Positions 1 to 64,000 of a stretch of 64,000 nt of DNA are shown here, one piece after another; the stretch's first letter is position 1, and every line of letters starts with the position of its first letter. A program made the position numbers and the translations under genes. Below the pieces are notes generated by a model that saw only the letters and a program-made list of their open reading frames with translations, did not search any database and was not told the DNA's origin. This stretch comes from Thermogutta terrifontis (GTDB taxonomy: Bacteria > Planctomycetota > Planctomycetia > Pirellulales > Thermoguttaceae), in NCBI RefSeq assembly GCF_002277955.1, contig NZ_CP018477.1, forward strand, positions 3,059,206-3,123,205. The letters run 5' to 3'.

Positions 1-1
1 C

Positions 2-1207
2 TCTCAAGATGCCGAAAGGCATAAGGACTCTCCGACTGTGCCATCCGGAACCACGCTCCACAACAGCGTGGCCGAACCGACATCCGCGGAGACGGCGGTG
101 GATATCGTCTCCGGATCTGATTGGCCAGTGTTTCGAGGCACGCTCACGGCCACTGGCCTGGCACTGGGTCGATTCGACCGGCCGCCTCGGCAGGCGTGGG
201 TCTTCACCGCCGAGAACGATTCATTCACAGCCACGCCGGTGGTGGCCGAAAACACCGTCTTCCTGGGTGGCAATGAAGGCAATTTTTACGCCGTGGACTT
301 GCAAACAGGACAAAAGCGCTGGGCGTGGAAGGCACCTGCCGGAATCGTTGCGCCCGCTTGTTATTGGAATGGCCATGTGTACGTAGGAGATGTTAATGGT
401 GGCTTTCACTGTCTCCGCGCGGAAACCGGCGATCCCGTGTGGCAACTTGAAGTGGCCGGAGAAATTGACGGGGGGCCCAGCTTCGCCACGCTGCCCTCGG
501 GCAAACAGGTTGTGGTGTTTGGATCGCAGGACACATTCCTCTATTGCGTTGATGCACAAAGTGGGGACATCTTGTGGAAAGGCGGTGGCCACGATCAGAT
601 TCGCTGCACACCTCCCATCGTGGAGGGACGCACATTCATCGCTGGATGCGATGGAAAACTGCATGTCTTGGAAATCCACGATGGCAAGGAAATCGCCGCG
701 ATCGACCTGGAAGGGCCGACTGGCTCGACACCCGCGGTGGTGGGCCCGCTGGCCTATGTAGGCACGGAAAATGGTGTCTTTTTTGGTATCGACTGGAAGC
801 AGGCAAAAGTCGTGTGGCGTTACGACAATGAGAACGATGGCGGAGCCTTTCGGGCGTCCGCGGCGGTGAGTGAGCGCTACGTTGTGGTGGGCAGTCGAGA
901 CAAAGCCGTCCACTGTTTTGACCGCATTACCGGCCGACATTTGTGGCGATTTCCTACGCGGCGCTATGTGGATGCGTCGCCGGTCATTGTGCGGGCAACA
1001 CAGGATGCGGATCCTGACAATGATTTGGTCCTGGCAGCCTCGTTGGATGGTCATCTTTATGCCATTCGTATCAGGGACGGACAGTCGCCGTGGTCGCTCA
1101 CCGTGGGCGGCGCCATCTCGGCATCCCCGGTTGTCGTGCAAAACGCTCTGCTGGTGGCCACCGAAGACGGAGACCTTTTGTGTTATCGCGCCGCCATCGA
1201 GCCGTAA
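2..1207 (+). CDS. PQQ-type outer-membrane-assembly-like beta-propeller protein (5' partial)
   Basis: The reading frame is open to the first base of the window, so the true start probably lies upstream; the first visible start codon is GTG at 38. The protein consists of repeated blade units with the PQQ/BamB-like pattern in which a Gly-x-x-x-G/A-Val-Asp segment is followed by a Trp, for example FYAVDLQTGQKRWAWKA, YCVDAQSGDILWKGG, HCFDRITGRHLWRF and YAIRIRDGQSPWSL. At least seven such blades are visible, enough for a closed propeller. Planctomycetes encode many such proteins as scaffolds or as domains attached to kinases. An N-terminal domain (kinase or signal peptide) could lie outside the window. 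There is no catalytic motif. Substrate and partner are unknown. Confidence 0.85.
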   Translation, partial: SQDAERHKDSPTVPSGTTLHNSVAEPTSAETAVDIVSGSDWPVFRGTLTATGLALGRFDRPPRQAWVFTAENDSFTATPVVAENTVFLGGNEGNFYAVDLQTGQKRWAWKAPAGIVAPACYWNGHVYVGDVNGGFHCLRAETGDPVWQLEVAGEIDGGPSFATLPSGKQVVVFGSQDTFLYCVDAQSGDILWKGGGHDQIRCTPPIVEGRTFIAGCDGKLHVLEIHDGKEIAAIDLEGPTGSTPAVVGPLAYVGTENGVFFGIDWKQAKVVWRYDNENDGGAFRASAAVSERYVVVGSRDKAVHCFDRITGRHLWRFPTRRYVDASPVIVRATQDADPDNDLVLAASLDGHLYAIRIRDGQSPWSLTVGGAISASPVVVQNALLVATEDGDLLCYRAAIEP

Positions 1208-1250
1208 TATGAGTTAAGATGGGCAAAAATCATTGTGCGCGGAGATGAGT

Positions 1251-2435
1251 ATGATTTTGCCGAAGTCCTCCGAGCTCAACGATCCCGAGTTTGACCGGAA
1301 GTTAGAGGAGCTGAAAGCCCGTCTGCCCCGGCCGGTCATCTGGCTTGTTGGAAAGGCCCAGGCGGGGAAGACGTCGATCGTCCATGCCCTCACGGGCGAC
1401 CCTCGTGCGGAAATCGGAAAAGGATTTGAGCCCTGCACGAAATCATCTTGGCGTTATCCGTTCCCGAGCCATGAGTCGCCTCTTCTGGAGTTCCTGGACA
1501 CGCGCGGTCTTGGCGACGCCGATTACGATCCCACGGAGGATCTGCAATGGCACGAGCAAGACGCACACCTCGTGATGGCCGTCATGCGGGCGGACGATTC
1601 CGGGCGAGAGGCTGTTTGCAACGTGATTCGTGAGGTGATGCGGCGGCATCCCGATTGGCCGGTGATCGTGGTGCAGACATGCCTTCACAGGCTCTATCCC
1701 CCGCAGGAGCGGCGTCACATTCTCCCGTATCCATTTGATCGTGAGCCCTTCCCGCCGGAAGTGCCGCAAGACCTTGCCCGTGCCCTCACTGAGCAACGTT
1801 CGTGGTTCCCGAGGGACAAGGTCCGCTTTGTAGCCATTGATTTTACGCTGCCCGAAGATGGATACACCCCGCAGTTTTATGGCTTGGAGCAACTCTGGCA
1901 GGCCATCGAGGATGCCTTTCCGGTGAGTATCCGGGCGATGATCGCGGCCACCCAAGAGCTGCGTCGTCACGCGGGAGCCCTCCATTCGCAAAAGGCACAG
2001 GAAGTGATCCTCCATTACGCCCTTCTTGCTGCGGGTGCGGGAGCGGTCCCCATTCCGGCGATTGACCTGCCTTTGATTTTGGGTATTCAATTTCTCATGG
2101 CCCAGCGGCTTGCAGCCATTTACAATCAGCCTCTCACCTGGGAACGTTTCTGGGATATGGTGGCAACCCTGGGGTGGGGATTCGTTACTCGTTGGGGTGT
2201 GCGGTACGTGACTCGCGAGTTGCTCAAGTTCTTGCCCTGGGTCGGTATGCCGGCCGCAGCGGCCTTCAATGGCGTCTCAACCTATGCACTGGGACAAACC
2301 CTGGCATGGTATTTTGCGGAAATCAAGAAGGGGGCAGTGCCGACGGTCGACGACATTAAACACATTTATCAAAATGAATTGAAGTTCGCCCGCGAACATG
2401 CGACAGGCCTTTTTCAATCGGTGAAAAGTACCTGA
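1251..2435 (+). CDS. P-loop GTPase with C-terminal DUF697-like membrane region
   Basis: This is a 394-residue TRAFAC-type GTPase. The G1 loop GKAQAGKTS lies near residue 39 and the G3 motif DTRGLG near residue 84. The usual NKxD base-recognition motif is replaced by VVQTCLHRLYP, a TxxH-type variant. The C-terminal third is hydrophobic, with segments around AIDLPLILGIQFLMA and VGMPAAAAFNGVSTYALG that resemble the DUF697 (YcjF-like) membrane domain. Three starts are possible: TTG at 1233, ATG at 1245 and ATG at 1251. ATG 1251 is preferred because GGAG at 1241-1244 then has a spacer of six bases. A second GTPase follows 127 bp downstream on the same strand. A role in membrane remodelling or stress is an inference from related families. 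Confidence 0.8.
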   Translation: MILPKSSELNDPEFDRKLEELKARLPRPVIWLVGKAQAGKTSIVHALTGDPRAEIGKGFEPCTKSSWRYPFPSHESPLLEFLDTRGLGDADYDPTEDLQWHEQDAHLVMAVMRADDSGREAVCNVIREVMRRHPDWPVIVVQTCLHRLYPPQERRHILPYPFDREPFPPEVPQDLARALTEQRSWFPRDKVRFVAIDFTLPEDGYTPQFYGLEQLWQAIEDAFPVSIRAMIAATQELRRHAGALHSQKAQEVILHYALLAAGAGAVPIPAIDLPLILGIQFLMAQRLAAIYNQPLTWERFWDMVATLGWGFVTRWGVRYVTRELLKFLPWVGMPAAAAFNGVSTYALGQTLAWYFAEIKKGAVPTVDDIKHIYQNELKFAREHATGLFQSVKST

Positions 2436-2533
2436 AAGACAAAATGAGAATCTGTCCGGTGCAACACATGCGCATTGAATCCCCACTGATCGGAGTATCT
2501 TTGCCAAAAAATCGGCGAGTATTATTTCAGGCG

Positions 2534-2549
2534 TTTAATACGTATTAAA
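2534..2549. promoter_or_regulatory. Perfect 16-bp palindrome upstream of the second GTPase
   Basis: TTTAATACGTATTAAA is a perfect inverted repeat located 13 bp before the ATG at 2563 and directly before the AAGGGGA ribosome-binding region. Its AT-rich, symmetric form suits a dimeric repressor site or a promoter -10 region. No regulator can be named. Confidence 0.3.
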
Positions 2550-2562
2550 TAAGGGGACTTCC

Positions 2563-4215
2563 ATGTTCAGTAAACGGCAGGCGATTTTGTGGGCGATCAC
2601 CCTGATGATTGTGGCTATTCCATACGTTGGCTTGATGGTTGTTGGGGCCTACACGCTCTGGCGCAACGGCTGGGTGTTCATTTATGGCATCATCACAGCG
2701 GCAATCACCGCAGCCTTTTTTGTCGCTGTCAGTCACTATCGCAGAAAGGCGCCCCAGGATGCGTTGAAAACACCCCTCCCGGCGTGCCCCGAGGATTGGC
2801 CCTCTCGAGAACGAGAGGCCTGGCAGAAGGTGGAAGACCTGGCCGCACAGGCCGAGGCCGGCCAACTATTGGTCAATAAAGTTGACGATATTCAGGATCT
2901 TCTCCTTCAACTCATGCATACCGTGGCACGCCACTTTTACCCCGACAGGGAGGAAGCTTACCTCCAGGTGCCGGTGACCGACGTTCTCAAAATAATCGAA
3001 AAAGTGACCCGTGAACTCCGCGAGACCATCCAAACCAATATTCCTGGCTCTCATATTCTTACAATCAACGACTGGAAAACACTCCGCACGTATTGGGAGT
3101 GGTGGCAATCCCTGTACATTATTTACCGCATTGTCACCGCGGCTGCGTCGCCGATCAATGCGCTGTGGCGGGAGTTTCAACGCTACGTCACAAGCCAGAC
3201 CGTTCAGCAAACAGTGGATCAGATGAAGTCCGAAGCGCTGGCCTTTATTATCCGACGGGTTGGATTTTATCTTATTGAGCTTTACTCAGGCCGGGTCATT
3301 TTGGATGAAGAACTCTTCCAGAAGCAAAGGGCAGGCTACCTCCAGGAAGAGTGGAAAGCGGCGCAGGGTTCGACAGGGGACGAATCCGTTCCTGCCGAAC
3401 TGATTCGGATCGTTATCGTGGGTCAGCTCAAGGCGGGAAAATCAAGCCTGGTCAATGCCCTTTGTGGTGCCTGGCGGGCACATGTGGATGTTCTCCCGGC
3501 CACCAACCAAATTTGCCATTACCGTCTCATCCCCGAGGATGCCAACTCCAGGGAGAAGAACAAGAGTCAATTGCCCGGAGGCCTCATTCTCGTCGATACC
3601 CCCGGTTACCAGTCGGAGCAGGAGATCGAGAAATCTCGCTCCCTGTGGGAAGAGGTAGAGCGAGCGGATATGGTGGTGATCGTTTGTTCGGCCTGCATTG
3701 CTGCCCGCAGGCCGGACCGTATCTTTGTCCGGCGATTTCGGCAATTCTTTCGTGAACGGCCGTTCCTCTGTCAACCGCCGCTTATTGCGGTGTGCTCATT
3801 CATCGACGAACTCCGTCCCCGTCACGAATGGAATCCGCCGTACGATTGGCAGGAACAGAATGTCGGCGACAACCTGTCGCCTAAAGAGCGGTCGATTCGC
3901 GACTTCGTGGAGTGCGTCCGGCGCGACCTTGAGCTGACTTCCAGCGAGCCTGCCATTCCCGTCTGCACGCATCCAGACCGCCTGTACAACGTGAAGGAGG
4001 GGGTCCTCACAGCCATTCGCGAACGCTGGCAGGAGGCCTTAGGCGTCCAGCGAAATCGGCTTCTGCGCCAGCACCGCAAACCCGAAAAATGGCGATTGCT
4101 TGGGGAACAGGCCAAACACATTCTCCCGCATGTCTCACGGGTCGGCGTGCAATGGCTGACGGCACACCTGATTGGAAAACTCGGCAAGCAAGGCTGGAAA
4201 TTCTTCCAGCGGTGA
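2563..4215 (+). CDS. Membrane-anchored GTPase (dynamin/Era-like P-loop)
   Basis: The protein has 550 residues. Two transmembrane helices occupy residues 8-30 and 37-57. A helical stalk region of about 220 residues follows, then a GTPase domain with G1 GQLKAGKSSLVNAL near residue 286, a Thr-containing switch region (LPATNQICHYRLI) and G3 DTPGYQ near residue 344. A possible G4 is VCSFIDELRP. The C-terminus carries a further hydrophobic segment. Two N-terminal membrane helices combined with GKSSLVNAL resemble membrane-acting bacterial GTPases of the YcjX/DUF697 and dynamin-like groups. It lies in tandem with the GTPase at 1251, so the two may form a hetero-oligomeric pair, as dynamin-like proteins often do; that is inference. 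The start is supported by AAGGGGA about eight bases upstream. Confidence 0.8.
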   Translation: MFSKRQAILWAITLMIVAIPYVGLMVVGAYTLWRNGWVFIYGIITAAITAAFFVAVSHYRRKAPQDALKTPLPACPEDWPSREREAWQKVEDLAAQAEAGQLLVNKVDDIQDLLLQLMHTVARHFYPDREEAYLQVPVTDVLKIIEKVTRELRETIQTNIPGSHILTINDWKTLRTYWEWWQSLYIIYRIVTAAASPINALWREFQRYVTSQTVQQTVDQMKSEALAFIIRRVGFYLIELYSGRVILDEELFQKQRAGYLQEEWKAAQGSTGDESVPAELIRIVIVGQLKAGKSSLVNALCGAWRAHVDVLPATNQICHYRLIPEDANSREKNKSQLPGGLILVDTPGYQSEQEIEKSRSLWEEVERADMVVIVCSACIAARRPDRIFVRRFRQFFRERPFLCQPPLIAVCSFIDELRPRHEWNPPYDWQEQNVGDNLSPKERSIRDFVECVRRDLELTSSEPAIPVCTHPDRLYNVKEGVLTAIRERWQEALGVQRNRLLRQHRKPEKWRLLGEQAKHILPHVSRVGVQWLTAHLIGKLGKQGWKFFQR

Positions 4216-4296
4216 AAAGCCCGGGGCGCTCTGTGCCGGTCGCTGCCTGGTGCAAAAATCGGTGCGACGTCGGCCGTTAATATGGTCAAAAAGATA

Positions 4297-4326
4297 ACCG
4301 CCGCAAGTCTTGCAACTGGCGGCGGT
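4297..4326. terminator. Bidirectional Rho-independent terminator
   Basis: ACCGCCGC (4297-4304) pairs with GCGGCGGT (4319-4326). A T-rich run follows on the plus strand (CGTTTT), and on the minus strand the stem is followed by TTATCTTTTTG. It sits between two convergent genes ending at 4215 and 4359 and can serve both. Confidence 0.75.
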
Positions 4327-4358
4327 CGTTTTGGATCAACACGGGACGCAAGTGAAAA

Positions 4359-6140
4359 CTAATTTGAACTTTGCTCCGAAGGTTTTTGCCCTTCTTGTTT
4401 CTGGTCCTTGTCGGACTCAGGCTTCTCCTCTTTTTTGTCCTGTTCGGCGGGCGGGCTGACCGGCTCGGGAGGCTCCTGAAGGAGTTCCCGCATCGGTTTG
4501 CCGGACTTATAGGTTTCCAATTCCTTCATGAGAGCCTCTTTTTCCTCGCCCTCGCCGAGTTCCACCGCTTTCTGGGACCATTCGATAGCGGTTTTCAAGT
4601 CTCCCAGTTCGGCATAGGCGGCAGCCAGCGTGCTGAGGATATGGGCCTCCTTGTACTGTGTGAGTTCGCAGGCTTTCTTCGCCAGCTCAAGAGCACGCTT
4701 GCCGTCCCGCAGTTTATCATCCGGCGAAGTGGCCAGCACCCAGGCCAGGTTGTTCAGGACACCACTATCGTTAGGGTCAACTTCCAGCGCCTTTTCGTAG
4801 TCTTTAATCGCTTCCGCATGGCGTCCCATACTGAGCAGGGCATCGGCGCGTCCACGGAGTGCCGCCACGTTCTTGGGATCGGCTTCCAGCACCTTGGTGA
4901 ACTGTTCGATCGCTTTTCCATAAAATTTCTGGGCGGAGTACAGCAACCCTAGCTGGAGAGCGAGGGTCACTTCGTCTTCGCCGCTCTGCGCCTTGCGCAC
5001 CTGCTCAAGATCCGCAATGGCCTCGCTAAACTTGCCGCTACCGGCCAGAATCGCCGCCCGAAGGCGCAGAAGAGCTGGATTTCCCGGACGCAGCTTGATG
5101 GCTTCATTGATGTCTTTCAGGGCTTCGTCCGTTTTTTTCAGTTCTTGGTACACAGCGGCCCGGATCATGAGAACGGCAGGATTTTTTGGATCAAGCTTAG
5201 CCGCCTGGTTTAAAAGCTCGAGTGCTTTTTCGTATTCCTTTTGAACGGCGAGGATCCGTGCTCGGTTAAAGAGGGCTTCCGCCGTGTTAGGGCTGAGCTT
5301 TTCAATCTGATCGCACACCTGAAGAGCTTCATCATAACGTTTCAGCTCAATCAGGGTGTCGATCTTGGACTCCAGCGTGGCAATTGAATCCGGCTCCTTT
5401 TCCAGTGCCTTATTGAGATCCGCCAGGGCCTCTTCCGGTTTGTTTGCCTTCAGATAGCTTTGCGCCCGCAGACGCAGTGGCTCCGGATCATCCGGCAAAA
5501 GCTCGATGGCCTTGGTCAGGTCCGCGATGGATTCCTCCTTGCCCTGGGTGAGCTGCCCCCGAAGCATGTACGCGTCGCCAAGCAGGCGTGGATTGTTGGC
5601 ACCCAGTTCAATGGCGCGCCCGCATGCCTCGATGGCCTTCCTCTCATCTCCCCCGGGAAGAGCATGGAGCTTGGCAACGGTGAACCAGGCTTCAGCCTGC
5701 GTTGGATCAACTGCCAGGCCTTTCTCGAGATCTTCCAGGGCCAGCGCCCGAAAAGCTGGCCAGTTACGATCGATGGGAATCCCACCGAGGATAACCTGGG
5801 CAATCATCATTCCGCGTTGGATTCGCGTGGCCGCCAGAAGCTGTTTCGCAAACTCCTCATCTTCCTTATCCAGCTTTTTGGAAAGGGCCTGCTCACACAG
5901 TCGGATAACCTCGCCGAGATCATTGAGCGTTCGCGCGGAAAGCTTCAGTTCCACCGCGCGATCGAGGTCTTCCCGACCGGTTGTTTCCTCCGCTTTCTTG
6001 GCTTCAGTTTCCGCAACGGACTTTTCCAAAGCCGCAACCCCATTAGCGAAACCGACAAAGCCCCACACTAAAAGGACGGTCACAAGGAACGCAACAACTC
6101 GGGTAAGACGCAGCGATTTGGAAACACGTGAGGGTTTCAT
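4359..6140 (-). CDS. Membrane-anchored TPR-repeat protein
   Basis: The start at 6140 gives 593 residues and is preceded by AGGAG with a seven-base spacer; a longer upstream open frame to 6494 has no such support. The N-terminus is basic (MKPSRVSKSLRLTR) and is followed by one hydrophobic helix (VVAFLVTVLLVWGFVGFANG), a signal anchor or uncleaved signal peptide. The body contains about ten tandem TPR units with the W/L-G-Y/A-A/S-A/F-P pattern, such as YDEALQVCDQIEKLSPNTAE, and two ordered units around DAYMLRGQLTQGKEESIADL. The C-terminus (last 45 residues) is rich in Pro, Glu, Lys and Gln and probably disordered. TPR arrays are protein-interaction scaffolds; the partner is unknown. Its 3' end is served by the terminator at 4297-4326. 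Confidence 0.85.
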   Translation of the reverse strand: MKPSRVSKSLRLTRVVAFLVTVLLVWGFVGFANGVAALEKSVAETEAKKAEETTGREDLDRAVELKLSARTLNDLGEVIRLCEQALSKKLDKEDEEFAKQLLAATRIQRGMMIAQVILGGIPIDRNWPAFRALALEDLEKGLAVDPTQAEAWFTVAKLHALPGGDERKAIEACGRAIELGANNPRLLGDAYMLRGQLTQGKEESIADLTKAIELLPDDPEPLRLRAQSYLKANKPEEALADLNKALEKEPDSIATLESKIDTLIELKRYDEALQVCDQIEKLSPNTAEALFNRARILAVQKEYEKALELLNQAAKLDPKNPAVLMIRAAVYQELKKTDEALKDINEAIKLRPGNPALLRLRAAILAGSGKFSEAIADLEQVRKAQSGEDEVTLALQLGLLYSAQKFYGKAIEQFTKVLEADPKNVAALRGRADALLSMGRHAEAIKDYEKALEVDPNDSGVLNNLAWVLATSPDDKLRDGKRALELAKKACELTQYKEAHILSTLAAAYAELGDLKTAIEWSQKAVELGEGEEKEALMKELETYKSGKPMRELLQEPPEPVSPPAEQDKKEEKPESDKDQKQEGQKPSEQSSN

Positions 6141-6585
6141 CTTCAGACTCCTGGCGGCGAATGACACTTTCGGACAGAGAGGCAATTGCGAAATTGTAGC
6201 AAAATCTGGGCCTGCAGGTGAACCAAGTTTTTCATTTATCATTATGGTGAGAAAACGCCAACGATGGCTATCCCAGTGTGGCGATGTCCGTTCACCGCCA
6301 GAGGAGGGAACCGAAAGGCCGCCAGGAGCGGCTTTGGGCTTGGTGGCCGTTGAGCGATCCTCTTGTAAGTTGCGAACCGGCACCCAGCGGCTGTCGATGG
6401 CTCCCAGAACTGTTCTCATGTCCAGAATGGCCAAGTTATCGCCCGGTGAGGGGATCTTCGCGACAGACAATCTGTGGCAAATCCGCACCGACACAGTACC
6501 GACACAGTAAGAGTGTGCTGACTTCTCACACCGAGAACCGGGCGTGGTGCTGGCGCCGTTGATCCAGTGTGCTGATCACGCCCAT
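6141..6585. other. Intergenic region between two minus-strand genes
   Basis: About 445 bp. It must carry the promoter of the TPR gene. An open frame extends through part of it in frame with the TPR gene but lacks a ribosome-binding site or domain content. I see no RNA gene or clear terminator. Confidence 0.4.
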
Positions 6586-9500
6586 TCACTGGTCTTTATT
6601 GGCGTTATCAGGCGGATTGGCCTGTTCCTGATGGGGTTGGGCCTCGGGCGCTGCGGCCGGTTGGTTTTCCCGAGCCTGGTTTTCCTGAGCCGGGGCAGGC
6701 GGGTTATTGCCACCGGGGGCTGCTGGTTCGACGGCTGTGCTTCTACCTTGGCCACCATCAACGAGAAGCAAATTGGCCCAAAATAACGGATGGGCCGTCT
6801 TTGTCGGAAGATCATTAGGCCTGACCTGAACCCGGGGCTCCCGTCTGGGGTCAAGCGGCTCCGTCATCACCAGGAGCATTGCTCTCTGGAGACTCTCGCT
6901 GGCCGACTTCCCTGGCCATTCCTGGAAGAATTCTTTCAGCAGCGTGTTGAGGCTCTGTCCACCTGTCCGCCATCGTCCGAGAAGCAGCGTTTGCGAACCC
7001 ACCGCCTGCAGGCTCGCGGCGGCAAGGAAAACTTCCTGACCACCCAGCGAAATGTCGTTTTTCCGCAAGGCGGATTCCGTAGCCATGTGAAGGCCCGGGA
7101 GGGCCACCATCAGGGGACGTCCGTAGGGCAGTTCAAGCCAGTCGCCCAGTTCGGTATTCCCTTTCGCCAAAGGAAGCGGCGTGATATTAAACGGCCGGGC
7201 ACAGTCGCCCAAATCCTCCAGGACAACCAGTTGATCAAACAAGGATGCGACCAGGCGACCGGGGGGAGCGCTGGGCGAAGCCCCGAGAACCAGCGCCCCC
7301 GGGAGCGACTCAAGAATCGCTGCCACGCGCTGCTGTCCGGCTGCTGGTTCTTCCTGCGGGTTGAGGCGTCCCTGAAAGACGAGCGTTCGCGGCTGCGGAG
7401 GGAGGGTGATCGGACCACTTATTACCGCTGAAGACGACGAAATCGCATAATAGACCTTATGCTTGGCAACGAGGGGAAGGTACCCATTATCCGCCTTAAC
7501 ACAGAGCGTTTCAAAGGGCAGGTACCATAGAAAGCCATCTGGTACGATGATCAGTTGATCAAAATCCGCAGCCAGATCGGCTTTCGAACCCGCCACCAGG
7601 AAATTGAGTAGATTGGCCCCCGCCGATTGCCAGCCCGTCTCCGCCACGTCTTTGACCGTAAACTCGCGATTTCCGTCCAAAAAGCCAAGCTGCGTCAGAT
7701 ACTGGCTTAGCAGCTTTTGCACCGCCACCTGTCCCCCACGGAGTTGCCAGGTGTCATACTGATCGTTCGTCACATAGAAGACAAAAACGTCATTCCCGGC
7801 CGCAAAGAACGTCCACAGAACGGCACCCGGCGGAAGCTGCTGGCGAATTTGCTTGGTCGGAATGACAGGTGGAAAGGGAACGCCCACGGCAGTGCGGTCC
7901 ACGGCCATCGCACGAAGAAGACTTTCCTGTTTTCTGATAATCTCCATCCAGGCATCCCACTTTTTCTGGAGAGCCACCTGCTCCTCGTTGTTTTTGGGCA
8001 CGAGACTGGTCGTCAGAAGTTCCTGCCGCAACTGCCGAGACTGCTTGCTGAGTTCGGCGAACTGGGGGTACCGTGCGAGCAGATTTTGCCGCTCCTGACG
8101 CGCCTGGTTATCGAGGAGGACCTCCGGAGCCTCGAGAAGTCGCCGCAAGGCGTCCAGCCGTCCTCCCAGCGGGAGAGCCGACTGAAACCGGTGCCGCCGG
8201 GCACGATCAGCTATTTCCAGGGCGTCCTCCCATTGCTTTCGCTGCCATGCGATGGCAAACCACTGGTCATAGAGCGTCGGATGAGGAGTCGAAATGACCG
8301 CCAGACATTCCAACGGATCGATCGCCCAATCGAGGTTTGTCGGGTCCCGTAGCAGGAGTTGATACAGCTCGTGGGCGGTCCGGGGCGTGATTGGCCCCCG
8401 CAGTCCGATTTGCCCCGACGCATAGACCTGAGAAAGACGCGATATCTGAAATAGCCAGAGGGACGTACTCCGCATCGCAGGGAGCGCCGCGTTGAGGGCC
8501 GCCTGCCCCTGCGCCGTGGCACCACTTTGGAGCAAGGACGCTGCGCGGAGAAACGCCAGCCGAGTCGCCAGGCGACCCGTGCTCATCTGTCGTCGGGAAA
8601 CAATGCTCTGGGCATCATCGAGAGCCGTGGTCGCCATCGCCAGATTGTTCGTCGCCAGGGCCTGCTCAGCCAAACTGAGATCCAAACTGGCCTGGATGAA
8701 GGGAATCCGCTTGGTCTTGGCCCAGGCAAGAGCCGCAGGCAAGACTGGGTAAACTGTTTGCGATCGGCCAACCAGATGGGCCACTGCCGCCAAACGCAGG
8801 GCTTCTTCCAGCATCAGACCGTCGCCATAGTAAAACGCATCGTAGCTGGCCTCCTGGAAGAAATTGATGGCGGCTCCGTAATCCCCCCGGGCCAGGGCCA
8901 GTTTCCCAAGCTCGATCAGAGCGATCCCCGAAAGTTGGTGCTCAAACCTGCCGGCAACAGTCGTCGATCGTGTGAGAAGAGGAATCGCCGCATCCAAACG
9001 GCCTTCACTGACCGCGCTCAACCCCGCCAAAAGATCGCCCCAGCACTGCGACCAGTGGTTGGGTTGGGTGTATTGAACGGAAAACACACTCGATGCCGGT
9101 TTGCTTAGTGGATCAGCGAGCGACAGAGGACCAAGCAGTTCAATCCGTCGCCGCAACGCCAGCGCTGTGCAGCGAATGATCTCCACCACATTGATCGCCC
9201 GGGCTTCCTGCGGCACAATGGCTCCTCTCTCCAACAAGCTGGGATCCACTATGATCTGCGAATAGGTGTACAGGCCCGTGGAGGGCACCTGACCAACGGG
9301 GTTGGTCCGGGTCCTCTGTCCCCAGGGGATCGGCCGATTTGCACTGCTCAACGGACTTGCCCCCGTTGGTGGCAGAATCACCTGCTGAAGCCAGGTCGGA
9401 TAGCTCAGGGCAATTTCCAGGGCCGCGGAATAGCTTTCAAATGCCCGATCGAGTTGCCCCATCTGGTAATAGCACTCCCCCATCATCGCGAGGTAGCACA

Positions 9501-9786
9501 CGGAATCCATGAACCGGCGCGTGCCGAATTTCATGGCGCTGCGGTAGCAGGTGTCGAACATCTGGAGTGCATCGCGAAATTCCCCCTCATGCATCAGTTC
9601 CAGACCACTGTAATAAAGGGGTTGCGGCACCTGGCCGCCGGAGCTCAATTGAGCCAGCCCCAATTTGCAGAAGAAACATCCCAGCCAGAGCGCCAGCGCA
9701 AAGGCCAGCAGCCTCAGCTCCGCACGAATGCCGCGACGCAGCTTCTGTTCACCAAACCGCAGCCGCAAGATTTTTGATGCGTTCAT
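6586..9786 (-). CDS. TPR protein with degenerate C-terminal CHAT-like domain
   Basis: The start at 9786 gives 1066 residues beginning MNASKILRLRFGEQ, followed by a hydrophobic helix (LLAFALALWLGCFFCKLG) that acts as signal peptide or anchor. Upstream codons to 9930 lack support. TPR-like helical repeats cover roughly residues 60-600. The last 350 residues have CHAT (caspase HetF-associated with TPRs) order, including a linker with ALWTFFAAGNDVFVFYVTND and WYLPFETLCVKADNGYLPL. At the expected SACxTG active-site segment the sequence reads LPGLHMATES, with no cysteine, and no HFATHG-type histidine motif is visible before it. The following GGQEVFLAAASLQAVGS and LLLGRWRTGG match the post-cysteine helix and the SLWxVxD strand. 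The domain is therefore probably a non-proteolytic scaffold. The C-terminus is Pro/Gln/Asn-rich. Confidence 0.8.
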   Translation of the reverse strand: MNASKILRLRFGEQKLRRGIRAELRLLAFALALWLGCFFCKLGLAQLSSGGQVPQPLYYSGLELMHEGEFRDALQMFDTCYRSAMKFGTRRFMDSVCYLAMMGECYYQMGQLDRAFESYSAALEIALSYPTWLQQVILPPTGASPLSSANRPIPWGQRTRTNPVGQVPSTGLYTYSQIIVDPSLLERGAIVPQEARAINVVEIIRCTALALRRRIELLGPLSLADPLSKPASSVFSVQYTQPNHWSQCWGDLLAGLSAVSEGRLDAAIPLLTRSTTVAGRFEHQLSGIALIELGKLALARGDYGAAINFFQEASYDAFYYGDGLMLEEALRLAAVAHLVGRSQTVYPVLPAALAWAKTKRIPFIQASLDLSLAEQALATNNLAMATTALDDAQSIVSRRQMSTGRLATRLAFLRAASLLQSGATAQGQAALNAALPAMRSTSLWLFQISRLSQVYASGQIGLRGPITPRTAHELYQLLLRDPTNLDWAIDPLECLAVISTPHPTLYDQWFAIAWQRKQWEDALEIADRARRHRFQSALPLGGRLDALRRLLEAPEVLLDNQARQERQNLLARYPQFAELSKQSRQLRQELLTTSLVPKNNEEQVALQKKWDAWMEIIRKQESLLRAMAVDRTAVGVPFPPVIPTKQIRQQLPPGAVLWTFFAAGNDVFVFYVTNDQYDTWQLRGGQVAVQKLLSQYLTQLGFLDGNREFTVKDVAETGWQSAGANLLNFLVAGSKADLAADFDQLIIVPDGFLWYLPFETLCVKADNGYLPLVAKHKVYYAISSSSAVISGPITLPPQPRTLVFQGRLNPQEEPAAGQQRVAAILESLPGALVLGASPSAPPGRLVASLFDQLVVLEDLGDCARPFNITPLPLAKGNTELGDWLELPYGRPLMVALPGLHMATESALRKNDISLGGQEVFLAAASLQAVGSQTLLLGRWRTGGQSLNTLLKEFFQEWPGKSASESLQRAMLLVMTEPLDPRREPRVQVRPNDLPTKTAHPLFWANLLLVDGGQGRSTAVEPAAPGGNNPPAPAQENQARENQPAAAPEAQPHQEQANPPDNANKDQ

Positions 9787-10182
9787 TGAGCTCGCCTGTG
9801 GATGCCATGGCAAAAGGACCAACCAAGGGGAGCCGTTTCGTGAAGTCCTGACCACCGGGACCGCGGCCTTTCGCCCGTGCGGTCCTTCAACCCGGCCCCT
9901 TTCAGCTCCCCATTGGTAGATGACGGCCACCCCTATTCGATCTTACGACTTTTTCCGAGCTCCCGCTAATAGGCGGCTAAAGTCTGCCTGCCTTGCAGAC
10001 GATAACGGATATAACGAATCTGCCGGTCCGCTCGGCGGCTCAATGCTGACGTTTGTACTGCGGGGGACCGGGAGTGCTGAATTAGATAGGAAAACCGGGA
10101 AGGTTAGACGAGCCTCTCGGAAATCGAAGACAGAAGGACGCTGGCGTCGAAAACGGCCCTATCAGGAACACGGAGGTCGCGA
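9787..10182. other. Divergent intergenic region
   Basis: About 396 bp between the divergent CHAT-like gene and the small lipoprotein gene. It must contain both promoters. Short open frames across it show no recognisable domain, and no RNA structure stands out. Confidence 0.4.
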
Positions 10183-10425
10183 ATGGACGGCCGAAAATCA
10201 CGCACAATGACTGCATTTCTGCTGCTCGGAGCGGTGTCGCTGGGGACGCTCCTGCTGGGTGCAGGGTGCCAGGTGGATGTCGGAGGACAGACCCTTCCCA
10301 GCCCCTATTACATGAAGGATGACGTGCAATACTTCGCGCCGGGTCCGGAATTCAAGCTTGCCCGCGAGGCGGCAGCACTTCAGCAGGCCAAGGCCCAGCA
10401 GATGCAGCAAGCCCCTGTCCGGTAA
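10183..10425 (+). CDS. Small lipoprotein of planctomycete type
   Basis: The 80-residue product has a basic N-terminus, a hydrophobic helix and a lipobox LLLGAGC with the lipidated cysteine at residue 29. The mature part is about 50 residues and reads GGQTLPSPYYMKDDVQYF followed by a charged Ala/Gln-rich tail. The TLPSPYY...DDVQYF...GPEF pattern is one I associate with a short lipoprotein family common in planctomycetes; its function is not known to me. The start is supported by GGAGG about six bases upstream. A good terminator follows at 10531-10559, so it is probably a single-gene transcript. Confidence 0.75.
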   Translation: MDGRKSRTMTAFLLLGAVSLGTLLLGAGCQVDVGGQTLPSPYYMKDDVQYFAPGPEFKLAREAAALQQAKAQQMQQAPVR

Positions 10426-10530
10426 GCGCGAGTTTCTAACCTGAAACCAGAAACCCCGATGACCGCGGCGCCAGACCGTGGTGCTCGCACGATGCGTCCA
10501 TCTGTCTGGGATCAATGTGCTGTTTTAAAG

Positions 10531-10559
10531 TGCCCCCGCCCTCCACTGGGGCATTTTTT
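10531..10559 (+). terminator. Rho-independent terminator
   Basis: TGCCCC (10531-10536) pairs with GGGGCA (10548-10553), followed directly by six T residues. It lies about 105 bp after the lipoprotein stop codon and before the next gene. Confidence 0.8.
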
Positions 10560-10577
10560 GTAGGAGCACATGCCAGT

Positions 10578-10988
10578 ATGGACTTCCCCTTCCGACTCCC
10601 TCTCCTGGCCGAGTACTGGATTGAGCTAGTATTGGTCTGGCTCGGTTTCGGGACTGTGGTCGGCCTTCTGGCGCGAGTCATCTTTCCCGGCCGTGAGCCA
10701 AGCGGTGCCTTGGGCACGGTGCTGATCGGGGTGATCGGGGCCGTGGTCGGCCCTCTTTTCATGGAAACGGTGTGCCGTCTGGAGGGGTTCAACCCCATCA
10801 GTCTCCTGGGTTTTGTGGCGGCACTCGGGGGAGCCTCCGTGGTGCTGGTCCTGTATCGCTTCCTCCTCCTAATAATGAGCGACCATCTTCCGCCGCAACC
10901 CACCGAAGAACATCTCGCTCCTCCCCCCGAATACCCTCCACCACCGCCACCCTACGAATACCCCTGGCCACCCCCTCCTACCGCATGA
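10578..10988 (+). CDS. GlsB/YeaQ-like small membrane protein with proline-rich tail
   Basis: The start ATG at 10578 follows TAGGAG with an 11-base spacer and gives 136 residues. The first 95 residues hold three hydrophobic helices: LAEYWIELVLVWLGFGTVVGLLA, ALGTVLIGVIGAVVGPLF and ISLLGFVAALGGASVVLVLY. The motif of a glycine-rich second helix preceded by FPG resembles the GlsB/YeaQ/YmgE (transglycosylase-associated) family, whose function is poorly defined but often stress-related. The C-terminal 40 residues are an unusual Pro/Tyr-rich tail (repeated PPP and EYP), probably cytoplasmic and disordered. It is convergent with the gene ending at 11000, only 11 bp away, with no terminator between. 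Confidence 0.65.
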   Translation: MDFPFRLPLLAEYWIELVLVWLGFGTVVGLLARVIFPGREPSGALGTVLIGVIGAVVGPLFMETVCRLEGFNPISLLGFVAALGGASVVLVLYRFLLLIMSDHLPPQPTEEHLAPPPEYPPPPPPYEYPWPPPPTA

Positions 10989-10999
10989 ATGAATGTCGA

Positions 11000-12217
11000 T
11001 CACTCCTGAAGGCCCAACTCCGCGGGTGGAACGACAGAATCGCGCATCGTTAAGTCGCGAAAGCATTTAAAACGGTGGAACGTGAGGTAGTTGGCGTCGT
11101 GAGCATTGTGAGCGCCGCCTGCCTCATCGTCGTAGGCGGTGCGAATAGCGGCGATGATGTCGTCCCCGTCAAACAACCAGTCAGGGTACTGGAAGGCGTG
11201 CCGCTGAGTGTCCGAATGGTAAAGGAGTACGGTGCGGATCTCCCAATGGCGCAGGTCCGGCGAGGCAACTAATGCGAGCGTGTTGCGGACCCTCGCTGCG
11301 TCTAGTCCTTGATGCCGGGGAGGCACCCAGTTGACGAGTGACCAGTACCGCCGGGACTGCGGATCGAAGCGGATGGTGAATTTCTTGGCCCCGCCCGGAA
11401 AATCCACAAAATCCTCATGGGGATCAAACCGAAGCGTTCGCCCGTCACGAGCCACATGAAGGACGGCGGCTTTTCCTCCCTCGGGATAGGCCACCCGCAG
11501 AATGTTGAGAATCTCCCCCGCTGGACCAATCACGATATTTCCTTCCAGAAAACCGCCGAACCCCCCATCAAGCCACGATGAGTCACCAGGTAAAGGGTTA
11601 CTCAGAGTCCAGTTATCGGCCACGAGAAGGTCTGCGTCGGTAGGAGCTGAAATAACCCGGGCGCGAAACGATCGGCCCCATTGCCGCGGATTTGTAGTGT
11701 CTTCCACCGCCCGCCAGATTCGCCCACTGTGCTCGACCACGGGCACAGGCGCACAGTGAAAGCGTCCTTTTGCAAGCAGCCCGCTCTTTTCATCATCCGG
11801 TGAAGTCCACGTTCGCCCCCCATCCTGGGAGCGTCGGATAACGAGATTGCCGTAGTGACTCCACGTCCCCAAGAGATAAAGGTGCCCGCGATGGACAAAC
11901 AGCGTGGACCAGAACTGCCCCTCCACATCAGCCACGTGCTGCCAGCTTTCACCACGGTCTTTTGAGATGAAAACCCGGGTTTTCGCCCTCTCGTGCTCGG
12001 TGGAACCCGGCCCAAATTCGTCGTGGGAAGCCACATAAGTTCCATCCGGAAGAACCGCGAGACTCGGCGATCCGATGTAAATGCCAGTGGTCCGCGGCGA
12101 ATGGTCGACAACGACCCCCGGAACCGTCTTGTGGGTCGGTTCACCTTCAGCCGGGCTCCACACCAAAACACCGAAGGCAATTATTCCCACCCGGATCAAG
12201 ACGCGATGCAACCTCAT
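11000..12217 (-). CDS. Exported BNR-repeat sialidase-like protein
   Basis: The start at 12217 gives 405 residues and has GGGAG about seven bases upstream. The signal peptide is MRLHRVLIRVGIIAFGVLVWSP. The body is a beta-propeller of BNR/Asp-box type: SPSLAVLPDGTYVASHDE, VFISKDRGESWQHVADVEG and RRSQDGGRTWTSPDDE are clear Asp-box (S-x-D-x-G-x-T/S-W) units. This pattern is typical of the exo-alpha-sialidase superfamily, but the conserved arginine triad cannot be confirmed by eye and many planctomycete members have other glycan substrates or none known. It starts 13 bp after the stop of the upstream sulfatase-fold gene, so the two are probably one operon for glycan handling in the periplasm or outside the cell. 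Confidence 0.8.
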   Translation of the reverse strand: MRLHRVLIRVGIIAFGVLVWSPAEGEPTHKTVPGVVVDHSPRTTGIYIGSPSLAVLPDGTYVASHDEFGPGSTEHERAKTRVFISKDRGESWQHVADVEGQFWSTLFVHRGHLYLLGTWSHYGNLVIRRSQDGGRTWTSPDDEKSGLLAKGRFHCAPVPVVEHSGRIWRAVEDTTNPRQWGRSFRARVISAPTDADLLVADNWTLSNPLPGDSSWLDGGFGGFLEGNIVIGPAGEILNILRVAYPEGGKAAVLHVARDGRTLRFDPHEDFVDFPGGAKKFTIRFDPQSRRYWSLVNWVPPRHQGLDAARVRNTLALVASPDLRHWEIRTVLLYHSDTQRHAFQYPDWLFDGDDIIAAIRTAYDDEAGGAHNAHDANYLTFHRFKCFRDLTMRDSVVPPAELGLQE

Positions 12218-12230
12218 GGGACAGCTCCCT

Positions 12231-13856
12231 TCAGGCCTCTGGCCCTTTGACAAGATCGTCCGGCAACACCGACAGCGCGAGATACGAACTCTGCCGAGAA
12301 ACATCCGCAAGCGATTGAAAACTGTACAGGAATTCCGCGGTCGTCTTGAGAAACTCGCCCGCAATCTGAGGACACCGGTCGGCCACCTCATTCACTTCCC
12401 AGCGGTCATCGGGTTTCACGAACAGCCTTACCCGGCGGCGAAGTTCTTCGATTTCCCAGTCACTGAGCGAGTCCTCTCCTTCCTGCGTTCTCATCTTCAC
12501 AAGATTGGCAAGATCTGCCCGGGCACTTACCACGGTGAGATCCTGAAGTGTCGCCTCATCGGGCACTGCCTCCTCACCGCTTCCCAGCGCACCTGAGGAA
12601 TCCGCGATCTCTTCAGCGTCTTCTTGACCCACCAGTCGTACCTGTGCGAACCACCCACGTGTGCGCACCGCCAGGGTCCGGTGTCCATCCCAAACGAAGA
12701 GGCGATCTCGCACCTGATCCACCTCTCCGCGAATAATCGGAAGGAGATCTTCCCCGCCAATCGCAACCCATGTTTTTTCCGGACCAACCGGATTTCCAGT
12801 CCGCCCGATGGGCGTATCCACACCCACCCAATTCAGAACGGTAACCGCCAGATCGTGCGGATAGACAAGGGCCTGGCTCCGTTCCGATTGCCCAAGCCCG
12901 TCGGAAAACGCCACTATGAAGGGAACGTGGAGCAGTTCCGCGTGCAACGGAGTATGCCACGTCCCCAACCATCCGTGCTCTCCCAGAGGCATTCCCCGGG
13001 CTGAGGTGATGACCAGCATCCACGGCTCGCGATGGGCAAGTTCCTCCAGTGTGCTCCACAACCCGGCCAGGCAAAGGTCGAGAACTTCCACCTGCGCGGC
13101 ATAGGCCGAAACAAACGGCAACAGCCAGTCCGGGTCGACCTCTCCCCGAAAGCGGAGTCGTGGCACGTTGGTCCCCGACCACGGCTCGGGATCGCCCTCT
13201 TCATGGTGCCGCATTCGCATCGTCAGCGGCGCATCCCAGTGATTTCGCAGGTCGGAGAGATGGCACCACACCAGCGCCGTCCCTTCAATCTGTGACAGCG
13301 TTTCGCAGACTTCAGAAAAAACCACAGCCGTGCGGGTCTCCGCCCAGTCCTCTGCCGGCCGACCCACCGGAGTCACAGCGGGCTCGCCCTGGACAACGCG
13401 AAACGAACTGTGCTCTTCATCACCCGCGTCGTCCGGCAACTTACCGACCAAGCGATGTTCCTCAAAAGTTTGGGCTAGCGGATGTGCAAGAACGCTGCTT
13501 TCTGGACTGATAAGGACGGTCTTCCAATTTTGCTTCCGCAGGAGGGACACAATGGACCGCTGTGCTGGGTCTTCCTGCAAAGTGCCGTCGCCGGAAGTCT
13601 CCTGCGATGACACACGATCTCCCAGGCTCACCGAATTACCCACCGCTGATCGGTGCAACGCAATTTGGGTGGGATGGAGTCCTGTCCACAGCGCTGCCGT
13701 TTGCACAGCGCGATGCGGCGAACCAATCAGACAGTGATCAAACACAAAACCGTCCGCAGCAATGCGATTGAGCGATGGGGTTTCCACCCAGTCGTTGCCA
13801 TACGGCCCCAAAAACTCTGCGCGCAATCCGTCGGCCTCGATCACAATGATTTTCAT
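12231..13856 (-). CDS. Sulfatase-fold protein lacking formylglycine and metal residues
   Basis: The 541-residue product starts MKIIVIEADGLRAEFLG and has alkaline-phosphatase/sulfatase superfamily architecture (TPSLNRIAADGFVFD, then the active-site helix, later LGEHGWLGTWHTPLHAELLHVPFIV). The active-site motif CxPxR is replaced by GSPHR at residues 45-49, so no formylglycine can form. The first metal Asp-Asp pair is only AD, and the second metal DHG site is ARG (ITSARGMPLGEHG). No signal peptide is visible. It probably does not hydrolyse sulfate esters; it may bind ligand, or use other chemistry. It begins nine bases from the stop of the truncated sulfatase, with GGAG four bases upstream, and precedes the sialidase-like gene. 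Confidence 0.8.
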   Translation of the reverse strand: MKIIVIEADGLRAEFLGPYGNDWVETPSLNRIAADGFVFDHCLIGSPHRAVQTAALWTGLHPTQIALHRSAVGNSVSLGDRVSSQETSGDGTLQEDPAQRSIVSLLRKQNWKTVLISPESSVLAHPLAQTFEEHRLVGKLPDDAGDEEHSSFRVVQGEPAVTPVGRPAEDWAETRTAVVFSEVCETLSQIEGTALVWCHLSDLRNHWDAPLTMRMRHHEEGDPEPWSGTNVPRLRFRGEVDPDWLLPFVSAYAAQVEVLDLCLAGLWSTLEELAHREPWMLVITSARGMPLGEHGWLGTWHTPLHAELLHVPFIVAFSDGLGQSERSQALVYPHDLAVTVLNWVGVDTPIGRTGNPVGPEKTWVAIGGEDLLPIIRGEVDQVRDRLFVWDGHRTLAVRTRGWFAQVRLVGQEDAEEIADSSGALGSGEEAVPDEATLQDLTVVSARADLANLVKMRTQEGEDSLSDWEIEELRRRVRLFVKPDDRWEVNEVADRCPQIAGEFLKTTAEFLYSFQSLADVSRQSSYLALSVLPDDLVKGPEA

Positions 13857-13865
13857 AACGCTCCG

Positions 13866-14463
13866 TTATGGCTGAGGTCTCACGTCTTTTTCCCACCGTT
13901 CCAGCAGTTGACGCAGCTGACCTGCAAAATCCGGCCGGGCCGCAAGCAGGTCCTGGCTCTCACCCGGATCCCTCACAAGATCAAAGAGATACTCCTCCAC
14001 TTTAGCACCCATCCGGTGTCGAAGGTACTTCCAGTCTCGGTGGCGCACGGCCCACCAGGTGGAGTTGCCCCGTCGCGCCCGCCAATACACGGTACGGGGT
14101 ATTGGCGGACGATTCTCTTCAACCAGCTTTAATACATCGATTCCGTCCAGCCGAGATATTCCATCCGGTTGTATACCAGCAACGCGTAAGATCGAAGCGG
14201 TCCAGTCCATGGTCAGACAGACCTGTTCACTCACGGCGTCCGACGGCACGTGTCCCGGCCAGCGTACGATCGCCGGAACGCGGATCCCGCCCTCCCACGT
14301 GGTTCCCTTTCCGCCGCGAAATGGTTTATTGCTGCCGGTCTTTGTGGCCCCGTTGTCGCTGGTGAAAATGACCAAAGTGCGTTCAGCAAGTCCGCATCGA
14401 TCGACCGCCTCGAGGATTTTTTGAATCGCCTGGTCCATCCCTACTCTTGCAAAAAATCGCTGA
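13866..14463 (-). pseudogene. 3' fragment of a sulfatase gene cut by an IS end
   Basis: The remaining frame encodes the C-terminal part of a formylglycine-type sulfatase: FARVGMDQAIQKIL, VIFTSDNGATKTGSNKPFRGGKGTTWEGGIRVPAIVRWPG and DWKYLRHRMG...EEYLFDLVRDPGES. The TSDNG metal site is intact here. The N-terminal half with the CxPxR motif is absent. The frame stops being sulfatase-like just before 14464, where the IS inverted repeat begins, and no matching N-terminal half is present beyond the other end of the IS. An ATG at 14438 (MDQAI) could still start a short protein but no ribosome-binding site is evident. Loss by IS insertion followed by deletion is the simplest reading. Confidence 0.75.
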
Positions 14464-15443
14464 GTTCACCTTTTGCACTTTACGCCGCGAGATTGATGAG
14501 GTTTTCCAGGAGTTGGAACATTTTTTTCGAACCCCTTCTGCCCAGGCCAGACGCAGAAATTCGCTGTTGTAAACTCAGGCGTTTGAGCGCGCTCAGCATG
14601 TCGGCGAACGAAGGACGGGACTTCCGCGTGTACCAAGGCGGGATCCGTAACCTCGCCTCGCGATGACCTTCCGAAACGTACCAATGGACAATCAGCGTGT
14701 AAAGCAACATGGCCATGGGAGCCGTGCGCTCCACCGCCCGCTCGCTCCATCCTTGGGGCTCTTCAAATCCCAGGTACTGCTTGCTGTCATGGAAGGTCAC
14801 TTCCACACTCCAGCGCATGGAATACCATCTCAGGACATCTTCCGCCCTTGCCTCGGCAACCGTGGAATAGAACGCTTCCCGACCGCGTCCTCCGGACAAA
14901 GCCTCCACGGCAACGATTTTCACCGGTCGTTCGGGGACTGCGTGCAGCCGGGCTTCGGCCTCGGCGACCCGCGCGGTTTGGGTCCGACCATACACCGACA
15001 GCTTGATCTGCCGACCTCCCTTGGACAGCATTTCTTTGGGCGGAGGCAGCTTCTGACCCCGACGACGAGGACGGCCGGGGCGACCAGGCTTGTGAGGTGG
15101 TGGGGCCTCGTACAGCCGGGCATCCAGTGTGGTGCGGCTGGTCAGGTCGCAGTTGGGTGGCAACAGGCCCAGGATACTTTGCCCACCATAGGTGGAATCT
15201 CCCACCAGGTGAAATCGCAGGTTGGGAAACCGGCTGCACAGCAGTGTGAGTCTTCGACGGTTAAATCCTGGCTCGATCTGGAGCGACGGCTTGCAGAATA
15301 ACCATGATTAATGTAACAAGTTGCATCGGGAGGCTCCATGCTGACGGCTGGGGATATGTTTTGGCTCGCCTCCTGTGGCGATTTGCAGGAGGCTCTCCTT
15401 TTTTGCCAAGACCAGTTTTCAGTCAAAAAGTCCAAAGTTGAAC
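14464..15443 (-). mobile_element. Internally deleted IS701/IS4-like insertion sequence
   Basis: The left end GTTCACCTTTTGCACTTTA matches the inverted right end GTTCAACTTTGGACTTTTT (complement of 15425-15443), so both terminal inverted repeats remain. The element is about 980 bp and holds only the C-terminal part of a DDE transposase. No target-site duplication is obvious, which agrees with loss of flanking DNA. Confidence 0.65.
14480..15304 (-). pseudogene. Truncated DDE transposase (IS701/IS4-like)
   Basis: The frame is open from about 15304 (after a TAA) and ends at 14480, about 274 codons. It contains FHLVGDSTYGG, which holds the second catalytic Asp of a DDE enzyme, a basic Pro/Arg-rich linker, and the region RWSVEVTFHDSKQYLGFEEPQGW that carries the catalytic Glu in this superfamily, followed by ERTAPMAMLLYTLIVHWY. 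The N-terminal domain and the first catalytic Asp are missing, and there is no credible start codon with a ribosome-binding site (the first ATG is near 15205). The element cannot transpose by itself. Confidence 0.8.
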
Positions 15444-15633
15444 ATAAGTATTGTGTAGAAATGCACTAGTCGTCATGCCCGTCTATTTTCACGTCACGTT
15501 GTAATTTGTCCGAGTTCGGCACTTCACAGCCCTTTTAATGGTCTCTCGCCGAGTTGCGATTTCTGTTGTCGAGTCCGACAACGTCATAACTTCACTGTTG
15601 AGTCATCCACAAATCCACGCGCGGAACGGGTTG

Positions 15634-17076
15634 CTATTCCTGCGGTAAAAGCACATCCACAACCCTGGCCACAATTTCATAGTTGTTTTCTCTGTTGTTC
15701 GAAAAGCCGCGAAGAAAGCATCGTATACGCTTTACATCACCTCCCGTGCGTGGGTCCAGCACCACAAGGTCGCCATCACCGTTTAGCCGCAAGCCAATAG
15801 TCATGGCTTCGTCCACATTCACTGCGTGATTGACCCACCAGACCGGATTCTGCCCTTCGTTTTGCCAGAACGCGGTGAAACTCTGGGGTTCGTTGGCGAC
15901 TCGCTTTCCTTGAACGACAATACCATCCTTCACTAATTCGATCCTCTCAATGCTTGCTATGAGCGGATGGTCCCAACGTCTCACCACTAGTTTTTTTCGC
16001 CAATCAATGTGCATGATGTGATTCTTGCATCCAACAATGATTGTTCGCCCATCAGATGTCAAACGCCACGGTACGTCGTCGCTACCCTTCAGAAGAGAAA
16101 GAGAACTTCCGTCAAGCTGGCCGATAAGATTTCCAGAGGACGCATCCCAAAAACACCACAGTGGACTTGCATCGTTGTCTTCTGGTTCTTCTTTATCATT
16201 TGCAGCTGGCGTTGTAAATGATATGCGAGTCCCTTCAGCTTTCGCTGCTAGAACTTTTCCGGTTACGTCAAATTGAAACTCGCGAAAATCGTCAAAGCGG
16301 TCGTTGCGCGGCATTGTGAGCTTGTATCTGCTTACTTTGTCTCCGAATTTAATGATTTCGAGTAATCGGAGTCGATAATTCGAGTACACGAGCAGATTAC
16401 CTGGTCCAAACGCAAATCCGTAGGCCGCGACTCCCCATGTGGTCCCATTTTCTAAAGTGTGCACGGAACCAAAACCATCAAATCCGCGACACGCGATATA
16501 CTGACCATCGACTGAAACACTGACTTCATACAAAGGGGGCAGTGGTACACCTAAAAAAGCATTAACATACTTTAACCTTTCGACACTTAGTACATGGACG
16601 ATGCCTGTATCGAGGCCTGCCAACACCAGTGTCTTGCCGTCTTTCGAAAACACAGTCATGCACTTTCGTCCGGGGGAAACCACCGGCCGTATTTGCTGCG
16701 CTTGAGGCAGGTCACATAGAGCTGATACGGCGTTACCGTACCAGAGCCACGCGTGACTTCCTGTAGGACTTAGTTGAAAGTCGTGTATCGCAAGAGGAGT
16801 TTCACCTTCAGAATCTGTCTCTAGCGAAACATCCTGTGATTGAGAATCGGTATCGTTGCAGGGAGCGAAAAAAGCATGTATTTCCGAAGCATCTCCATTC
16901 TGAATGAAGGTTTCGGCGATTCGTTGGGCCTGAGACTGTTCCGATGGTAGAGCAGGACCACCATCATAAGAGAAGCCTTTGCAGAATACGATATTCTGAA
17001 AACTGATGGCGAACGCCAACGTAAGTGGCAGCCAAGCAGCACCCGCGATCAGATGGCCATGTAAGGGAAACATCAT
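15634..17076 (-). CDS. Exported beta-propeller (WD40/YVTN-like) protein
   Basis: The product has about 480 residues from ATG 17076 (a second ATG follows at 17073; GGTGAG lies just upstream). The N-terminus has a signal peptide (LIAGAAWLPLTLAFAISFQNIVFC). The body holds repeated blades with phrases such as LSPTGSHAWLWYGNAVSAL, FSKDGKTLVLAGLDTGIVHVLS, VDGQYIACRGFDGFGSVHTL, LTSDGRTIIVGCKNHIMHIDW and LNGDGDLVVLDPRTGGDVKRI, the S-x-D-G-x-x-L/I pattern of WD40/YVTN propellers. No catalytic motif is seen. It is the last gene of the low-GC trio with the serpin and the caspase-like protease, and might supply an interaction surface for them; this is inferred only from position. It reads like a local paralogue of the serpin N-terminal propeller segment. 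Confidence 0.7.
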   Translation of the reverse strand: MMFPLHGHLIAGAAWLPLTLAFAISFQNIVFCKGFSYDGGPALPSEQSQAQRIAETFIQNGDASEIHAFFAPCNDTDSQSQDVSLETDSEGETPLAIHDFQLSPTGSHAWLWYGNAVSALCDLPQAQQIRPVVSPGRKCMTVFSKDGKTLVLAGLDTGIVHVLSVERLKYVNAFLGVPLPPLYEVSVSVDGQYIACRGFDGFGSVHTLENGTTWGVAAYGFAFGPGNLLVYSNYRLRLLEIIKFGDKVSRYKLTMPRNDRFDDFREFQFDVTGKVLAAKAEGTRISFTTPAANDKEEPEDNDASPLWCFWDASSGNLIGQLDGSSLSLLKGSDDVPWRLTSDGRTIIVGCKNHIMHIDWRKKLVVRRWDHPLIASIERIELVKDGIVVQGKRVANEPQSFTAFWQNEGQNPVWWVNHAVNVDEAMTIGLRLNGDGDLVVLDPRTGGDVKRIRCFLRGFSNNRENNYEIVARVVDVLLPQE

Positions 17077-17227
17077 TGACTCACCGTCCGTTTTGGGCAA
17101 GGTTCACGATGTCTGAGCCCATACCCACGTTCTTGCGCAGACGTCAAACTCAGCTCGTACTCATAGGAACGCAGCATGCATTTAAGGTTTTTTGGTTCTC
17201 AATGAACGCAAGCTCCGAGAGAACGGG

Positions 17228-19336
17228 CTATTGACGTGGGTTGCTGGAACCACGGGGATCCACGACCACTCCGCAAAACAGAATGATGCCAGAGTAACGG
17301 TGGCGAATAAGGAAGATGAACGGTCGGTCCACGGTTATGGTTTCCTCTGCGTGTTTTATCCCCAACGTCACGCCAGTAGCAACTGTTTGTGCGGAAGCTC
17401 GCAACTCCCTCTGATTTACTCCCACCTGTGTCTGTTGAAGAACGACGTCTAGGGCAATGCTTTCACCTTCCACCATTTTTGAAAAGTCTGCCTCCTCAAG
17501 CTCAAAGGCCCGTCGCATACCGGCTGCTTTCAACAATTCCGCTACAGGACATTGAGCCGCGACTTCAAACAGAGGGAGAGTCAGTTTCACGTTCTTCCAT
17601 TGAAGCCTGGTGTCAAGCAGGCTGCAAAGTTCTGAGAATCTGCTGACAACGCCGGAGAGACACTCATCGACACGCTGTTTCGGATCTGGCAACAGAATTA
17701 CGAGGTTCAAACCATAATGTCGCGTTGGAAGTTCGACGGCTGTTACGTGGAATTCACCCAGTCTTCCTACTAACGCCGGAACAATCTCACTCATCATGTC
17801 AACCGCGATGTGGTTATCCGGTGACACGTAAAAGGGCCTGGTCAGCGTTCCGGAAAACTCTTCCATCCAGGGGTACCGTATGGCTAACGAATTGAGAATG
17901 ATCCATCGTGTGAGAGGAGTGATTTTGAGGTCCGTTTGTTTAAAAGTTGGCAGTAACGCAGAAAGCAGTTTCTCGTCCTGCAGGTTGCCCTGCATCACGT
18001 GTGCGAGCCCGCTGTTCGTGATGTAACGACGATATTCCTCCCGAAGACGGCAACGCACATCGAGGCAAAAGATGGTCGCTTCCTGATTTAATAAGGGAGC
18101 AACCTCGGTGGGAACGTACGTTTTAATTCCAGATTCTTCCCAGTGTTCCCAAACAATTCTTATTGGTTCCCGGGAAGTGTTGAATGTTTCAACAACTTGA
18201 TCCAAAGAAGGCCCTGACACACCGTTAAGCTGATTAATTAAGTCACCCTCTCGCAAGGTCTCTAAAGGCGGGTCCAAAGTCTTCTTCAGTCGCGAAATCA
18301 CCACCTTCCCATCTTTCTCCGCGAGCTCGATACCCTGAGTATCGCACCAGCGACGAAAGGGTGTTCGCATTTCGATCCCAGCCTGGGAAAAGGCTGAGAA
18401 CATTTCCTGCTCGATTTCACGCTGTAAATCAATCTTAAGCAATTGGGCAAACTCTCTTTTTGTTTCACCACTGCTTCCCAGGCCTGCCGTGACCAGAACA
18501 TTGACAATGCCTGCCGGAGAGAAACACTGATTCGTTTCCCGAAACTCCCAGTGCGGCCAGAGGCTGGCCACCAAATGCTGACTGACTGCAGCCCAGCGCC
18601 GCCAGCGTAAAGAATCTTCATATCCTGTGGCTACCCGACGTGCAGTTTTCATCGCCTTCTGCATTTCCGCGTCGGTAAGTTGCGTGACATTTGCAATGGC
18701 TCCGTCCTTCCATTTGACGGTAACGCGGACCCCTGGCTGGAATAGAAGGCCAAGTTGTCCATCTTGACTAAGCGGTTCCATACCGGCAAACGTAAGAGTA
18801 TCCACGATAGTCGGCGGAACCTTCAAAGCCACGCTGGGCTCGGTGGCGGGAGCTGAGGGCGGTTGATTCTGGGTGGTAGCAGGCGTTGGTGAAGCTTCCC
18901 CTTTCGAACTGTCGTCGCGGGAAGGTCGCTCTCCCGTGGTCGGTGACGTTAGCGCTGAGGGCCTACTAAGTGCCTCCCGCACAGCGTCCAGAAAGATTCG
19001 CCACGAATAACTTTTGACTTCTTTTCCAGAAGAAAAAATAGAAACAAACGGACGATCAACGTCGTCACTTGGGTTAGCCCAGACTGCAACAAGCTGTCGA
19101 TTGTCTTCGCTTACCGCTACAAGCGGTGCATACACCGGCGCGGTCCAGAGGAGACTGCCGGAGCGGGTGACACACGCCACCTGGCCACCACCACCCTCCT
19201 GCGTTACCGGTTCCACGAAAAGAACTGCACGACCGTCCTCGGACAACTGGTAATATGGGACTGGCTGTATCTCCTCCGCACCCGAACTCACGGCAACGCT
19301 CATGCAGAGCAGCGACCAAAAGGCCAGAGAGTGCAT
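17228..19336 (-). CDS. Exported serpin with N-terminal accessory region and inserted PDZ-like domain
   Basis: The 702-residue product starts with a signal peptide (LAFWSLLCMSVAVSSGA) behind a strong AGGAGGT site. Residues 25-115 look like propeller blades; 130-170 are Pro/Ser/Thr-rich. The serpin fold starts near 250 (TNQCFSPAGIVNVLVTAGLGSSGETKREF) and continues with TRWIILNSLAIRYPWMEEF, TRPFYVSPDNHIAVDMMSE and the C-terminal PFIFLIRHRYSGIILFCGVVVDP. Residues about 325-402 form an insertion with PDZ features (LREGDLINQLNGVSG). The reactive-centre loop spans about 640-665. Counting 11 residues back from the conserved Pro of RPF places P1 at Lys661. The hinge RELRASAQT is Ala/Ser-containing but not a perfect consensus, so an inhibitory mechanism is likely but not certain. 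It lies downstream of the caspase-like protease, its possible target. Confidence 0.85.
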   Translation of the reverse strand: MHSLAFWSLLCMSVAVSSGAEEIQPVPYYQLSEDGRAVLFVEPVTQEGGGGQVACVTRSGSLLWTAPVYAPLVAVSEDNRQLVAVWANPSDDVDRPFVSIFSSGKEVKSYSWRIFLDAVREALSRPSALTSPTTGERPSRDDSSKGEASPTPATTQNQPPSAPATEPSVALKVPPTIVDTLTFAGMEPLSQDGQLGLLFQPGVRVTVKWKDGAIANVTQLTDAEMQKAMKTARRVATGYEDSLRWRRWAAVSQHLVASLWPHWEFRETNQCFSPAGIVNVLVTAGLGSSGETKREFAQLLKIDLQREIEQEMFSAFSQAGIEMRTPFRRWCDTQGIELAEKDGKVVISRLKKTLDPPLETLREGDLINQLNGVSGPSLDQVVETFNTSREPIRIVWEHWEESGIKTYVPTEVAPLLNQEATIFCLDVRCRLREEYRRYITNSGLAHVMQGNLQDEKLLSALLPTFKQTDLKITPLTRWIILNSLAIRYPWMEEFSGTLTRPFYVSPDNHIAVDMMSEIVPALVGRLGEFHVTAVELPTRHYGLNLVILLPDPKQRVDECLSGVVSRFSELCSLLDTRLQWKNVKLTLPLFEVAAQCPVAELLKAAGMRRAFELEEADFSKMVEGESIALDVVLQQTQVGVNQRELRASAQTVATGVTLGIKHAEETITVDRPFIFLIRHRYSGIILFCGVVVDPRGSSNPRQ

Positions 19337-19495
19337 TTACCACCTCCTTCGCATACCGCACCGAGCCGTTCTAACTTCGCACATTTCGGAAAGGGGGCTG
19401 TGGGTGGGTACTCCACCACACAGCCCCACAACTACGCTTTTGCCAGACAGGATACCCCACAGCCGACAATAACTTAACTCCTCAGAAACACTCTT

Positions 19496-20947
19496 CTACT
19501 GCTGCCCTTTTCCCTGTCCTGGCCCAAGAAACTCTCCACTACCACTCACGCCTTTTTCTTTTTCTTGCTTGCCCTCCTGAATCTTTTCGCCACTCGCTTC
19601 TGTCCCTGAACCAGCGTGACTCTTTTCAGCTTTTGGCTTTTTACTTGCCATCAATTCCTCCCATTCTTTTTGTATATCGCTCCGATCATTTCCGTCCTTG
19701 TCCTTTGCTAATAATAACCAAGGATAAAACTCGGCAAAATCTTGTGTCAGCATTTCTTCTTTTTTCAAATACTCCCACGCGCTAAGGATCGCCACGCGTG
19801 CGGACTGGTCGAGAAAGCCTATAACATCACTGGCGTCCATCTTCACTACTGAATCTGTGCTTTGATCATTTAGTTCCTCTTTTTCCTTCAAATTCTCCCA
19901 TGTCACCTTCTTAACAACTTCAGAAAGCGTCCGCGGTTCCTTCACGCCTCCAATCATTTTTTCCACATCCTGCAACTCCAAAGCAAGGTTCGTGCAGTCA
20001 TTGGGGATCTTTTCTTCTTCAAAAGCAAACGGCAATTGCGCCACGGTGACAAAAGTCTGCGTAAACGGCAATTCCTTCCTCTCGTTCGTAGCGACTGCGC
20101 TTTGATCGCGCGCCACTGAATTGATGTGCCAGCGCCCGGCGCCCCTGGCCAAAATGATGTCCAACCGCGTGTACCACCACAGTGGCACCGCCCTCGTTAC
20201 GATGGAAAACCTAAGCTGTCCATCAGGAAGACGCAATGGTGTGCGAACCTTTTCTTCTCCGTGTCTACTTGCCAGGAAACTTTCTACCGGGAAATCTTGG
20301 GCGCATGAGTCACTTACAATGAGGCTGAGCCTCGGGTTCTTCCTCGTGATTGTGTTAGTGAGGTCATCGGCATAAAGAAGATCCTGTTTGCGCTGAATAC
20401 TCTCAACAGGACCCTTTAGGAACCAACAGAGTCGCTCCCCCTTAGAAGTATCAGTCCCCCCGTGAGACAAAACATACACGAACACGGCGTCGTCACGTCC
20501 AACAGGCAGGTTGTTCACGTAACTGATGATATCCTGTGGCGTCACGTCCCGTCCTGTAAAGATCTTAAAGCTCCGGAACTTAGTCTTTTCGTGTTCTTGG
20601 ACGAGTTTGTCAATCAGAGCCCTGTTGTTTTCCTCTGATTGTGCCTCGACGCTCTTGTACGGTGTTACCAGGAGCCATTTCTTCACCTGTGCAACATTGT
20701 GTTCCCAAATCTCTTTATCGGTTTCCGGGTCTTTTACGCCCCCCATGATCACAATGACATGAGCCGGGATGATCGCGGGGGTTGCCTGCACAACTCGTCC
20801 CCGACAACAGCGAAATAGTCGCGACAGAATTGGACAGTGATGGGCAGCCTCTGAGTGCGAGAGCGTACCACTCCAGAAGAGCAGGATCACTCCCGCCAGG
20901 GCTACGAGTTTCCGAAACATGGTTGTCGGTTTCGGGGTTACGCGCAT
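19496..20947 (-). CDS. Exported caspase-like (clan CD) cysteine protease
   Basis: The start at 20947 gives 483 residues and is preceded by AAGGAG. Residues 10-35 form a signal peptide or anchor (FRKLVALAGVILLFWSGTLS). The catalytic core begins near residue 63 with the strand HVIVIMGG. The catalytic His162 is in FVYVLSHGGTD and Cys215 in LIVSDSCAQDF, the HG and DSC motifs of clan CD (caspase, metacaspase, legumain). Their 53-residue spacing fits caspase-like enzymes. After the core, residues 240-430 form a helical region of unknown fold and the last 45 residues are Gly/Lys/Glu-rich and disordered. Substrate preference is unknown; DSC agrees with metacaspase/orthocaspase types, which cut after Arg or Lys. 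The serpin gene starts 160 bp downstream on the same strand. Confidence 0.8.
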   Translation of the reverse strand: MRVTPKPTTMFRKLVALAGVILLFWSGTLSHSEAAHHCPILSRLFRCCRGRVVQATPAIIPAHVIVIMGGVKDPETDKEIWEHNVAQVKKWLLVTPYKSVEAQSEENNRALIDKLVQEHEKTKFRSFKIFTGRDVTPQDIISYVNNLPVGRDDAVFVYVLSHGGTDTSKGERLCWFLKGPVESIQRKQDLLYADDLTNTITRKNPRLSLIVSDSCAQDFPVESFLASRHGEEKVRTPLRLPDGQLRFSIVTRAVPLWWYTRLDIILARGAGRWHINSVARDQSAVATNERKELPFTQTFVTVAQLPFAFEEEKIPNDCTNLALELQDVEKMIGGVKEPRTLSEVVKKVTWENLKEKEELNDQSTDSVVKMDASDVIGFLDQSARVAILSAWEYLKKEEMLTQDFAEFYPWLLLAKDKDGNDRSDIQKEWEELMASKKPKAEKSHAGSGTEASGEKIQEGKQEKEKGVSGSGEFLGPGQGKGQQ

Positions 20948-21073
20948 CTTCCTCTCCTTTCGTAAAAGGACCATACGACAGGAACACAAACCACAGAACG
21001 GAGAACGGTAATCAACATTACCACCGGAGAATGCTATTGCGCAACCAAGTCGCCGTCGTACTCTGATAACCTA

Positions 21074-22314
21074 GTGTTCCGTCACAGGCAAATTTTGGGA
21101 TTGTGCTAGGTGGGTGGCATGGGATAGGATCGGTGGTCGTTTTCGTTCCCTTTTGCCAAGGAGGGTTGCCGTGCGAAAGAAGTATATTGTCCGGCTGACC
21201 GAGGAGGAACGTCAGAAATGTCAGGAAATCATTCGCAAGCTGAAGGGGACCAGCCAGAAGGTCCGTCGCGCTCAGATTTTGCTGAAGGCGGACGCGGACG
21301 GTCCAGCTTGGACGGACCAACGCATTGCCGAAGCGTTCGGGTGTCGGCGGCAGACGGTAGAGAAGATTCGTCAGCGTTTTGTGGAACGGGGTTTTGAGGA
21401 GACGCTGGAAGGGAAGAGCCGGTCGGGGCCACCAGCGAACAAGATTCTGGATGGGGAGGTGGAAGCGAAAATCATTGCCACCCGTTTGGGGCCGCCGCCT
21501 GCGGGTTACGGTCAGTGGACGCTTCGCCTCCTGGCCCGTCGGTTGGTGGAGCTGAAAGTGGTGGAATCGATCAGCCACGAGACAGTACGCCGGGCGCTAA
21601 AAAAAACGAGATCACGGCGCGGAAGATTCAGTACTGGGTGATACCGCCGGAGGCGGATGCGGAGTTTGCCGCTCAGATGGAAGAGGTGCTGGAAGTGTAT
21701 TGTCGGCCGTATGATCCGTTGCATCCGGTCGTTTGCATGGACGAGCAGCCGGTGCAGTTGGTGAAGGAAGTGCGGCGTCCGATTCCGGCGACGAGAGGGC
21801 ATGCCCGGCGAGTGGATTACGAGTATGAACGAGCGGGGACGGCGGCGATCTTCCTGTTTTGCGAGCCCTTGGTCGGCTGGCGTCAGGCGACGGCGCGGGA
21901 ACGTCGGACGAAGAGCGACTGGGCCACGGAGGTGGCGGCGCTTTTGGACGGGCGTTACGCGGACTGTGAGCGGATCACGCTGATCTGTGACAACCTGAAC
22001 ACGCACACGAAGGGGGCGTTTTACGAGGTGTTCCCAGCGGAGCGGGCTCGTCAGTACGTTCGTCGCATTGAGTTTGTTTACACGCCGAAACACGGCAGTT
22101 GACTGAACGTGGCGGAGTGCGAGTTGAGCTGTTTAACCCGGCAGTGCCTGGCGGGGCGTCGCCTGGGGGAGCTACGTCTTCTTCAGGAGGAAATTGCGGC
22201 GTGGTCGGTAGACCTCAACGCTCGGCAGCGGGGTGTCGACTGGCAAATGACCGCGGAAGATGCCCGCTGCAAACTGAAGTCTGTCTATCCCAAAATTATC
22301 CTGTGACGAAGCAG
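21074..22314 (+). mobile_element. IS630-family insertion sequence, complete ends
   Basis: The left end GTGTTCCGTCACAGG (from 21074) and the complement of the right end CTGCTTCGTCACAGG are inverted repeats that continue into AATTTTGGGAT on both sides. TA dinucleotides flank the element at 21072-21073 and 22315-22316, the target duplication expected for IS630/Tc1-type elements. Length is 1241 bp. Confidence 0.85.
21171..22306 (+). pseudogene. IS630-type transposase with frameshift and in-frame TGA
   Basis: GTG at 21171 with AAGGAGGG upstream starts a frame with a helix-turn-helix domain (WTDQRIAEAFGCRRQTVEKIRQRF). At 21599-21606 a run of eight A residues separates this frame from the frame holding the DDE domain (VVCMDEQP, ICDNLNTH). 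A -1 slip on A AAA AAA joins them as LKKNEITARKIQYW, which matches IS630 proteins. The conserved HGSWLN is then broken: a TGA replaces the Trp codon at 22100-22102, and the frame resumes as LNVAECELSCL to 22306. The slip could be programmed, but the nonsense codon makes this copy very likely inactive. Confidence 0.8.
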
Positions 22315-22316
22315 TA

Positions 22317-22679
22317 GGCTGCTTTCGTATTCCATGGTGGAAACGTCATGATACGTTGCTTGTATCTTGTCCCAGCATCAAAAACCGCGAGGAATCGAGA
22401 TCAGAGAAGAATTTATTCTTTCTTGCCAAGCACGATGGCAAAAAGTTAGAGCTGTGGGTTGTGGATCTTGTCAGCCCAATTTTGCAAGGCCGAATCAGAC
22501 CCAGACTCAGGCAAGACGTTTTTGAAGTTGACGAGCTTAAATGTTTCCTGAGGCGACATGCGGACACCTATACACAAGATCAGCAGCCTATTCTGACTTT
22601 TGCGAAAGAGCGACGCCGCAAAGGTCTGACTCCCGTTTTGCGTGCCTGTTGGTCCGAAGATCGCTGAGGAGGTGCTACG
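22317..22679. other. Intergenic region after the IS630 element
   Basis: About 360 bp. A 103-codon plus-strand frame (22356-22667) has no ribosome-binding site or recognisable domain and I do not call it. The region ends with GAGGAGGT, the ribosome-binding site of the DUF4189 gene. Confidence 0.35.
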
Positions 22680-23099
22680 ATGAAACGTCAACGTAACTGG
22701 GGATTGCTGGTTGGTTCTGTGGCCATGGCCACGTTAGCCTGGTTGGCTCTTTTGCAGGGACGCACGGCACTAGCCGAAGATGATGGTAAGTGCCCGCGTT
22801 ATGCGGCGATCGCGCTCGACGATTTCACAGGGAGTTATGGCTATGCCTACAATTATTCGACCCGCAAGGAAGCGGAAGAGGCCGCAATTCGCTGGGCGGG
22901 TCGCAATGCACGGGTCATTTTGAGTACGACAGCCCCATATTTCGCGTTTGCGCGTGGGCCATTGGGAGGCTGGGGCACGGGAACAGGTAACACCTACTGG
23001 GAGGCTGCGACAGCCGCCCTCGTGAACGCGCGAAAGCACGCCCTGTCGCCCCAGCTTAAGTTTTGTCGTTACAACGGCCCTGACACGACTCCGCATTGA
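22680..23099 (+). CDS. Secreted DUF4189-like protein
   Basis: The 139-residue product has a clear signal peptide (MKRQRNWGLLVGSVAMATLA... ALAEDD). The mature part reads YAAIALDDFTGSYGYAYNYSTRKEAEEAAIRWAG, which matches the DUF4189 pattern in which a WGAIAxD...G.YGYS...A...A...C repeat is formed by a stress- or matrix-associated small fold. Here the cysteine pairs usual in the family are reduced: CPRY at the start of the mature part and LKFCRYNG at its end could form one disulfide. The ATG is eight bases after GAGGAGGT. No function is known for the family. It sits just outside the IS630 element. Confidence 0.65.
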   Translation: MKRQRNWGLLVGSVAMATLAWLALLQGRTALAEDDGKCPRYAAIALDDFTGSYGYAYNYSTRKEAEEAAIRWAGRNARVILSTTAPYFAFARGPLGGWGTGTGNTYWEAATAALVNARKHALSPQLKFCRYNGPDTTPH

Positions 23100-23565
23100 A
23101 TTGGCTGGGTATCATCAGACCGCCCCCTAATCACGTGCATGTCCGCTGTGATTGGCAGTGACGGTGTCCCGATCCTATAAAAGGAATTCGTGTTTTCAAT
23201 TGATGAGTGGGTGTGTTCCGTGTCTCGCCTGAAAACACGGTGCACACCCATTACCTGTTTCGGTATGTAGGACGCTTTGATAGAGCGATTTTCATTCCAG
23301 CAAGAGCAAAAGATCCCGCCCACTATCTCTGTAAGGCCAACATGGACGAGTTGGGTGGCCCGAGCCGAAGCAACGTCTCGGCTTGGAAAGACATTGGCAT
23401 GCCTTGGTCGGTGGTCTCTACCAAATGACTGGCTTGGTTAACCTGGTTATAATAGGGGTGGTTTTCGGGGGGCTGCTCCTGGGTTCCGGTGGAACAAGTA
23501 TGCCGTTGTTACCCGCCGTCCAGAGCGCGAATGACCAGGGGCTGGTTGACGAGGGGGGACTTGTC
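23100..23565. other. Leader region of the kinase gene
   Basis: About 466 bp before the preferred kinase start. It holds the strong hairpin at 23209-23249. From 23425 it is also open in the kinase frame and would encode a hydrophobic stretch (LVNLVIIGVVFGGLLLGSGG), so an upstream kinase start with a signal-like segment cannot be excluded. Confidence 0.4.
23209..23249. promoter_or_regulatory. Long hairpin in the leader before the kinase gene
   Basis: GGGTGTG (23209-23215) pairs with CACACCC (23243-23249) and CCGTGT (23218-23223) pairs with ACACGG (23235-23240), separated by a 2x2 internal loop; the apical loop has 11 bases. No T-run follows on the plus strand, so it is not a normal terminator. 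It may be an RNA regulatory element or a palindromic DNA repeat. Confidence 0.4.
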
Positions 23566-26500
23566 ATGGTGACGGGCGAGCAGTTCTGGCAGTCTCTTCA
23601 AGCGAGTGGGCTTTTCTCTTCGGAAGATCTGGAGCGGTATCGCAACCGGTGGTTTAAAGAGGGCCTTCCCGACTCCGGCGAGGAGCTCGCGCGGGAACTG
23701 GTCCGACACGGGGTGCTGACATCTTTTCAGGCCGGGTGTCTCTTGCGGGGAAAAACGAAATTCCTGGTGCTGGGGGAATATGAGATTTTGGACCAGCTTG
23801 GCAAGGGCGGCATGGGGGTTGTCTTCAAGGCCCGGCATCGGCGGATGGAGCGGGTGGTGGCCCTCAAGACCTTGCCGCCGCAGGCGATGAAAGACCCGGA
23901 GTCGGTGCAGCGGTTTTATCGGGAGGTGAAGGCGGCGGCCCGGCTGAGCCATCCCAACATTGTGACGGCCTACGACGCGGGGGAGCAACATGGGATTCAC
24001 TATCTGGTGATGGAGTATGTGGACGGTCAGGACCTGGCAAGCCTGGTCAAAGAGCATGGGCCGATGCCTCTGGAGGAGGCCCTGGAGTGTGTGCTTCAGG
24101 CGGCGCGGGGCCTGGCGTATGCCCACAGTCAGGGGGTGATCCATCGGGACATCAAGCCGAGCAATTTGCTGGTGGATCGTTCGGGGGTGGTGAAGATCTT
24201 GGACATGGGGCTGGCCCGGCTGATGTTCGACCCGGCCAAGGACGGGGTGACGGGGGACCAGTTGACGGCGACGGGGCAGGTGATGGGGACGTGCGACTAC
24301 ATGGCCCCGGAGCAGGCGGTGAGCACGCATCGGGTGGATGGGCGGGCGGACATCTATTCGTTGGGGTGCACGCTGTACCGGTTGTTGACGGGCGAGCCGC
24401 CATATCCGCGGCAGACACTAATGGAGGTGCTGGTGGCACATCGGGAGGCGCCAATTCCCTCGCTGAGCAAGGCCCGGCCGGACGTCCCGGTCGAGGTGGA
24501 CATGGTGTTTCAGCGGATGATGGCAAAACGCCCGGAGGACCGGTATCAGAGGATGGAGGAGGTGATCGAGGCGTTGGAGCATTGTTTGGCGGTGTGTCGG
24601 GCGGGGGTACCTGCGGGGGGTGGGGGTGAGCTTTCGATCAGTGCCTGGCTGGCAAGGCTTTCCCAGCGGCAGGAGGGGGCGGCGGAGGATGAGACGGCGG
24701 TGGGAATGGCCGAGGCAACGCCGCGGAAGGTGGGGTCGTGGCCGCGGATGCGGGGCATTTCTGCACAGTCGGCCAGGAAGTGGCAGGATTGGCTTTCATC
24801 TCAGTCGCTGTTTATCTGGGGAGGGGTGGTGGTAGGGTGTTTGATTTTGCTGGGCATTCTGGCGGTGGTCCTGCGTCCAGGGCGGTCGTCAGGGACTTCG
24901 GGGGAAGCACGAAGACCAGTAGCTCGGCCTGCGGCAAGAAGTTCCGAGAGGGTGGCGGGTCCGCAGCCTCAGCCGACTCTTCCGGTGTGGCAGGAGGAGC
25001 TGGAGAAGGTGGAGGGTGAAGTCCAGGGGTATTTGGCGGGGCAAGAGTACGGGAGGGCTTTGGCGGCGTATCAGCAGCTGGCGGATCGGTATCAGGACCT
25101 GGAGCTGGCCCAAGTGGTCCAGGAGCGGAAGGCGAAGGTGGAGGAGGCGGCATCACAGGCAGTGCAGGCCGCGGAAGAGCAGGCCCGGCAACTGCTGGCC
25201 GAGAAGAAGTTTGTCGGGGCACGGGTGGTGCTCTTGCCGGTTATGGAGCGATTCGGGATACCGGCCCTGGCCGAGAAAGCGCAGGGATTGCTGAAAGAGA
25301 TTGAGGCGGCAGAGAAGGCTACCGACGAAATGGCCCAGGCCTCTGCTTCGAAGGAGCCAGCGAGTCCAGGTCAGATGCCTGCTGGAGAGTCGAAGCCACA
25401 AGAGACAGCGAGTGCTGGCAGGGAACGTCCGGCAATTGAGATGGCCTGGGAGAAAGTGGCGGGATTATTGCGGGAGTGGGAGGATCGTGAGGCCGAGTTC
25501 ACGCGAGCAACGGCGGGGGTGGAGGAGAAGGTCCGTCAGTGGGATTTTGCGGGGGCGTTAGCGGAGGCAGAGAAGATCCAGTTGAGTGATCCGGCTTTAG
25601 CGGTCCGCTGGGAGGTTCGGCGGGAGGAGTTAAGCTGGCTGGTGGAGTGGAAGGGGCGGATCATGGAGAAGATCAACGGCTCTTCGGGGCGATTGCGGAA
25701 GAGCGATTTGGGCTTGCGGGGGCTGGGTGGGGAGGTGGTGGCAGCCGATGAGGAGAAGATCACCTGTCGCTTGCTTGGCGAGAAGACGGAGACGTTGGCC
25801 TGGCAGGAGTTGGGCTCGCAGGCGCCGAGGAAGCTGGCAAGTCTCGTGCTGGACCCGGCCAGGCCGGAGGACCTTCTGAAGGCGGCCGTGTTTTTGGTGT
25901 CGATGGGCGAATCTGGGGAGGCCACCCGGTATTTTGTGGAGGCCGAGAAGAAGGGGCTTTCGGTGCGGAAGCACCTGGAACTGGCCAGCTATCCGCTGCT
26001 GAGGGACCTGGTGGAGCAGTTGCGAAAGAAGGAGTACCCGGCGGCCCGATTGGCTTTGGATCGACTGGAAAAGGAACCGGCCCTGGCCGAGTGGCGCAGC
26101 CAGCATCAAGAGCTTTTGCAGGGGATTGAGGCGGTCCTGGCCGCTGCCCAGCGGGAGGCCGAGGCAGAAAAACTCTACGCCGAGGCGGTCAAGCTCTATA
26201 AGGAGCAGGAGCTTCACGACGTGAAACCGTTGGTGGAACAACTGCGGACGCAATACGCGGACACCACGGTAGTTTTCGATACCGCTCGCCAACCGCCGCT
26301 TTCAGAGTTGGAAAAGGCCACAGCCAATTTAGGCCGCCGGATTACGGTGCGTCAGGACGGCAAAGGGGACTTCCGCACTATCCAGGCCGCCATTGATGCA
26401 GCCCAAACTGGTGACTTGGTAGAAATCCAAGACTCCGGAATATATAGCGAGGCGGTAAAGATTCCGAATACCAAATCGAATATTACCCTAGCGGGCCGGA

Positions 26501-26775
26501 AAAAGTGCTGGCCTCTGCTCCTTTCCATGGAACCTAACAGTGTCGTGGGAAATCTACTTACTATTGAGGGTCCAGATGTCACGATTCGGAGACTGTTGGT
26601 GGTTAATCGAGGAGCATCAGGCCGCACGCCGTGTGCTATTAAGGGAAGCTGTAAATTAGAAAATTTGGTAGTGGTTGGAAGCATCCGTGATGGTGACTGG
26701 GTGGTACTAAATTCATGTTTGATAATAGGAGATATTGGCAGCATAGGAGCCATTTTAAAAATACCGTTCTGGTAG
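23566..26775 (+). CDS. Receptor-like Ser/Thr protein kinase with beta-helix C-terminus (0 frame)
   Basis: ATG 23566 (after GGGGGGA) gives 1069 residues and begins with the N-terminal helix pair typical of planctomycete kinases (FWQSLQASGLFSSEDLERY). Starts at 23425 or 23383 are alternatives. The Hanks kinase domain is complete: GKGGMG near residue 79, VALK near 99, HRDIKPSN near 193, and a DMG in place of DFG. A transmembrane helix follows (LFIWGGVVVGCLILLGILAVVL, about 415-437). The extracytoplasmic part has coiled-coil and Ala/Glu-rich helices, an SHD1-like segment (GEVVAADEEKITCRLLG) and, from about 927, the start of a right-handed beta-helix (DGKGDFRTIQAAIDAAQTGDLVEI). The frame ends at 26775 inside this helix; the rest is in the -1 frame (see 26754-27164). 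Confidence 0.85.
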   Translation: MVTGEQFWQSLQASGLFSSEDLERYRNRWFKEGLPDSGEELARELVRHGVLTSFQAGCLLRGKTKFLVLGEYEILDQLGKGGMGVVFKARHRRMERVVALKTLPPQAMKDPESVQRFYREVKAAARLSHPNIVTAYDAGEQHGIHYLVMEYVDGQDLASLVKEHGPMPLEEALECVLQAARGLAYAHSQGVIHRDIKPSNLLVDRSGVVKILDMGLARLMFDPAKDGVTGDQLTATGQVMGTCDYMAPEQAVSTHRVDGRADIYSLGCTLYRLLTGEPPYPRQTLMEVLVAHREAPIPSLSKARPDVPVEVDMVFQRMMAKRPEDRYQRMEEVIEALEHCLAVCRAGVPAGGGGELSISAWLARLSQRQEGAAEDETAVGMAEATPRKVGSWPRMRGISAQSARKWQDWLSSQSLFIWGGVVVGCLILLGILAVVLRPGRSSGTSGEARRPVARPAARSSERVAGPQPQPTLPVWQEELEKVEGEVQGYLAGQEYGRALAAYQQLADRYQDLELAQVVQERKAKVEEAASQAVQAAEEQARQLLAEKKFVGARVVLLPVMERFGIPALAEKAQGLLKEIEAAEKATDEMAQASASKEPASPGQMPAGESKPQETASAGRERPAIEMAWEKVAGLLREWEDREAEFTRATAGVEEKVRQWDFAGALAEAEKIQLSDPALAVRWEVRREELSWLVEWKGRIMEKINGSSGRLRKSDLGLRGLGGEVVAADEEKITCRLLGEKTETLAWQELGSQAPRKLASLVLDPARPEDLLKAAVFLVSMGESGEATRYFVEAEKKGLSVRKHLELASYPLLRDLVEQLRKKEYPAARLALDRLEKEPALAEWRSQHQELLQGIEAVLAAAQREAEAEKLYAEAVKLYKEQELHDVKPLVEQLRTQYADTTVVFDTARQPPLSELEKATANLGRRITVRQDGKGDFRTIQAAIDAAQTGDLVEIQDSGIYSEAVKIPNTKSNITLAGRKKCWPLLLSMEPNSVVGNLLTIEGPDVTIRRLLVVNRGASGRTPCAIKGSCKLENLVVVGSIRDGDWVVLNSCLIIGDIGSIGAILKIPFW

Positions 26776-27164
26776 GTGGTTGGAATCCTTGGGGTAATCC
26801 CAAGTCAGTTCAAACCGAGCATAGTGTGGCACTAGCGATGACCACTTTCTATCAAGAACCATGTTTGTGGCGGGATTCCATCATCCGGGACATCGCCAAT
26901 CCTCAGCGCCATCCAGGCCACCGGATGGAGCATTGCGTAACCTTTGGAAACGTTTCGCCGGACATCGAACGGGGGCCAGGCTGTGTGCATGCGGATCCGA
27001 TGTTTATGGATCCGAAGAATTTGGACTATCGGTTGCGGCCTGGCAGTCCGTGCATTGGGAAGGCATCCGACGGCGGGGATATAGGTGTTCGCTGGACGCC
27101 GGAGATGCTCGAACTTCTGCGAGTGGCTCAGGAGCTTCGACGGCGCGGGCTCATTACTTTCTGA
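26754..27164 (+). other. -1 frame continuation of the kinase beta-helix domain
   Basis: The kinase 0 frame reads ATT TTA AAA ATA at 26752-26763, so T TTA AAA at 26754-26760 is a canonical -1 slippery heptamer. A -1 slip gives LKNTVLVGGWNPWG and opens a frame to 27164 that completes the beta-helix and ends with DPMFMDPKNLDYRLRPGSPCIGKA, the usual end of a right-handed beta-helix (the NPxFxDPxxxDYRLxxxSPAIxxG pattern). The joined product is about 1200 residues. This is either a programmed frameshift, a recent one-base deletion or a sequencing error; the sequence does not decide between them. Confidence 0.75.
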
Positions 27165-27239
27165 TTGGCGACAGAAAACAACCGCAACCCAATCGGTCGA
27201 GGTGGAACCGGGGTGATCGCTCGGAGGCACCCGATCCTC

Positions 27240-27900
27240 CAATCCACACAATGGAGAGTATCTCGGAGGGACCCGCTTGTCGGGTCCACTTGTCAACCTT
27301 GGATGATCCACTCTGATTCATTCGCATTCCGGTAGGGGCGATTCATGAATCGCCCCTACCACGATGGTGACGCCCCGTGCCGAGGGGACACCGGGCACGA
27401 CAAGCGTGCCCCTCCGACTCCTTTTTTCGGAGGCACCCGCCTGTCAGGTGCACATTCCGCTGATTACACGGTAGGGAGAATTCATGAATTGCCCCTACCA
27501 ACGTCGGAGGGACCCGCTTGTCGGGTCCGTTTATCAACGTTCGATGATGAATTGCCTTTCAGCGGGGACTGAAGTCCCGCGCTGAAAGCGGGGCTGAAGC
27601 CCCGCACTCCATGGAGTGCGGCGATTCATCGCCGCTTTTCGGTGAAGGCTTTAGCCTTCACCACCTTGCCCTCGGCCTGGATGGAAGGGTGACCGGTCGG
27701 GCGGCACCCGACCCCCCAATCCACACAATGGAGGGACCCGCTCGTCAGGTCCGTTCCTCCAGGATGGATGATCCGTTCCATTCATCGTGCATGGCAAGGG
27801 TTTAACGGTAGGGGCAATTCGTGAATTGCCCCTACCGGGCAACCCCATCCTGCCCAAAACATGCGATACGGGCGATTCACGAATCGCCCCTACCACACGT
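27240..27900. repeat. Dense array of palindromic interspersed repeats (cluster A)
   Basis: Several repeat types alternate here. Type 1 is a perfect 30-bp palindrome with arm GGTAGGGGCGATTCA at 27331-27360; variants are at 27470-27499, 27807-27836 and about 27870-27895. Type 2 is GGAGGGACCCGCTTGTCGGG plus TCCGC and a TTATCAACGTT-like tail near 27266 and 27507, with shorter variants at 27431 and 27731. Type 3 is GGGCACGACAAGCGTGCCCC at about 27393-27412. Type 4 is a pair of inverted units around GGGGACTGAAGTCCC and GGGGCTGAAGCCCC at 27560-27600. The array occupies the gap between the kinase and the integrase remnant and holds no credible gene. Confidence 0.85.
27331..27360. repeat. Perfect 30-bp palindromic repeat unit
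   Basis: The arm GGTAGGGGCGATTCA is followed directly by its exact reverse complement, so the unit is identical on both strands. It is the best-conserved member of the type 1 repeat in this window. Confidence 0.85.
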
Positions 27901-28024
27901 TGCGCCTTTCGGCCCTCACAGCTCCAAACGAAAAGTAAGCATCCGACGAATGGCCGGGTGCTTGGAGATACCCTGGCAAGTCAAATGACGTTTGTCGCAC
28001 CATGACGCAGAAAGGGAGCATCCT

Positions 28025-28710
<686 letters not shown>

Positions 28711-28725
28711 GGGGCCTTCTCAAAG

Positions 28726-28799
28726 TGGGCGATGCGGGACTCGAACCTGCGACCCCCAGCTTGTCGAGCTGGTGCTCTAACCAACTGAGCTAATCGCCC
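28726..28799 (-). tRNA. tRNA-Val (anticodon GAC)
   Basis: The minus strand has acceptor arm GGGCGAT/ATCGCCC, D arm GCTC/GAGC and anticodon stem CCAGC/GCTGG with loop TCGACAA, giving anticodon GAC with the rare C at position 33 in place of U. The T stem GCAGG/CCCGC has one A-C mismatch. The CCA end is not encoded. It is transcribed towards tRNA-Ala. Confidence 0.88.
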
Positions 28800-29590
28800 A
28801 TCTCTCTTTCCTGGCCGTTCCGACCTCGGTCATACCAGCGGGGACGTCGCCACTGAACAGCCTCAGCCATCCTCACTCTTCGGATGGATTAAGCTGACCG
28901 CAAGTGGCACTCATGGCTCGCGGCAAGCGCCGGATCTCCCGGCAGACCGACCGGACTTGCTGGCCAAGTACTCTGGTTCTATTTTAACCGCCCGAGGCAC
29001 GGGTAAGTCAATAGCCCCTGACACATCTCCGCATTCCCACTTTCCCCCGCCAATGGGCACCCGAACGTCCACACGGGTCGGTCTCAGCCCGGAGGGACCT
29101 CCTTGTCAGGTTGGATGCTCCACTTCGCATTGGCCGGCACAACAAGCGTGCCCTTCCCAACGACTTCTCGGAGGGACCTGCTTGTTAGGTCCGCCGAACA
29201 ACCTTCGATCACCCATTGCCTTTCACCGGGGACTGAAGGTCCGCGTGAAAAGCGGGGTTAGAGCCCCGCACTGCACATAACAAGGACCCGGTTCGCCCGG
29301 GCCACGCCATTGGTAGGGGCAATTCATGATTTGCGTCTGCAACCCGTTTTCACTCGTGGCACGTGATGGTTATTGGTAAAAGTAGGGCCGCCGGCGGGCA
29401 CAACCGTCATATGGTCGGTTTCCGGATGGCCGTTTACAATGGGCGGATATCCGATCGTGCTCCGATTTTAAATACCAAGCCCTGCAGCGCTTTTGCCGGA
29501 TCAGCTAGCCAGAGAGGGGAGGTCCGCCCCGATTTCTGGCACATTCCGGTATCGCTATATATTTGATTTTCGTCATTCGGGATCGTGCTC
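28800..29590. repeat. Intergenic region with repeat cluster B
   Basis: No credible gene lies between tRNA-Val and purM. From about 29095 to 29330 the same repeat types as at 27240-27900 recur in degraded form: GGAGGGACCTGCTTGTTAGG with TCCGC at about 29172, a degenerate CACAACAAGCGTGCCC at about 29138, a GGGGACTGAAGGTCC unit at 29230 and a half type 1 palindrome (GGTAGGGGCAATTCATGA) at 29311. The purM promoter must lie in the last 150 bp. Confidence 0.7.
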
Positions 29591-30667
29591 ATGGCGAAGG
29601 CAACATATAAATCCGCGGGTGTGGACCTGGACCTGTATCGCCAGGCGATGGCCCGAATCCCACACCTCCTGCGAAGGACGATGACACCGCGGACCATCGA
29701 TTTGCCCAATGGTTTCGCGGGGTTGTTCCGTCTGGACTTTCCCTGGCCCCTGTTTGCACGGCGGTATCAGGATCCCGTTCTTGTCGCCTGCACGGACGGA
29801 GTCGGCACCAAGCTCAAGGTTGCGTCCCTGGCAGGCGTTTACAATACGGTGGGGATTGATCTTGTGGCCATGAGCGTCAACGACGCGTTATGTTGCGGTG
29901 CTGAGCCGCTCTTCTTTCTGGATTATGTGGCCATGCCCAAGGACGATCCGCCGCTTCTGGAAAAGCTGCTGGAGGGCATTGTGGAAGGGTGTCGCCAGGC
30001 GGATTGTGCCCTTCTGGGCGGGGAGACAGCGATCCTTCCAGACCTGTATCAGCCGGGTGATTTCGATCTGGCTGGCTTTTGCGTGGGGGTGGTGGAGAGT
30101 CGTTCCGTCATCACCGGACAGACTATCACCCCAGGTGATACCGTGTTGGGACTGGCCTCCACCGGCTTTCATTCCAACGGATACAGCCTCATTCGCAAGG
30201 TGGTGTTTGAAATGGCCGGACTGAAGGTGGGGGACTTTATTCCGGAATTGGGCATGACCGTGGGCCAAGCACTGCTTACACCGACGCGCATTTACGTCCG
30301 GCCAATCCGAGCCGTGTTGCGGTACTATCGGGTTAAGACGGTAGTTCATGGGATTGCCCATATCACTGGTGGCGGCATTCGCGAAAACCTGTCGCGAATC
30401 GTGCCGGCGGGCGTGCGGATCGTTTTGGACAAATCCGCCTGGCCGGTGCCCGCCGTTTTTCCCTGGGTGCAGCGGCTCGGGGATATCGATGACGAGGAAA
30501 TGGAAAATGTTTTTAATCTTGGGCTGGGTATGATCCTCGTCGTCAGCAGTTACTATGCAACCAGTATCCGCCATCAGCTTGAAGACCAGGGCGTTCCCTG
30601 CTGGGAAATCGGCCGGGCAGAGGCAGCCGAGGCAAGCGGGGTGGTGTGGGCGGGAAAGTCATCGTAA
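29591..30667 (+). CDS. purM: Phosphoribosylformylglycinamidine cyclo-ligase (AIR synthase)
   Basis: The enzyme converts FGAM and ATP to AIR in purine biosynthesis in the cytoplasm. The 358-residue product has the PurM/PurS superfamily order: YKSAGVDLDL at the N-terminus, the ATP/substrate strand TDGVGTKLKVA near residue 70, the VGIDLVAMSVNDALCCGAEPLFFLDYVA block near 95, and LLGGETAILPDLY near 140, followed by GLASTGFHSNGYSLIRK and HITGGGIRENLSRI. All are diagnostic for PurM. ATG 29591 is preferred; GTG at 29585 is in frame as an alternative, and the ribosome-binding site is weak (CGGGA). It stands alone, with no purine genes nearby. Confidence 0.97.
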   Translation: MAKATYKSAGVDLDLYRQAMARIPHLLRRTMTPRTIDLPNGFAGLFRLDFPWPLFARRYQDPVLVACTDGVGTKLKVASLAGVYNTVGIDLVAMSVNDALCCGAEPLFFLDYVAMPKDDPPLLEKLLEGIVEGCRQADCALLGGETAILPDLYQPGDFDLAGFCVGVVESRSVITGQTITPGDTVLGLASTGFHSNGYSLIRKVVFEMAGLKVGDFIPELGMTVGQALLTPTRIYVRPIRAVLRYYRVKTVVHGIAHITGGGIRENLSRIVPAGVRIVLDKSAWPVPAVFPWVQRLGDIDDEEMENVFNLGLGMILVVSSYYATSIRHQLEDQGVPCWEIGRAEAAEASGVVWAGKSS

Positions 30668-30848
30668 GCTTTTTGGGACCCCCGTTATTTCACGCCCGCA
30701 TAACATCACAGGCCGCCTGGGAACAAGGCTCATCGACGGCACTCATGGACTGGGACTAACGGCGTCGAACGATGTTCACGGGGCGGCAGGCAATCTAGAA
30801 GGCAAGGCGTCAACAGCCGGCCACCCAGCCAGTGGCTTGAAAAATGTC

Positions 30849-33800
30849 TCAGGCGGCGCGAGCCTTTCGAACTCGAGAACGTCGGGCGGCAGGGATGGGT
30901 GGTTCCGAGGTTTCGCCGGTGTTCAGGTCGGCAGCCGTGGAAGCCGTCCTATCCTCGGGATAAGGATCGGGCACAAAAAACCAGGAATCCGCAACGGGCA
31001 CAGGCCAGGGATTCTTAGTGGCATCGAGGGGATCGGTGCTTGAGTCGAGCGGTCTCTGTTGCTCGGCCTGATCGACTTCTGGCTCTTCTTTAGAGGTGGA
31101 ATCGCCCTGGGAGGTGCTTTCGGGTAGTGGGTCCCCGGCCAGAGGCGTCCCGGTAGGATCAGTCATTCCCCCGGCATCGGGGACACTGGACAACGAAACG
31201 GGGTTGGACGAAGTCTCCCGGGCCGGTGCAGCCTCGTGGATCGGCGTGGAATGCGATCGCGTCGGCGAGCGCTGAGGTCTACGCGCGGACTTGCCGAGAA
31301 CCGTCGATGACGTCAGATTCGTCACTGGAATGCCCAGGTTGTGGCAGACGTTTGTAATATGCTCGTGACAGGTTAGCAGGAGGATTTGCTGGCGAGGTCC
31401 GGCGAACTCAGCCAGCGTTCGACAGGCCGCCCGAACTCGGTCCTGATCAAAATTCACCAGGACGTCATCGAGGATGAGCGGCAGTTGGACTCCGCGAGCC
31501 GCCCAATCACTGGCCAGAGCCAAGCGTAGGGAGAGGAAAAGTTGTTCTCGGGTACCACGGGAAAGCTCGTCCACACGGCGGAGGTTTCCGGAATGATCTT
31601 CGGTGAGGAGCACACGCTCGGCAACGGGCGTCCAAACGCGGCGGTAACGGCCCTCTGTCATCGCTTCCAGGAACCTGGAGGCTTTTTGCAGGATGCGGGG
31701 TTGCCGTTCGTGCTCGTAGTGCTGGCGAACTTTTTCAAAGAGGAAAAGCACCAGCCGGGGCAATCGCTCGCGAATGAGGCCAGGGCCGAGCCTATAATCG
31801 AGAGTCGCCAAAGCCAGGCGTTTTTCCTCGATGCGGCGGTCGCGGGCCAGTGTCTCGATTTCCGCCGTCAATCGCTCCAGCACCTGGCGACAGGACGTCA
31901 CCTGACCACTGTATTCTTCTACTTTGGCCAGTGCTTCCTGATAGCGCGATTCCAAACCAACGAAGAGATCTTCAAGCTTTTCCCCTGCTCCGAGGCGTGA
32001 TGACACGCCCTTGACCGCCTGCCGGAGCTCAGTGGTGATTTGTTCGTACTTCTGCTGAAGCTCCTGGCCCTTTCGCCATTGATGATGGGCCCTGCCCAGC
32101 GAATCGGAGAAGCCCGTGCGACGCCTGAAATGGCGGATGTGCCGCTTCAAGGCCATCTGTAATTTTCGCACAGTTTTCTGTTGACGCTGAAGATCTTTTA
32201 ATACAGCCCGCCCTTCGCGAAGAAGTTGTTTTTTCTCGCGGGCATGGGCGATCGCTTCATCGTAAGCGGCCAGCAGCATGTCGAGGAGGAGCTCCGGGGA
32301 ACTATCCGGCGGCTGAAGTCCGGCAACCTGCGCGAGTTGCTGCAGGCGAGTGGACCATGTCTCATGCTGTCGAAGTAGCGACAATCGCCGTTTGTGGACC
32401 GATTCCCAGCGCGAATAAAGTCGGCAATACTGCCGGAGCGTTTGGAGTGCCATCCCGGCAGCGGAAGGGTTCTCCGGTAAAGGAAGTCCTTGCTGGCCAA
32501 AGAAAGCTGCCACGCCACGAGCAGCTTCCTCCAATTGGGCCCGTAGCTCGGCGAGCTCTCGCTCTGCTTCCGCGATTTGCTGGGCTAAATGATCAAGTTG
32601 CGTTTGAAGCAGGCCCAAGGACTCAAGCTCGCGAATCTCGTTTTCCAGTGCAGGAAGCTCCCGCGGCAAATGGGTGGGCGCTGATGTGATCGCCATTTCC
32701 AAACCAGAAACCTGCTCCGTGAGACGCTCGCGATCCGCCCGAAGGGCTTCCCATTCTTGCAGGATCGCATCGGCGCGAGAGCGGTGGAGACGCTCGCCGT
32801 GAAGCTTGACGGCGACTCCTGCACCGACCAGAACGGCACCGAGCAGCACACCGCTCCAGCCCAAACCACTCACCGGAAATATGGCAAGCGTCAGCAGGGA
32901 CAGCAGAACGAGGGCCAGCCCCAGCACAAAGGGAACCGCCACAAACAACCAGGTTCGCCCTGGAAGTAGGGCTTCTTTCATGACGGCGAGCCGTTCCGCG
33001 CGAAGCTCCCTCTGCCGGTTATCTAAGGAGGCAAGCTGCTCTCTGAGCTGGGCCAGCTTTCGAAGATGCGTGGCCTGGCGACTGCGTTCGTCGAGGGCCG
33101 TCGGGACGTTTGCCGCATGAAAGATTTCGAGCTTCTGCCGCAATTGTTCTGCTAGGCGATCTTTTGTCGCCCGGTCGGTGGCAAGTTTTTGCTCTTCCGT
33201 CTGGATTCGCTGGCCAAGCCGCTCCCACTGAGTTATGGCGCGCCGAACGTCGCCCCATGACCAATTTACGGGCCAGTCCAGGGTCTTCGCACCAAGGCGA
33301 CTTTGGAGACTCTCCAGTTCCCGGTCGAGACGATCCTGCTCCGCTTGCAGAACGTTCAACGTCGTCCGGAGATTGACGAGGTCGTTTCGGATGGGCCGGA
33401 GGGCCTCGAATTCGGTGGCGTGGGCCAGGAGTGCCTCGTTGATTGTGATTTTGCTCAGCCGAGTTTTTACCTGGGAGTGCTGCTCCTTGAGCTGTTTTAA
33501 GGCCTCTTTGGCGGCGCGCAGCCTTTTGCGCAGGTGGGCCACGCGCCGGAAAAAAACCTCAGGAACACCGACCAGGGGTCCCACCTCGCGGAGTTCCTTC
33601 TCCACGAGACAGCGTTCCTCCCACAATGGCAGGAATTGCCGAAGCGCTTCCCATGTCTGGCATTTCTCGCGCCACTCCGCGAGGGCTTCTTCTGCCCTGG
33701 CGCACTGCTGCTCCGCTGTCTTTCGCGCGGCGAGAAGTCGCGCAAACCGAACTGCCGTCCTGGGAGCCTCTTGCAGTTCCCGTTCCAGCCGATCCCGCTC

Positions 33801-34343
33801 CTCCAGCAACTCCTCGAGAATTTCACCCTGCCGGTTTGCCTCAGCCTGTTCCTGTAAACGCGCAAGGACTCGCCCCAAAACGGCTCGGTCAATCCCCAAA
33901 CTCAGGTCGTAGAGGAGTTCACCCGTGGCCGCAGTCTCGAGCGTTCGAAGATAGGCTATGTCTTCCAGATTGACCGCGAAAATGGCGTTGAACGTGGTCT
34001 CGTCGAGAGGGCACAGAAGACGGAGCGTCTCCTCGGCCGGGCTATTTTGGTTGCCGTCAAAGACCTCGATGACCTCACCACGGCTGGGTGTCCACCGCCG
34101 GTAGACCTGGAAGACAGTGTCCTGATGCTCACACACCAGTCGTCCCGCAAGCACCGGATCGTCGGCCGAGGCAAAACTGTTTCGTTGTTGAAAACCGAAG
34201 AACATACCCCGCAGAAATTCCAGCAGGGTGGACTTGCCCGTCTCGTTGGGGCCGAAAAACACGGCCAGTCCAGAGGGCAACTCCCCGCTGGACCAATCAC
34301 GCCAGATTCCAAACCGCTCGATGTCGATCTGGCGGAGTCTCAT
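30849..34343 (-). CDS. YhaN/SbcC-like AAA ATPase
   Basis: The 1164-residue protein begins MRLRQIDIERFGIWRD, the usual YhaN N-terminus, with Walker A GPNETGKST at about 32-40. Long coiled coils make up residues 170-1000, interrupted near 470-510 by two hydrophobic helices (LFVAVPFVLGLALVLLSLLTLAIFP and GWSGVLLGAVLVGAGVAV). The ABC-type signature LSRGTREQLFLSLRLAL and Walker B LPLILDDVLVNFD follow near 930-960. No CxxC zinc hook is visible, as in YhaN rather than SbcC. The last 150 residues are a disordered Pro/Ser/Thr/Glu tail that is unusual for the family. The start overlaps the stop of the YhaO-like gene by four bases (ATGA-type), so the two are translationally coupled. DNA-end processing is the inferred role. 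Confidence 0.88.
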   Translation of the reverse strand: MRLRQIDIERFGIWRDWSSGELPSGLAVFFGPNETGKSTLLEFLRGMFFGFQQRNSFASADDPVLAGRLVCEHQDTVFQVYRRWTPSRGEVIEVFDGNQNSPAEETLRLLCPLDETTFNAIFAVNLEDIAYLRTLETAATGELLYDLSLGIDRAVLGRVLARLQEQAEANRQGEILEELLEERDRLERELQEAPRTAVRFARLLAARKTAEQQCARAEEALAEWREKCQTWEALRQFLPLWEERCLVEKELREVGPLVGVPEVFFRRVAHLRKRLRAAKEALKQLKEQHSQVKTRLSKITINEALLAHATEFEALRPIRNDLVNLRTTLNVLQAEQDRLDRELESLQSRLGAKTLDWPVNWSWGDVRRAITQWERLGQRIQTEEQKLATDRATKDRLAEQLRQKLEIFHAANVPTALDERSRQATHLRKLAQLREQLASLDNRQRELRAERLAVMKEALLPGRTWLFVAVPFVLGLALVLLSLLTLAIFPVSGLGWSGVLLGAVLVGAGVAVKLHGERLHRSRADAILQEWEALRADRERLTEQVSGLEMAITSAPTHLPRELPALENEIRELESLGLLQTQLDHLAQQIAEAERELAELRAQLEEAARGVAAFFGQQGLPLPENPSAAGMALQTLRQYCRLYSRWESVHKRRLSLLRQHETWSTRLQQLAQVAGLQPPDSSPELLLDMLLAAYDEAIAHAREKKQLLREGRAVLKDLQRQQKTVRKLQMALKRHIRHFRRRTGFSDSLGRAHHQWRKGQELQQKYEQITTELRQAVKGVSSRLGAGEKLEDLFVGLESRYQEALAKVEEYSGQVTSCRQVLERLTAEIETLARDRRIEEKRLALATLDYRLGPGLIRERLPRLVLFLFEKVRQHYEHERQPRILQKASRFLEAMTEGRYRRVWTPVAERVLLTEDHSGNLRRVDELSRGTREQLFLSLRLALASDWAARGVQLPLILDDVLVNFDQDRVRAACRTLAEFAGPRQQILLLTCHEHITNVCHNLGIPVTNLTSSTVLGKSARRPQRSPTRSHSTPIHEAAPARETSSNPVSLSSVPDAGGMTDPTGTPLAGDPLPESTSQGDSTSKEEPEVDQAEQQRPLDSSTDPLDATKNPWPVPVADSWFFVPDPYPEDRTASTAADLNTGETSEPPIPAARRSRVRKARAA

Positions 34344-35590
34344 TCAGCGCGTCCTCCACCACTACGCGTTGCGGGCTGGTTCTCTTCCAGCAACACCAAA
34401 CCATAAAAAAGGGCCTCTCGAACGATTTCCGGCCAACCGGTCTGCCACTGATCGGGGCATCCGCGAAACACTGGAGACAGTTCCAATTCGCTCGCTGGCA
34501 AGCATTGGGAAAGAAATTCACGAGGATTCGTTGCCTCTAAGGCCAATCCCTGCCTGAGCAATTCTCCGCGAAAGCTCTCCTCTTGCAGCCAGGTTTCCGG
34601 CCAGGGATCACTGGGATGCCAGGTCACCTCGATCGGCCAGACGTAAGGAGGGCTTTGACCGTAACGCATCCGCAGCAGTTCGAGGATTTCCCGATCAAAT
34701 CCCTTCATCCGCCACGGCATGAGCGCATGGGGCGATCCCTCCAGGCGAATTCGCACAAGCCAATCGGCATCCCCCGCTGCCCGGCGGGCCTCGACCTCCT
34801 GAATGATTTGGGACACAAGCTGGGGTTCGGTGCTTTCCGCTGCCACGTGGACGGTGAGCGTGTGCCACCGCAAGGCCGCCACGGAGAGGGAACGCAGAAA
34901 AACCTTTTTCGGCCCATGCAGCTCGACAACCGTGATGGACGGAATGACTTCGGGATCTGAAAAGCAGACAAAGGCCGGGCCGGGGTCGTGTGCCTTCACG
35001 CCTGCCCAATCAAACTCCGTGCGGACTCGGTGTCCCCCCAATGCCCAGTAGTCTGTCTCAATTTCGTCCGCGGGATTGTTCCCGCCTTCACCGATGTCCT
35101 GTCCGTAAGCCAGACCAACAGTGAAACCCTCCAGGGACGACGGTTTTTCCGGGAACGTTTTCAGCGGGTCTGCCTGGGATGTGATGACAAGCTGGAGTGG
35201 TCCTCCGGGAGTGGTCACCGTGGAAACGCAAGGTTCATCACCCAGAAAGAGGTGGACGTTGGGCGGAAGTGGGAATTCCTCCGGCCAGGGACCACAGCGC
35301 TCGAGCTGGCCCCAGAGCCAGATCACAGGAACATTCTGGGAAGCGAGTCCCTGGCAAAACTGGAAAACGGCGAACCAATCCCCGGGAGCCGCGGTTGCCG
35401 GATTCAGGACGTCGCCGGCAAAAATCACCGCATGGGCCCCTTCACGACTGGCTATTTCTGCCACCCGAAGTAGAGTCTTTCGGGGGGCCTCGATCAACCG
35501 CTCCACCACTCGGGGCGGAAGTTCGGGAACACCTTCAACGGCCTCGCCAAGGCAGAAACCGCTTGCGTGGATGACGGTCAGCGGCGGCAC
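34340..35590 (-). CDS. YhaO/SbcD-like metallophosphoesterase fold, metal site degenerate
   Basis: The 416-residue product starts at a GTG behind AAAGGA and partners the YhaN-like ATPase. Fold landmarks are present, but the metal ligands are not. The first motif DxHLG reads IHASGFCLG, the second GDxxD reads AGDVLNP and the third GNHD reads WGQLERCGP. Only the Asp of the second motif remains. A nuclease of the SbcD type normally needs all of these residues. The protein may therefore be a structural or regulatory partner for the ATPase, and I associate similar loss with planctomycete members of this pair. The C-terminal domain includes the HALMPWRMKGFDREILELLR region that contacts the ATPase in related pairs. 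Confidence 0.8.
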   Translation of the reverse strand: MPPLTVIHASGFCLGEAVEGVPELPPRVVERLIEAPRKTLLRVAEIASREGAHAVIFAGDVLNPATAAPGDWFAVFQFCQGLASQNVPVIWLWGQLERCGPWPEEFPLPPNVHLFLGDEPCVSTVTTPGGPLQLVITSQADPLKTFPEKPSSLEGFTVGLAYGQDIGEGGNNPADEIETDYWALGGHRVRTEFDWAGVKAHDPGPAFVCFSDPEVIPSITVVELHGPKKVFLRSLSVAALRWHTLTVHVAAESTEPQLVSQIIQEVEARRAAGDADWLVRIRLEGSPHALMPWRMKGFDREILELLRMRYGQSPPYVWPIEVTWHPSDPWPETWLQEESFRGELLRQGLALEATNPREFLSQCLPASELELSPVFRGCPDQWQTGWPEIVREALFYGLVLLEENQPATRSGGGRAE

Positions 35591-35760
35591 GGTGAAAAAT
35601 CCTTTAACTCAGCGTCAAATTGTATTAGCTGTGCATATTGCCCAGATTACGCAGCCGCGTATCGCCACTTCCCGAGACGGCGGCAGGCCGAGAATAGCAA
35701 ATCCCCGCCCCTGACACTATGGGAATTCTGCAGGGGCAGGACTTATATCGTGAAGTTCGA

Positions 35761-36672
35761 TTAGGGGGGATCGTACCCGCCGGGATGCCAGGGATGACAG
35801 CGCAGGATCCGACAGACTCCTTTCCACGTCCCGATGAACGCCCCGTACTTTTGCACGGCCTGAATGAAATAGAGCGAACAGCTCGGCTCAAAGCGGCAAC
35901 ATCGGCCAAGCATCGGACTGATCGTCCATCGATAAAGTGAGACGATCGCGATCAGAACACCGGCCAGCACCCAATTGACGCAGAGGTAAACCGCCCTGAT
36001 CGTCCACCCAATAGGACAAATAATTTTTCCCCACGTTGACATCCGACCGTTGCAAGACAGGAGGCCGCACGCCGCTTGATCGCCAACCTGATCATCTAAA
36101 AGCGCGGTCCTCGCTCGATCCAGCCCAGCAAAGAGGGTATCGCCGAAATCAAAGGCAGTTGCGGAACTCAGGCTGCCGGAACGGGAAGCCTCGCCGGTGT
36201 CAGGTCCAGATTTGGGCGGCAGTGGGGACGTCGGTTGGTCATTCGGTAAGTTTCTGCTGACCTCCTGCCTTGATGCACCTGCTCGTGAACGCTGGCGGCT
36301 GGGCTCCTCTTTTGATCCACTAGTGCGCTTTAATCGCCGGCCAAGCTGTTTCATGAGGGAGGGTATGCGATACCACAGCTCGTGAAAGTCGGGTTCGATC
36401 CCTTTTCTGGGAATGACGATGTAGTCGATGCCGGACGGGATATCCGCCTTTCGTTGCCGAAAGACCTCCCGAATGAGCCGCTTCCAGCGATTGCGAAAAA
36501 CCGGTTTGCCGAGCTTGCGGGATACGGAAATTGCCAGCCGGGGATGGGGCAGATCGTTTTCGCACCCGTAAATGACTAGCTGCTCGTCAGCCACGGAGCA
36601 CCGGCGGGCAAAGACCCGATCGATTTCTCGCTGTTTACGGATGCGGTATTCCCGACCGAAACTCTGATCCAC
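35761..36672 (-). CDS. rnpA-yidD: Fusion of RNase P protein component and YidD
   Basis: One uninterrupted frame of 303 residues from GTG 36672 (GGGAG five bases upstream) joins two proteins that are usually neighbours. Residues 1-115 are RnpA: FGREYRIRKQREIDRVFARR, LAISVSRKLGKPVFRNRWKRLIREVFR with the RNR motif, and IVIPRKG. A linker of about 90 Ser/Pro/Arg-rich residues follows. Residues about 225-303 are YidD: IVSLYRWTISPMLGRCCRFEPSCS, AVQKYGAFIGTWKGVCRILRCHPWHPGGYDPP, with the conserved Cys pattern and a preceding hydrophobic helix. An in-frame ATG at residue 211 (36042) could allow separate YidD synthesis but has no good ribosome-binding site. A link between tRNA maturation and membrane insertion is not implied. 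No rpmH (L34) gene is present upstream. Confidence 0.9.
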   Translation of the reverse strand: MDQSFGREYRIRKQREIDRVFARRCSVADEQLVIYGCENDLPHPRLAISVSRKLGKPVFRNRWKRLIREVFRQRKADIPSGIDYIVIPRKGIEPDFHELWYRIPSLMKQLGRRLKRTSGSKEEPSRQRSRAGASRQEVSRNLPNDQPTSPLPPKSGPDTGEASRSGSLSSATAFDFGDTLFAGLDRARTALLDDQVGDQAACGLLSCNGRMSTWGKIICPIGWTIRAVYLCVNWVLAGVLIAIVSLYRWTISPMLGRCCRFEPSCSLYFIQAVQKYGAFIGTWKGVCRILRCHPWHPGGYDPP

Positions 36673-36790
36673 TGTTGCTCCCTCGCCTGTTTGCCCAAAC
36701 ACCCCGGGGCCAGCGACTGGGCGTTTCTGATGGCAGCCGCCTCACACAGCGCGGCAACATGCAGGTTTTTCCGGTGATCACCGTGACGAC

Positions 36791-37798
36791 TCACCGCCAC
36801 GTGACCCCGGTACGCACGTTTGAAGTGTACGCATCCTGGAGTCGTTGGAGGCTTTCTTTCATGCTCTCGGGGATATGGGGAGGCGGCACGATGAGAACTT
36901 CCACATACAGATCACCAGCCGGCTCTCCGGCCGGTCGAACTCCGTAGCCTGGCACGCGAAGTTTCTTTCCACTTGCCGTTCCTGGCGGAATACGTAAGGA
37001 AATCGTGCCGTGAGGTGTGGGCACGTCCACTTTCGCGCCGAACAGGGCCTCGGGAATGGTCACCGGCAGTTTGACGTAAAGGTCTTTGCCTTTCCGCTCA
37101 AAATGCGGATGCGGGGCTACGTGGACGGTGAGATACAGATCGCCGGGCTCTCCGCCATAAGGTGCCGGAGCTCCCTGGCCTCTGAGACGGATCCGTTTTC
37201 CGTCCTCGATCCCAGCGGGAATTTTCACGCTGAGGGTTTCGCTGCGGCCATCCGGTCGCCTGACGCTGATGGCAACCTCTCCCCCTTCGACTGCGGTCGT
37301 GAAAGGAATGGTGACCTCACTTTCGATATCCTGACCGCGAAGTCCGGCTCCGGTGGTTTCGGCCGTTCTCCCTCGCCCGGCCGTTCGGCGGAAATGTTGG
37401 AAGAGGTCCTCAAAACCGCCCATGCCCCCTCTACCGCCAGGGAAATCCTGGTACCGCTCTTCAAAGAACCGGCCGAGATCGAAATCGTCGCCGAAGAAGA
37501 ACGTGAATTCGCCGGGACCGGTCTGCGTGAACCCCCCTCGGCCGGTCCCCGGTCTGGCGCCCGCTCCCGCGCCCGCATACTGGAACGACGCCCCATAGCG
37601 ATCGTACATCTCGCGCTTTTGAGGGTCGCTGAGGACCTCAAAGGCCTCCTGGACTTCTTGGAATTTCTCCTTGGCGTTTTTGTCATTCGGGTTGAGATCC
37701 GGATGATATTTGCGCGCAAGCTGCCGATACGCCTTTCGGATTTCCTCATCCGTGGCGTTCCGCGGAACTCCCAGAATTTTGTAATAGTCGCGTGCCAT
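36791..37798 (-). CDS. DnaJ/CbpA-type Hsp40 co-chaperone
   Basis: The 335-residue product starts [34 protein letters not shown], a full J domain with the HPD motif at residues 33-35. A Gly/Phe-rich region (residues 75-140) follows, then the two beta-sandwich C-terminal domains ([38 protein letters not shown] and [24 protein letters not shown]). No zinc-finger repeats (CxxCxGxG) are present, so this is the CbpA (type II) form and not DnaJ proper. The longer start at 37822 is not supported. It stimulates a DnaK-type ATPase, but no dnaK or grpE lies nearby. It lies 118 bp upstream of rnpA-yidD on the same strand. Confidence 0.93.
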
Positions 37799-38323
37799 AG
37801 CAGACGGTTTATGTCCTTGCAAACGGAATTGACTTTGCTGACTTCATCGATGCGACAAGCGGGGACTTTTACTCCGACCCTGTGCCGTTGAACGGCAGTT
37901 TTCCTTCTGCCTCTTCAGAGGGGATTCGGTCGATACGATTGCGGTGCGCAATTTTTATGAAACCCGGCCAGAGTCCTGTATCAGGCCATCGCATTCCGAC
38001 CGGTTAGCCACGACCCAGTTCCACTAAATGGCTTCTAATCCAGCATACTCGATGGGTCTTTCGAATGGTATTCTACCCGTGGCCATCCTTCCGCGACCGC
38101 GCCGCCCGATGCCGCTTTTAGGGAGGAAAACGCGAAAAGTCCCCGTCAATTTGGCAGCGATACCCACTCCTTTTTCCTTAATGCAACATGCGTACCACTC
38201 TTCAGTCGATAAAGAGGATCCCGGCGAAAATCGCCGGCTGATGGGAGGCATAACGCACAAGCGGTTCAAAAATCGGCCCCGCAGCCCGAGAGCTTTGGGC
38301 AGGTCGAGCTTTTCAAAGTTCCA
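37799..38323. other. Intergenic region upstream of the chaperone gene
   Basis: About 525 bp. It must hold the chaperone promoter and the 3' end of the DUF1559 transcript. I find no CIRCE element and no convincing gene; a plus-strand frame from 38028 overlaps the DUF1559 gene and has no support. Confidence 0.4.
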
Positions 38324-39319
38324 TCACGGCAGTGACACCTGCTGGCCGTCCTGCACTGCCGAGAGATAGATGAACGTATCGCGATCAATGGTCGTCGCAA
38401 GGGGCCGACAGGAACCATCGGCGAACGCAAACTGGACAACACCCGGGTGACGAGAAGAAAACTGCCACCAGCCCCACCGCGTGTCGTTGGCAGCGGTAGG
38501 TCCGAGGCCCCAGGCGCTGGCCATGACGCCACACCCAAACCACGAATACGCCCGCTCGGGATCTTCCGTGCCCCCCATGGCCTCCCCAAACAGGAGTGTC
38601 TGGCTGGTCCCATCGGTGATTGTGGAAAAGCTCTCCTGGGACCGATTCCAGAAAACTCCTCGAAACGCATCGCTGCTGGCAATCCCTGTGACCCCCATGT
38701 ACCCCCCGGATCCCAGGTAATTTGTCCGTGCCAGAACATCCCCGGTGTTGTCGGAAAAGCTTGCCGCCGTCAAAGTGACATAGGGCGAAACGTAATGGAA
38801 ATGGAGGATCACAATGGGACGCGCGATCCTGGTCGCGTGATCGGACGGACAGAGGAACACCCGCGGTTGCACCTGAGCGGCACCCCATGCTTTGGGGCGT
38901 TGCCAGAAGGCCTGTCCCTGCCGGCTGGCATCGTAAAGGGAGATCCCGCCGAAATTCGGGACATCAGCGTCACTCTGGTCCTTGAGCGAGCCCTGTTCAA
39001 GGTAGGGCAGAAGATAGGCCAGCACACTCGTCCATTGCCCCGGGTAGGGGGGAACCGGGGCCTGCGGCAGCGGCCCCAAATAACCCGGCGGAAACTGCCG
39101 GTGAGAATCGTGGAAGTTATGCGCTGCTAGGGCCAGTTGCTTCAGATGGTTGAGGCATTCACTCCGGCGTGCCGCCTCCCGGGCCATCTGCACAGCGGGT
39201 AAAAGCAGCGCGATCAGCAATCCGATGATCGCCAGCACGACGAGCAATTCCACAAGCGTGAATGCCCGTCGCCTCGACAGAGACGAGAAATGGATGTTTG
39301 TTCCGGATGGAAGAATCAC
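38324..39319 (-). CDS. DUF1559 pilin-like (type II/IV secretion N-terminus) protein
   Basis: The 331-residue protein has the prepilin-type N-terminus RRAFTLVELLVVLAIIGLLIALLLPAVQMAREAARRSECLNHLKQ, with the type IV prepilin signature cleaved after a short basic leader. The DUF1559 body follows with HNFHDSHRQFPPGYLGP, LLPYLEQGSL, FLCPSDHAT and the C-terminal HPGVVQFAFADGSCRPL motif. DUF1559 proteins are abundant and nearly confined to the Planctomycetes-Verrucomicrobia-Chlamydiae group; their function is unclear, and a role as surface or pseudopilus proteins is inferred. The only start in frame is GTG at 39319, with no strong ribosome-binding site. Confidence 0.9.
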   Translation of the reverse strand: MILPSGTNIHFSSLSRRRAFTLVELLVVLAIIGLLIALLLPAVQMAREAARRSECLNHLKQLALAAHNFHDSHRQFPPGYLGPLPQAPVPPYPGQWTSVLAYLLPYLEQGSLKDQSDADVPNFGGISLYDASRQGQAFWQRPKAWGAAQVQPRVFLCPSDHATRIARPIVILHFHYVSPYVTLTAASFSDNTGDVLARTNYLGSGGYMGVTGIASSDAFRGVFWNRSQESFSTITDGTSQTLLFGEAMGGTEDPERAYSWFGCGVMASAWGLGPTAANDTRWGWWQFSSRHPGVVQFAFADGSCRPLATTIDRDTFIYLSAVQDGQQVSLP

Positions 39320-39694
39320 AGGATCACAGATGGCCGCAACAGCGATTGAAGCGGAACGCGTTGAATCCGGTTCTCACCAGCAAAACCCAACTTCGCCCCA
39401 CACCGCTCTTGAATACCGTACCAACGACCGCACCAAAATCCGTCCCCGGTTTGGCGACCCGTTCATACCACAATCATAGCCATCCCAATGACTTCCGTCA
39501 AAAAAGCGGCCAGGCAGCCGTGACCCCATCTCATTCTGCCATTGCAATAAATGCGGAGCTTGGTAATGCCCAGGCGTCCTTTGACTGCAATCCCCGACCG
39601 ATCAGGGGAAGTTATTCTTATTTCCCGGAATTTGCTATACTACTGGCTGGAATGCAAGAGTGTGAGAAATCTTCAGGTTGTGCGGAGCGTGTCA
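39320..39694. other. Divergent intergenic region
   Basis: About 375 bp between the divergent DUF1559 gene and the ferredoxin-domain gene. Open frames extend into it from both sides but without support. No repeat or RNA gene is seen. Confidence 0.35.
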
Positions 39695-40699
39695 GTGAAT
39701 GCTTCCTTGATCCTCGTTTTCAGCCGACCGCGAGCCGCCCAGGCAATTCCCGCCTTCCGGAAGCTGGTGGATAGTATCGTGTCCGCTATCTCTGGTGTAC
39801 CCGCGGTCATTATTCCCCATCTTTACGACCTCGTCCCTCGAGGTCCGGTACTCCAGCGGTTGGAAAAGCTCTCCGGCGATATGATCCTCCTGGCTCCGCT
39901 ATTTCCGCGGGCAGCTCAACTGGTCCTCCGCGCGAATGGATTGAACTATCGGCTGATGCAGGGAAAGGGAGATTCCGCCTCCGACACCACTTTTGGCACC
40001 CATCGGCTCTGGGCGTTTGACTACCGTGAGTATCTTTCCACGGAGGTTCTTAAACAGACCGTGATGGCTCTGGTATCGGAAATCATGGGGCAGGAAGAAG
40101 CAAGTCTTCCTTCCCTGGCGGAGAAACCGGAAGACCTCATTTGGGAAATTGACGAACCGATTCAGCCGCGCTGGTATCCTGTTATCGACGAAGACCGCTG
40201 CACCCTTTGTTACGAATGTCTCAATTTCTGCCTGTTTGGGGTGTATGACGTTCGGGAAGATGGCCGCGTGTTCACCGCCCAGCCGGACGCCTGTCGGCCA
40301 GGCTGTCCCGCCTGCGCGCGTGTTTGCCCGAGCAACGCCATCATATTTCCGCTCTATCCCGATCCAGCCATCGCCGGGGCCGGGCGTGAGCATCAGGATG
40401 GCTCCCTTGTTCCACCAGACCAACTGTTCTCGAGAGATCGTCTTTCTCGCGAAGAAGCCGAAAAGTGGCGGGCACGATTTGCTGGCACGGCCGCGTCGAC
40501 GCCTCCCCAGCCGGCTACAGGCGGCCCTGCCGATACGGCCCGCGGGGACGGAACCCCCCGGAAAGAGGAGGCCGATCGCGATAGTCCAAGCCTCGATCGA
40601 GAAGCCAGAATTCCCGGTCCACCGGACATAAGCGACGAGGAAATCGACCGCTGGCTGGAAGAAGCCGAAGGTGAGACGGGACAGGATCGCACAGATTGA
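39695..40699 (+). CDS. Two-[4Fe-4S] ferredoxin-domain protein with CbiX-like N-terminal part
   Basis: GTG 39695 with GGAG at 39684-39687 gives 334 residues; a longer frame to 39551 is unsupported. Residues 1-120 (LILVFSRPRAAQAIPAFRKLVDSIVSAISGVPAVIIPHLYDL) could be a chelatase-like alpha/beta fold, an inference only. Residues about 165-215 hold CTLCYECLNFCLFGVYD and CRPGCPACARVCPSNAIIFP, two sets of CxxCxxC(x)nCP motifs for two [4Fe-4S] clusters. The remainder (about 100 residues) is Pro/Gly/Arg-rich and acidic, probably disordered. It may be an electron-transfer subunit; no partner oxidoreductase is adjacent. Confidence 0.7.
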   Translation: MNASLILVFSRPRAAQAIPAFRKLVDSIVSAISGVPAVIIPHLYDLVPRGPVLQRLEKLSGDMILLAPLFPRAAQLVLRANGLNYRLMQGKGDSASDTTFGTHRLWAFDYREYLSTEVLKQTVMALVSEIMGQEEASLPSLAEKPEDLIWEIDEPIQPRWYPVIDEDRCTLCYECLNFCLFGVYDVREDGRVFTAQPDACRPGCPACARVCPSNAIIFPLYPDPAIAGAGREHQDGSLVPPDQLFSRDRLSREEAEKWRARFAGTAASTPPQPATGGPADTARGDGTPRKEEADRDSPSLDREARIPGPPDISDEEIDRWLEEAEGETGQDRTD

Positions 40700-40732
40700 A
40701 ATCAAGCAGGGTCATTGGTCTCGAGGCTGAAC

Positions 40733-41010
40733 CGGGGCGATCGGTTTGGGTGGAACGGGGCGATTGGCAGGGGTGGAACCCGACCCTCCAACCCCTTCCA
40801 TGGAGGGACCCGCTTGTCGGGTCCGCTTGTCAACGTTAGACCGCCCAGTGGATTTCATCGGGCACGACAAGCGTGCCCCTCCGATTTTCCGAGGGACGTG
40901 CTTGTCACGTCCGCATATCAACGTTGGATGGCCGATTTCGCTTCATCCGACGCAAGAACAGTCGCTGGTAGTGGCGATTCACGAATGGCCCTTACCAAAG
41001 CTTTAGGCCG
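40733..41010. repeat. Palindromic repeat cluster C
   Basis: Type 2 GGAGGGACCCGCTTGTCGGG plus TCCGC and TTGTCAACGTT is at about 40801-40840. Type 3 GGGCACGACAAGCGTGCCCC is at about 40859-40878. A variant type 2 (GAGGGACGTGCTTGTCACGT) is at about 40888, ending in ATATCAACGTTGGATG. A degenerate type 1 (GTAGTGGCGATTCACGAATG) is at 40968-40998. The cluster fills the gap after the ferredoxin-domain gene. Confidence 0.8.
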
Positions 41011-41062
41011 CGGCACCTGATAGGTTTTTTCCAAAGTGGGGAGCCGGCGGAACGCCAAAAGC

Positions 41063-41091
41063 TTGACACGGGCATCTCAGCAGTGTAAAAA
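41063..41091 (+). promoter_or_regulatory. Sigma-70-type promoter of the DUF1559 gene
   Basis: TTGACA at 41063-41068, a 17-base spacer and TAAAAA at 41086-41091 lie about 53 bp before the ATG at 41144. The -35 is perfect and the -10 has four of six consensus bases. Confidence 0.6.
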
Positions 41092-41143
41092 GATTTCGGC
41101 GTGAGTAGGCTAATGGGCATGTCCTTTTTGGAGGTTTAATGCT

Positions 41144-42154
41144 ATGCTGCGAAAACGTGACTTGAAAGGATTTACGCTTGTCGAACTATTGGTGGTCATC
41201 GCCATCATCGGTATCTTGATCGCTCTTTTGCTACCAGCCGTTCAGGCAGCGCGTGAAGCTGCTCGTCGGAGTCAATGCACTAACAATCTCAAACAGATTG
41301 GCCTTGGCCTGCATAACTATCACGATTCACTCAAAACGTTGCCACCTGGCTCCTTCAATCTGCGCGAGCAATGGTACTCAAACGGCACGAATTGGCGAAC
41401 ACTCATTCTCCCCTACATCGAGCAGAAGGCGGTGTATGACCAGTTGGCATTTCGCAGTGACTTTCCCTACACGTTCATGGCCGGTGGTGCGGCAGGAACA
41501 ACCAATTATCTCCAGGGCTGTCGAGTCCTGAGTAAACTTCTGATTCCCGTATACCGCTGCCCATCGACGGACATCCCTGTCTTTGACATCCAGGACGATC
41601 CTGTTGTTAATAACAATCCTGGCCAGACGATGATGATCAATTATGCGGGAATCCAGGGAGCAGCGCGTCCGGTACCCGGCCCAGACCCCAACGCCGGCAC
41701 CAAAGATTGTGGACACGGGTGGTCGTGTAACAACGGAATGATGCCTGCAAACGAGTGTTATGACTTGGCTTATTGTCGCGACGGGACGTCCAACACACTC
41801 CTGGTTGGGGAACAATCCGGGCGCGTCGGTGGGAAGAATCGGACTTCTAACTATTACGGGGGTTGGTACGGAAGTCGCCACCCCAGAACCATTGACGATC
41901 CCGCTGGGTGCGGTGATTTGTGGCAAACGGGAACAACCTGCGTGCGTTTTGGGCCCAATTCTCAGATCGTGCAGGTTGGAGCAACAGAGCACAAGTACCG
42001 CAATAACACGGTCCTCAATTCGATGCATCCTGGCGGCATTAATGTGCTGTTTACCGACGGGAGTGTCCGCTTCATCAGCGATACCATCGACTTGACGGAC
42101 CTCAAGCGATTGGCATGTCGGTACGATGGCGAAACCACCACTGGATCGTACTGA
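41144..42154 (+). CDS. DUF1559 pilin-like protein
   Basis: The 336-residue product starts behind GGAGG (41130-41134). The N-terminal signature is MLRKRDLKGFTLVELLVVIAIIGILIALLLPAVQAAREAARRSQCTNNLKQIGLGLHNYHDSLKTLPPGS, a textbook prepilin/DUF1559 beginning with the leader MLRKRDLKG cleaved before Phe. Later motifs are LILPYIEQKAVYDQL, VYRCPSTD, DGTSNTLLVGEQSG and the C-terminal NSMHPGGINVLFTDGSVRFISDTIDL, the H-x-G-G-x-x-x-x-x-x-D-G motif. It is followed by a small lipoprotein with a transthyretin-like fold, the usual planctomycete pairing. The function is unknown; export to the surface is inferred. Confidence 0.93.
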   Translation: MLRKRDLKGFTLVELLVVIAIIGILIALLLPAVQAAREAARRSQCTNNLKQIGLGLHNYHDSLKTLPPGSFNLREQWYSNGTNWRTLILPYIEQKAVYDQLAFRSDFPYTFMAGGAAGTTNYLQGCRVLSKLLIPVYRCPSTDIPVFDIQDDPVVNNNPGQTMMINYAGIQGAARPVPGPDPNAGTKDCGHGWSCNNGMMPANECYDLAYCRDGTSNTLLVGEQSGRVGGKNRTSNYYGGWYGSRHPRTIDDPAGCGDLWQTGTTCVRFGPNSQIVQVGATEHKYRNNTVLNSMHPGGINVLFTDGSVRFISDTIDLTDLKRLACRYDGETTTGSY

Positions 42155-42394
42155 CCCAAAACCGACTTGCCATTGAAAACGGTGAGTGCCTCGGATTCGC
42201 TTCGGGGGTGCGCGATCTAGCGTTAACGGGGGGTGACCCGTCGCGGACGTGTCGGCTCACCGAACGCTTTCAAATCTCTGCGACGGTCTTAGTGCGCCCG
42301 CTCTCACTTGCGACAGTTACTCGGACAGGGCTGAGCTCAAACTTTTGCGACAAAGCATTTGGCCAATATGCATAACGCACAGGAGGCTTCAACG

Positions 42395-42817
42395 ATGAAG
42401 GCAGCCGGGTGGTTGAATTTACCCCTTTACACCCTGTTGATTTTGGTGGTACTCGCTTCGGTAGTCTCGGGTTGCTCGGGTCGGAAAAGCAAGCCCAAAG
42501 GAACGGTGCAGGGCAAGGTTATCTTCAACGGTCAGCCATACACCGAGGCTTCCGTAGTTTTTCTCAATCAAGCGACTGGTCAGGGGGGGTCGGCCAACAT
42601 CGAAAGCGACGGTTCTTTCCGTCTTCCTGAACCAATCGAAGTAGGTACTTACATCGTGTATTTAGCTCCCAAAATGGAGAACGATCCCACGGCCGAACCG
42701 AAACCTGTTTCAATTGACAAATCAATACCTGAGAAATACTGGAGTGAATCGACCAGCGATATCCGCGTTGAGGTTCAAAAAGGTTCAAACGAGTTCACAA
42801 TCGAACTCAAGCCGTGA
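42395..42817 (+). CDS. Small lipoprotein with carboxypeptidase-regulatory-like domain
   Basis: The 140-residue product starts after AGGAGG. The signal peptide ends in a lipobox SVVSGC (Cys about residue 24). The mature part, KGTVQGKVIFNGQPYTEASVVFLNQATGQGGSANIESDGSFRLPEPIEVGTYIVYLAPK, is a CarboxypepD_reg/transthyretin-like beta-sandwich of the type that planctomycetes put next to DUF1559 genes. The ending EFTIELKP closes the fold. The function is unknown; the pairing with the upstream DUF1559 gene (240 bp gap) suggests a shared envelope role. Confidence 0.8.
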   Translation: MKAAGWLNLPLYTLLILVVLASVVSGCSGRKSKPKGTVQGKVIFNGQPYTEASVVFLNQATGQGGSANIESDGSFRLPEPIEVGTYIVYLAPKMENDPTAEPKPVSIDKSIPEKYWSESTSDIRVEVQKGSNEFTIELKP

Positions 42818-43210
42818 AATCCCAACGGTAGTGTGCCCGCACAAGCCTTCTCTGCTATGCTCACAGGGAGTTGAAGTGTCGGGCCTTCCCGCCGGGTAAT
42901 CATGGTTACGCAGGGAAAATCGCCCTATAAGGTGGCGGTCCCGCAACTTAAGCGCCTTTCCTGACTGTCGGCAATCCGATTCTTGCCTCTTTGGCATCAC
43001 ATCGGCTATTCACTTTCGCGCTCTCCTGAAAGCTTTCCAAAAATTTTCTGCCGCGGCGCCAAGATTTCGCCTCTCGTCTCGAATACTCCTATAGGAAAGC
43101 ACCTCGCCCAAGCCAGGCCATCAGCCTCTGAGGGAAATTTCCCATCCGCTCGACCTGGGTGAGTGCGAGAAGATAAGTTGTTTTGGCAGTGCCGAGAGGA
43201 GGGTCAAGCC
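42818..43210. other. Intergenic region
   Basis: About 393 bp. A weak hairpin (GTCGGGCC...CCGGGT near 42874-42896) is present but without a T-run. I see no gene. It must carry the promoter of the following operon. Confidence 0.35.
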
Positions 43211-44017
43211 ATGTTGAAGAAATTTCTCATCGCCGGTGGACTGCTCGTGTTGGTCGGGACGCTCCTGCTGGGGCGGGACCTGGTGAGTTACGTTCGGACC
43301 TCCGCCCGCTCGGTCCAGGAGGCCGTGGTCGACGCGGTCCCCACCGAATTTCAGATCCGCCGGGCCCGCGATATGATCGAAGACCTGCTTCCCCAAATTC
43401 GCCAGAATATGCACCTGATCGCTCGCGAAGAAGTGGAAATCGAACGGTTGGAGCGGCAAATCGCGCAGGCCCGGGAGGCCCTTGAGCAGGAAAAGGCCGT
43501 CATCCTGCGGATGAAAAACGATCTGGCCAGCGGGAAACCGAAGCTCGTGTACTGCGGTCGCGAGTATTCTGCCGAGCAGGTCAGGCAGGATTTGGCCAAT
43601 CGTTTTGAGCGGTACAAGACGAACGAAGCAACGCTTGCCAATTTGGAGCAGATCCGCGATGTCCGATTGAAAAGTCTTCAGGCTGCCCGGGATAAAATGG
43701 AAAACATGCTGGCTGCGAAGCGGCAGCTCGAAGTGGAAGTGGAAAACCTGCAGGCCCGTCTGCAAATGGTGCAAGCCGCCCAGGCGACCAGCGCCTATCA
43801 GTTTGACGACAGCAAACTCGGTCGCATCAAGGAACTCATCACCGACCTGCGGACTCGCCTCGACGTGGCAGAGCGATTGGTGCAATCGCAGGGCATCTAC
43901 CAGGGAGAAATCCCGGTGGAAAACCCCAACCAAAAGGATATCGTGGAGGAGGTGACCGAATACTTCGGCAACTCGGGCGAGTCTCAGGAATCTCCGGCCG
44001 TCGCGAAAGCTCATTAA
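43211..44017 (+). CDS. Membrane-anchored coiled-coil protein
   Basis: ATG 43211 follows GAGGAGGG and gives 268 residues. After a short basic start (MLKKF) a single hydrophobic helix (LIAGGLLVLVGTLLL) anchors the protein. Residues 55-215 are almost wholly coiled-coil (REEVEIERLERQIAQAREALEQEKAVI and DKMENMLAAKRQLEVEVENLQARLQMVQAA), interrupted by a short insert LASGKPKLVYCGREYSAEQV. It resembles PspA-like helical proteins in outline but lacks recognisable PspA sequence. The next gene starts 40 bp downstream; a four-gene operon with the FHA-like, kinase and membrane genes is likely. Confidence 0.75.
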   Translation: MLKKFLIAGGLLVLVGTLLLGRDLVSYVRTSARSVQEAVVDAVPTEFQIRRARDMIEDLLPQIRQNMHLIAREEVEIERLERQIAQAREALEQEKAVILRMKNDLASGKPKLVYCGREYSAEQVRQDLANRFERYKTNEATLANLEQIRDVRLKSLQAARDKMENMLAAKRQLEVEVENLQARLQMVQAAQATSAYQFDDSKLGRIKELITDLRTRLDVAERLVQSQGIYQGEIPVENPNQKDIVEEVTEYFGNSGESQESPAVAKAH

Positions 44018-44057
44018 CCCCCAAAGCGATGATGTGGCCGTAAAAGGAGGCCTGCCC

Positions 44058-44705
44058 ATGGTTCGGCCAGCAAGAGACGTTTTTCACTGGAAACTATTTT
44101 CCAGAACTACCATGGGTCCACTGGGTATCGCTAAGAAATTTTTCCTCTGGGTGGACGAGGTGGGGGGATTTCTCGTCTGCCCACAGCCGACGGTGACGTT
44201 GGGCCATCTCGATTCCCGCGAGGCGGATGTGCCCATTTCCGGCGATCTTGAGAGTCGTCATCTGACGCTCATGAGAGAAGATGATCTCTACGTCCTGGAA
44301 GCCCATGGCCCGGTGTGCCTCAACGGCCGACCGGTTCAGCGAACGATTCTCCCGGAACGGTGTGTGCTTGAGCTGGGGAACTGCGTCCGATTGCAATTTC
44401 TTCGGCCCCATCCGTTGAGCGCGTCGGCACGCCTTGAGTTTGCCAGTGGACACCGGACCGTCCCCAGTACCGACGGCATCCTCCTCATGGCCAGAAACAT
44501 CATTCTAGGCCCGCAAGACACATCCCATGTGGTGTGCCCTACTTGGAAAGAGTCAGTAACGCTGTACTGGGCCGGTGACGCCCTGCGATGTCGTGGATCG
44601 GGATTGCTCACGGTAGACGGCAAGGCGGTCCGCGGGGAAGCGATGCTCTCGCTCACTTCGCATGTTGAGGGGGCCCATTGGCGTTTTCATCTCGAGCCGG
44701 CATAA
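44058..44705 (+). CDS. FHA-like domain protein
   Basis: ATG 44058 follows GGAGG and gives 215 residues. Residues 35-135 have the forkhead-associated layout: FLVCPQPTVTLGHLDSREADVPISGDLESRHLTLMREDDLYVLEAHGPVCLNGRPVQR, where SRHLTL corresponds to the S-R-x-H motif and LNGRPV to the N-G/T site. The usual conserved Gly-Arg pair is changed to TLGHLD. FHA folds bind phosphothreonine, and the next gene is a Ser/Thr kinase, so this protein may be its reader or substrate. The second half (residues 140-215) appears to repeat the fold (ILLMARNIILGPQDTSHVVCP...LTVDGKAVRGEAML), so a double FHA is possible. Confidence 0.65.
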   Translation: MVRPARDVFHWKLFSRTTMGPLGIAKKFFLWVDEVGGFLVCPQPTVTLGHLDSREADVPISGDLESRHLTLMREDDLYVLEAHGPVCLNGRPVQRTILPERCVLELGNCVRLQFLRPHPLSASARLEFASGHRTVPSTDGILLMARNIILGPQDTSHVVCPTWKESVTLYWAGDALRCRGSGLLTVDGKAVRGEAMLSLTSHVEGAHWRFHLEPA

Positions 44706-44860
44706 CGCCGCTGGATTGGGCGAAAAATCATACGCCTGAGAGAACACAATGCTTTGGACAAGGCTCTGCTGCAAGCGAGGTTGGCGACGGGGCCGTCCAC
44801 CCGGTGCTACAATGATAAGAGTCCCAGGTCCTCGGGCTTTGTACGAAAGTGAGCACTGCC

Positions 44861-46948
44861 ATGCCCGTGGTCAATCGTAATCCACCGGATCCTCGCGATC
44901 CCCTTCAGGCGACCCAGGCTGCCGCTCCTGGCGGGGAGCCGATCGCTGAGGAATCCCGATTCTTGTACGCAAGCGGTGATCGTCCGCTGCCGGGCTTCAC
45001 GATCAAGCGGGGTATTGGCCGGGGTGGTTTCGGCGAAGTTTACTACGCAGTCAGCGACGCCGGAAAGGAGGTCGCCCTCAAGCTCCTTTGTCGCCATCTC
45101 GATGTCGAGCTCCGTGGGATCCAGCACTGTCTCAACCTGAAGCACCCAAATCTGCTCATGATTTATGACGTGCAACGGGATCCGCGCGGCGACACGTGGG
45201 TCATCATGGAATATGTGCGGGGAAGTTCTCTGGAACAGGCCCTGGACCATCACCCGCAGGGACTGCCGCCCAACGAGGCTCTCGTGTGGTTTCACGGGAT
45301 GGCCGCCGGAGTGGGCTATCTCCACAGCCACGGAATCGTCCATCGGGATCTCAAACCAGGCAACCTCTTTCTGGAAGAAGGGGTCGTCAAGGTCGGGGAC
45401 TATGGTCTGGCGAAGTACATTTCCTGCAGTCAGCGGAGCGGGCAAACGCAGAGCGTCGGCACCGTGCACTACATGGCGCCGGAGGTCGGCCGGGGACGAT
45501 ACGGTAAGGAAATCGACATCTACGCCATGGGGATCATCCTCTATGAAATGCTCACCGGCCGAGTTCCTTTTGATGGCGAAAGTGCGGGCGAAATCCTCAT
45601 CAAACATTTGACCGAAGCCCCCGATCTTACGCGTGTCCCGCAGCCGTTTCGCCGCACCGTTGCCCGGGCTTTGGAGAAAGATCCCGACCATCGCTATCAC
45701 AGCGTCGCGGAGATGCTCGCCGATCTGCCACCGCCCCCAAGCGCCGGCACCTATGTGGGACCGATCACAACGGGACAGCGGAACGGACGTCCCAGCTCTC
45801 CGGAAAAATCCTGGGACGATGCAATCGCCTTCACCTCCGGCTCACCGAACGGGGCCATACCTCCCGCCCCATTAGCGACGGCAGCCAAGCAGGAACACGA
45901 AAAGGAAAACTCTGCAAATGCTCCCGCGGTGACCAGCGGAACGTGTGGCTGGGGCAGGAAACTGGTTGAGCGTCTGTCCACACCTGTGGCGCTGGCCGGA
46001 ATCGGGATTTCGGCAGCCGTGCTGCTGTTTGGCGCCTTTTCCGCACCTCACGCCGCTCTCGCAGGTTTGCTGGGGATGGTCGGCTTACTCCTGGGCATCC
46101 TGTTCCTCCAGGCCTTCAGCCACCGCCTGACTCGTAGCAAATCGTCACAAGATGTGACCAGGGCAGAACTTGTTCGTCCTGCGGGCAGGTATCCCGTGGC
46201 GCAGCCGGTGGCGGAACCGGCTGGCCATGAGCCAGTCCTGGTCGCCACGCCTGTGCCGCCCCCCACCCGGGAGGAAGCCTTTCGCATGGAGTGGCGGCAG
46301 AAGCCGCTTCGGGCACATGTGGCGGAACTGCTGGGCTCGATGCTGGCCGCGGTCCTGGTGGCGGGGGTGGTCGCGCTGGTGGGGTACCTGGTTCTCAGCT
46401 TTCGGGGGAATCTTCCCTCTTTACTGCAAGCCGCCTGGCTCTATTTCATGACGACGTTCGGCACCTGGATTGTCCTCATCCTGGCGAAACTGTGGCAGGG
46501 GCGGGAAGGGGATGTCATCACGCGACGCTTTGTGATGATGATTGCCGGATTCCTACTCGGAGCGGTGGGCTTCTTCCTGGCGCAATATTTGAAGGTGGAT
46601 CTGCCGTTCGATCCTCGTTGGCCGAACATCCCCGACTGGCAGCTACCCGCGGCTTTCTACCGCGACGGTCAACCGATGCTGCCGGCGATGGTGGCCGGTT
46701 TTGGCACTCTCTTTCTGTTCGTCCGCTGGTGGCGACTCGCTGACCCGCTGCGTCCCAGGCGCTTTGGATTCTGGGGGGTTTTCGGGCCCGGGGTGGCAGC
46801 ATTCCTGGCCAGCACGCTGTGGGTGTTCCCGGCCCAGTGGTTGGTGATTCCGGCCATGGGCATGGGCATCACACTGCAACTTGCCGCCCGGTGGTTCGTG
46901 AGAAGTCGTTTCGCTGGCGTGCCATCACCCCATCGAACCGGGAGATGA
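44861..46948 (+). CDS. Polytopic Ser/Thr protein kinase
   Basis: The 695-residue product (ATG 44861; GTG 44849 in frame as alternative) has a Hanks kinase domain at residues 45-300. Landmarks are GRGGFG near 53, VALK near 71, MEYVRGSSLEQAL, HRDLKPGN near 160, DYG in place of DFG, and APEVGRGRYGKEIDIYAMGIILYEMLTGRVPF. A Pro/Ser-rich linker (305-360) precedes at least six transmembrane helices from residue 377, including AVLVAGVVALVGYLVLSF and FVMMIAGFLLGAVGFFLAQYL. Kinases with a multi-helix membrane C-terminus differ from the usual one-helix receptors and suggest sensing in the membrane. The next gene starts five bases after its stop. The FHA-like gene upstream may read its phosphorylation. 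Confidence 0.88.
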   Translation: MPVVNRNPPDPRDPLQATQAAAPGGEPIAEESRFLYASGDRPLPGFTIKRGIGRGGFGEVYYAVSDAGKEVALKLLCRHLDVELRGIQHCLNLKHPNLLMIYDVQRDPRGDTWVIMEYVRGSSLEQALDHHPQGLPPNEALVWFHGMAAGVGYLHSHGIVHRDLKPGNLFLEEGVVKVGDYGLAKYISCSQRSGQTQSVGTVHYMAPEVGRGRYGKEIDIYAMGIILYEMLTGRVPFDGESAGEILIKHLTEAPDLTRVPQPFRRTVARALEKDPDHRYHSVAEMLADLPPPPSAGTYVGPITTGQRNGRPSSPEKSWDDAIAFTSGSPNGAIPPAPLATAAKQEHEKENSANAPAVTSGTCGWGRKLVERLSTPVALAGIGISAAVLLFGAFSAPHAALAGLLGMVGLLLGILFLQAFSHRLTRSKSSQDVTRAELVRPAGRYPVAQPVAEPAGHEPVLVATPVPPPTREEAFRMEWRQKPLRAHVAELLGSMLAAVLVAGVVALVGYLVLSFRGNLPSLLQAAWLYFMTTFGTWIVLILAKLWQGREGDVITRRFVMMIAGFLLGAVGFFLAQYLKVDLPFDPRWPNIPDWQLPAAFYRDGQPMLPAMVAGFGTLFLFVRWWRLADPLRPRRFGFWGVFGPGVAAFLASTLWVFPAQWLVIPAMGMGITLQLAARWFVRSRFAGVPSPHRTGR

Positions 46949-46952
46949 ACCC

Positions 46953-47717
46953 GTGATGGCTTACTTCTTTTTCATCGTCGCGATAGTTTTGACAGGACCG
47001 ACTGCAGGACTGACCGTCCTGGCGGCGGAGAATCAGAGCCATTCCACCAAGGCAACTGACGATCGGGGCGGTTCCGAACCCGCCGTCGCCGGCTCCCATA
47101 GTACTTTTGAAAAGGCGGGTTCTGATTTTGCGCGGGATATGTCTGCCACAACGGATGCTGCACCGCCGCGAGCTTCACGCTCCCGCCCTGCCTGGGTGGA
47201 CCAAGGGGCCGAGCGTGTGGGCAGCGAATATCGTCTTCCCGTGGCGATTGGCCCCTATGCATCCCCCCTGGAATGCGAAGCCCGCCTTCCGGCCGCGGTG
47301 GAGGCTGCCATCGACGACTATGTGGAACTCATCCTCGGACCGGAGGCACGGGGACGCGTCAAATTTCCCTGGTCATTTGTGGTGACAAATCTCCTCCGCG
47401 AGAGGTACATGGAGTCGCGTCTTTTCCAGCTCACCTCCACACAGCAGCGTGAAATGCATACGCTCCATGTGTTGCTCACGTTTGACCACAATGCGAACCA
47501 GTACCTCAGGCAAATTTGGCGATTCACCCAGGGCACCATGAATCTGGTTCGCTTCGGCACTTTTTTTGGAATCGCCGTGTGGACACTCGCCGTTGTCTGG
47601 GGCTATCTGCGGCTGGACCTCACCTTTGGCGGCCGTTACCGCTTGCCGCTGGGAGCGGCGGCCGGCCTCCTGCTCGTTTTGCCGTGGATTATCCTGGCGA
47701 TTCTTCCGCTTCGCTGA
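46953..47717 (+). CDS. Membrane protein in kinase operon
   Basis: The 254-residue product starts at GTG 46953, with GGGAG eight bases upstream inside the end of the kinase gene. It has a signal peptide (MMAYFFFIVAIVLTGPTAGLTVLA), a disordered segment (residues 25-85), a mixed domain with FPWSFVVTNLLRERYMESRLFQLTSTQQREMHTLHVLLTFDHNAN, and two C-terminal transmembrane helices (LVRFGTFFGIAVWTLAVVWGYL and LPLGAAAGLLLVLPWIILAIL). No family is recognised. Tight linkage to the kinase suggests that both act together, perhaps with this protein as extracytoplasmic sensor partner. Confidence 0.7.
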   Translation: MMAYFFFIVAIVLTGPTAGLTVLAAENQSHSTKATDDRGGSEPAVAGSHSTFEKAGSDFARDMSATTDAAPPRASRSRPAWVDQGAERVGSEYRLPVAIGPYASPLECEARLPAAVEAAIDDYVELILGPEARGRVKFPWSFVVTNLLRERYMESRLFQLTSTQQREMHTLHVLLTFDHNANQYLRQIWRFTQGTMNLVRFGTFFGIAVWTLAVVWGYLRLDLTFGGRYRLPLGAAAGLLLVLPWIILAILPLR

Positions 47718-47760
47718 CGGCGTCGTTTTTCGTTCTCCCCGGTGGCACCTCAGCGGGCGT

Positions 47761-49320
47761 TCAGCCATTTTTCGATGCCGCCTTTTGCTCGGGCTTCCCC
47801 CGAATGGTGTCGTCGTCCTTGTAGAACGTCTTCAGCCGTGTTAGCTCGGCCTTGAGTTCGCGCACCACATCCGCGTACTGCGGATCGCCGTAGACATTGT
47901 GGAGTTCGTGCGGATCCTTTTGGAGATCGTACAGTTCCCATTCGTCGATCTCGTAGAAGTAGATGAGCTTGTACCGCTCCGTCCGCACACCGTAGTGTTT
48001 ATGGACCATGTGGGGACCGGGATACTCATAGTAACGGTAATAGATCGACGTTCGCCAGTCTGGCGGGTCTTTGCCTTCGAGAAGTGGCTTTAGGCTGCGC
48101 CCCTGCATATCTTCCGGAATGGGAACCCCCGCCACATCGAGGAATGTCTCGGGGAAGTCCAGGTTGAGGACCATCTTTTCGCAAACGCTTCCCGGCGGAG
48201 TATGCCCGGGCCAGCGGACCAGAAGCGGCGTCCGCAGCGATTCTTCGTACATGAACCGCTTGTCAAACCAGCCGTGTTCGCCGAGGTAGAAACCCTGGTC
48301 GGACGTATAAATGACGATCGTATTCTCCGCAAGACCTGATTGATCGAGGTAATCCAGCACCCTGCCCACGTTGCGGTCCACCCCCGCCACACAACGGAGG
48401 TAGTCTTTCAAATACCGCTGATATTTCCAACGGACGAGGTCTTCACCTTGCAGATTCGCCTGCTTGAAGGCCTCATTTTCCGCTTCATACGCCTTGTAGA
48501 AGCGTTCCGCCTGTTCCGGCGTGAATTTTTCCATTTGCGGCACAAGTTTCAGGTCGTGCGGGGTCAAATGCCGGGCGATGGTCATCTCCTGTTCATGCGC
48601 CGCCCGACCTCGCGTGGCGTAGTCGTCAAAGAGGGTTGGTGGCTCGGGGATTGTGACATCTTTGTAGAGGTCCAGTTCCTGTGGACCGGGGCACCAGTTC
48701 CGGTGCGGCGCCTTGTGATGATACATGAGGAAGAAGGGCCGGTTGGGATCTCGTTTGTTTTTCAAAAAGTCCAGGACCAGGTCAGTGATAATGTCCGTGG
48801 TGTAGCCTTCATGAACCACCCGGCCCTGCGGAGTCTTCATCGGCGGGTTGTAGTACGGTCCCTGTCCGAACAGGATCTCCCAGTGATCAAAACCGGTCGG
48901 ATCGCTGCCCAGGTGCCATTTGCCGATGACCGCCGTCTGGTAGCCGGCCTTCTGGAGCAGCTTGGCCACTGTCTGCTGCGTCCCGTCGAAAAGACCGTCA
49001 TTCGTGGGATATCCATTGAGATGGCTGTATTTGCCGGTGAGAATCACTGCTCGGGAAGGTCCACAGATGGAGTTCGTCACAAAACAGTTCCGAAACAGCA
49101 TTCCCTCTTTCGCAAGCCGATCCAGATTCGGCGTCTGATTGATGCCATAGCCGTAGCAACTCAACGCCTGGTAGGCATGGTCATCTGCCATGATAAAGAG
49201 AATGTTGGGACGCTGCGTCTTTGCCTTTTGGGCGGATTCCTCTGCGAGTACCGACCTGGAAAGCCAGCCCAGCGTCGCACTGACGATCCCAATGGCACAG
49301 AGAATACGAGGCACGCGCAT
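47761..49320 (-). CDS. Exported formylglycine-dependent sulfatase
   Basis: The start at 49320 has GGGGAGGT upstream and gives 519 residues. The signal peptide is [26 protein letters not shown]. The catalytic motif CGPSR is at residues 86-90 (C86 is the formylglycine precursor), followed by AVILTGK. The metal site Asp pair is MADDHAY at 45-51, and the second metal site [13 protein letters not shown] is intact. This is a complete arylsulfatase A/N-sulfatase-type enzyme, unlike the two sulfatase-related genes at 12231-14463. Substrates in planctomycetes are often sulfated polysaccharides; none can be named. No sulfatase-modifying enzyme gene is in the window. Confidence 0.93.
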
Positions 49321-49997
49321 AACGACCTCCCCACAACATGTCTCTAAAACCAAACACCACCAAACCATCCGCGGTCACAGCCAAACCACTTTGCGATTAG
49401 TGTGACCAGGTGTGCTCCAATTGTCAACAAAGCACGGCGCGTTGTTATGAACCCGTCGCTCCACCCACGGCCAACTCTAGCCCGTGTGGGCAATTCATGA
49501 ATTGCCCGTACTGAAATGAAGTTCGTCCGTGCGAGGCGTTTTGGCGGGGCGATTCGTGAATCGCCCCTACCGGGAACTGACCGGTTGCTCGCGATTGGCG
49601 TGCTGGCTATGTCTTGGCGGTGGACTGCCCGATGGCCAGACTACAGAATATGCTCGCGATTCCAGCACGGCCATTTCCACGCCCCGAGATCGGCTCTGGA
49701 AGCTTCTCACCAACAGGCGGGAGGTCAACCGCTTTCCCGCTCCCGCCATCCCACGAAGTGTGGTACCATTAATGCTTTGCAAAGAAGTCAAAAATTTCTG
49801 GGAAGACTCTGCCCCCCGGCTGGGCCGTTCGGGTATGTCAAACAGCACCGGGCAAGACTCGCAAGCGTCACGCTCACAGATGGGGATGGAGGATGGTGCC
49901 CGTGGCTTGCCTGGACAAATCGATGTCCCGATTGGGGCGAGTGACCAGGAGCCGGCGGCAGCTACGAACGTGAAGGCAAAGGAGTTGGAGAATTTCC
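49321..49997. repeat. Intergenic region with repeat cluster D
   Basis: About 677 bp. Two type 1 palindromes are present: GTGTGGGCAATTCATGAAT with TGCCCGTAC at about 49484-49511, and GGCGGGGCGATTCGTGAATC with GCCCCTACC at about 49543-49571. The rest shows open frames with no recognisable domain. The promoter of the following gene must lie in the last part. Confidence 0.65.
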
Positions 49998-52169
49998 ATG
50001 GCGATTGATAAATTCGCAATGTGTCCCGGCGGGATGGGGAAGAAAGTCAAGTTCTGCGCGGGTAACTGTTTGCCGCAATTGGAACGCCTGGAGAAATTGA
50101 TCACGGCGGATCAGAGCCGGGCGGCACGCCAGCAGGTGACCACCTGGCTGGAACGCGATCCCAATCGGGCATGCCTGTGGGCGTACAAGTGCCTGCTGGA
50201 TCGGGCAGCAGGCTGTGTGGAGGACCACGCAAAATCGGCGGCGGAGTTTGTCCGTCTGTTCCCTGACAGCCCCATTGCCCTGGCTGAACTGGCCATCGCT
50301 CAAATCCTGGAAAACCGTTTTCAAGAGGCCAGCGAAAGCCTTGCACGCTGTGTGGAGCAGTGCGAGGCGCAGGGATACTTTTATTACCGAGTCGTGGCGG
50401 CCATGACCACCGTGGCGGAGTGGCTTGCCGAGCAGGGACACATCCCCGCGGCCATTGCGTATCTCTGGATCGCTTCTCATCGTTACGATCCACAGAATCA
50501 CACCGAGACAGATGAAATCCTGCAGCAGTTGTACCACCGCAAGGATGTGCCCCTCGAACTGCGTCAAATGCCCACGACGGGCCTGTTCAAGGACGAGCTT
50601 CGGGACCTCGATTCTCGCGTTTACCAACACGTGGTGCGGTTTCGCTTCGCCCTCGCAGAACAGGAGGTCCAGCGTTACCTGGAAACCAATCCTGAAGAAC
50701 CGCAGGCCTGGTTCTGTCTGGGAAACCTCCGGCTCTGGCAGATCAATTATCCGGGCGCAGCCGAAGCCTACTTGCGGTGCGCGCAACTGGATCAAACAGG
50801 GCCCCTGGGGATGGTGGCTCTGTTACGTGCGACCATACTCAAAAAGAACGGCTTCGGCGATACAGAGAATCTCTATTTGCTCCGGTATGAAGTTTCGGAT
50901 CCCGAGCGGACGAAAGAAGCCCTTTTCTCCGATCCGCATCTGGACCACGTTCCCCCCGAATCTCCCTCACAAACAAATGACAGGGGGCTCACGGAGCCAC
51001 AATTCTTGTTGTTGCGGTATCCCCGTTCCGATGGTTTTGAACAGCTTCTGAGAGATCTGGACGAACCGCGACCCCCGCTCGTTTCTTACGTCTTATATTC
51101 GCGAAGCCGTGACGATGAACCAGCACAAATCGTACTGACCGGTGTTTCGGAATCTGATCGTTCCTGGGTCGAAACACGCGCTCGGCAGTGGTGCGGCGAC
51201 GAGGAACTCAAAGTTCTTGAAGAATCGGTTTTCACCACTGACTCGCGAATTCTCAGGATGCTCCGCGACGTCTCTTCTGTCAGTTCACGCTTTCTAGACG
51301 GGAAGTGGACGGACGTGGAATCCCGACTTGTGGAGAGCATCCCCAAATGGCGATGGCCGGTTCTTGAACCGCTGACCCTGGAAGAAGCGGCGCGCGACCC
51401 ACAGAAGAAACAATGGGCGCGAATACTGCTGGCCCATATTCTGCAAGAGATTCCTGACCGACACATAGCCCGAGTCCTCCACGAGGTGTGGCAGAAGCTC
51501 CATCTGGACTTTGACCAGGAGGAACTGACGAGGTTCATCGACAAAACGGCGGACCCGCTGCTCATTCATTTCATCGACCCTGCGCGGCTTTCTGACGAGC
51601 AACTGTCGGCAGTGTGCAAGCTTCTATTTCTGTACCAGCAGGTCCCGCTTTTGGAGCGGTTCCGCCCTGAAGTTCTGCAACGCCGAGATCGCCTGGATCC
51701 CGAGCTCGTCTATTTCGTTTATGAAGTACACGCGGCGGTCTTCGTCCGCACCAGACAGCAGGAATGGCTCACCATCCATCCTGAACTTGAGGAGATGATC
51801 ACGTATTGCGAGCAGCACAATCTATCGCACGGTCGACTGCACGAGCTGGACCTTGTAGGGTTGGTCGGCATTCTCGCCTCGAAGAGCACTTCGACGGAGA
51901 TCAAAAAGCAAGCCCTTCCATTTTTCGAAAAACTCCTCGAACACCTGGTCCGTCACCATGTCAACGATCCCGAGATCGGACCAATGGTGAGAGACTACTG
52001 GCACAAACTGACGCAAATGGCACTAGCGTTTAAAGCCTCCTTAACAGGAGGACGGAGCCTCGATGAACTTACACAGCCGCAAATCTGGACGCCAGACGCG
52101 GAACCTGGACCGGAATCCCGCCTAGCCCAACCGGAACCCAAGAAAATTTGGGTGCCGGGGATGGACTAA
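49998..52169 (+). CDS. TPR protein with SEC-C-like N-terminal motif
   Basis: The 723-residue product starts behind GGAG with a seven-base spacer. Residues 8-27 ([21 protein letters not shown]) resemble the CPCGSGKKFKxCC of the SEC-C zinc motif, but with GG in place of CG and only three Cys. TPR-like helical repeats follow ([62 protein letters not shown]). Residues 250-400 form an unrecognised alpha/beta part with YLLRYEV and [22 protein letters not shown]. The C-terminal 300 residues are helical ([15 protein letters not shown]). I associate this architecture with planctomycetes; its function is unknown to me. No signal peptide is present. Confidence 0.7.
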
Positions 52170-52245
52170 AATTGATTGGGCAAGCATCAATTTCCTGCGG
52201 GAACGGCTTGAGAAACAGTTTGATGAAGGAGGAGCGTTGCCCGGC

Positions 52246-52800
52246 ATGGTGTACTGTCGCGGTGTGCGAGGCGCAACAACTGCCGATGCCAATACTCCCG
52301 AAGCCATCCTAGAAGCAACCCGACAGTTGCTGGCCCTGATGATCCGTCAAAACGGGATCAAACCGGAAGACATCGCCAGCGCGATTTTCACCACCACACC
52401 TGATTTGAATGCGGAGTTTCCTGCCCTGGCTGCCCGTCAGTTGGGATGGATGAACGTGGCCATGCTCTGTGGCCACGAGCTGGATGTCCCCGGGGCCCTG
52501 CCGCGGTGTATCCGGGTCCTCATTCACTGGAACACCACAAAAAAAGCCGAGGAAATCGTCCATGTGTACATCAAGGGGGCCGAGAAACTTCGGCCGGACC
52601 TGTCCTACCTCCCCCCTGTAGACTGGGAGGAACTCGAACGATGGATTCAGGCCCATCTGAATCGGGAAGCAAAACCGAGCGGTCGGGCAGACCCGGCTTC
52701 CAGCTCCGTGACCGGGAAACTGTCCCTGGCGGTTGGGGAGCACCCCGATGGTGCATCCCCGCAGGCAAGTTCCTCACCTTCCGAGCCGCGCGGGAAGTGA
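52246..52800 (+). CDS. aroH: AroH-type monofunctional chorismate mutase
   Basis: The enzyme rearranges chorismate to prephenate in Phe/Tyr biosynthesis. The first 120 residues from ATG 52246 match the AroH class: [58 protein letters not shown] and [23 protein letters not shown]. These include the active-site Arg of RGVRGATT, Glu of HELDV and Arg of CIRVL. A TTG at 52237 sits close to GGAGGAG and is an alternative start. The C-terminal 50 residues are Pro/Ser/Gly-rich and unlike the compact AroH family, so the protein is longer than usual. No other aro gene is nearby. Confidence 0.9.
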
Positions 52801-53049
52801 GACGGCACTCCGTCATAGACCTCTCCCATGGTTCAGGAATGTTCGCCCGATCGCGGCCCTAGGGTCACCGCCCCCTGGCCCTGGTGATCTTTCACCATCA
52901 CAGGGCAGGATTTCACCCGGCCTGCCTTTGAGCCATAATGGGCTGTAAAAGCGAACCCGCCGGGGCAGTCTGGAGTATAGCAAACAAGAGAGTTGCGTTG
53001 ATCAAGTTATTAGAAAACCCGTGAATCTTCACATATAAACGTGACCACC

Positions 53050-53541
53050 ATGGCGGAAACGGCATATCCCCTTCCTCAAGCACTGTTACGTCTTTTGAAA
53101 GAGGACCCCCGATACAAACTCGACGCTTATCTCTTTGTCTTTCAGGCCCTGGACTATGCCCGCAAATTGGGCATGGGCCGCGAAGCTCCCAGTGAGCCTC
53201 TTCCTGAAGACGTCCGTCAGGAGGCCCAACGACTCGGGCTGGAAGCTTCACCGGAAGAAGAGGAGGAGGCGCGACATGTCTCCGGACAGGAACTCTGCGA
53301 GGCTGCCCGCCTCTACGCCACGGAGCAATACGGCTATCTGGCCAAAACAGTCCTTAACAGCTGGGGCATCTACTCCACCAGCGATTTCGGGGAGATTGTG
53401 TACAACCTCATCCGCGTTGGACTCATGCGAAAGACGCGAGAGGACCGACGCGAGGATTTCGATAACGTTTACGATTTTGAGGAAGTATTCTGCCGTAATT
53501 ATCAGTTTGCCCGACCTAACAGAACACGTCCCGTTGAATGA
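53050..53541 (+). CDS. Minf_1886-family protein
   Basis: The 163-residue protein (ATG 53050; GTG 53041 in frame as alternative) has the pattern of the Minf_1886 family: LLKEDPRYKLDAYLFVFQALDYARKLGMG, HVSGQELCEAARLYATEQYGYLAKTVLNSWGI, TSDFGEIVYNLIRVGLMRKTREDRREDFDNVYDFEEVF. The ordering of helices is fully conserved. No function is known. An Asp/Glu-rich segment separates the two halves. The stop overlaps the ATG of the next gene by four bases (ATGA), so the two are translationally coupled. Confidence 0.85.
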   Translation: MAETAYPLPQALLRLLKEDPRYKLDAYLFVFQALDYARKLGMGREAPSEPLPEDVRQEAQRLGLEASPEEEEEARHVSGQELCEAARLYATEQYGYLAKTVLNSWGIYSTSDFGEIVYNLIRVGLMRKTREDRREDFDNVYDFEEVFCRNYQFARPNRTRPVE

Positions 53542-53741
53542 ACCCCTCAGCAAAAGCACCACGCAAGGCGACCGGATCTCAGCCTCCCGTACAAACACCG
53601 GGCAAAGCCGAGCGGGGAACACAAGGCGATCCCGCCGGGCGGAAGCCAACTCTCTGGGAGCGGGTTCGCCTTGCCCTGATGAGCGTCGTTCTTTTTCTCT
53701 GGATCGCAGCGCTCGTCGCGCTCGCCATCCTCACGTCGTAG
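53538..53741 (+). CDS. Small single-helix membrane protein
   Basis: The 67-residue product starts with the ATG of an ATGA overlap with the Minf_1886 gene. Its first 40 residues are basic and disordered; the last 25 form a transmembrane helix (VRLALMSVVLFLWIAALVALAIL). Coupled translation argues that it is real and works with the upstream protein, possibly as its membrane anchor. No family is recognised. It is convergent with the cyclophilin gene, 15 bp apart. Confidence 0.6.
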   Translation: MNPSAKAPRKATGSQPPVQTPGKAERGTQGDPAGRKPTLWERVRLALMSVVLFLWIAALVALAILTS

Positions 53742-53756
53742 AGAATCGCGGTGACT

Positions 53757-54914
53757 TCAGGAGCCGAGCTTTTGCACCACGTAGGGGTGGGGGCGTTTGC
53801 GGACCACCGTTGCAGAGATGATTTTGTCTGGTTCCGGGGGATTTGGTGCCTGCGGATCGCGCGGCTGAAGCTTTTCCACCACATCCATCCCGGAAATGAC
53901 ACGGCCAAAAACCGTGTGCTTGCCATTGAGATGGCTCGTCGGCATATAGGTGATGAAAAACTGTGAGCCGTTGGTGTTTGGTCCCGCATTGGCCATACTC
54001 AGGCTCCCACGAAAGTGCAGTCGTGCATTGGGTGCGTTGCACTCATCGGCAATCTTATAACCGGGGCCGCCGGTCCCATCGCCCTTGGGGCAACCAGCCT
54101 GGGCCATAAACCCAGGGATGACGCGATGGAATGTCAATCCATTGTAGAACCCCTGCTCCACCAGGGTGATGAAGTTCGCCACGGTGTTGGGGGCTTCATT
54201 CTCGAATAGTTCCAGAAGGATGTCGCCTTTGGTGGTCTTCAGTAGAACTCGGGGAAGGTCGTCGGCCTTAGCCTCGGCCTGCCGCTTCTGCTCCTCGATC
54301 GGCTTCTGCTTGGCGTAGAAATCAGCGGCCTCCCGCAGAGCAGTGACCTGATCGTCCTTGATGCCCAACTCTTCGATCTTCTTGAAATAGTTCGTCGCCT
54401 TTTCGAAATCCTCCAAGGCAAACGCCGCTTTCCCGGCCGCCAGGTAGGCTACGGGTGATTTAACGTTGTTCTTTAGGAGCTTTTCCGAAAGGGCCAGAGC
54501 CTCCTGAAATTTACCAGAATCCCCATCGTCCAGTGCCACTTCCAGCAGAAGATCCACCAGGTCTCCCTCGGTTTGCGGATTTTCATCATACGCGGCTTCC
54601 GCCGCCGCAATCAGCCCTGGCAGCTTCTTTTGCGCTTCGTCCACCAGTTTTTCGTACTGCTGGCGGAGCTGGGACATTTCTGCCGGGTTTGCGTTGGGAT
54701 ACTTCATGCGGATTTCCCGAATTTGAGTCAACAGAGCCACCCATTCCGCGAGAGCCTTACGGAACGCCTCGGCCTTGGGGCCGGAGGGAATGGTCGCAGC
54801 GGAAGGTGGAGAAGCGGGTTCGGCCAGCGCTGTGAGGGCCTTCAGTCGATAGCCGACCGCAATAACCCCCGCGGCCAGCAAAATCGCAACGACAACAAAT
54901 CCCAGACGTTTCAT
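53757..54914 (-). CDS. Membrane-anchored cyclophilin-type peptidyl-prolyl isomerase with TPR-like region
   Basis: The start at 54914 has AAGGA upstream and gives 385 residues. The N-terminal helix ([19 protein letters not shown]) is a signal anchor. Residues 45-200 are helical with TPR-like units ([42 protein letters not shown]). The cyclophilin domain (about 225-385) is complete: [50 protein letters not shown] with the catalytic Arg in [31 protein letters not shown] and [18 protein letters not shown]. It would catalyse proline isomerisation in the envelope and help fold exported proteins. Confidence 0.95.
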
Positions 54915-55218
54915 GAACTCATTCCTTTCTCTTAACACTGGACGGCAAGAAACTTACAGATCTGCCGTCAACGTATCACAGGTTGCCTCCTTTGAACAGG
55001 CCACCCATCTGAATAGATCACCCGTCTGGTTGTGTGGCACGAAAAATGGAAAGCTCCTAACCTGCCGAGTGATGAGCGACCTCGGCCTTTGCGGAGGCAA
55101 AGTCTCCATTTTCCGGAAAAAAGGAGCGCAGTTCGCCCTTTGCACTGGCGTCCTCAAACAAGAAAGCTGACGATACCTTCCCAATGGGAGGATCGACTGG
55201 ACCGGTGACGTGGGCCGC
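54915..55218. other. Intergenic region upstream of the cyclophilin gene
   Basis: About 304 bp. It must hold the cyclophilin promoter and the end of the protease transcript. I see no gene, repeat or clear terminator. Confidence 0.35.
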
Positions 55219-57546
55219 TCACGGGGTGGGAGGACCGATGCCTGTTTTGAAGCGGGCATTAGCTTCGGCCCGAACAGCGGCACCCGCCGCCTCGCGGGCA
55301 GCATGTCGAGCTAGGATCCCCGCTCGCGCATCCACGGCGAAATCGGCTGCCCGACCTCGTTTGATCGCCCGATCGAACTCGCGAAACACCTCGACCACTT
55401 CGGCTCTAATCGCCTTTTCCAGCTCTTCTATTTTTCCCAGTTCATCGGCTACGAGGGCTGCGTATTGTCGCACCCGGGCTTGCTCCTCCGCCTCGGTGAT
55501 CGCCGCCACCAGTCTCACCGTGGGTTTTTCTCCGTTCCAGGTCACATAACAACTCTCCACCACGGTGTTGGCCCTCCACGTTTCTACGTATCGAGGCCAG
55601 TACGGTGGATCGGAATCAAAAACACACACCAGGCCCTGCCGGCGACCGCGGACAAATTCCACGAGAAAGCTCGGTTGACCTTGGTCGTCGAGCACGACAA
55701 ACGGTCCTTCCCGGGAACCCTGCCGGTAGTTTGCGATGACGTAGGGGTTTCCTTGGTGGAACAGCACGAGTGGGCCTTCCAGCAGTCCCTGGTAGAATCC
55801 CGCCGCAAATTGCATCCGGTCATTGTCGTCGTAACATACGTAAAACCCGATTCGGGTCTTCACCTGCAGGTTGATTTTGAAATCCCCTTTGCGGTACACG
55901 ATGACAGCGGCCTTCAGAATGATCTCCTGCCAGTTGCCCGGAGGCCGAATCTTTCCCGCCTGGAACACAGCTCCGGAAGGGAGCACCACATCCGGACACG
56001 AGTAGATCTCGAACGGGTAACCGGGAAGACTGATCAGGTCCGCATTCCCTCCTGGTTGCATGGGCGCAAATCCCGGTGGTAGTCCCGGTTGTGCAGGCGC
56101 GACACCAACCGGTCCGGCGAGTGCAGGTTGGGGTGCCTTCTGCCTGGGCAGCGGAAGCATAACCACTTGCGGCCTCATCATGCGGGTTTTTATTTCGGGC
56201 GATGCCAGCGCAAAATTGAGATTCTGGGCCAACCGCGCGTTGAATCCAGCCGTGTTCATGCCCACCACGCGTCCTTGCTCATCGACGAGCGGACCACCAC
56301 TGTTGCCCGGTGAAATCGGTGCTGTCGTTTGGATCCAATTCGCGGCCTTCTTCTGCACGGGTTCATCAAAGCTACCGTCCGCCACCACCTGGCGAATTTC
56401 TTCCGTAGTCCGCACCGCACTCACGATCCCCTCGCTCAAACTCCCCTCAAGTCCCCGCGGGGCACCGTAGGCGAACACCCGTTCGCCGACTTCCGGCAGA
56501 TCTTCCCGGAGTTCCAGCGCGTCAGGCAAGCCGACCCCCTGAATGTCCAGAATGGCGAGATCATATTCGGGCAAAAGTTGGCCCATGGTCACGGGAATTT
56601 CCTGGCCCGTTGAAAGTTTCACGCGTATGTTCCAGTTATCCAGAACGACGTGGGCGTTTGTGACGACGTACTTTTTCCCCAGCGGCGTTTGCACGAAAAA
56701 TCCACTTCCCAAACCGGATTCTCCCTCCACGACCACCGTCGCCGCCTGGACCTTCTTCAACCACGGGAGCTTGCCAGCCTGGGCCGGAACCACCTGTTCA
56801 CCGCCGTCCGGCTTCACTGGAAAAGCATCACCGACACCTCGCTGCCCGGGTTGGCCAAAGGGATTTTGCTGAGCAGGCTCCGGCCCCCGCGGACCGACAT
56901 TCTGCGGCATGGGAATTCGGTCGGGGACTCCTTGATCTTCTGCTGCCTGTCGAGGCCCCACAGGCCCCTGGGGAGCAGGGCGATCCAGCTTTTCTTTCGC
57001 AGGTTGTGCTGCCCCCTGACGTGGAAGCCGCGCACGCTGGGCGACTTCGCCTCGCTCCTTGCGGGGACTGAGCGCCATCCAAATGATCAGCCCCACTGCG
57101 CACAGGAGAGCCGTCCCCAGGCCGATCAAAATCGCCAGCGATTCCTGTGACAGCCGGTTCTTCTTTCTGAGGGATCGGTAGGATGGTGCTCCCTGCGGCC
57201 AGTAAATCTGGCCATTTGCTGGAAACGCCCCACCGCCACTCCCGGCCAACATCGGCCCAAATTTTTCTCGCAAGGCCGCATCATAAGCCTGCTTGCGAAC
57301 CGGATCGATGAGGGTTAATCGGGCCTGAACGATTTGGTTGATAAGTTGTTCGGCATAGCTTGCGTGGGGCCCGGTCGTTTTCGTCCTCAAAAACGCCAAC
57401 CGTTGATCCACAGCAGCCTCAATGACCTGCGGATCGCTTTCAAACGGCCGGAGTCCCAGCAACCGGTAATAGCTAATGGGACGTTCGTGAGGCGGAATTC
57501 CCAGCCATACGTGATAGGGATCGAAGCTACCTTGCGGCGATGTCAT
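55219..57546 (-). CDS. Membrane-anchored trypsin-like protease with J-domain-like N-terminus and MORN-like C-terminus
   Basis: The start at 57546 gives 775 residues and follows AAGGGGGT. Residues 1-100 (FDPYHVWLGIPPHERPISYYRLLGLRPFESDPQVIEAAVDQRL...QARLTLIDPVRKQAYDAAL) resemble a J-like domain without HPD that I associate with planctomycete kinases and proteases. A transmembrane helix (LAILIGLGTALLCAVGLIIWMAL) and a Pro/Gln/Gly-rich linker follow. The trypsin-like domain (about 275-470) has the triad His in VVTNAHVV, Asp in YDLAILD and Ser in GNSGGPLVDEQGRVVG, the HtrA-type layout. No PDZ is visible. Residues 560-700 hold MORN-like strands (GFYVCYDDNDRMQFAAGFYQGLLEGPLVLFHQGNPYVIANYRQGSREGPF). 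Coiled coil ends the protein. It may be an envelope quality-control protease. Confidence 0.85.
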   Translation of the reverse strand: MTSPQGSFDPYHVWLGIPPHERPISYYRLLGLRPFESDPQVIEAAVDQRLAFLRTKTTGPHASYAEQLINQIVQARLTLIDPVRKQAYDAALREKFGPMLAGSGGGAFPANGQIYWPQGAPSYRSLRKKNRLSQESLAILIGLGTALLCAVGLIIWMALSPRKERGEVAQRARLPRQGAAQPAKEKLDRPAPQGPVGPRQAAEDQGVPDRIPMPQNVGPRGPEPAQQNPFGQPGQRGVGDAFPVKPDGGEQVVPAQAGKLPWLKKVQAATVVVEGESGLGSGFFVQTPLGKKYVVTNAHVVLDNWNIRVKLSTGQEIPVTMGQLLPEYDLAILDIQGVGLPDALELREDLPEVGERVFAYGAPRGLEGSLSEGIVSAVRTTEEIRQVVADGSFDEPVQKKAANWIQTTAPISPGNSGGPLVDEQGRVVGMNTAGFNARLAQNLNFALASPEIKTRMMRPQVVMLPLPRQKAPQPALAGPVGVAPAQPGLPPGFAPMQPGGNADLISLPGYPFEIYSCPDVVLPSGAVFQAGKIRPPGNWQEIILKAAVIVYRKGDFKINLQVKTRIGFYVCYDDNDRMQFAAGFYQGLLEGPLVLFHQGNPYVIANYRQGSREGPFVVLDDQGQPSFLVEFVRGRRQGLVCVFDSDPPYWPRYVETWRANTVVESCYVTWNGEKPTVRLVAAITEAEEQARVRQYAALVADELGKIEELEKAIRAEVVEVFREFDRAIKRGRAADFAVDARAGILARHAAREAAGAAVRAEANARFKTGIGPPTP

Positions 57547-58203
57547 CCGCACACCCCCTTTCCGAGAATGCCTTCCCACTCCGAAGTATCCCGGCACACC
57601 CGACGATACTACCACTTCAAGCCCTGTCTCTCAAGCCTGGCAAGTCCATTCTTCTATCCAGCCTGGACGGAACATGTCCAACCTGTGCGAAATTCTTAGT
57701 ATTGGAGGCAGCGCCGGCCGGTTTGTGCCTGCTGACACGTTCCGGCGTTGGGAGCCTTTCAGTTTTGAAAAGGACGCAGAGGTCAAGACGGCGTTATTGC
57801 TTGTTGATGCGGAGGGCTAACACTACAGTGCAAGGTTAAGGCTACTCGCAGCGGATTAGACCTTTGACGTTGACGCCAATTTCTTGTGGGTTGCGAGGTG
57901 TTCGTTGGCAGTGGCTTTTGCGCGCCGCGGCTTTGCGTTACTGGATGCATTGCTTCCGCCCGGCGGTCTTCTCGCAGCTTTTGGGCAGCAGATCGGACAA
58001 CTAGCCGTCCACATACACTGCAAGGCACGCCCGGGTATCCTGGGCAAAGCAAATTATCGATTTGTTTCAATTACTGCCGAAAGTGCGGCCGCAACCAGCA
58101 AGTCTGATCCGCATCCATGAGCAGGCCTCCTTGAGAGCGTCAATGGACCATAGTTTCCCACATTCGCCGATTTACGCAAGATCGTTCTTGCGCTGTAGTA
58201 TTA
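57547..58203. other. Intergenic region upstream of the Rhs cassette
   Basis: About 657 bp. Short open frames exist on both strands but none has a domain, ribosome-binding site or coding character I trust. It may be decayed remains of an earlier Rhs cassette. The protease promoter lies at the start. Confidence 0.35.
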
Positions 58204-59325
58204 GTGGCAACCGGTTATCCGTCCGCCAATTGGCAAAACATGCAGGTGGGCCACCTCCGCCAGCGTTACCTCTGGGGTTCAGCGGTGGATCAGATTTTGA
58301 CCGAGGAAAATGTTGACAATGGGGCTGACGAAACCGTACAGTGGACCTTGACGGACCACCTGAACACGGTTCGGGACATTGCCAAGTATAATTCGGGCAG
58401 CGACATGACGACCGTGGTCAACCACCTCATCTATGATGCTTTTGGTCGGGTCACGTCGGAGAGTAATCCCGCGGTGGACTCCTTGTTCCTCTTCACCGCC
58501 CGACCGTTCGATAGTGACACCCAACTGCAAAACAACCTCAACCGCTGGTACGATGCCCGTGTCGGCCGCTGGCTGAGCGAGGACCCGATCGGCTTCGCCG
58601 GCGGCGATGGGAATTTGTATCGGTATATCCAGAATTCGCCCAGTGGTGCCGTTGATCCTGACGGATTGCGGGGAACGGTAGCACCCCCGCTTCCCGTCCG
58701 TCCGGGTCCGTCGCCTGTTCGGCCGGGCGTACCGCCAAGGCCAGCTTTGCCTCGTCCTAGGCCTATCGCCCCGGGGATGCCTGAGATCAACTGGCCTCCT
58801 AGCTATCCTCCCGTAAGCTCGGAAGAGATTCCCCCCAGTTACACCCCCCTGCCTCCTGGGTGGGAGGAAGGCCCTGGCCCGTCCCTAGTGCCCGCGCCCG
58901 GAACGCAGGAATGGGAGGCGTACGCGAAGAGGTGCTGGGAGATATACAAGCGGAGAATGGAATGCAGGATACTCCATGATGACTTTTATAAACCGCTGCA
59001 AGACCTGGGAGGAAACTATCGTAATGAAAGGGAATGTGCCAAGGTCGCACGCAAGTGCAGCGCTATCTACTGGGAGGTGCAGGGACGGAAAGCCTACCTC
59101 GACAAAGGCTGCGACTACGTGCTACCCGGCAGTATCAAAAAAGGATCGGAAAAGCAGGAAGCAAACCATCGCATAGAATTGGAGAATAAGCAACAAGCTT
59201 TGAAGAACTGTTGGAACCACTACCGCCAGCTCGGTTGTGGCGAGCCTCCCGAGCCAACACCCTACCGTGAGCTGTTAGGCAGGGACCCGTTTGCTCCGCT
59301 ACGTTTACCTTGGAAATGGTGGTAA
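58204..59325 (+). CDS. Orphan Rhs core tip with C-terminal toxin-like domain
   Basis: The frame opens at GTG 58204 (ATG 58240 follows) and encodes 373 residues without the long YD-repeat part of an Rhs protein. Residues 13-155 hold the Rhs tip: LTDHLNTVRDIAKYNSG, NHLIYDAFGRVTSES, FTARPFDSDTQLQNNLNRWYDARVGRWLSEDPIGFAGGDGNLYRYIQNSPSGAVDPDGL, the usual Rhs core end before a variable domain. A Pro-rich linker (158-240) follows. The last 130 residues (RCWEIYKRRMECRIL, RKAYLDKGCDYVLPGSIKKGSEKQEANHRIEL, LKNCWNHYRQLGCG) contain six Cys and a conserved YLDxxCD...GS...H pattern that I recognise from the C-termini of other planctomycete Rhs proteins, not by name. The next gene is its likely immunity gene. 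Confidence 0.75.
   Translation: MATGYPSANWQNMQVGHLRQRYLWGSAVDQILTEENVDNGADETVQWTLTDHLNTVRDIAKYNSGSDMTTVVNHLIYDAFGRVTSESNPAVDSLFLFTARPFDSDTQLQNNLNRWYDARVGRWLSEDPIGFAGGDGNLYRYIQNSPSGAVDPDGLRGTVAPPLPVRPGPSPVRPGVPPRPALPRPRPIAPGMPEINWPPSYPPVSSEEIPPSYTPLPPGWEEGPGPSLVPAPGTQEWEAYAKRCWEIYKRRMECRILHDDFYKPLQDLGGNYRNERECAKVARKCSAIYWEVQGRKAYLDKGCDYVLPGSIKKGSEKQEANHRIELENKQQALKNCWNHYRQLGCGEPPEPTPYRELLGRDPFAPLRLPWKWW
58240..58467 (+). repeat. Direct repeat copy 1 (Rhs core segment)
   Basis: This 228-bp stretch (from ATGCAGGTGGGCC to GGAGAGTAAT) is duplicated at 60300-60527 with roughly 90 percent identity by eye, no indels seen and the same frame. Confidence 0.85.
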
Positions 59326-59434
59326 TCTGCTCTTTATAGGCACAGTGCGCGGTCAATCAGTTAGGGTCGTAAGGTTAATGGGGGCAGATCGATGTTCGCG
59401 TCTCCCCTCAACACGGTTCCGCGGAGCCCTGAAT

Positions 59435-60217
59435 ATGAGTAGAGCAGAGCCGTATCCCGATCGAGACTGGTTCGCGGTGAACACCGGACGGGTAGATGCC
59501 GATTACCTGGCGTTCCTGGCCGAGAGGGTGCCAAAGGATTTAGTGAAGCAGTTGTACGAAGATGCCCTGCCCGATATCTATTTGGATCGAAGGCCGCCAG
59601 AGACTTTAGTGGAACCTCTTTCCTCCGGTGTCTTTCCGCAAGATGAGAAGGAACGCTGGGAGATTGAAAACCTTCTTCGGTATGTGACCTGGAATTATGA
59701 CACTAGTGAGCGCTGGGGCGAGTACGAAGATCCGTTCAAAATAGTCTACTCCATGTCGCTCTATTTGCATTGCTATATTCTGGGCTACAAGGACCCGCCC
59801 CCGAACCCATATTTGACTGCGTTGCGGCTATTGGTGACTGCGGCTGGGAAGCTAGATTTTCAGACACGGCTTCAGGTGTGCCGGTTTTTGGGTTCGCGCA
59901 TCACCATGCTTCCGCCAGACCCGAACGACTGCGTGGGCGCGGTGTCCGGGCTGGTATGGGCGATTGCAGTCCTTCTGGGCAGTCTGGTTGAAAACGTGGC
60001 TGCTTTCGGAGAGGTGATTGCGAACGAAGAGAACATTAAAGAGAAGTGGCACAAAGGGGAGGAATACATGGACCCGGAGAGGGTCAAAAAGATAGAGCAG
60101 TTGCTTCGGGAGATGTACGGAGCCCAGGGTAGGGTGCTTCGTGCTGCCGACCAGTTGGTTAGCGCGTTGGGCGGCCCAGATAACCCCGAGACACGAAACG
60201 ATGATACAGGCTCGTGA
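59435..60217 (+). CDS. Probable immunity protein of the Rhs cassette
   Basis: The 260-residue product (ATG 59435 after GGAG) has no signal peptide and is all-helical by appearance (DADYLAFLAERVPKDLVKQLYEDALPDI, FPQDEKERWEIENLLRYVTWN, AVSGLVWAIAVLLGSLVENVAAFGEVIANEENIKEKW). Residues about 165-200 are hydrophobic. No family is recognised. Its position directly between a Rhs toxin tip and a second copy of the same Rhs core is the classic place of an immunity gene; the assignment rests on context alone. It begins 109 bp after the Rhs stop. The last residues are acidic and Asn-rich. Confidence 0.6.
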   Translation: MSRAEPYPDRDWFAVNTGRVDADYLAFLAERVPKDLVKQLYEDALPDIYLDRRPPETLVEPLSSGVFPQDEKERWEIENLLRYVTWNYDTSERWGEYEDPFKIVYSMSLYLHCYILGYKDPPPNPYLTALRLLVTAAGKLDFQTRLQVCRFLGSRITMLPPDPNDCVGAVSGLVWAIAVLLGSLVENVAAFGEVIANEENIKEKWHKGEEYMDPERVKKIEQLLREMYGAQGRVLRAADQLVSALGGPDNPETRNDDTGS

Positions 60218-60260
60218 CCGCGTCGTTGCTCGCCGTGTGCATGTCCATTCTGGGTAGTCC

Positions 60261-60536
60261 TTGGCACGCCGCGAACAGCGGGAGACCAACTCGGGCAACA
60301 TGCAGCTGGGCCACCTGCGGCAGCGTTACCTCTGGGGCCCGGCGGTGGATCAGATTTTCGCTGAGGAAAATGTTGACAACAGGGCTGACGAAACCGTACA
60401 GTGGACCTTGACGGACCACCTGAACACGGTCCGGGACATCGCCAAGTACGATTCGGGCAGCGACATGACCATCGTGGTCAACCATCTGATCTACGACGCC
60501 TTTGGCAGAGATACCGGGGAGAGTAATTTTTCTTGA
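60261..60536 (+). pseudogene. Second orphan Rhs core fragment
   Basis: The frame repeats the Rhs core segment of 58240-58467 (QLGHLRQRYLWGPAVDQIFAEENVDNRADETVQWTLTDHLNTVRDIAKYDSGSDMTIVVNHLIYDAFGR) and then stops at 60536, before the FTARPFDSDTQ part and without a toxin domain. No ribosome-binding site is evident. It is best read as a displaced or truncated 3' end of another Rhs cassette, as left behind by recombination at the core. Confidence 0.75.
60300..60527 (+). repeat. Direct repeat copy 2 (Rhs core segment)
   Basis: Second copy of the 228-bp segment at 58240-58467; the two flank the toxin-like domain and the immunity gene. Confidence 0.85.
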
Positions 60537-60681
60537 ATACGCGGTTTCGTGATCTTCGTCGGGTGGCCCTTTATTCGTGCTGGCACGTCTCGCGTCGTGC
60601 GGTCACGGATATTTACTCAGTTTTACAGCGAAGACGCCATTTAAAACGGCTTCTGAAGACATTTTCGCCCCGGTTTCGGGG

Positions 60682-61958
60682 TTACGTGGCCGGGCGCCAG
60701 GCAAACCGAAAGCTCACGTCGTCGGCTCCCTCCAAAGTCTTTCCACCTTCGTCTTTTTGATTGGGGCCCACCGAGTAGATGACGCAGTGGTCACTCCCCG
60801 TCACCACATGGAACGGCGTTCCGCTGTAAGGGTCCAGGACCACGTCTTTGGGTAAATTGAGTTTGTTCGGATCGAGCAGATGTTGACCGGATTCTGCTAT
60901 TTCCTGGGCGGGAGTGTGGAGGATCGCCAAAGCGACAAGGCACTCACGGCGACGCGTCTCGACGGCGAAGGCCTCGTTGACGCAGCGACGCACGGTGGGA
61001 ATGACCATCTTAACCGCATCGGCCTCGGCAGGCAGACCGCTGGCCTCAAGTGCAGAGGTGACCGCAGAATAACTCGCCTGCTCAACGTCTCTCACAAGCC
61101 GCTCGAATAAATCCAGATAACCGAGGTAAACCTGGTTCCAGCGAAACCGCGTCCACAGAGAATTGCGACCCGGATATCGAGCCAGAAGGCTCAAGCCCAA
61201 GGCCCGATCGACCACCAAGGCCCTGGCGCACGCTTCAAGGGGGCGCGTGTCCAAAAGGGACTGGCGGAGAACGGCCATTTCTTCGACCTCGTTGGGGTGG
61301 CCCAGGATGACCTCGCAGAGGTCGATCGCGTCGGCGTCGGCCCGCAGGGCGGAATTGCAGGGCATGCTCCCCGGATACGTACCGATCCACTGGCCCAGTT
61401 TCTGTAAATACTGTGCAGCCCGAAGAACCTCGCGAGTGTTTCCTAATTCCCCATTGAACAGCCCCCAGTAGCGGAGCATCCGCGCAACAACATCCGCGTC
61501 CTGAACAACACGGACGGACCACCTGAGGTGCTCTTCCGGGGTCGGTTCACCCGCCGGAGGAACCGGTGGAGGCGGATTTTGCAGGAACTGCTCGACGAGC
61601 TCGAGAAACGTGCCATGCTTCTGGAAAGCCTCCGCGACACGCTCTCGTCCTGCCTCGGTGAGATGGCCGTTTTCGTCCATGAGGGCGGGCGCGTAGGAGT
61701 TTTCCACGATCTTGCGAATCTCATTCGCATAGTTACGACCTCGGCAAACCGCGTGTCCTGGGTTTTTTCGCCGCCAGCGTCCGTGAATCGCCATAGTTCT
61801 TCCACCGAGGTTGGTTCGCCCGCCTGCCGCAGAGCTAGCAGCTTCGATTCGATCCGTTTGTCGCCCAACGCGATGAGCCAGACGTAACCCCCGGCGGCAA
61901 TCAGCAAAAAGGCGATGATGAGGCCCACCACAAGGGCCGCACGCGTTGCACGTTGCAT
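60682..61958 (-). pseudogene. Membrane-anchored protein gene split by a frameshift
   Basis: From ATG 61958 (AAGGA upstream) the frame encodes an N-terminal anchor (RAALVVGLIIAFLLIAAGGYVWLIALG) and GEKTQDTRFAEVVT, then becomes non-sensical near 61731. A one-base shift there joins VVT to YANEIRKIVENSYAPALMDENGHLTEAGRERVAEAFQKH and continues to a stop at 60682. The rest is a helical protein ending LNLPKDVVLDPYSGTPFHVVTGSDHCVIYSVGPNQKDEGG, a pattern I associate with proteins of planctomycete prepilin-type operons. No slippery heptamer is at the joint, so this is a real frameshift mutation or a sequencing error. Family unknown. Confidence 0.65.
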
Positions 61959-62085
61959 CGTTTCCCAATCCTTCTGATTGCGGATTCCAAACAAAGGAAC
62001 AGACACGCGAACAGCTAACAGTATATTTTTGAACTGCCAAATGCAACGCCGGGGATCCCGCCCACAGGAGATTGGCCGTCAAACA

Positions 62086-64000
62086 TCAGTGCGGAGTCTG
62101 CTTCTTGCCCAATTCGTCCAATCCGTAGCGACGGATCTTGCGTTCCAGGGTGGAACGCTCGATGCCGAGGATCTGGGCCGTTCGGCTTTTGTTCCAATTG
62201 GTGTGTCGCAGGGTAGCGAGAATGTGCGCCCGTTCGAGCTCCTCCAGTGAACAGGGGCGATAACCGCGTTCCTGAATGAGGGCCTCGGCCGTGTCACCGG
62301 TGGTCGGCAAGGTGGAAAGCAGCAGGTCATCCACATCGATATAATCCCCGCGACAGAGGACCACCGCTCGCTCGATGACGTTTTTAAGCTCCCTCACATT
62401 CCCTGGCCAGCGATACGAGGTGAGCCGTTCCATGGCCTGAGTGGTGAAGCCTTTAATCTTGCGGCCGGTCTCTTCGCGGAACTTGTTGAGGAAGTAATAA
62501 GCCAGTTCAGGGATATCTTCGATCCGTTTCCTCAGCGGTGGCACAACGATTTCCAAGACCCGCAGCCGGAAGAACAAGTCTCTGCGAAACCGTCCCGCAG
62601 CCACTTCCTGCTCCAGGTCGCGGTTCGTGGCGGCAATGACCCGGACGTCTACCTTGATGGGCTTGCTTCCGCCCACCCTTTCAAACGGATGCCCCTCCAA
62701 CACTCGCAGAAACTTGGCCTGGATGCTGGGGCTCATCTCGCCGATTTCGTCGAGCATGAGCGTTCCCTGGTGGGCCAGCTCGAACTTCCCAATTTTGCGT
62801 TCATAGGCGCCTGTGAAGGCCCCTTTCTCGTGTCCAAAGAGCTCGCTGGCCAGAAGTTCCTCAGACAGGGCAGCGCAGTTGATGCAGACGAACGGTCCAC
62901 TGCGTCGCGGGCTGGAATAGTGGACGGCCCGGGCCACGAGTTCCTTTCCCACCCCACTTTCCCCCCGGATAAGAACCGTAGCTTTACTGGCCGCCGCGCG
63001 AGCGATTTCCTCGTTGATTTTCCTGATCGCTTCACTTCGCCCGATCAACTCGCTGTGGACACCCAGCCGCTCGCGAAGCTGCACGTTCTCCGTCTTGACC
63101 TGAGTGAGATTCTCCGCCAATTCCTCCTGCCGGTTGAGGTTCGCGAGAGCCACGGCGAGGGTGTCCGCCGCTGCCAGCGTGAACTCGAGATCCTCGGGAG
63201 AAGGACCACGGCTCGTATCGGTGGAGTAAAGATGGATCACGCCAAGAGCCCGCTTTCCCTGCCGCACCGGGGCACAGATGACGCTCGTGGCGTGGATTTC
63301 CCCGCGACTATCCCGGCTGCCGATGGCGCTATCGTCGAGGACGTTACGGGCCAAAACTGCCTCTCCCTCCCGAAGCACCGTGCTTGCCAGGAAATTGGAA
63401 ACCCTGTGGTAGGGCCATTGCGATGTTGTCTTGGAAGCGACCACGTGGAGGTCGCTGCCCGTGGGATTCCCCACGAAATCGCGAGGGACCAATAACACGG
63501 CGCCCCCGTCCACGGCCGTCATTTCAAACAAGGCTTCCAGAGTGAGTTCTGCCATCCGCACGGCGGTGGGCGCCTTGCCCAGCTCGAACGCGAGGCGGCA
63601 CAACCGCGCGGCAGCTCGGCCGGCTTCTTCGAGGCTCAGTTCCTCGCGATTCTCCGATTCGAGAAGCCGGGTTCGATTCCGCCGATGGGTGATGGTGGTG
63701 GGCTCGTATTCGCCGAGAACCTCCTCGTCGCTTTCGGAGGGGGCCTTCTCGGACGCCTGGGGAGTATCGAGAACCGGCTCCCGTCCCGGTATGGTGCCCG
63801 TTTCCGGGAAAGCGTCGCTGAGATGTTTGACGAAAACGAGCTGAGACCGCCCGATGCGGATGACATCGCCAGACTGCAAGGGCCAATCCGTCTTGATGAG
63901 CTGGTTGCCGACAACCGTGCCGTTCCGACTCTCCAGATCGCGGATGACCCACCGGCCCTCGGACATGAAGACTTCCGCGTGGCTGCGGCTGCAGCGTTCG
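62086..64000 (-). CDS. Sigma-54-dependent activator with FHA, GAF and Fis domains (5' partial)
   Basis: The frame is open to the window edge; the FHA signature [11 protein letters not shown]...[14 protein letters not shown] at the very start shows that the gene begins outside. A GAF domain follows (about 170-330: [50 protein letters not shown]). The AAA+ domain has Walker A GESGVGKE, the sigma-54-contacting GAFTGA loop, Walker [11 protein letters not shown] and the arginine finger region [11 protein letters not shown]. The C-terminus is a Fis-type helix-turn-helix ([31 protein letters not shown]). It should activate sigma-54 promoters in response to a phosphorylated FHA ligand and a GAF effector; the targets are not visible here. 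Confidence 0.93.

Follow-up and report, generated by a model that had tools for sequence, protein, structure and literature searches.

Bacterial operons that encode a cysteine protease together with its inhibitor include staphopain-staphostatin and SpeB-Spi, wherein the proteases are papain-type and the inhibitors are not serpins. To our knowledge, it is unclear what regulates many caspase homologues of bacteria. In eukaryotes, serpins act on proteases with a caspase fold: according to the accessible part of PMC10609998, AtSerpin1 inhibits AtMC9 and AtMC1 in Arabidopsis, and CrSERPIN inhibits CrMCA-I. The physiological targets of many prokaryotic serpins are described as unclear in the available portion of PMC8233489. 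Caspases can also be paired with inactive relatives, as in the human pathway where c-FLIP, a dead paralogue, pairs with active caspase-8 (PMC6426788, in the section available).

The locus described here lies in a 64,000-nucleotide stretch of the Thermogutta terrifontis genome (the window). A sequence-only reading had proposed that adjacent protease and serpin genes in this stretch encode an enzyme and its inhibitor, citing the plant precedent of AtSerpin1 and AtMC9, which PMC10609998 does report in the part accessible. Our analysis indicates that the pair is probably a strongly diverged version of a module found in planctomycetes, wherein an apparently exported caspase-like protease predicted to cut after Arg or Lys is encoded with its own putative suicide inhibitor.

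Organization of the locus and its gene products

As originally placed, the protease gene, the serpin gene, and a third gene are three co-directional minus-strand open reading frames, and their N termini, judged by eye, resemble export signals, in agreement with the signal peptides or anchors first noted. The spacer between the protease and serpin genes includes a hairpin that is absent from the list produced by a terminator scan, and the folding of the whole spacer is not exceptional (z −1.33). Terminator and promoter scans at the locus gave scores near the shuffle mean. A known defence system was ruled out by PADLOC, which assigned 0 families to seven proteins (E up to 0.01).

Table 1. Positions of features in the protease-serpin region, numbered from the first nucleotide of the window
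Feature	Position	Strand	Basis or remark
Protease open reading frame	ATG 20947 to stop 19496	−	Open reading frame, 483 aa
Caspase-fold catalytic domain of protease	20039..20755	−	Alignment A1; model pLDDT
GC-rich hairpin, no U-run	19394..19427	−	Between protease stop and serpin start
Serpin open reading frame	17228..19336	−	702 aa; PF00079 E 9e-45; Foldseek best E 6.7e-25 (low-confidence model)
Putative PDZ-like insert, serpin residues 335-392	18161..18334	−	Sub-threshold Pfam
Reactive-center loop region, serpin residues 642-669	17330..17413	−	Hinge QRELRASAQT
Third gene	15634..17100	−	Start TTG 17100 or ATG 17076; propeller-like
IS701-family transposase remnant	14480..15205	−	NF049999, 173.5 bits, cut-off 170
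IS630-type element	about 21081..22307	+	DDE_3; terminal inverted repeats 18/20; transposase frame split

The trio is indeed less GC-rich than its neighbors, both in overall GC (0.508 versus 0.580 in the window outside the IS-to-IS stretch) and in GC3, which is 0.545, 0.531, and 0.463 for the three genes and averages 0.650 (sd 0.034, minimum 0.592) among 25 other long open reading frames of the window. The IS701 and DDE_3 matches, together with the paired ends of the latter element, also bear out the suggestion that the trio sits between an IS remnant and an IS630-type element. The low GC3 and the lack of any match to the window protease or the window serpin in three same-genus draft genomes fit the proposed acquisition of the trio. 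The flanking elements come from different families, which rules out a composite transposon. A search for plasmid relatives of the window serpin gave 15 records, in none of which a match spans 80% of the query.

The third gene had been read as a beta-propeller belonging to one module with the other two. The match to a beta-propeller profile is weak, scoring 31.6 bits where the cut-off is 305, and does not sustain that identity. No relative of the gene was found in 119 same-family genomes, and a search of its own genome returned only the gene itself. The third gene is therefore probably adjacent to, and outside, the conserved module, and the propeller was rejected as one of its components.

The assignment of the first gene product to clan CD is well founded. 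His162 and Cys215 occupy the catalytic columns of the caspase alignment, and the protease model, whose pLDDT reaches 75-95 in blocks over fragment residues 71-200 (protein residues about 101-230), finds its best solved structure in MALT1 (Foldseek E 6.9e-6; Z 13.3), with caspases also matching. Its similarity to NF047832 is below the cut-off (E 0.0012), and Pfam C14 gives no match at E up to 1. The protein is an apparently exported caspase-like clan CD cysteine protease with catalytic chemistry that is intact by sequence. Cleavage after Arg or Lys is predicted from two S1 positions; the window protease has the Asp two residues before the Cys, but its Asn in the alpha-1 column counts against the prediction for this copy.

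The second gene product is a divergent serpin with an N-terminal extension and an insert, and its identity as a serpin is supported by both the Pfam match and the Foldseek match. Because confidence in the serpin model is low (pLDDT 54.7), the reactive-center loop is described from sequence. The PDZ domain originally assigned to this protein could not be substantiated; the Pfam match, at E 0.052, scores 14.4 bits and so falls below the cut-off of 23.2, and a PDZ profile from relatives gives no significant match.

Caspase-serpin pairing in relatives

Outside the window, 66 serpin genes were counted in the 119 same-family genomes, with matches in G007, G022, and G033 excluded because they fall below the serpin cut-off. 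A caspase-type gene lies on the same strand and within 1.5 kb of 21 of these genes, where 0.09-0.79 pairs would be expected by chance (P under 1e-23, phylogeny ignored). The caspase is upstream in 20 of the 21 linked cases, and the gaps between the two genes are −91 to +229 bp in 18 of them. The window copy has the same arrangement, with the caspase gene directly upstream of the serpin gene on the same strand. Thus the pair is conserved elsewhere in fixed order and strand beyond chance, contrary to the lack of conservation that the original reading had named as a refuting outcome, and the original view that the two genes form a real pair is confirmed.

Searches that used the window proteins alone as queries, which were not chosen for linkage, point the same way: the protease found 27 non-self places, eight of which, in five loci, adjoin serpins found with the window serpin alone. 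Most sequences in alignment A1 and in the caspase profile are caspases linked to serpins, and profile searches lean accordingly. When this profile was applied to the family genomes (matches listed down to E 3.9e-4), 59 places outside the window scored below E 1e-20, and 27 of them adjoined a serpin by hand count, showing that such caspases often occur without one. Outside the family, at least one pair (G494, from a second family) is present among the matches listed for 392 phylum genomes, where scoring covered a few top candidates in each genome; its caspase gene is followed after 18 bp by a serpin gene with Lys-Ser in the loop. A scan with one peptide pattern confirmed 159 stretches, of which the best 80 represent 78 loci; 14 of these loci hold a serpin, all titled planctomycete and all corresponding to contigs already included, so that they are not independent cases. 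A limited literature search returned no description of such a bacterial caspase-serpin pair, nor any biochemistry.

Many linked loci are operon-like, wherein a weakly DUF4384-like gene, a caspase-PDZ gene, and a serpin gene stand in that order, often with a catalytically dead caspase paralogue. The DUF4384-like gene is present in 14 of 19 linked loci, and 21 of its 25 places share their contig with a caspase of this type (10 of 14 without the 11 rows used to build the model). Dead paralogues occur in 9 of the 19 loci and appear at three positions in the caspase tree, whose 120 rows exclude duplicates, the weaker rows from outside the planctomycetes, and the dead copy of L068, which is below threshold. 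In these proteins the His is replaced (by Lys, Pro, Gln, or Glu), the Cys is lost, or both. A C-terminal PDZ domain was found in each of the nine linked family caspases scanned (of 19), and no PDZ match was reported for the G494 caspase. An Asp two residues before the Cys is found in all 20 intact upstream caspases (19 from the family plus G494), and the alpha-1 column holds Asp in 17 of the 18 that are readable. These sites were matched by position, without superposition, to acidic sites linked to basic P1 residues in MALT1 and TbMCA2 in the accessible part of PMC4357240.

Bait residue, hinge, and alternative readings of the window pair

The predicted P1 residue is Lys or Arg in 19 of 21 linked serpins and in 4 of 39 unlinked serpins (Fisher 7e-10), an enrichment confined to the P1 register. 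This count covers 60 of the 66 serpins, leaving aside L099 and L217-L220, whose loops are unreadable or partial, and G113, a fragment at a contig edge that has a caspase roughly 1.5 kb away. If the count is restricted to unlinked serpins that have at least 1.5 kb of upstream sequence, the unlinked fraction becomes 4/26 (P 2e-7). A phylogeny-corrected test of linkage versus P1 Lys was not significant, with four supported independent pairs, of which about three go the expected way. The Lys of the G494 serpin is P2 by the strict 17-residue count, although its loop was scored as Lys in the serpin tree. The 34 out-of-family serpins derive from the 30 best-scoring loci of the phylum search, and the serpin tree (79 rows) omits out-of-family rows with odd locus numbers. 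Given the conservation of the pair and the P1 Lys of linked serpins, the protease-inhibitor idea is supported for the family, and this P1 residue fits a protease predicted to cut after Arg or Lys.

The window serpin departs from this pattern. Three hinge checks were scored against the inhibitory consensus (P15 Gly; P14 Thr, Ser, or Val; P12-P9 small), which hold in 21, 21, and 20 of 21 linked serpins, in 39, 38, and 38 of 39 unlinked serpins, and in 0/3 instances for the window serpin. Its hinge has Glu at P15, Leu at P14, Arg at P13, and Gln at P9, versus Gly-Thr-Glu and small residues in relatives. Moreover, the standard 17-residue count predicts Leu658 as P1 and places Lys661, formerly proposed as the P1 residue, at P3′. 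By sequence the window copy looks degenerate, an outlier of the module. The hinge residues and the counted P1 Leu favor a window serpin that is non-inhibitory and whose role toward the protease is that of substrate, decoy, or scaffold, a reading that we judge to have slightly better than an even chance of being correct; against it, loop length and P1 can shift such that Lys661 may yet be P1, and inhibition is not measurable from sequence. In the absence of the hinge consensus and an in-register P1 Lys, the window serpin would be more likely to bind the protease, or to be cut by it, than to trap it efficiently.

In their respective trees, the branches leading to the two window proteins are very long, and the placements lack support. 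The window copy also lacks a PDZ domain in the protease (by Pfam scan), a dead caspase partner gene, and any match in its own genome to the DUF4384-like gene, for which the same model matches 19 of the 119 family genomes. These features, and the missing matches in the same-genus drafts, would suit a pair outside the module, formed when a divergent caspase gene and a decayed serpin gene joined independently on an island between insertion sequences. We consider this origin unlikely, given that order and strand are those of the module, that 8 of the 27 places matched by the window protease in the family are caspases linked to a serpin, and that G494 is itself a caspase-serpin pair with no PDZ match.

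Slightly less likely again is the proposal that linked serpins guard against foreign trypsin-like proteases of gut hosts or competitors, with the operon representing a common surface response and not caspase inhibition: a P1 Lys suits trypsin too, one linked record (L150) is titled goat colon, and miropin is a bacterial serpin acting on host plasmin (PMC8233489, available portion), but unlinked same-family serpins mostly lack a P1 Lys or Arg, the neighboring gene is repeatedly of the caspase type with acidic S1 positions, and a G.GG..[EQN] tail is confined to linked serpins (8/21 versus 0/39). A looser pattern also flags the unlinked serpin L051, whose Gly-rich end is of a different kind.

A proposed protease-inhibitor module and its known counterparts

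In the favored module of an apparently exported protease and its own predicted inhibitor, the protease would attack the Lys-Ser bond in the reactive loop of the serpin and would then be trapped with it as a covalent acyl complex. Protease activity would be limited to places or times at which the enzyme is in excess of the serpin or separated from it, and the dead paralogue may tune or dock the active caspase. A more elaborate arrangement, which we offer as speculative and rather improbable in full, is an extracytoplasmic caspase circuit of planctomycetes with three side-by-side controls: a bait-matched suicide serpin, a dead paralogue that has arisen repeatedly, and docking of the conserved C-terminal G.GG..[EQN] tail of the serpin by the PDZ domains of the caspase. 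The docking parts may be exchanged in the window copy, with the PDZ-like insert in the serpin and a Gly-rich tail on the protease.

The conserved operon and its matching bait residue provide one direct, testable answer to the questions of what prokaryotic serpins target and what regulates bacterial caspase homologues. If this answer is correct, then serpin control of caspase-fold proteases, of which a plant and a green alga offer reported examples, extends to bacteria, and the repeated dead paralogues would constitute a bacterial parallel to pseudo-caspase regulation.

Like staphopain-staphostatin and SpeB-Spi, the planctomycete loci co-encode a protease and a predicted inhibitor, but those systems differ in protease type and in using inhibitors other than serpins. 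The MALT1 paracaspase resembles the window protease in fold and shares its acidic S1 positions in part, whereas the window protease is bacterial, is apparently exported, and has Asn in the alpha-1 column. Orthocaspases and pseudo-orthocaspases, as described in the accessible part of PMC6426788, share the caspase fold, cleave after residues with a positive charge, and include dead variants. The text of that paper contains no occurrence of "serpin" or "planctomyc", and its dead variants carry Tyr/Ser or a Gln-Cys dyad, unlike the substitutions found here. The likeness to c-FLIP and caspase-8 lies in the pairing of a dead with an active caspase, which in the planctomycete loci is a pairing of genes. 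With AtSerpin1 and CrSERPIN (PMC10609998, accessible part), the loci have in common a serpin and a caspase-fold protease, with inhibition being predicted for the bacterial proteins. Those two systems are eukaryotic, whereas the operon, the PDZ domains, and the dead paralogue belong to the bacterial loci.

Pairing of caspase-type genes with serpins

The sequence-only reading suggested seeking the protease-serpin tandem in other planctomycetes, and it recurs there. Serpins are present in 46 of the 119 family genomes (PF00079), in 44 of them above the cut-off. We fetched the surroundings of all 66 over-cut-off family serpin genes besides the window's, some shortened by contig ends. A caspase profile, whose source was mostly linked loci, placed a same-strand caspase-type gene within 1.5 kb of 21 of these 66 (the linked serpins), where chance would account for between 0.09 (one caspase per genome) and 0.79 (nine per genome). 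The caspase lies upstream in 20 of the 21, with a gap of -91 to +229 bp in 18 of those 20; at the twenty-first locus (L039) the contig ends within the upstream gene, which groups with the caspase family in clustering. With the window proteins as sole queries, the protease matched 27 non-self places, 8 of them beside serpin-query matches, in 5 loci. The converse association is weaker: caspases often lack an adjoining serpin, because only 27 of 59 non-window caspase places (E <1e-20; hand count) adjoin one.

Across the phylum (392 genomes, best few candidates per genome), at least one further pair is found among the matches listed, in G494, a genome of another family in the same order, arranged as caspase, 18 bp, serpin. 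A named scan, covering the best 80 of 159 stretches, yielded 78 loci, of which 14, every one titled planctomycete, include a serpin; these 14 are apparently repeats of loci already counted. The title of one record (L150) mentions goat colon.

In the canonical loci, gene order, conservation, residues and domains are directly observed. A gene encoding about 340 amino acids occurs in 13 of 19 linked family loci by neighbour clustering, directly upstream of the caspase in 12 of the 13, and a profile search located it at a fourteenth linked locus (G076). Its protein bears a weak, below-cut-off likeness to DUF4384 in 2 of 7 members scanned. This DUF4384-like gene was found at 25 places in 19 of the 119 genomes and shares a contig with such a caspase in 21 of the 25, or in 10 of 14 once the 11 model-building rows are removed. 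Each of the nine linked family caspases that were scanned (of 19) carries between one and about seven PDZ domains. Nine of the 19 loci have, as downstream neighbour, a caspase-fold paralogue that is missing a catalytic residue: six with His replaced by Lys, one with His replaced by Pro and the Cys lost, one with Cys replaced by Gly, and one, of unsure alignment, with His replaced by Glu. All five of these nine dead paralogues that were scanned carry PDZ. In a caspase tree from a short search, dead copies fall in three places; one group, of eight rows, is starred, and two dead copies join other linked caspases with a support of 85, not starred.

Several loci vary this arrangement. At L072 (1922-13148, minus strand) caspase and serpin alternate three times, the middle caspase being dead and the first having six to seven PDZ stretches. 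L221 and L222 each hold an intact and a dead caspase plus the DUF4384-like gene, and a serpin was not found in the fetched stretch. L034 and L232 are probably one locus, comprising the DUF4384-like gene, two caspases and a serpin, because contigs G097:C5 and C21 end in identical caspase sequence. Small Tyr-rich proteins recur in five linked loci (e.g. L079 3006-3578, L091 61-909), and both of those scanned match PDZ models.

The serpin bait and its likely target

The most likely function of the canonical loci is that an exported caspase-like protease would be held back by a co-made suicide serpin, which would present Lys-Ser as bait, while the dead paralogue and PDZ contacts may provide additional control. 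Export, cleavage, trapping and docking are each predicted steps here. The chief alternative is a Lys bait directed at trypsin-like proteases of the surroundings.

P1 was taken as the residue reached by a 17-residue count that starts at the hinge Glu. Lys or Arg occupies P1 in 19 of 21 distinct linked loops versus 4 of 39 unlinked family serpins (Fisher 7e-10), or 4 of 26 (2e-7) after removal of 13 unlinked serpins whose upstream DNA falls short of 1.5 kb. Between P7 and P6', linked serpins show no comparable enrichment at any other register; a small P1' (21/21 linked versus 28/39 unlinked) is less telling. Among unlinked serpins outside the family, taken from the 30 best-scoring loci, Lys or Arg is found in 10 of 34. 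Shared ancestry is a real concern, as it may underlie this correlation. In a serpin phylogeny from which the loop was left out, linkage changes at least nine times. A phylogeny-corrected comparison gave four supported independent pairs, about three as expected (median p 0.25), and the sign test is unable to reach significance because supported branches hold only four such pairs.

A C-terminal tail, G.GG..[EQN], is carried by 8 of 21 linked and 0 of 39 unlinked serpins; of the 8,559 ORFs examined, many of them non-genes, none carries it apart from these serpins and their copies on duplicate contigs. That this tail docks the caspase PDZ is speculation.

The window copy as a probable remote relative

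Thermogutta terrifontis R1 is a hot-spring planctomycete. The genome that contains the window is a single contig of 4,810,751 bases, in which a whole-genome PF00079 search found no second serpin. The main text of the genome paper (PMC5673643) contains none of the words serpin, caspase and peptidase. The three genes are co-directional, as had been proposed, and their lower GC is borne out, most clearly by GC3. None of the three proteins has a match in three same-genus draft genomes searched.

Features of the window trio and its setting (window positions)
Feature	Position	Strand	Remarks
Protease	20947-19496	minus	483 aa
Serpin	19336-17228	minus	702 aa
Propeller-like protein	stop at 15634	minus	480-488 aa
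Sulfatase fragment	13866-14438	minus	C-terminal, ending beside the IS701 remnant; N-terminal half not seen there; gene looks truncated by eye
GC-rich hairpin	19394-19427	minus	no U-run; between protease stop and serpin start; possible attenuator tuning protease:serpin ratio
IS630-type element	21081-22307		terminal repeats 18/20; transposase split into overlapping frames, therefore decayed or frameshift-dependent
DUF4189 protein	22680-23096	plus	small, apparently exported; PF13827 E 6e-11
Kinase-like ORF	23383		near the DUF4189 gene; called by eye

For the protease, Pfam offers no more than a C13 hint below threshold, and NCBIfam a caspase hint that is likewise below threshold. The proposal of a clan CD protease with His162 and Cys215 nevertheless holds, as both residues occupy catalytic columns in the alignment with relatives, and MALT1 is the top match of the structure prediction (Foldseek E 6.9e-6, VIA Z 13.3), whose pLDDT averages 65, with blocks of 75-95 across fragment residues 71-200. 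MALT1 Asp462 and TbMCA2 Asp211 both lie two residues before the catalytic Cys, and an Asp at this position is retained in the window protease. A passage of PMC4357240 attributes the basic-P1 preference of MALT1 to Asp365, Asp462 and Glu500 and, for TbMCA2, lists S1 residues that include Asp95 and Asp211. The alpha-1 column, which by position rather than superposition we read as the counterpart of Asp365/Asp95, holds Asn in the window protease versus Asp in 17 of the 18 intact linked caspases that could be read there.

The window pair is probably a remote relative of the module and not a typical member, because gene order and strand are kept (the protease catalytic residues also being intact) but other features deviate. 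There is no PDZ match on the protease and no adjoining dead paralogue, and a profile search found no DUF4384-like gene in the genome. The serpin hinge, QRELRASAQT versus E-x-G-T-E-A-A-A-A-T in relatives, passed none of three checks. Lys661, predicted from sequence as P1, becomes P3' by the 17-residue count, which makes Leu658 P1; Lys661 may yet be P1, because longer reactive loops exist, such as that of antithrombin. Both window proteins lie on very long branches, with placements that lack support.

Relation to known systems

No description of a bacterial caspase-serpin operon was found in the open-access literature, by title and abstract start and among the matches listed, most subscription papers and preprints being outside this scope. 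Within the literature searched, neither the operon in bacteria nor the set of genes that composes it appears to have been described. The component parts and the serpin-metacaspase relation are already known, the inhibition of metacaspases by serpins being described for Arabidopsis and a green alga in a passage of PMC10609998.
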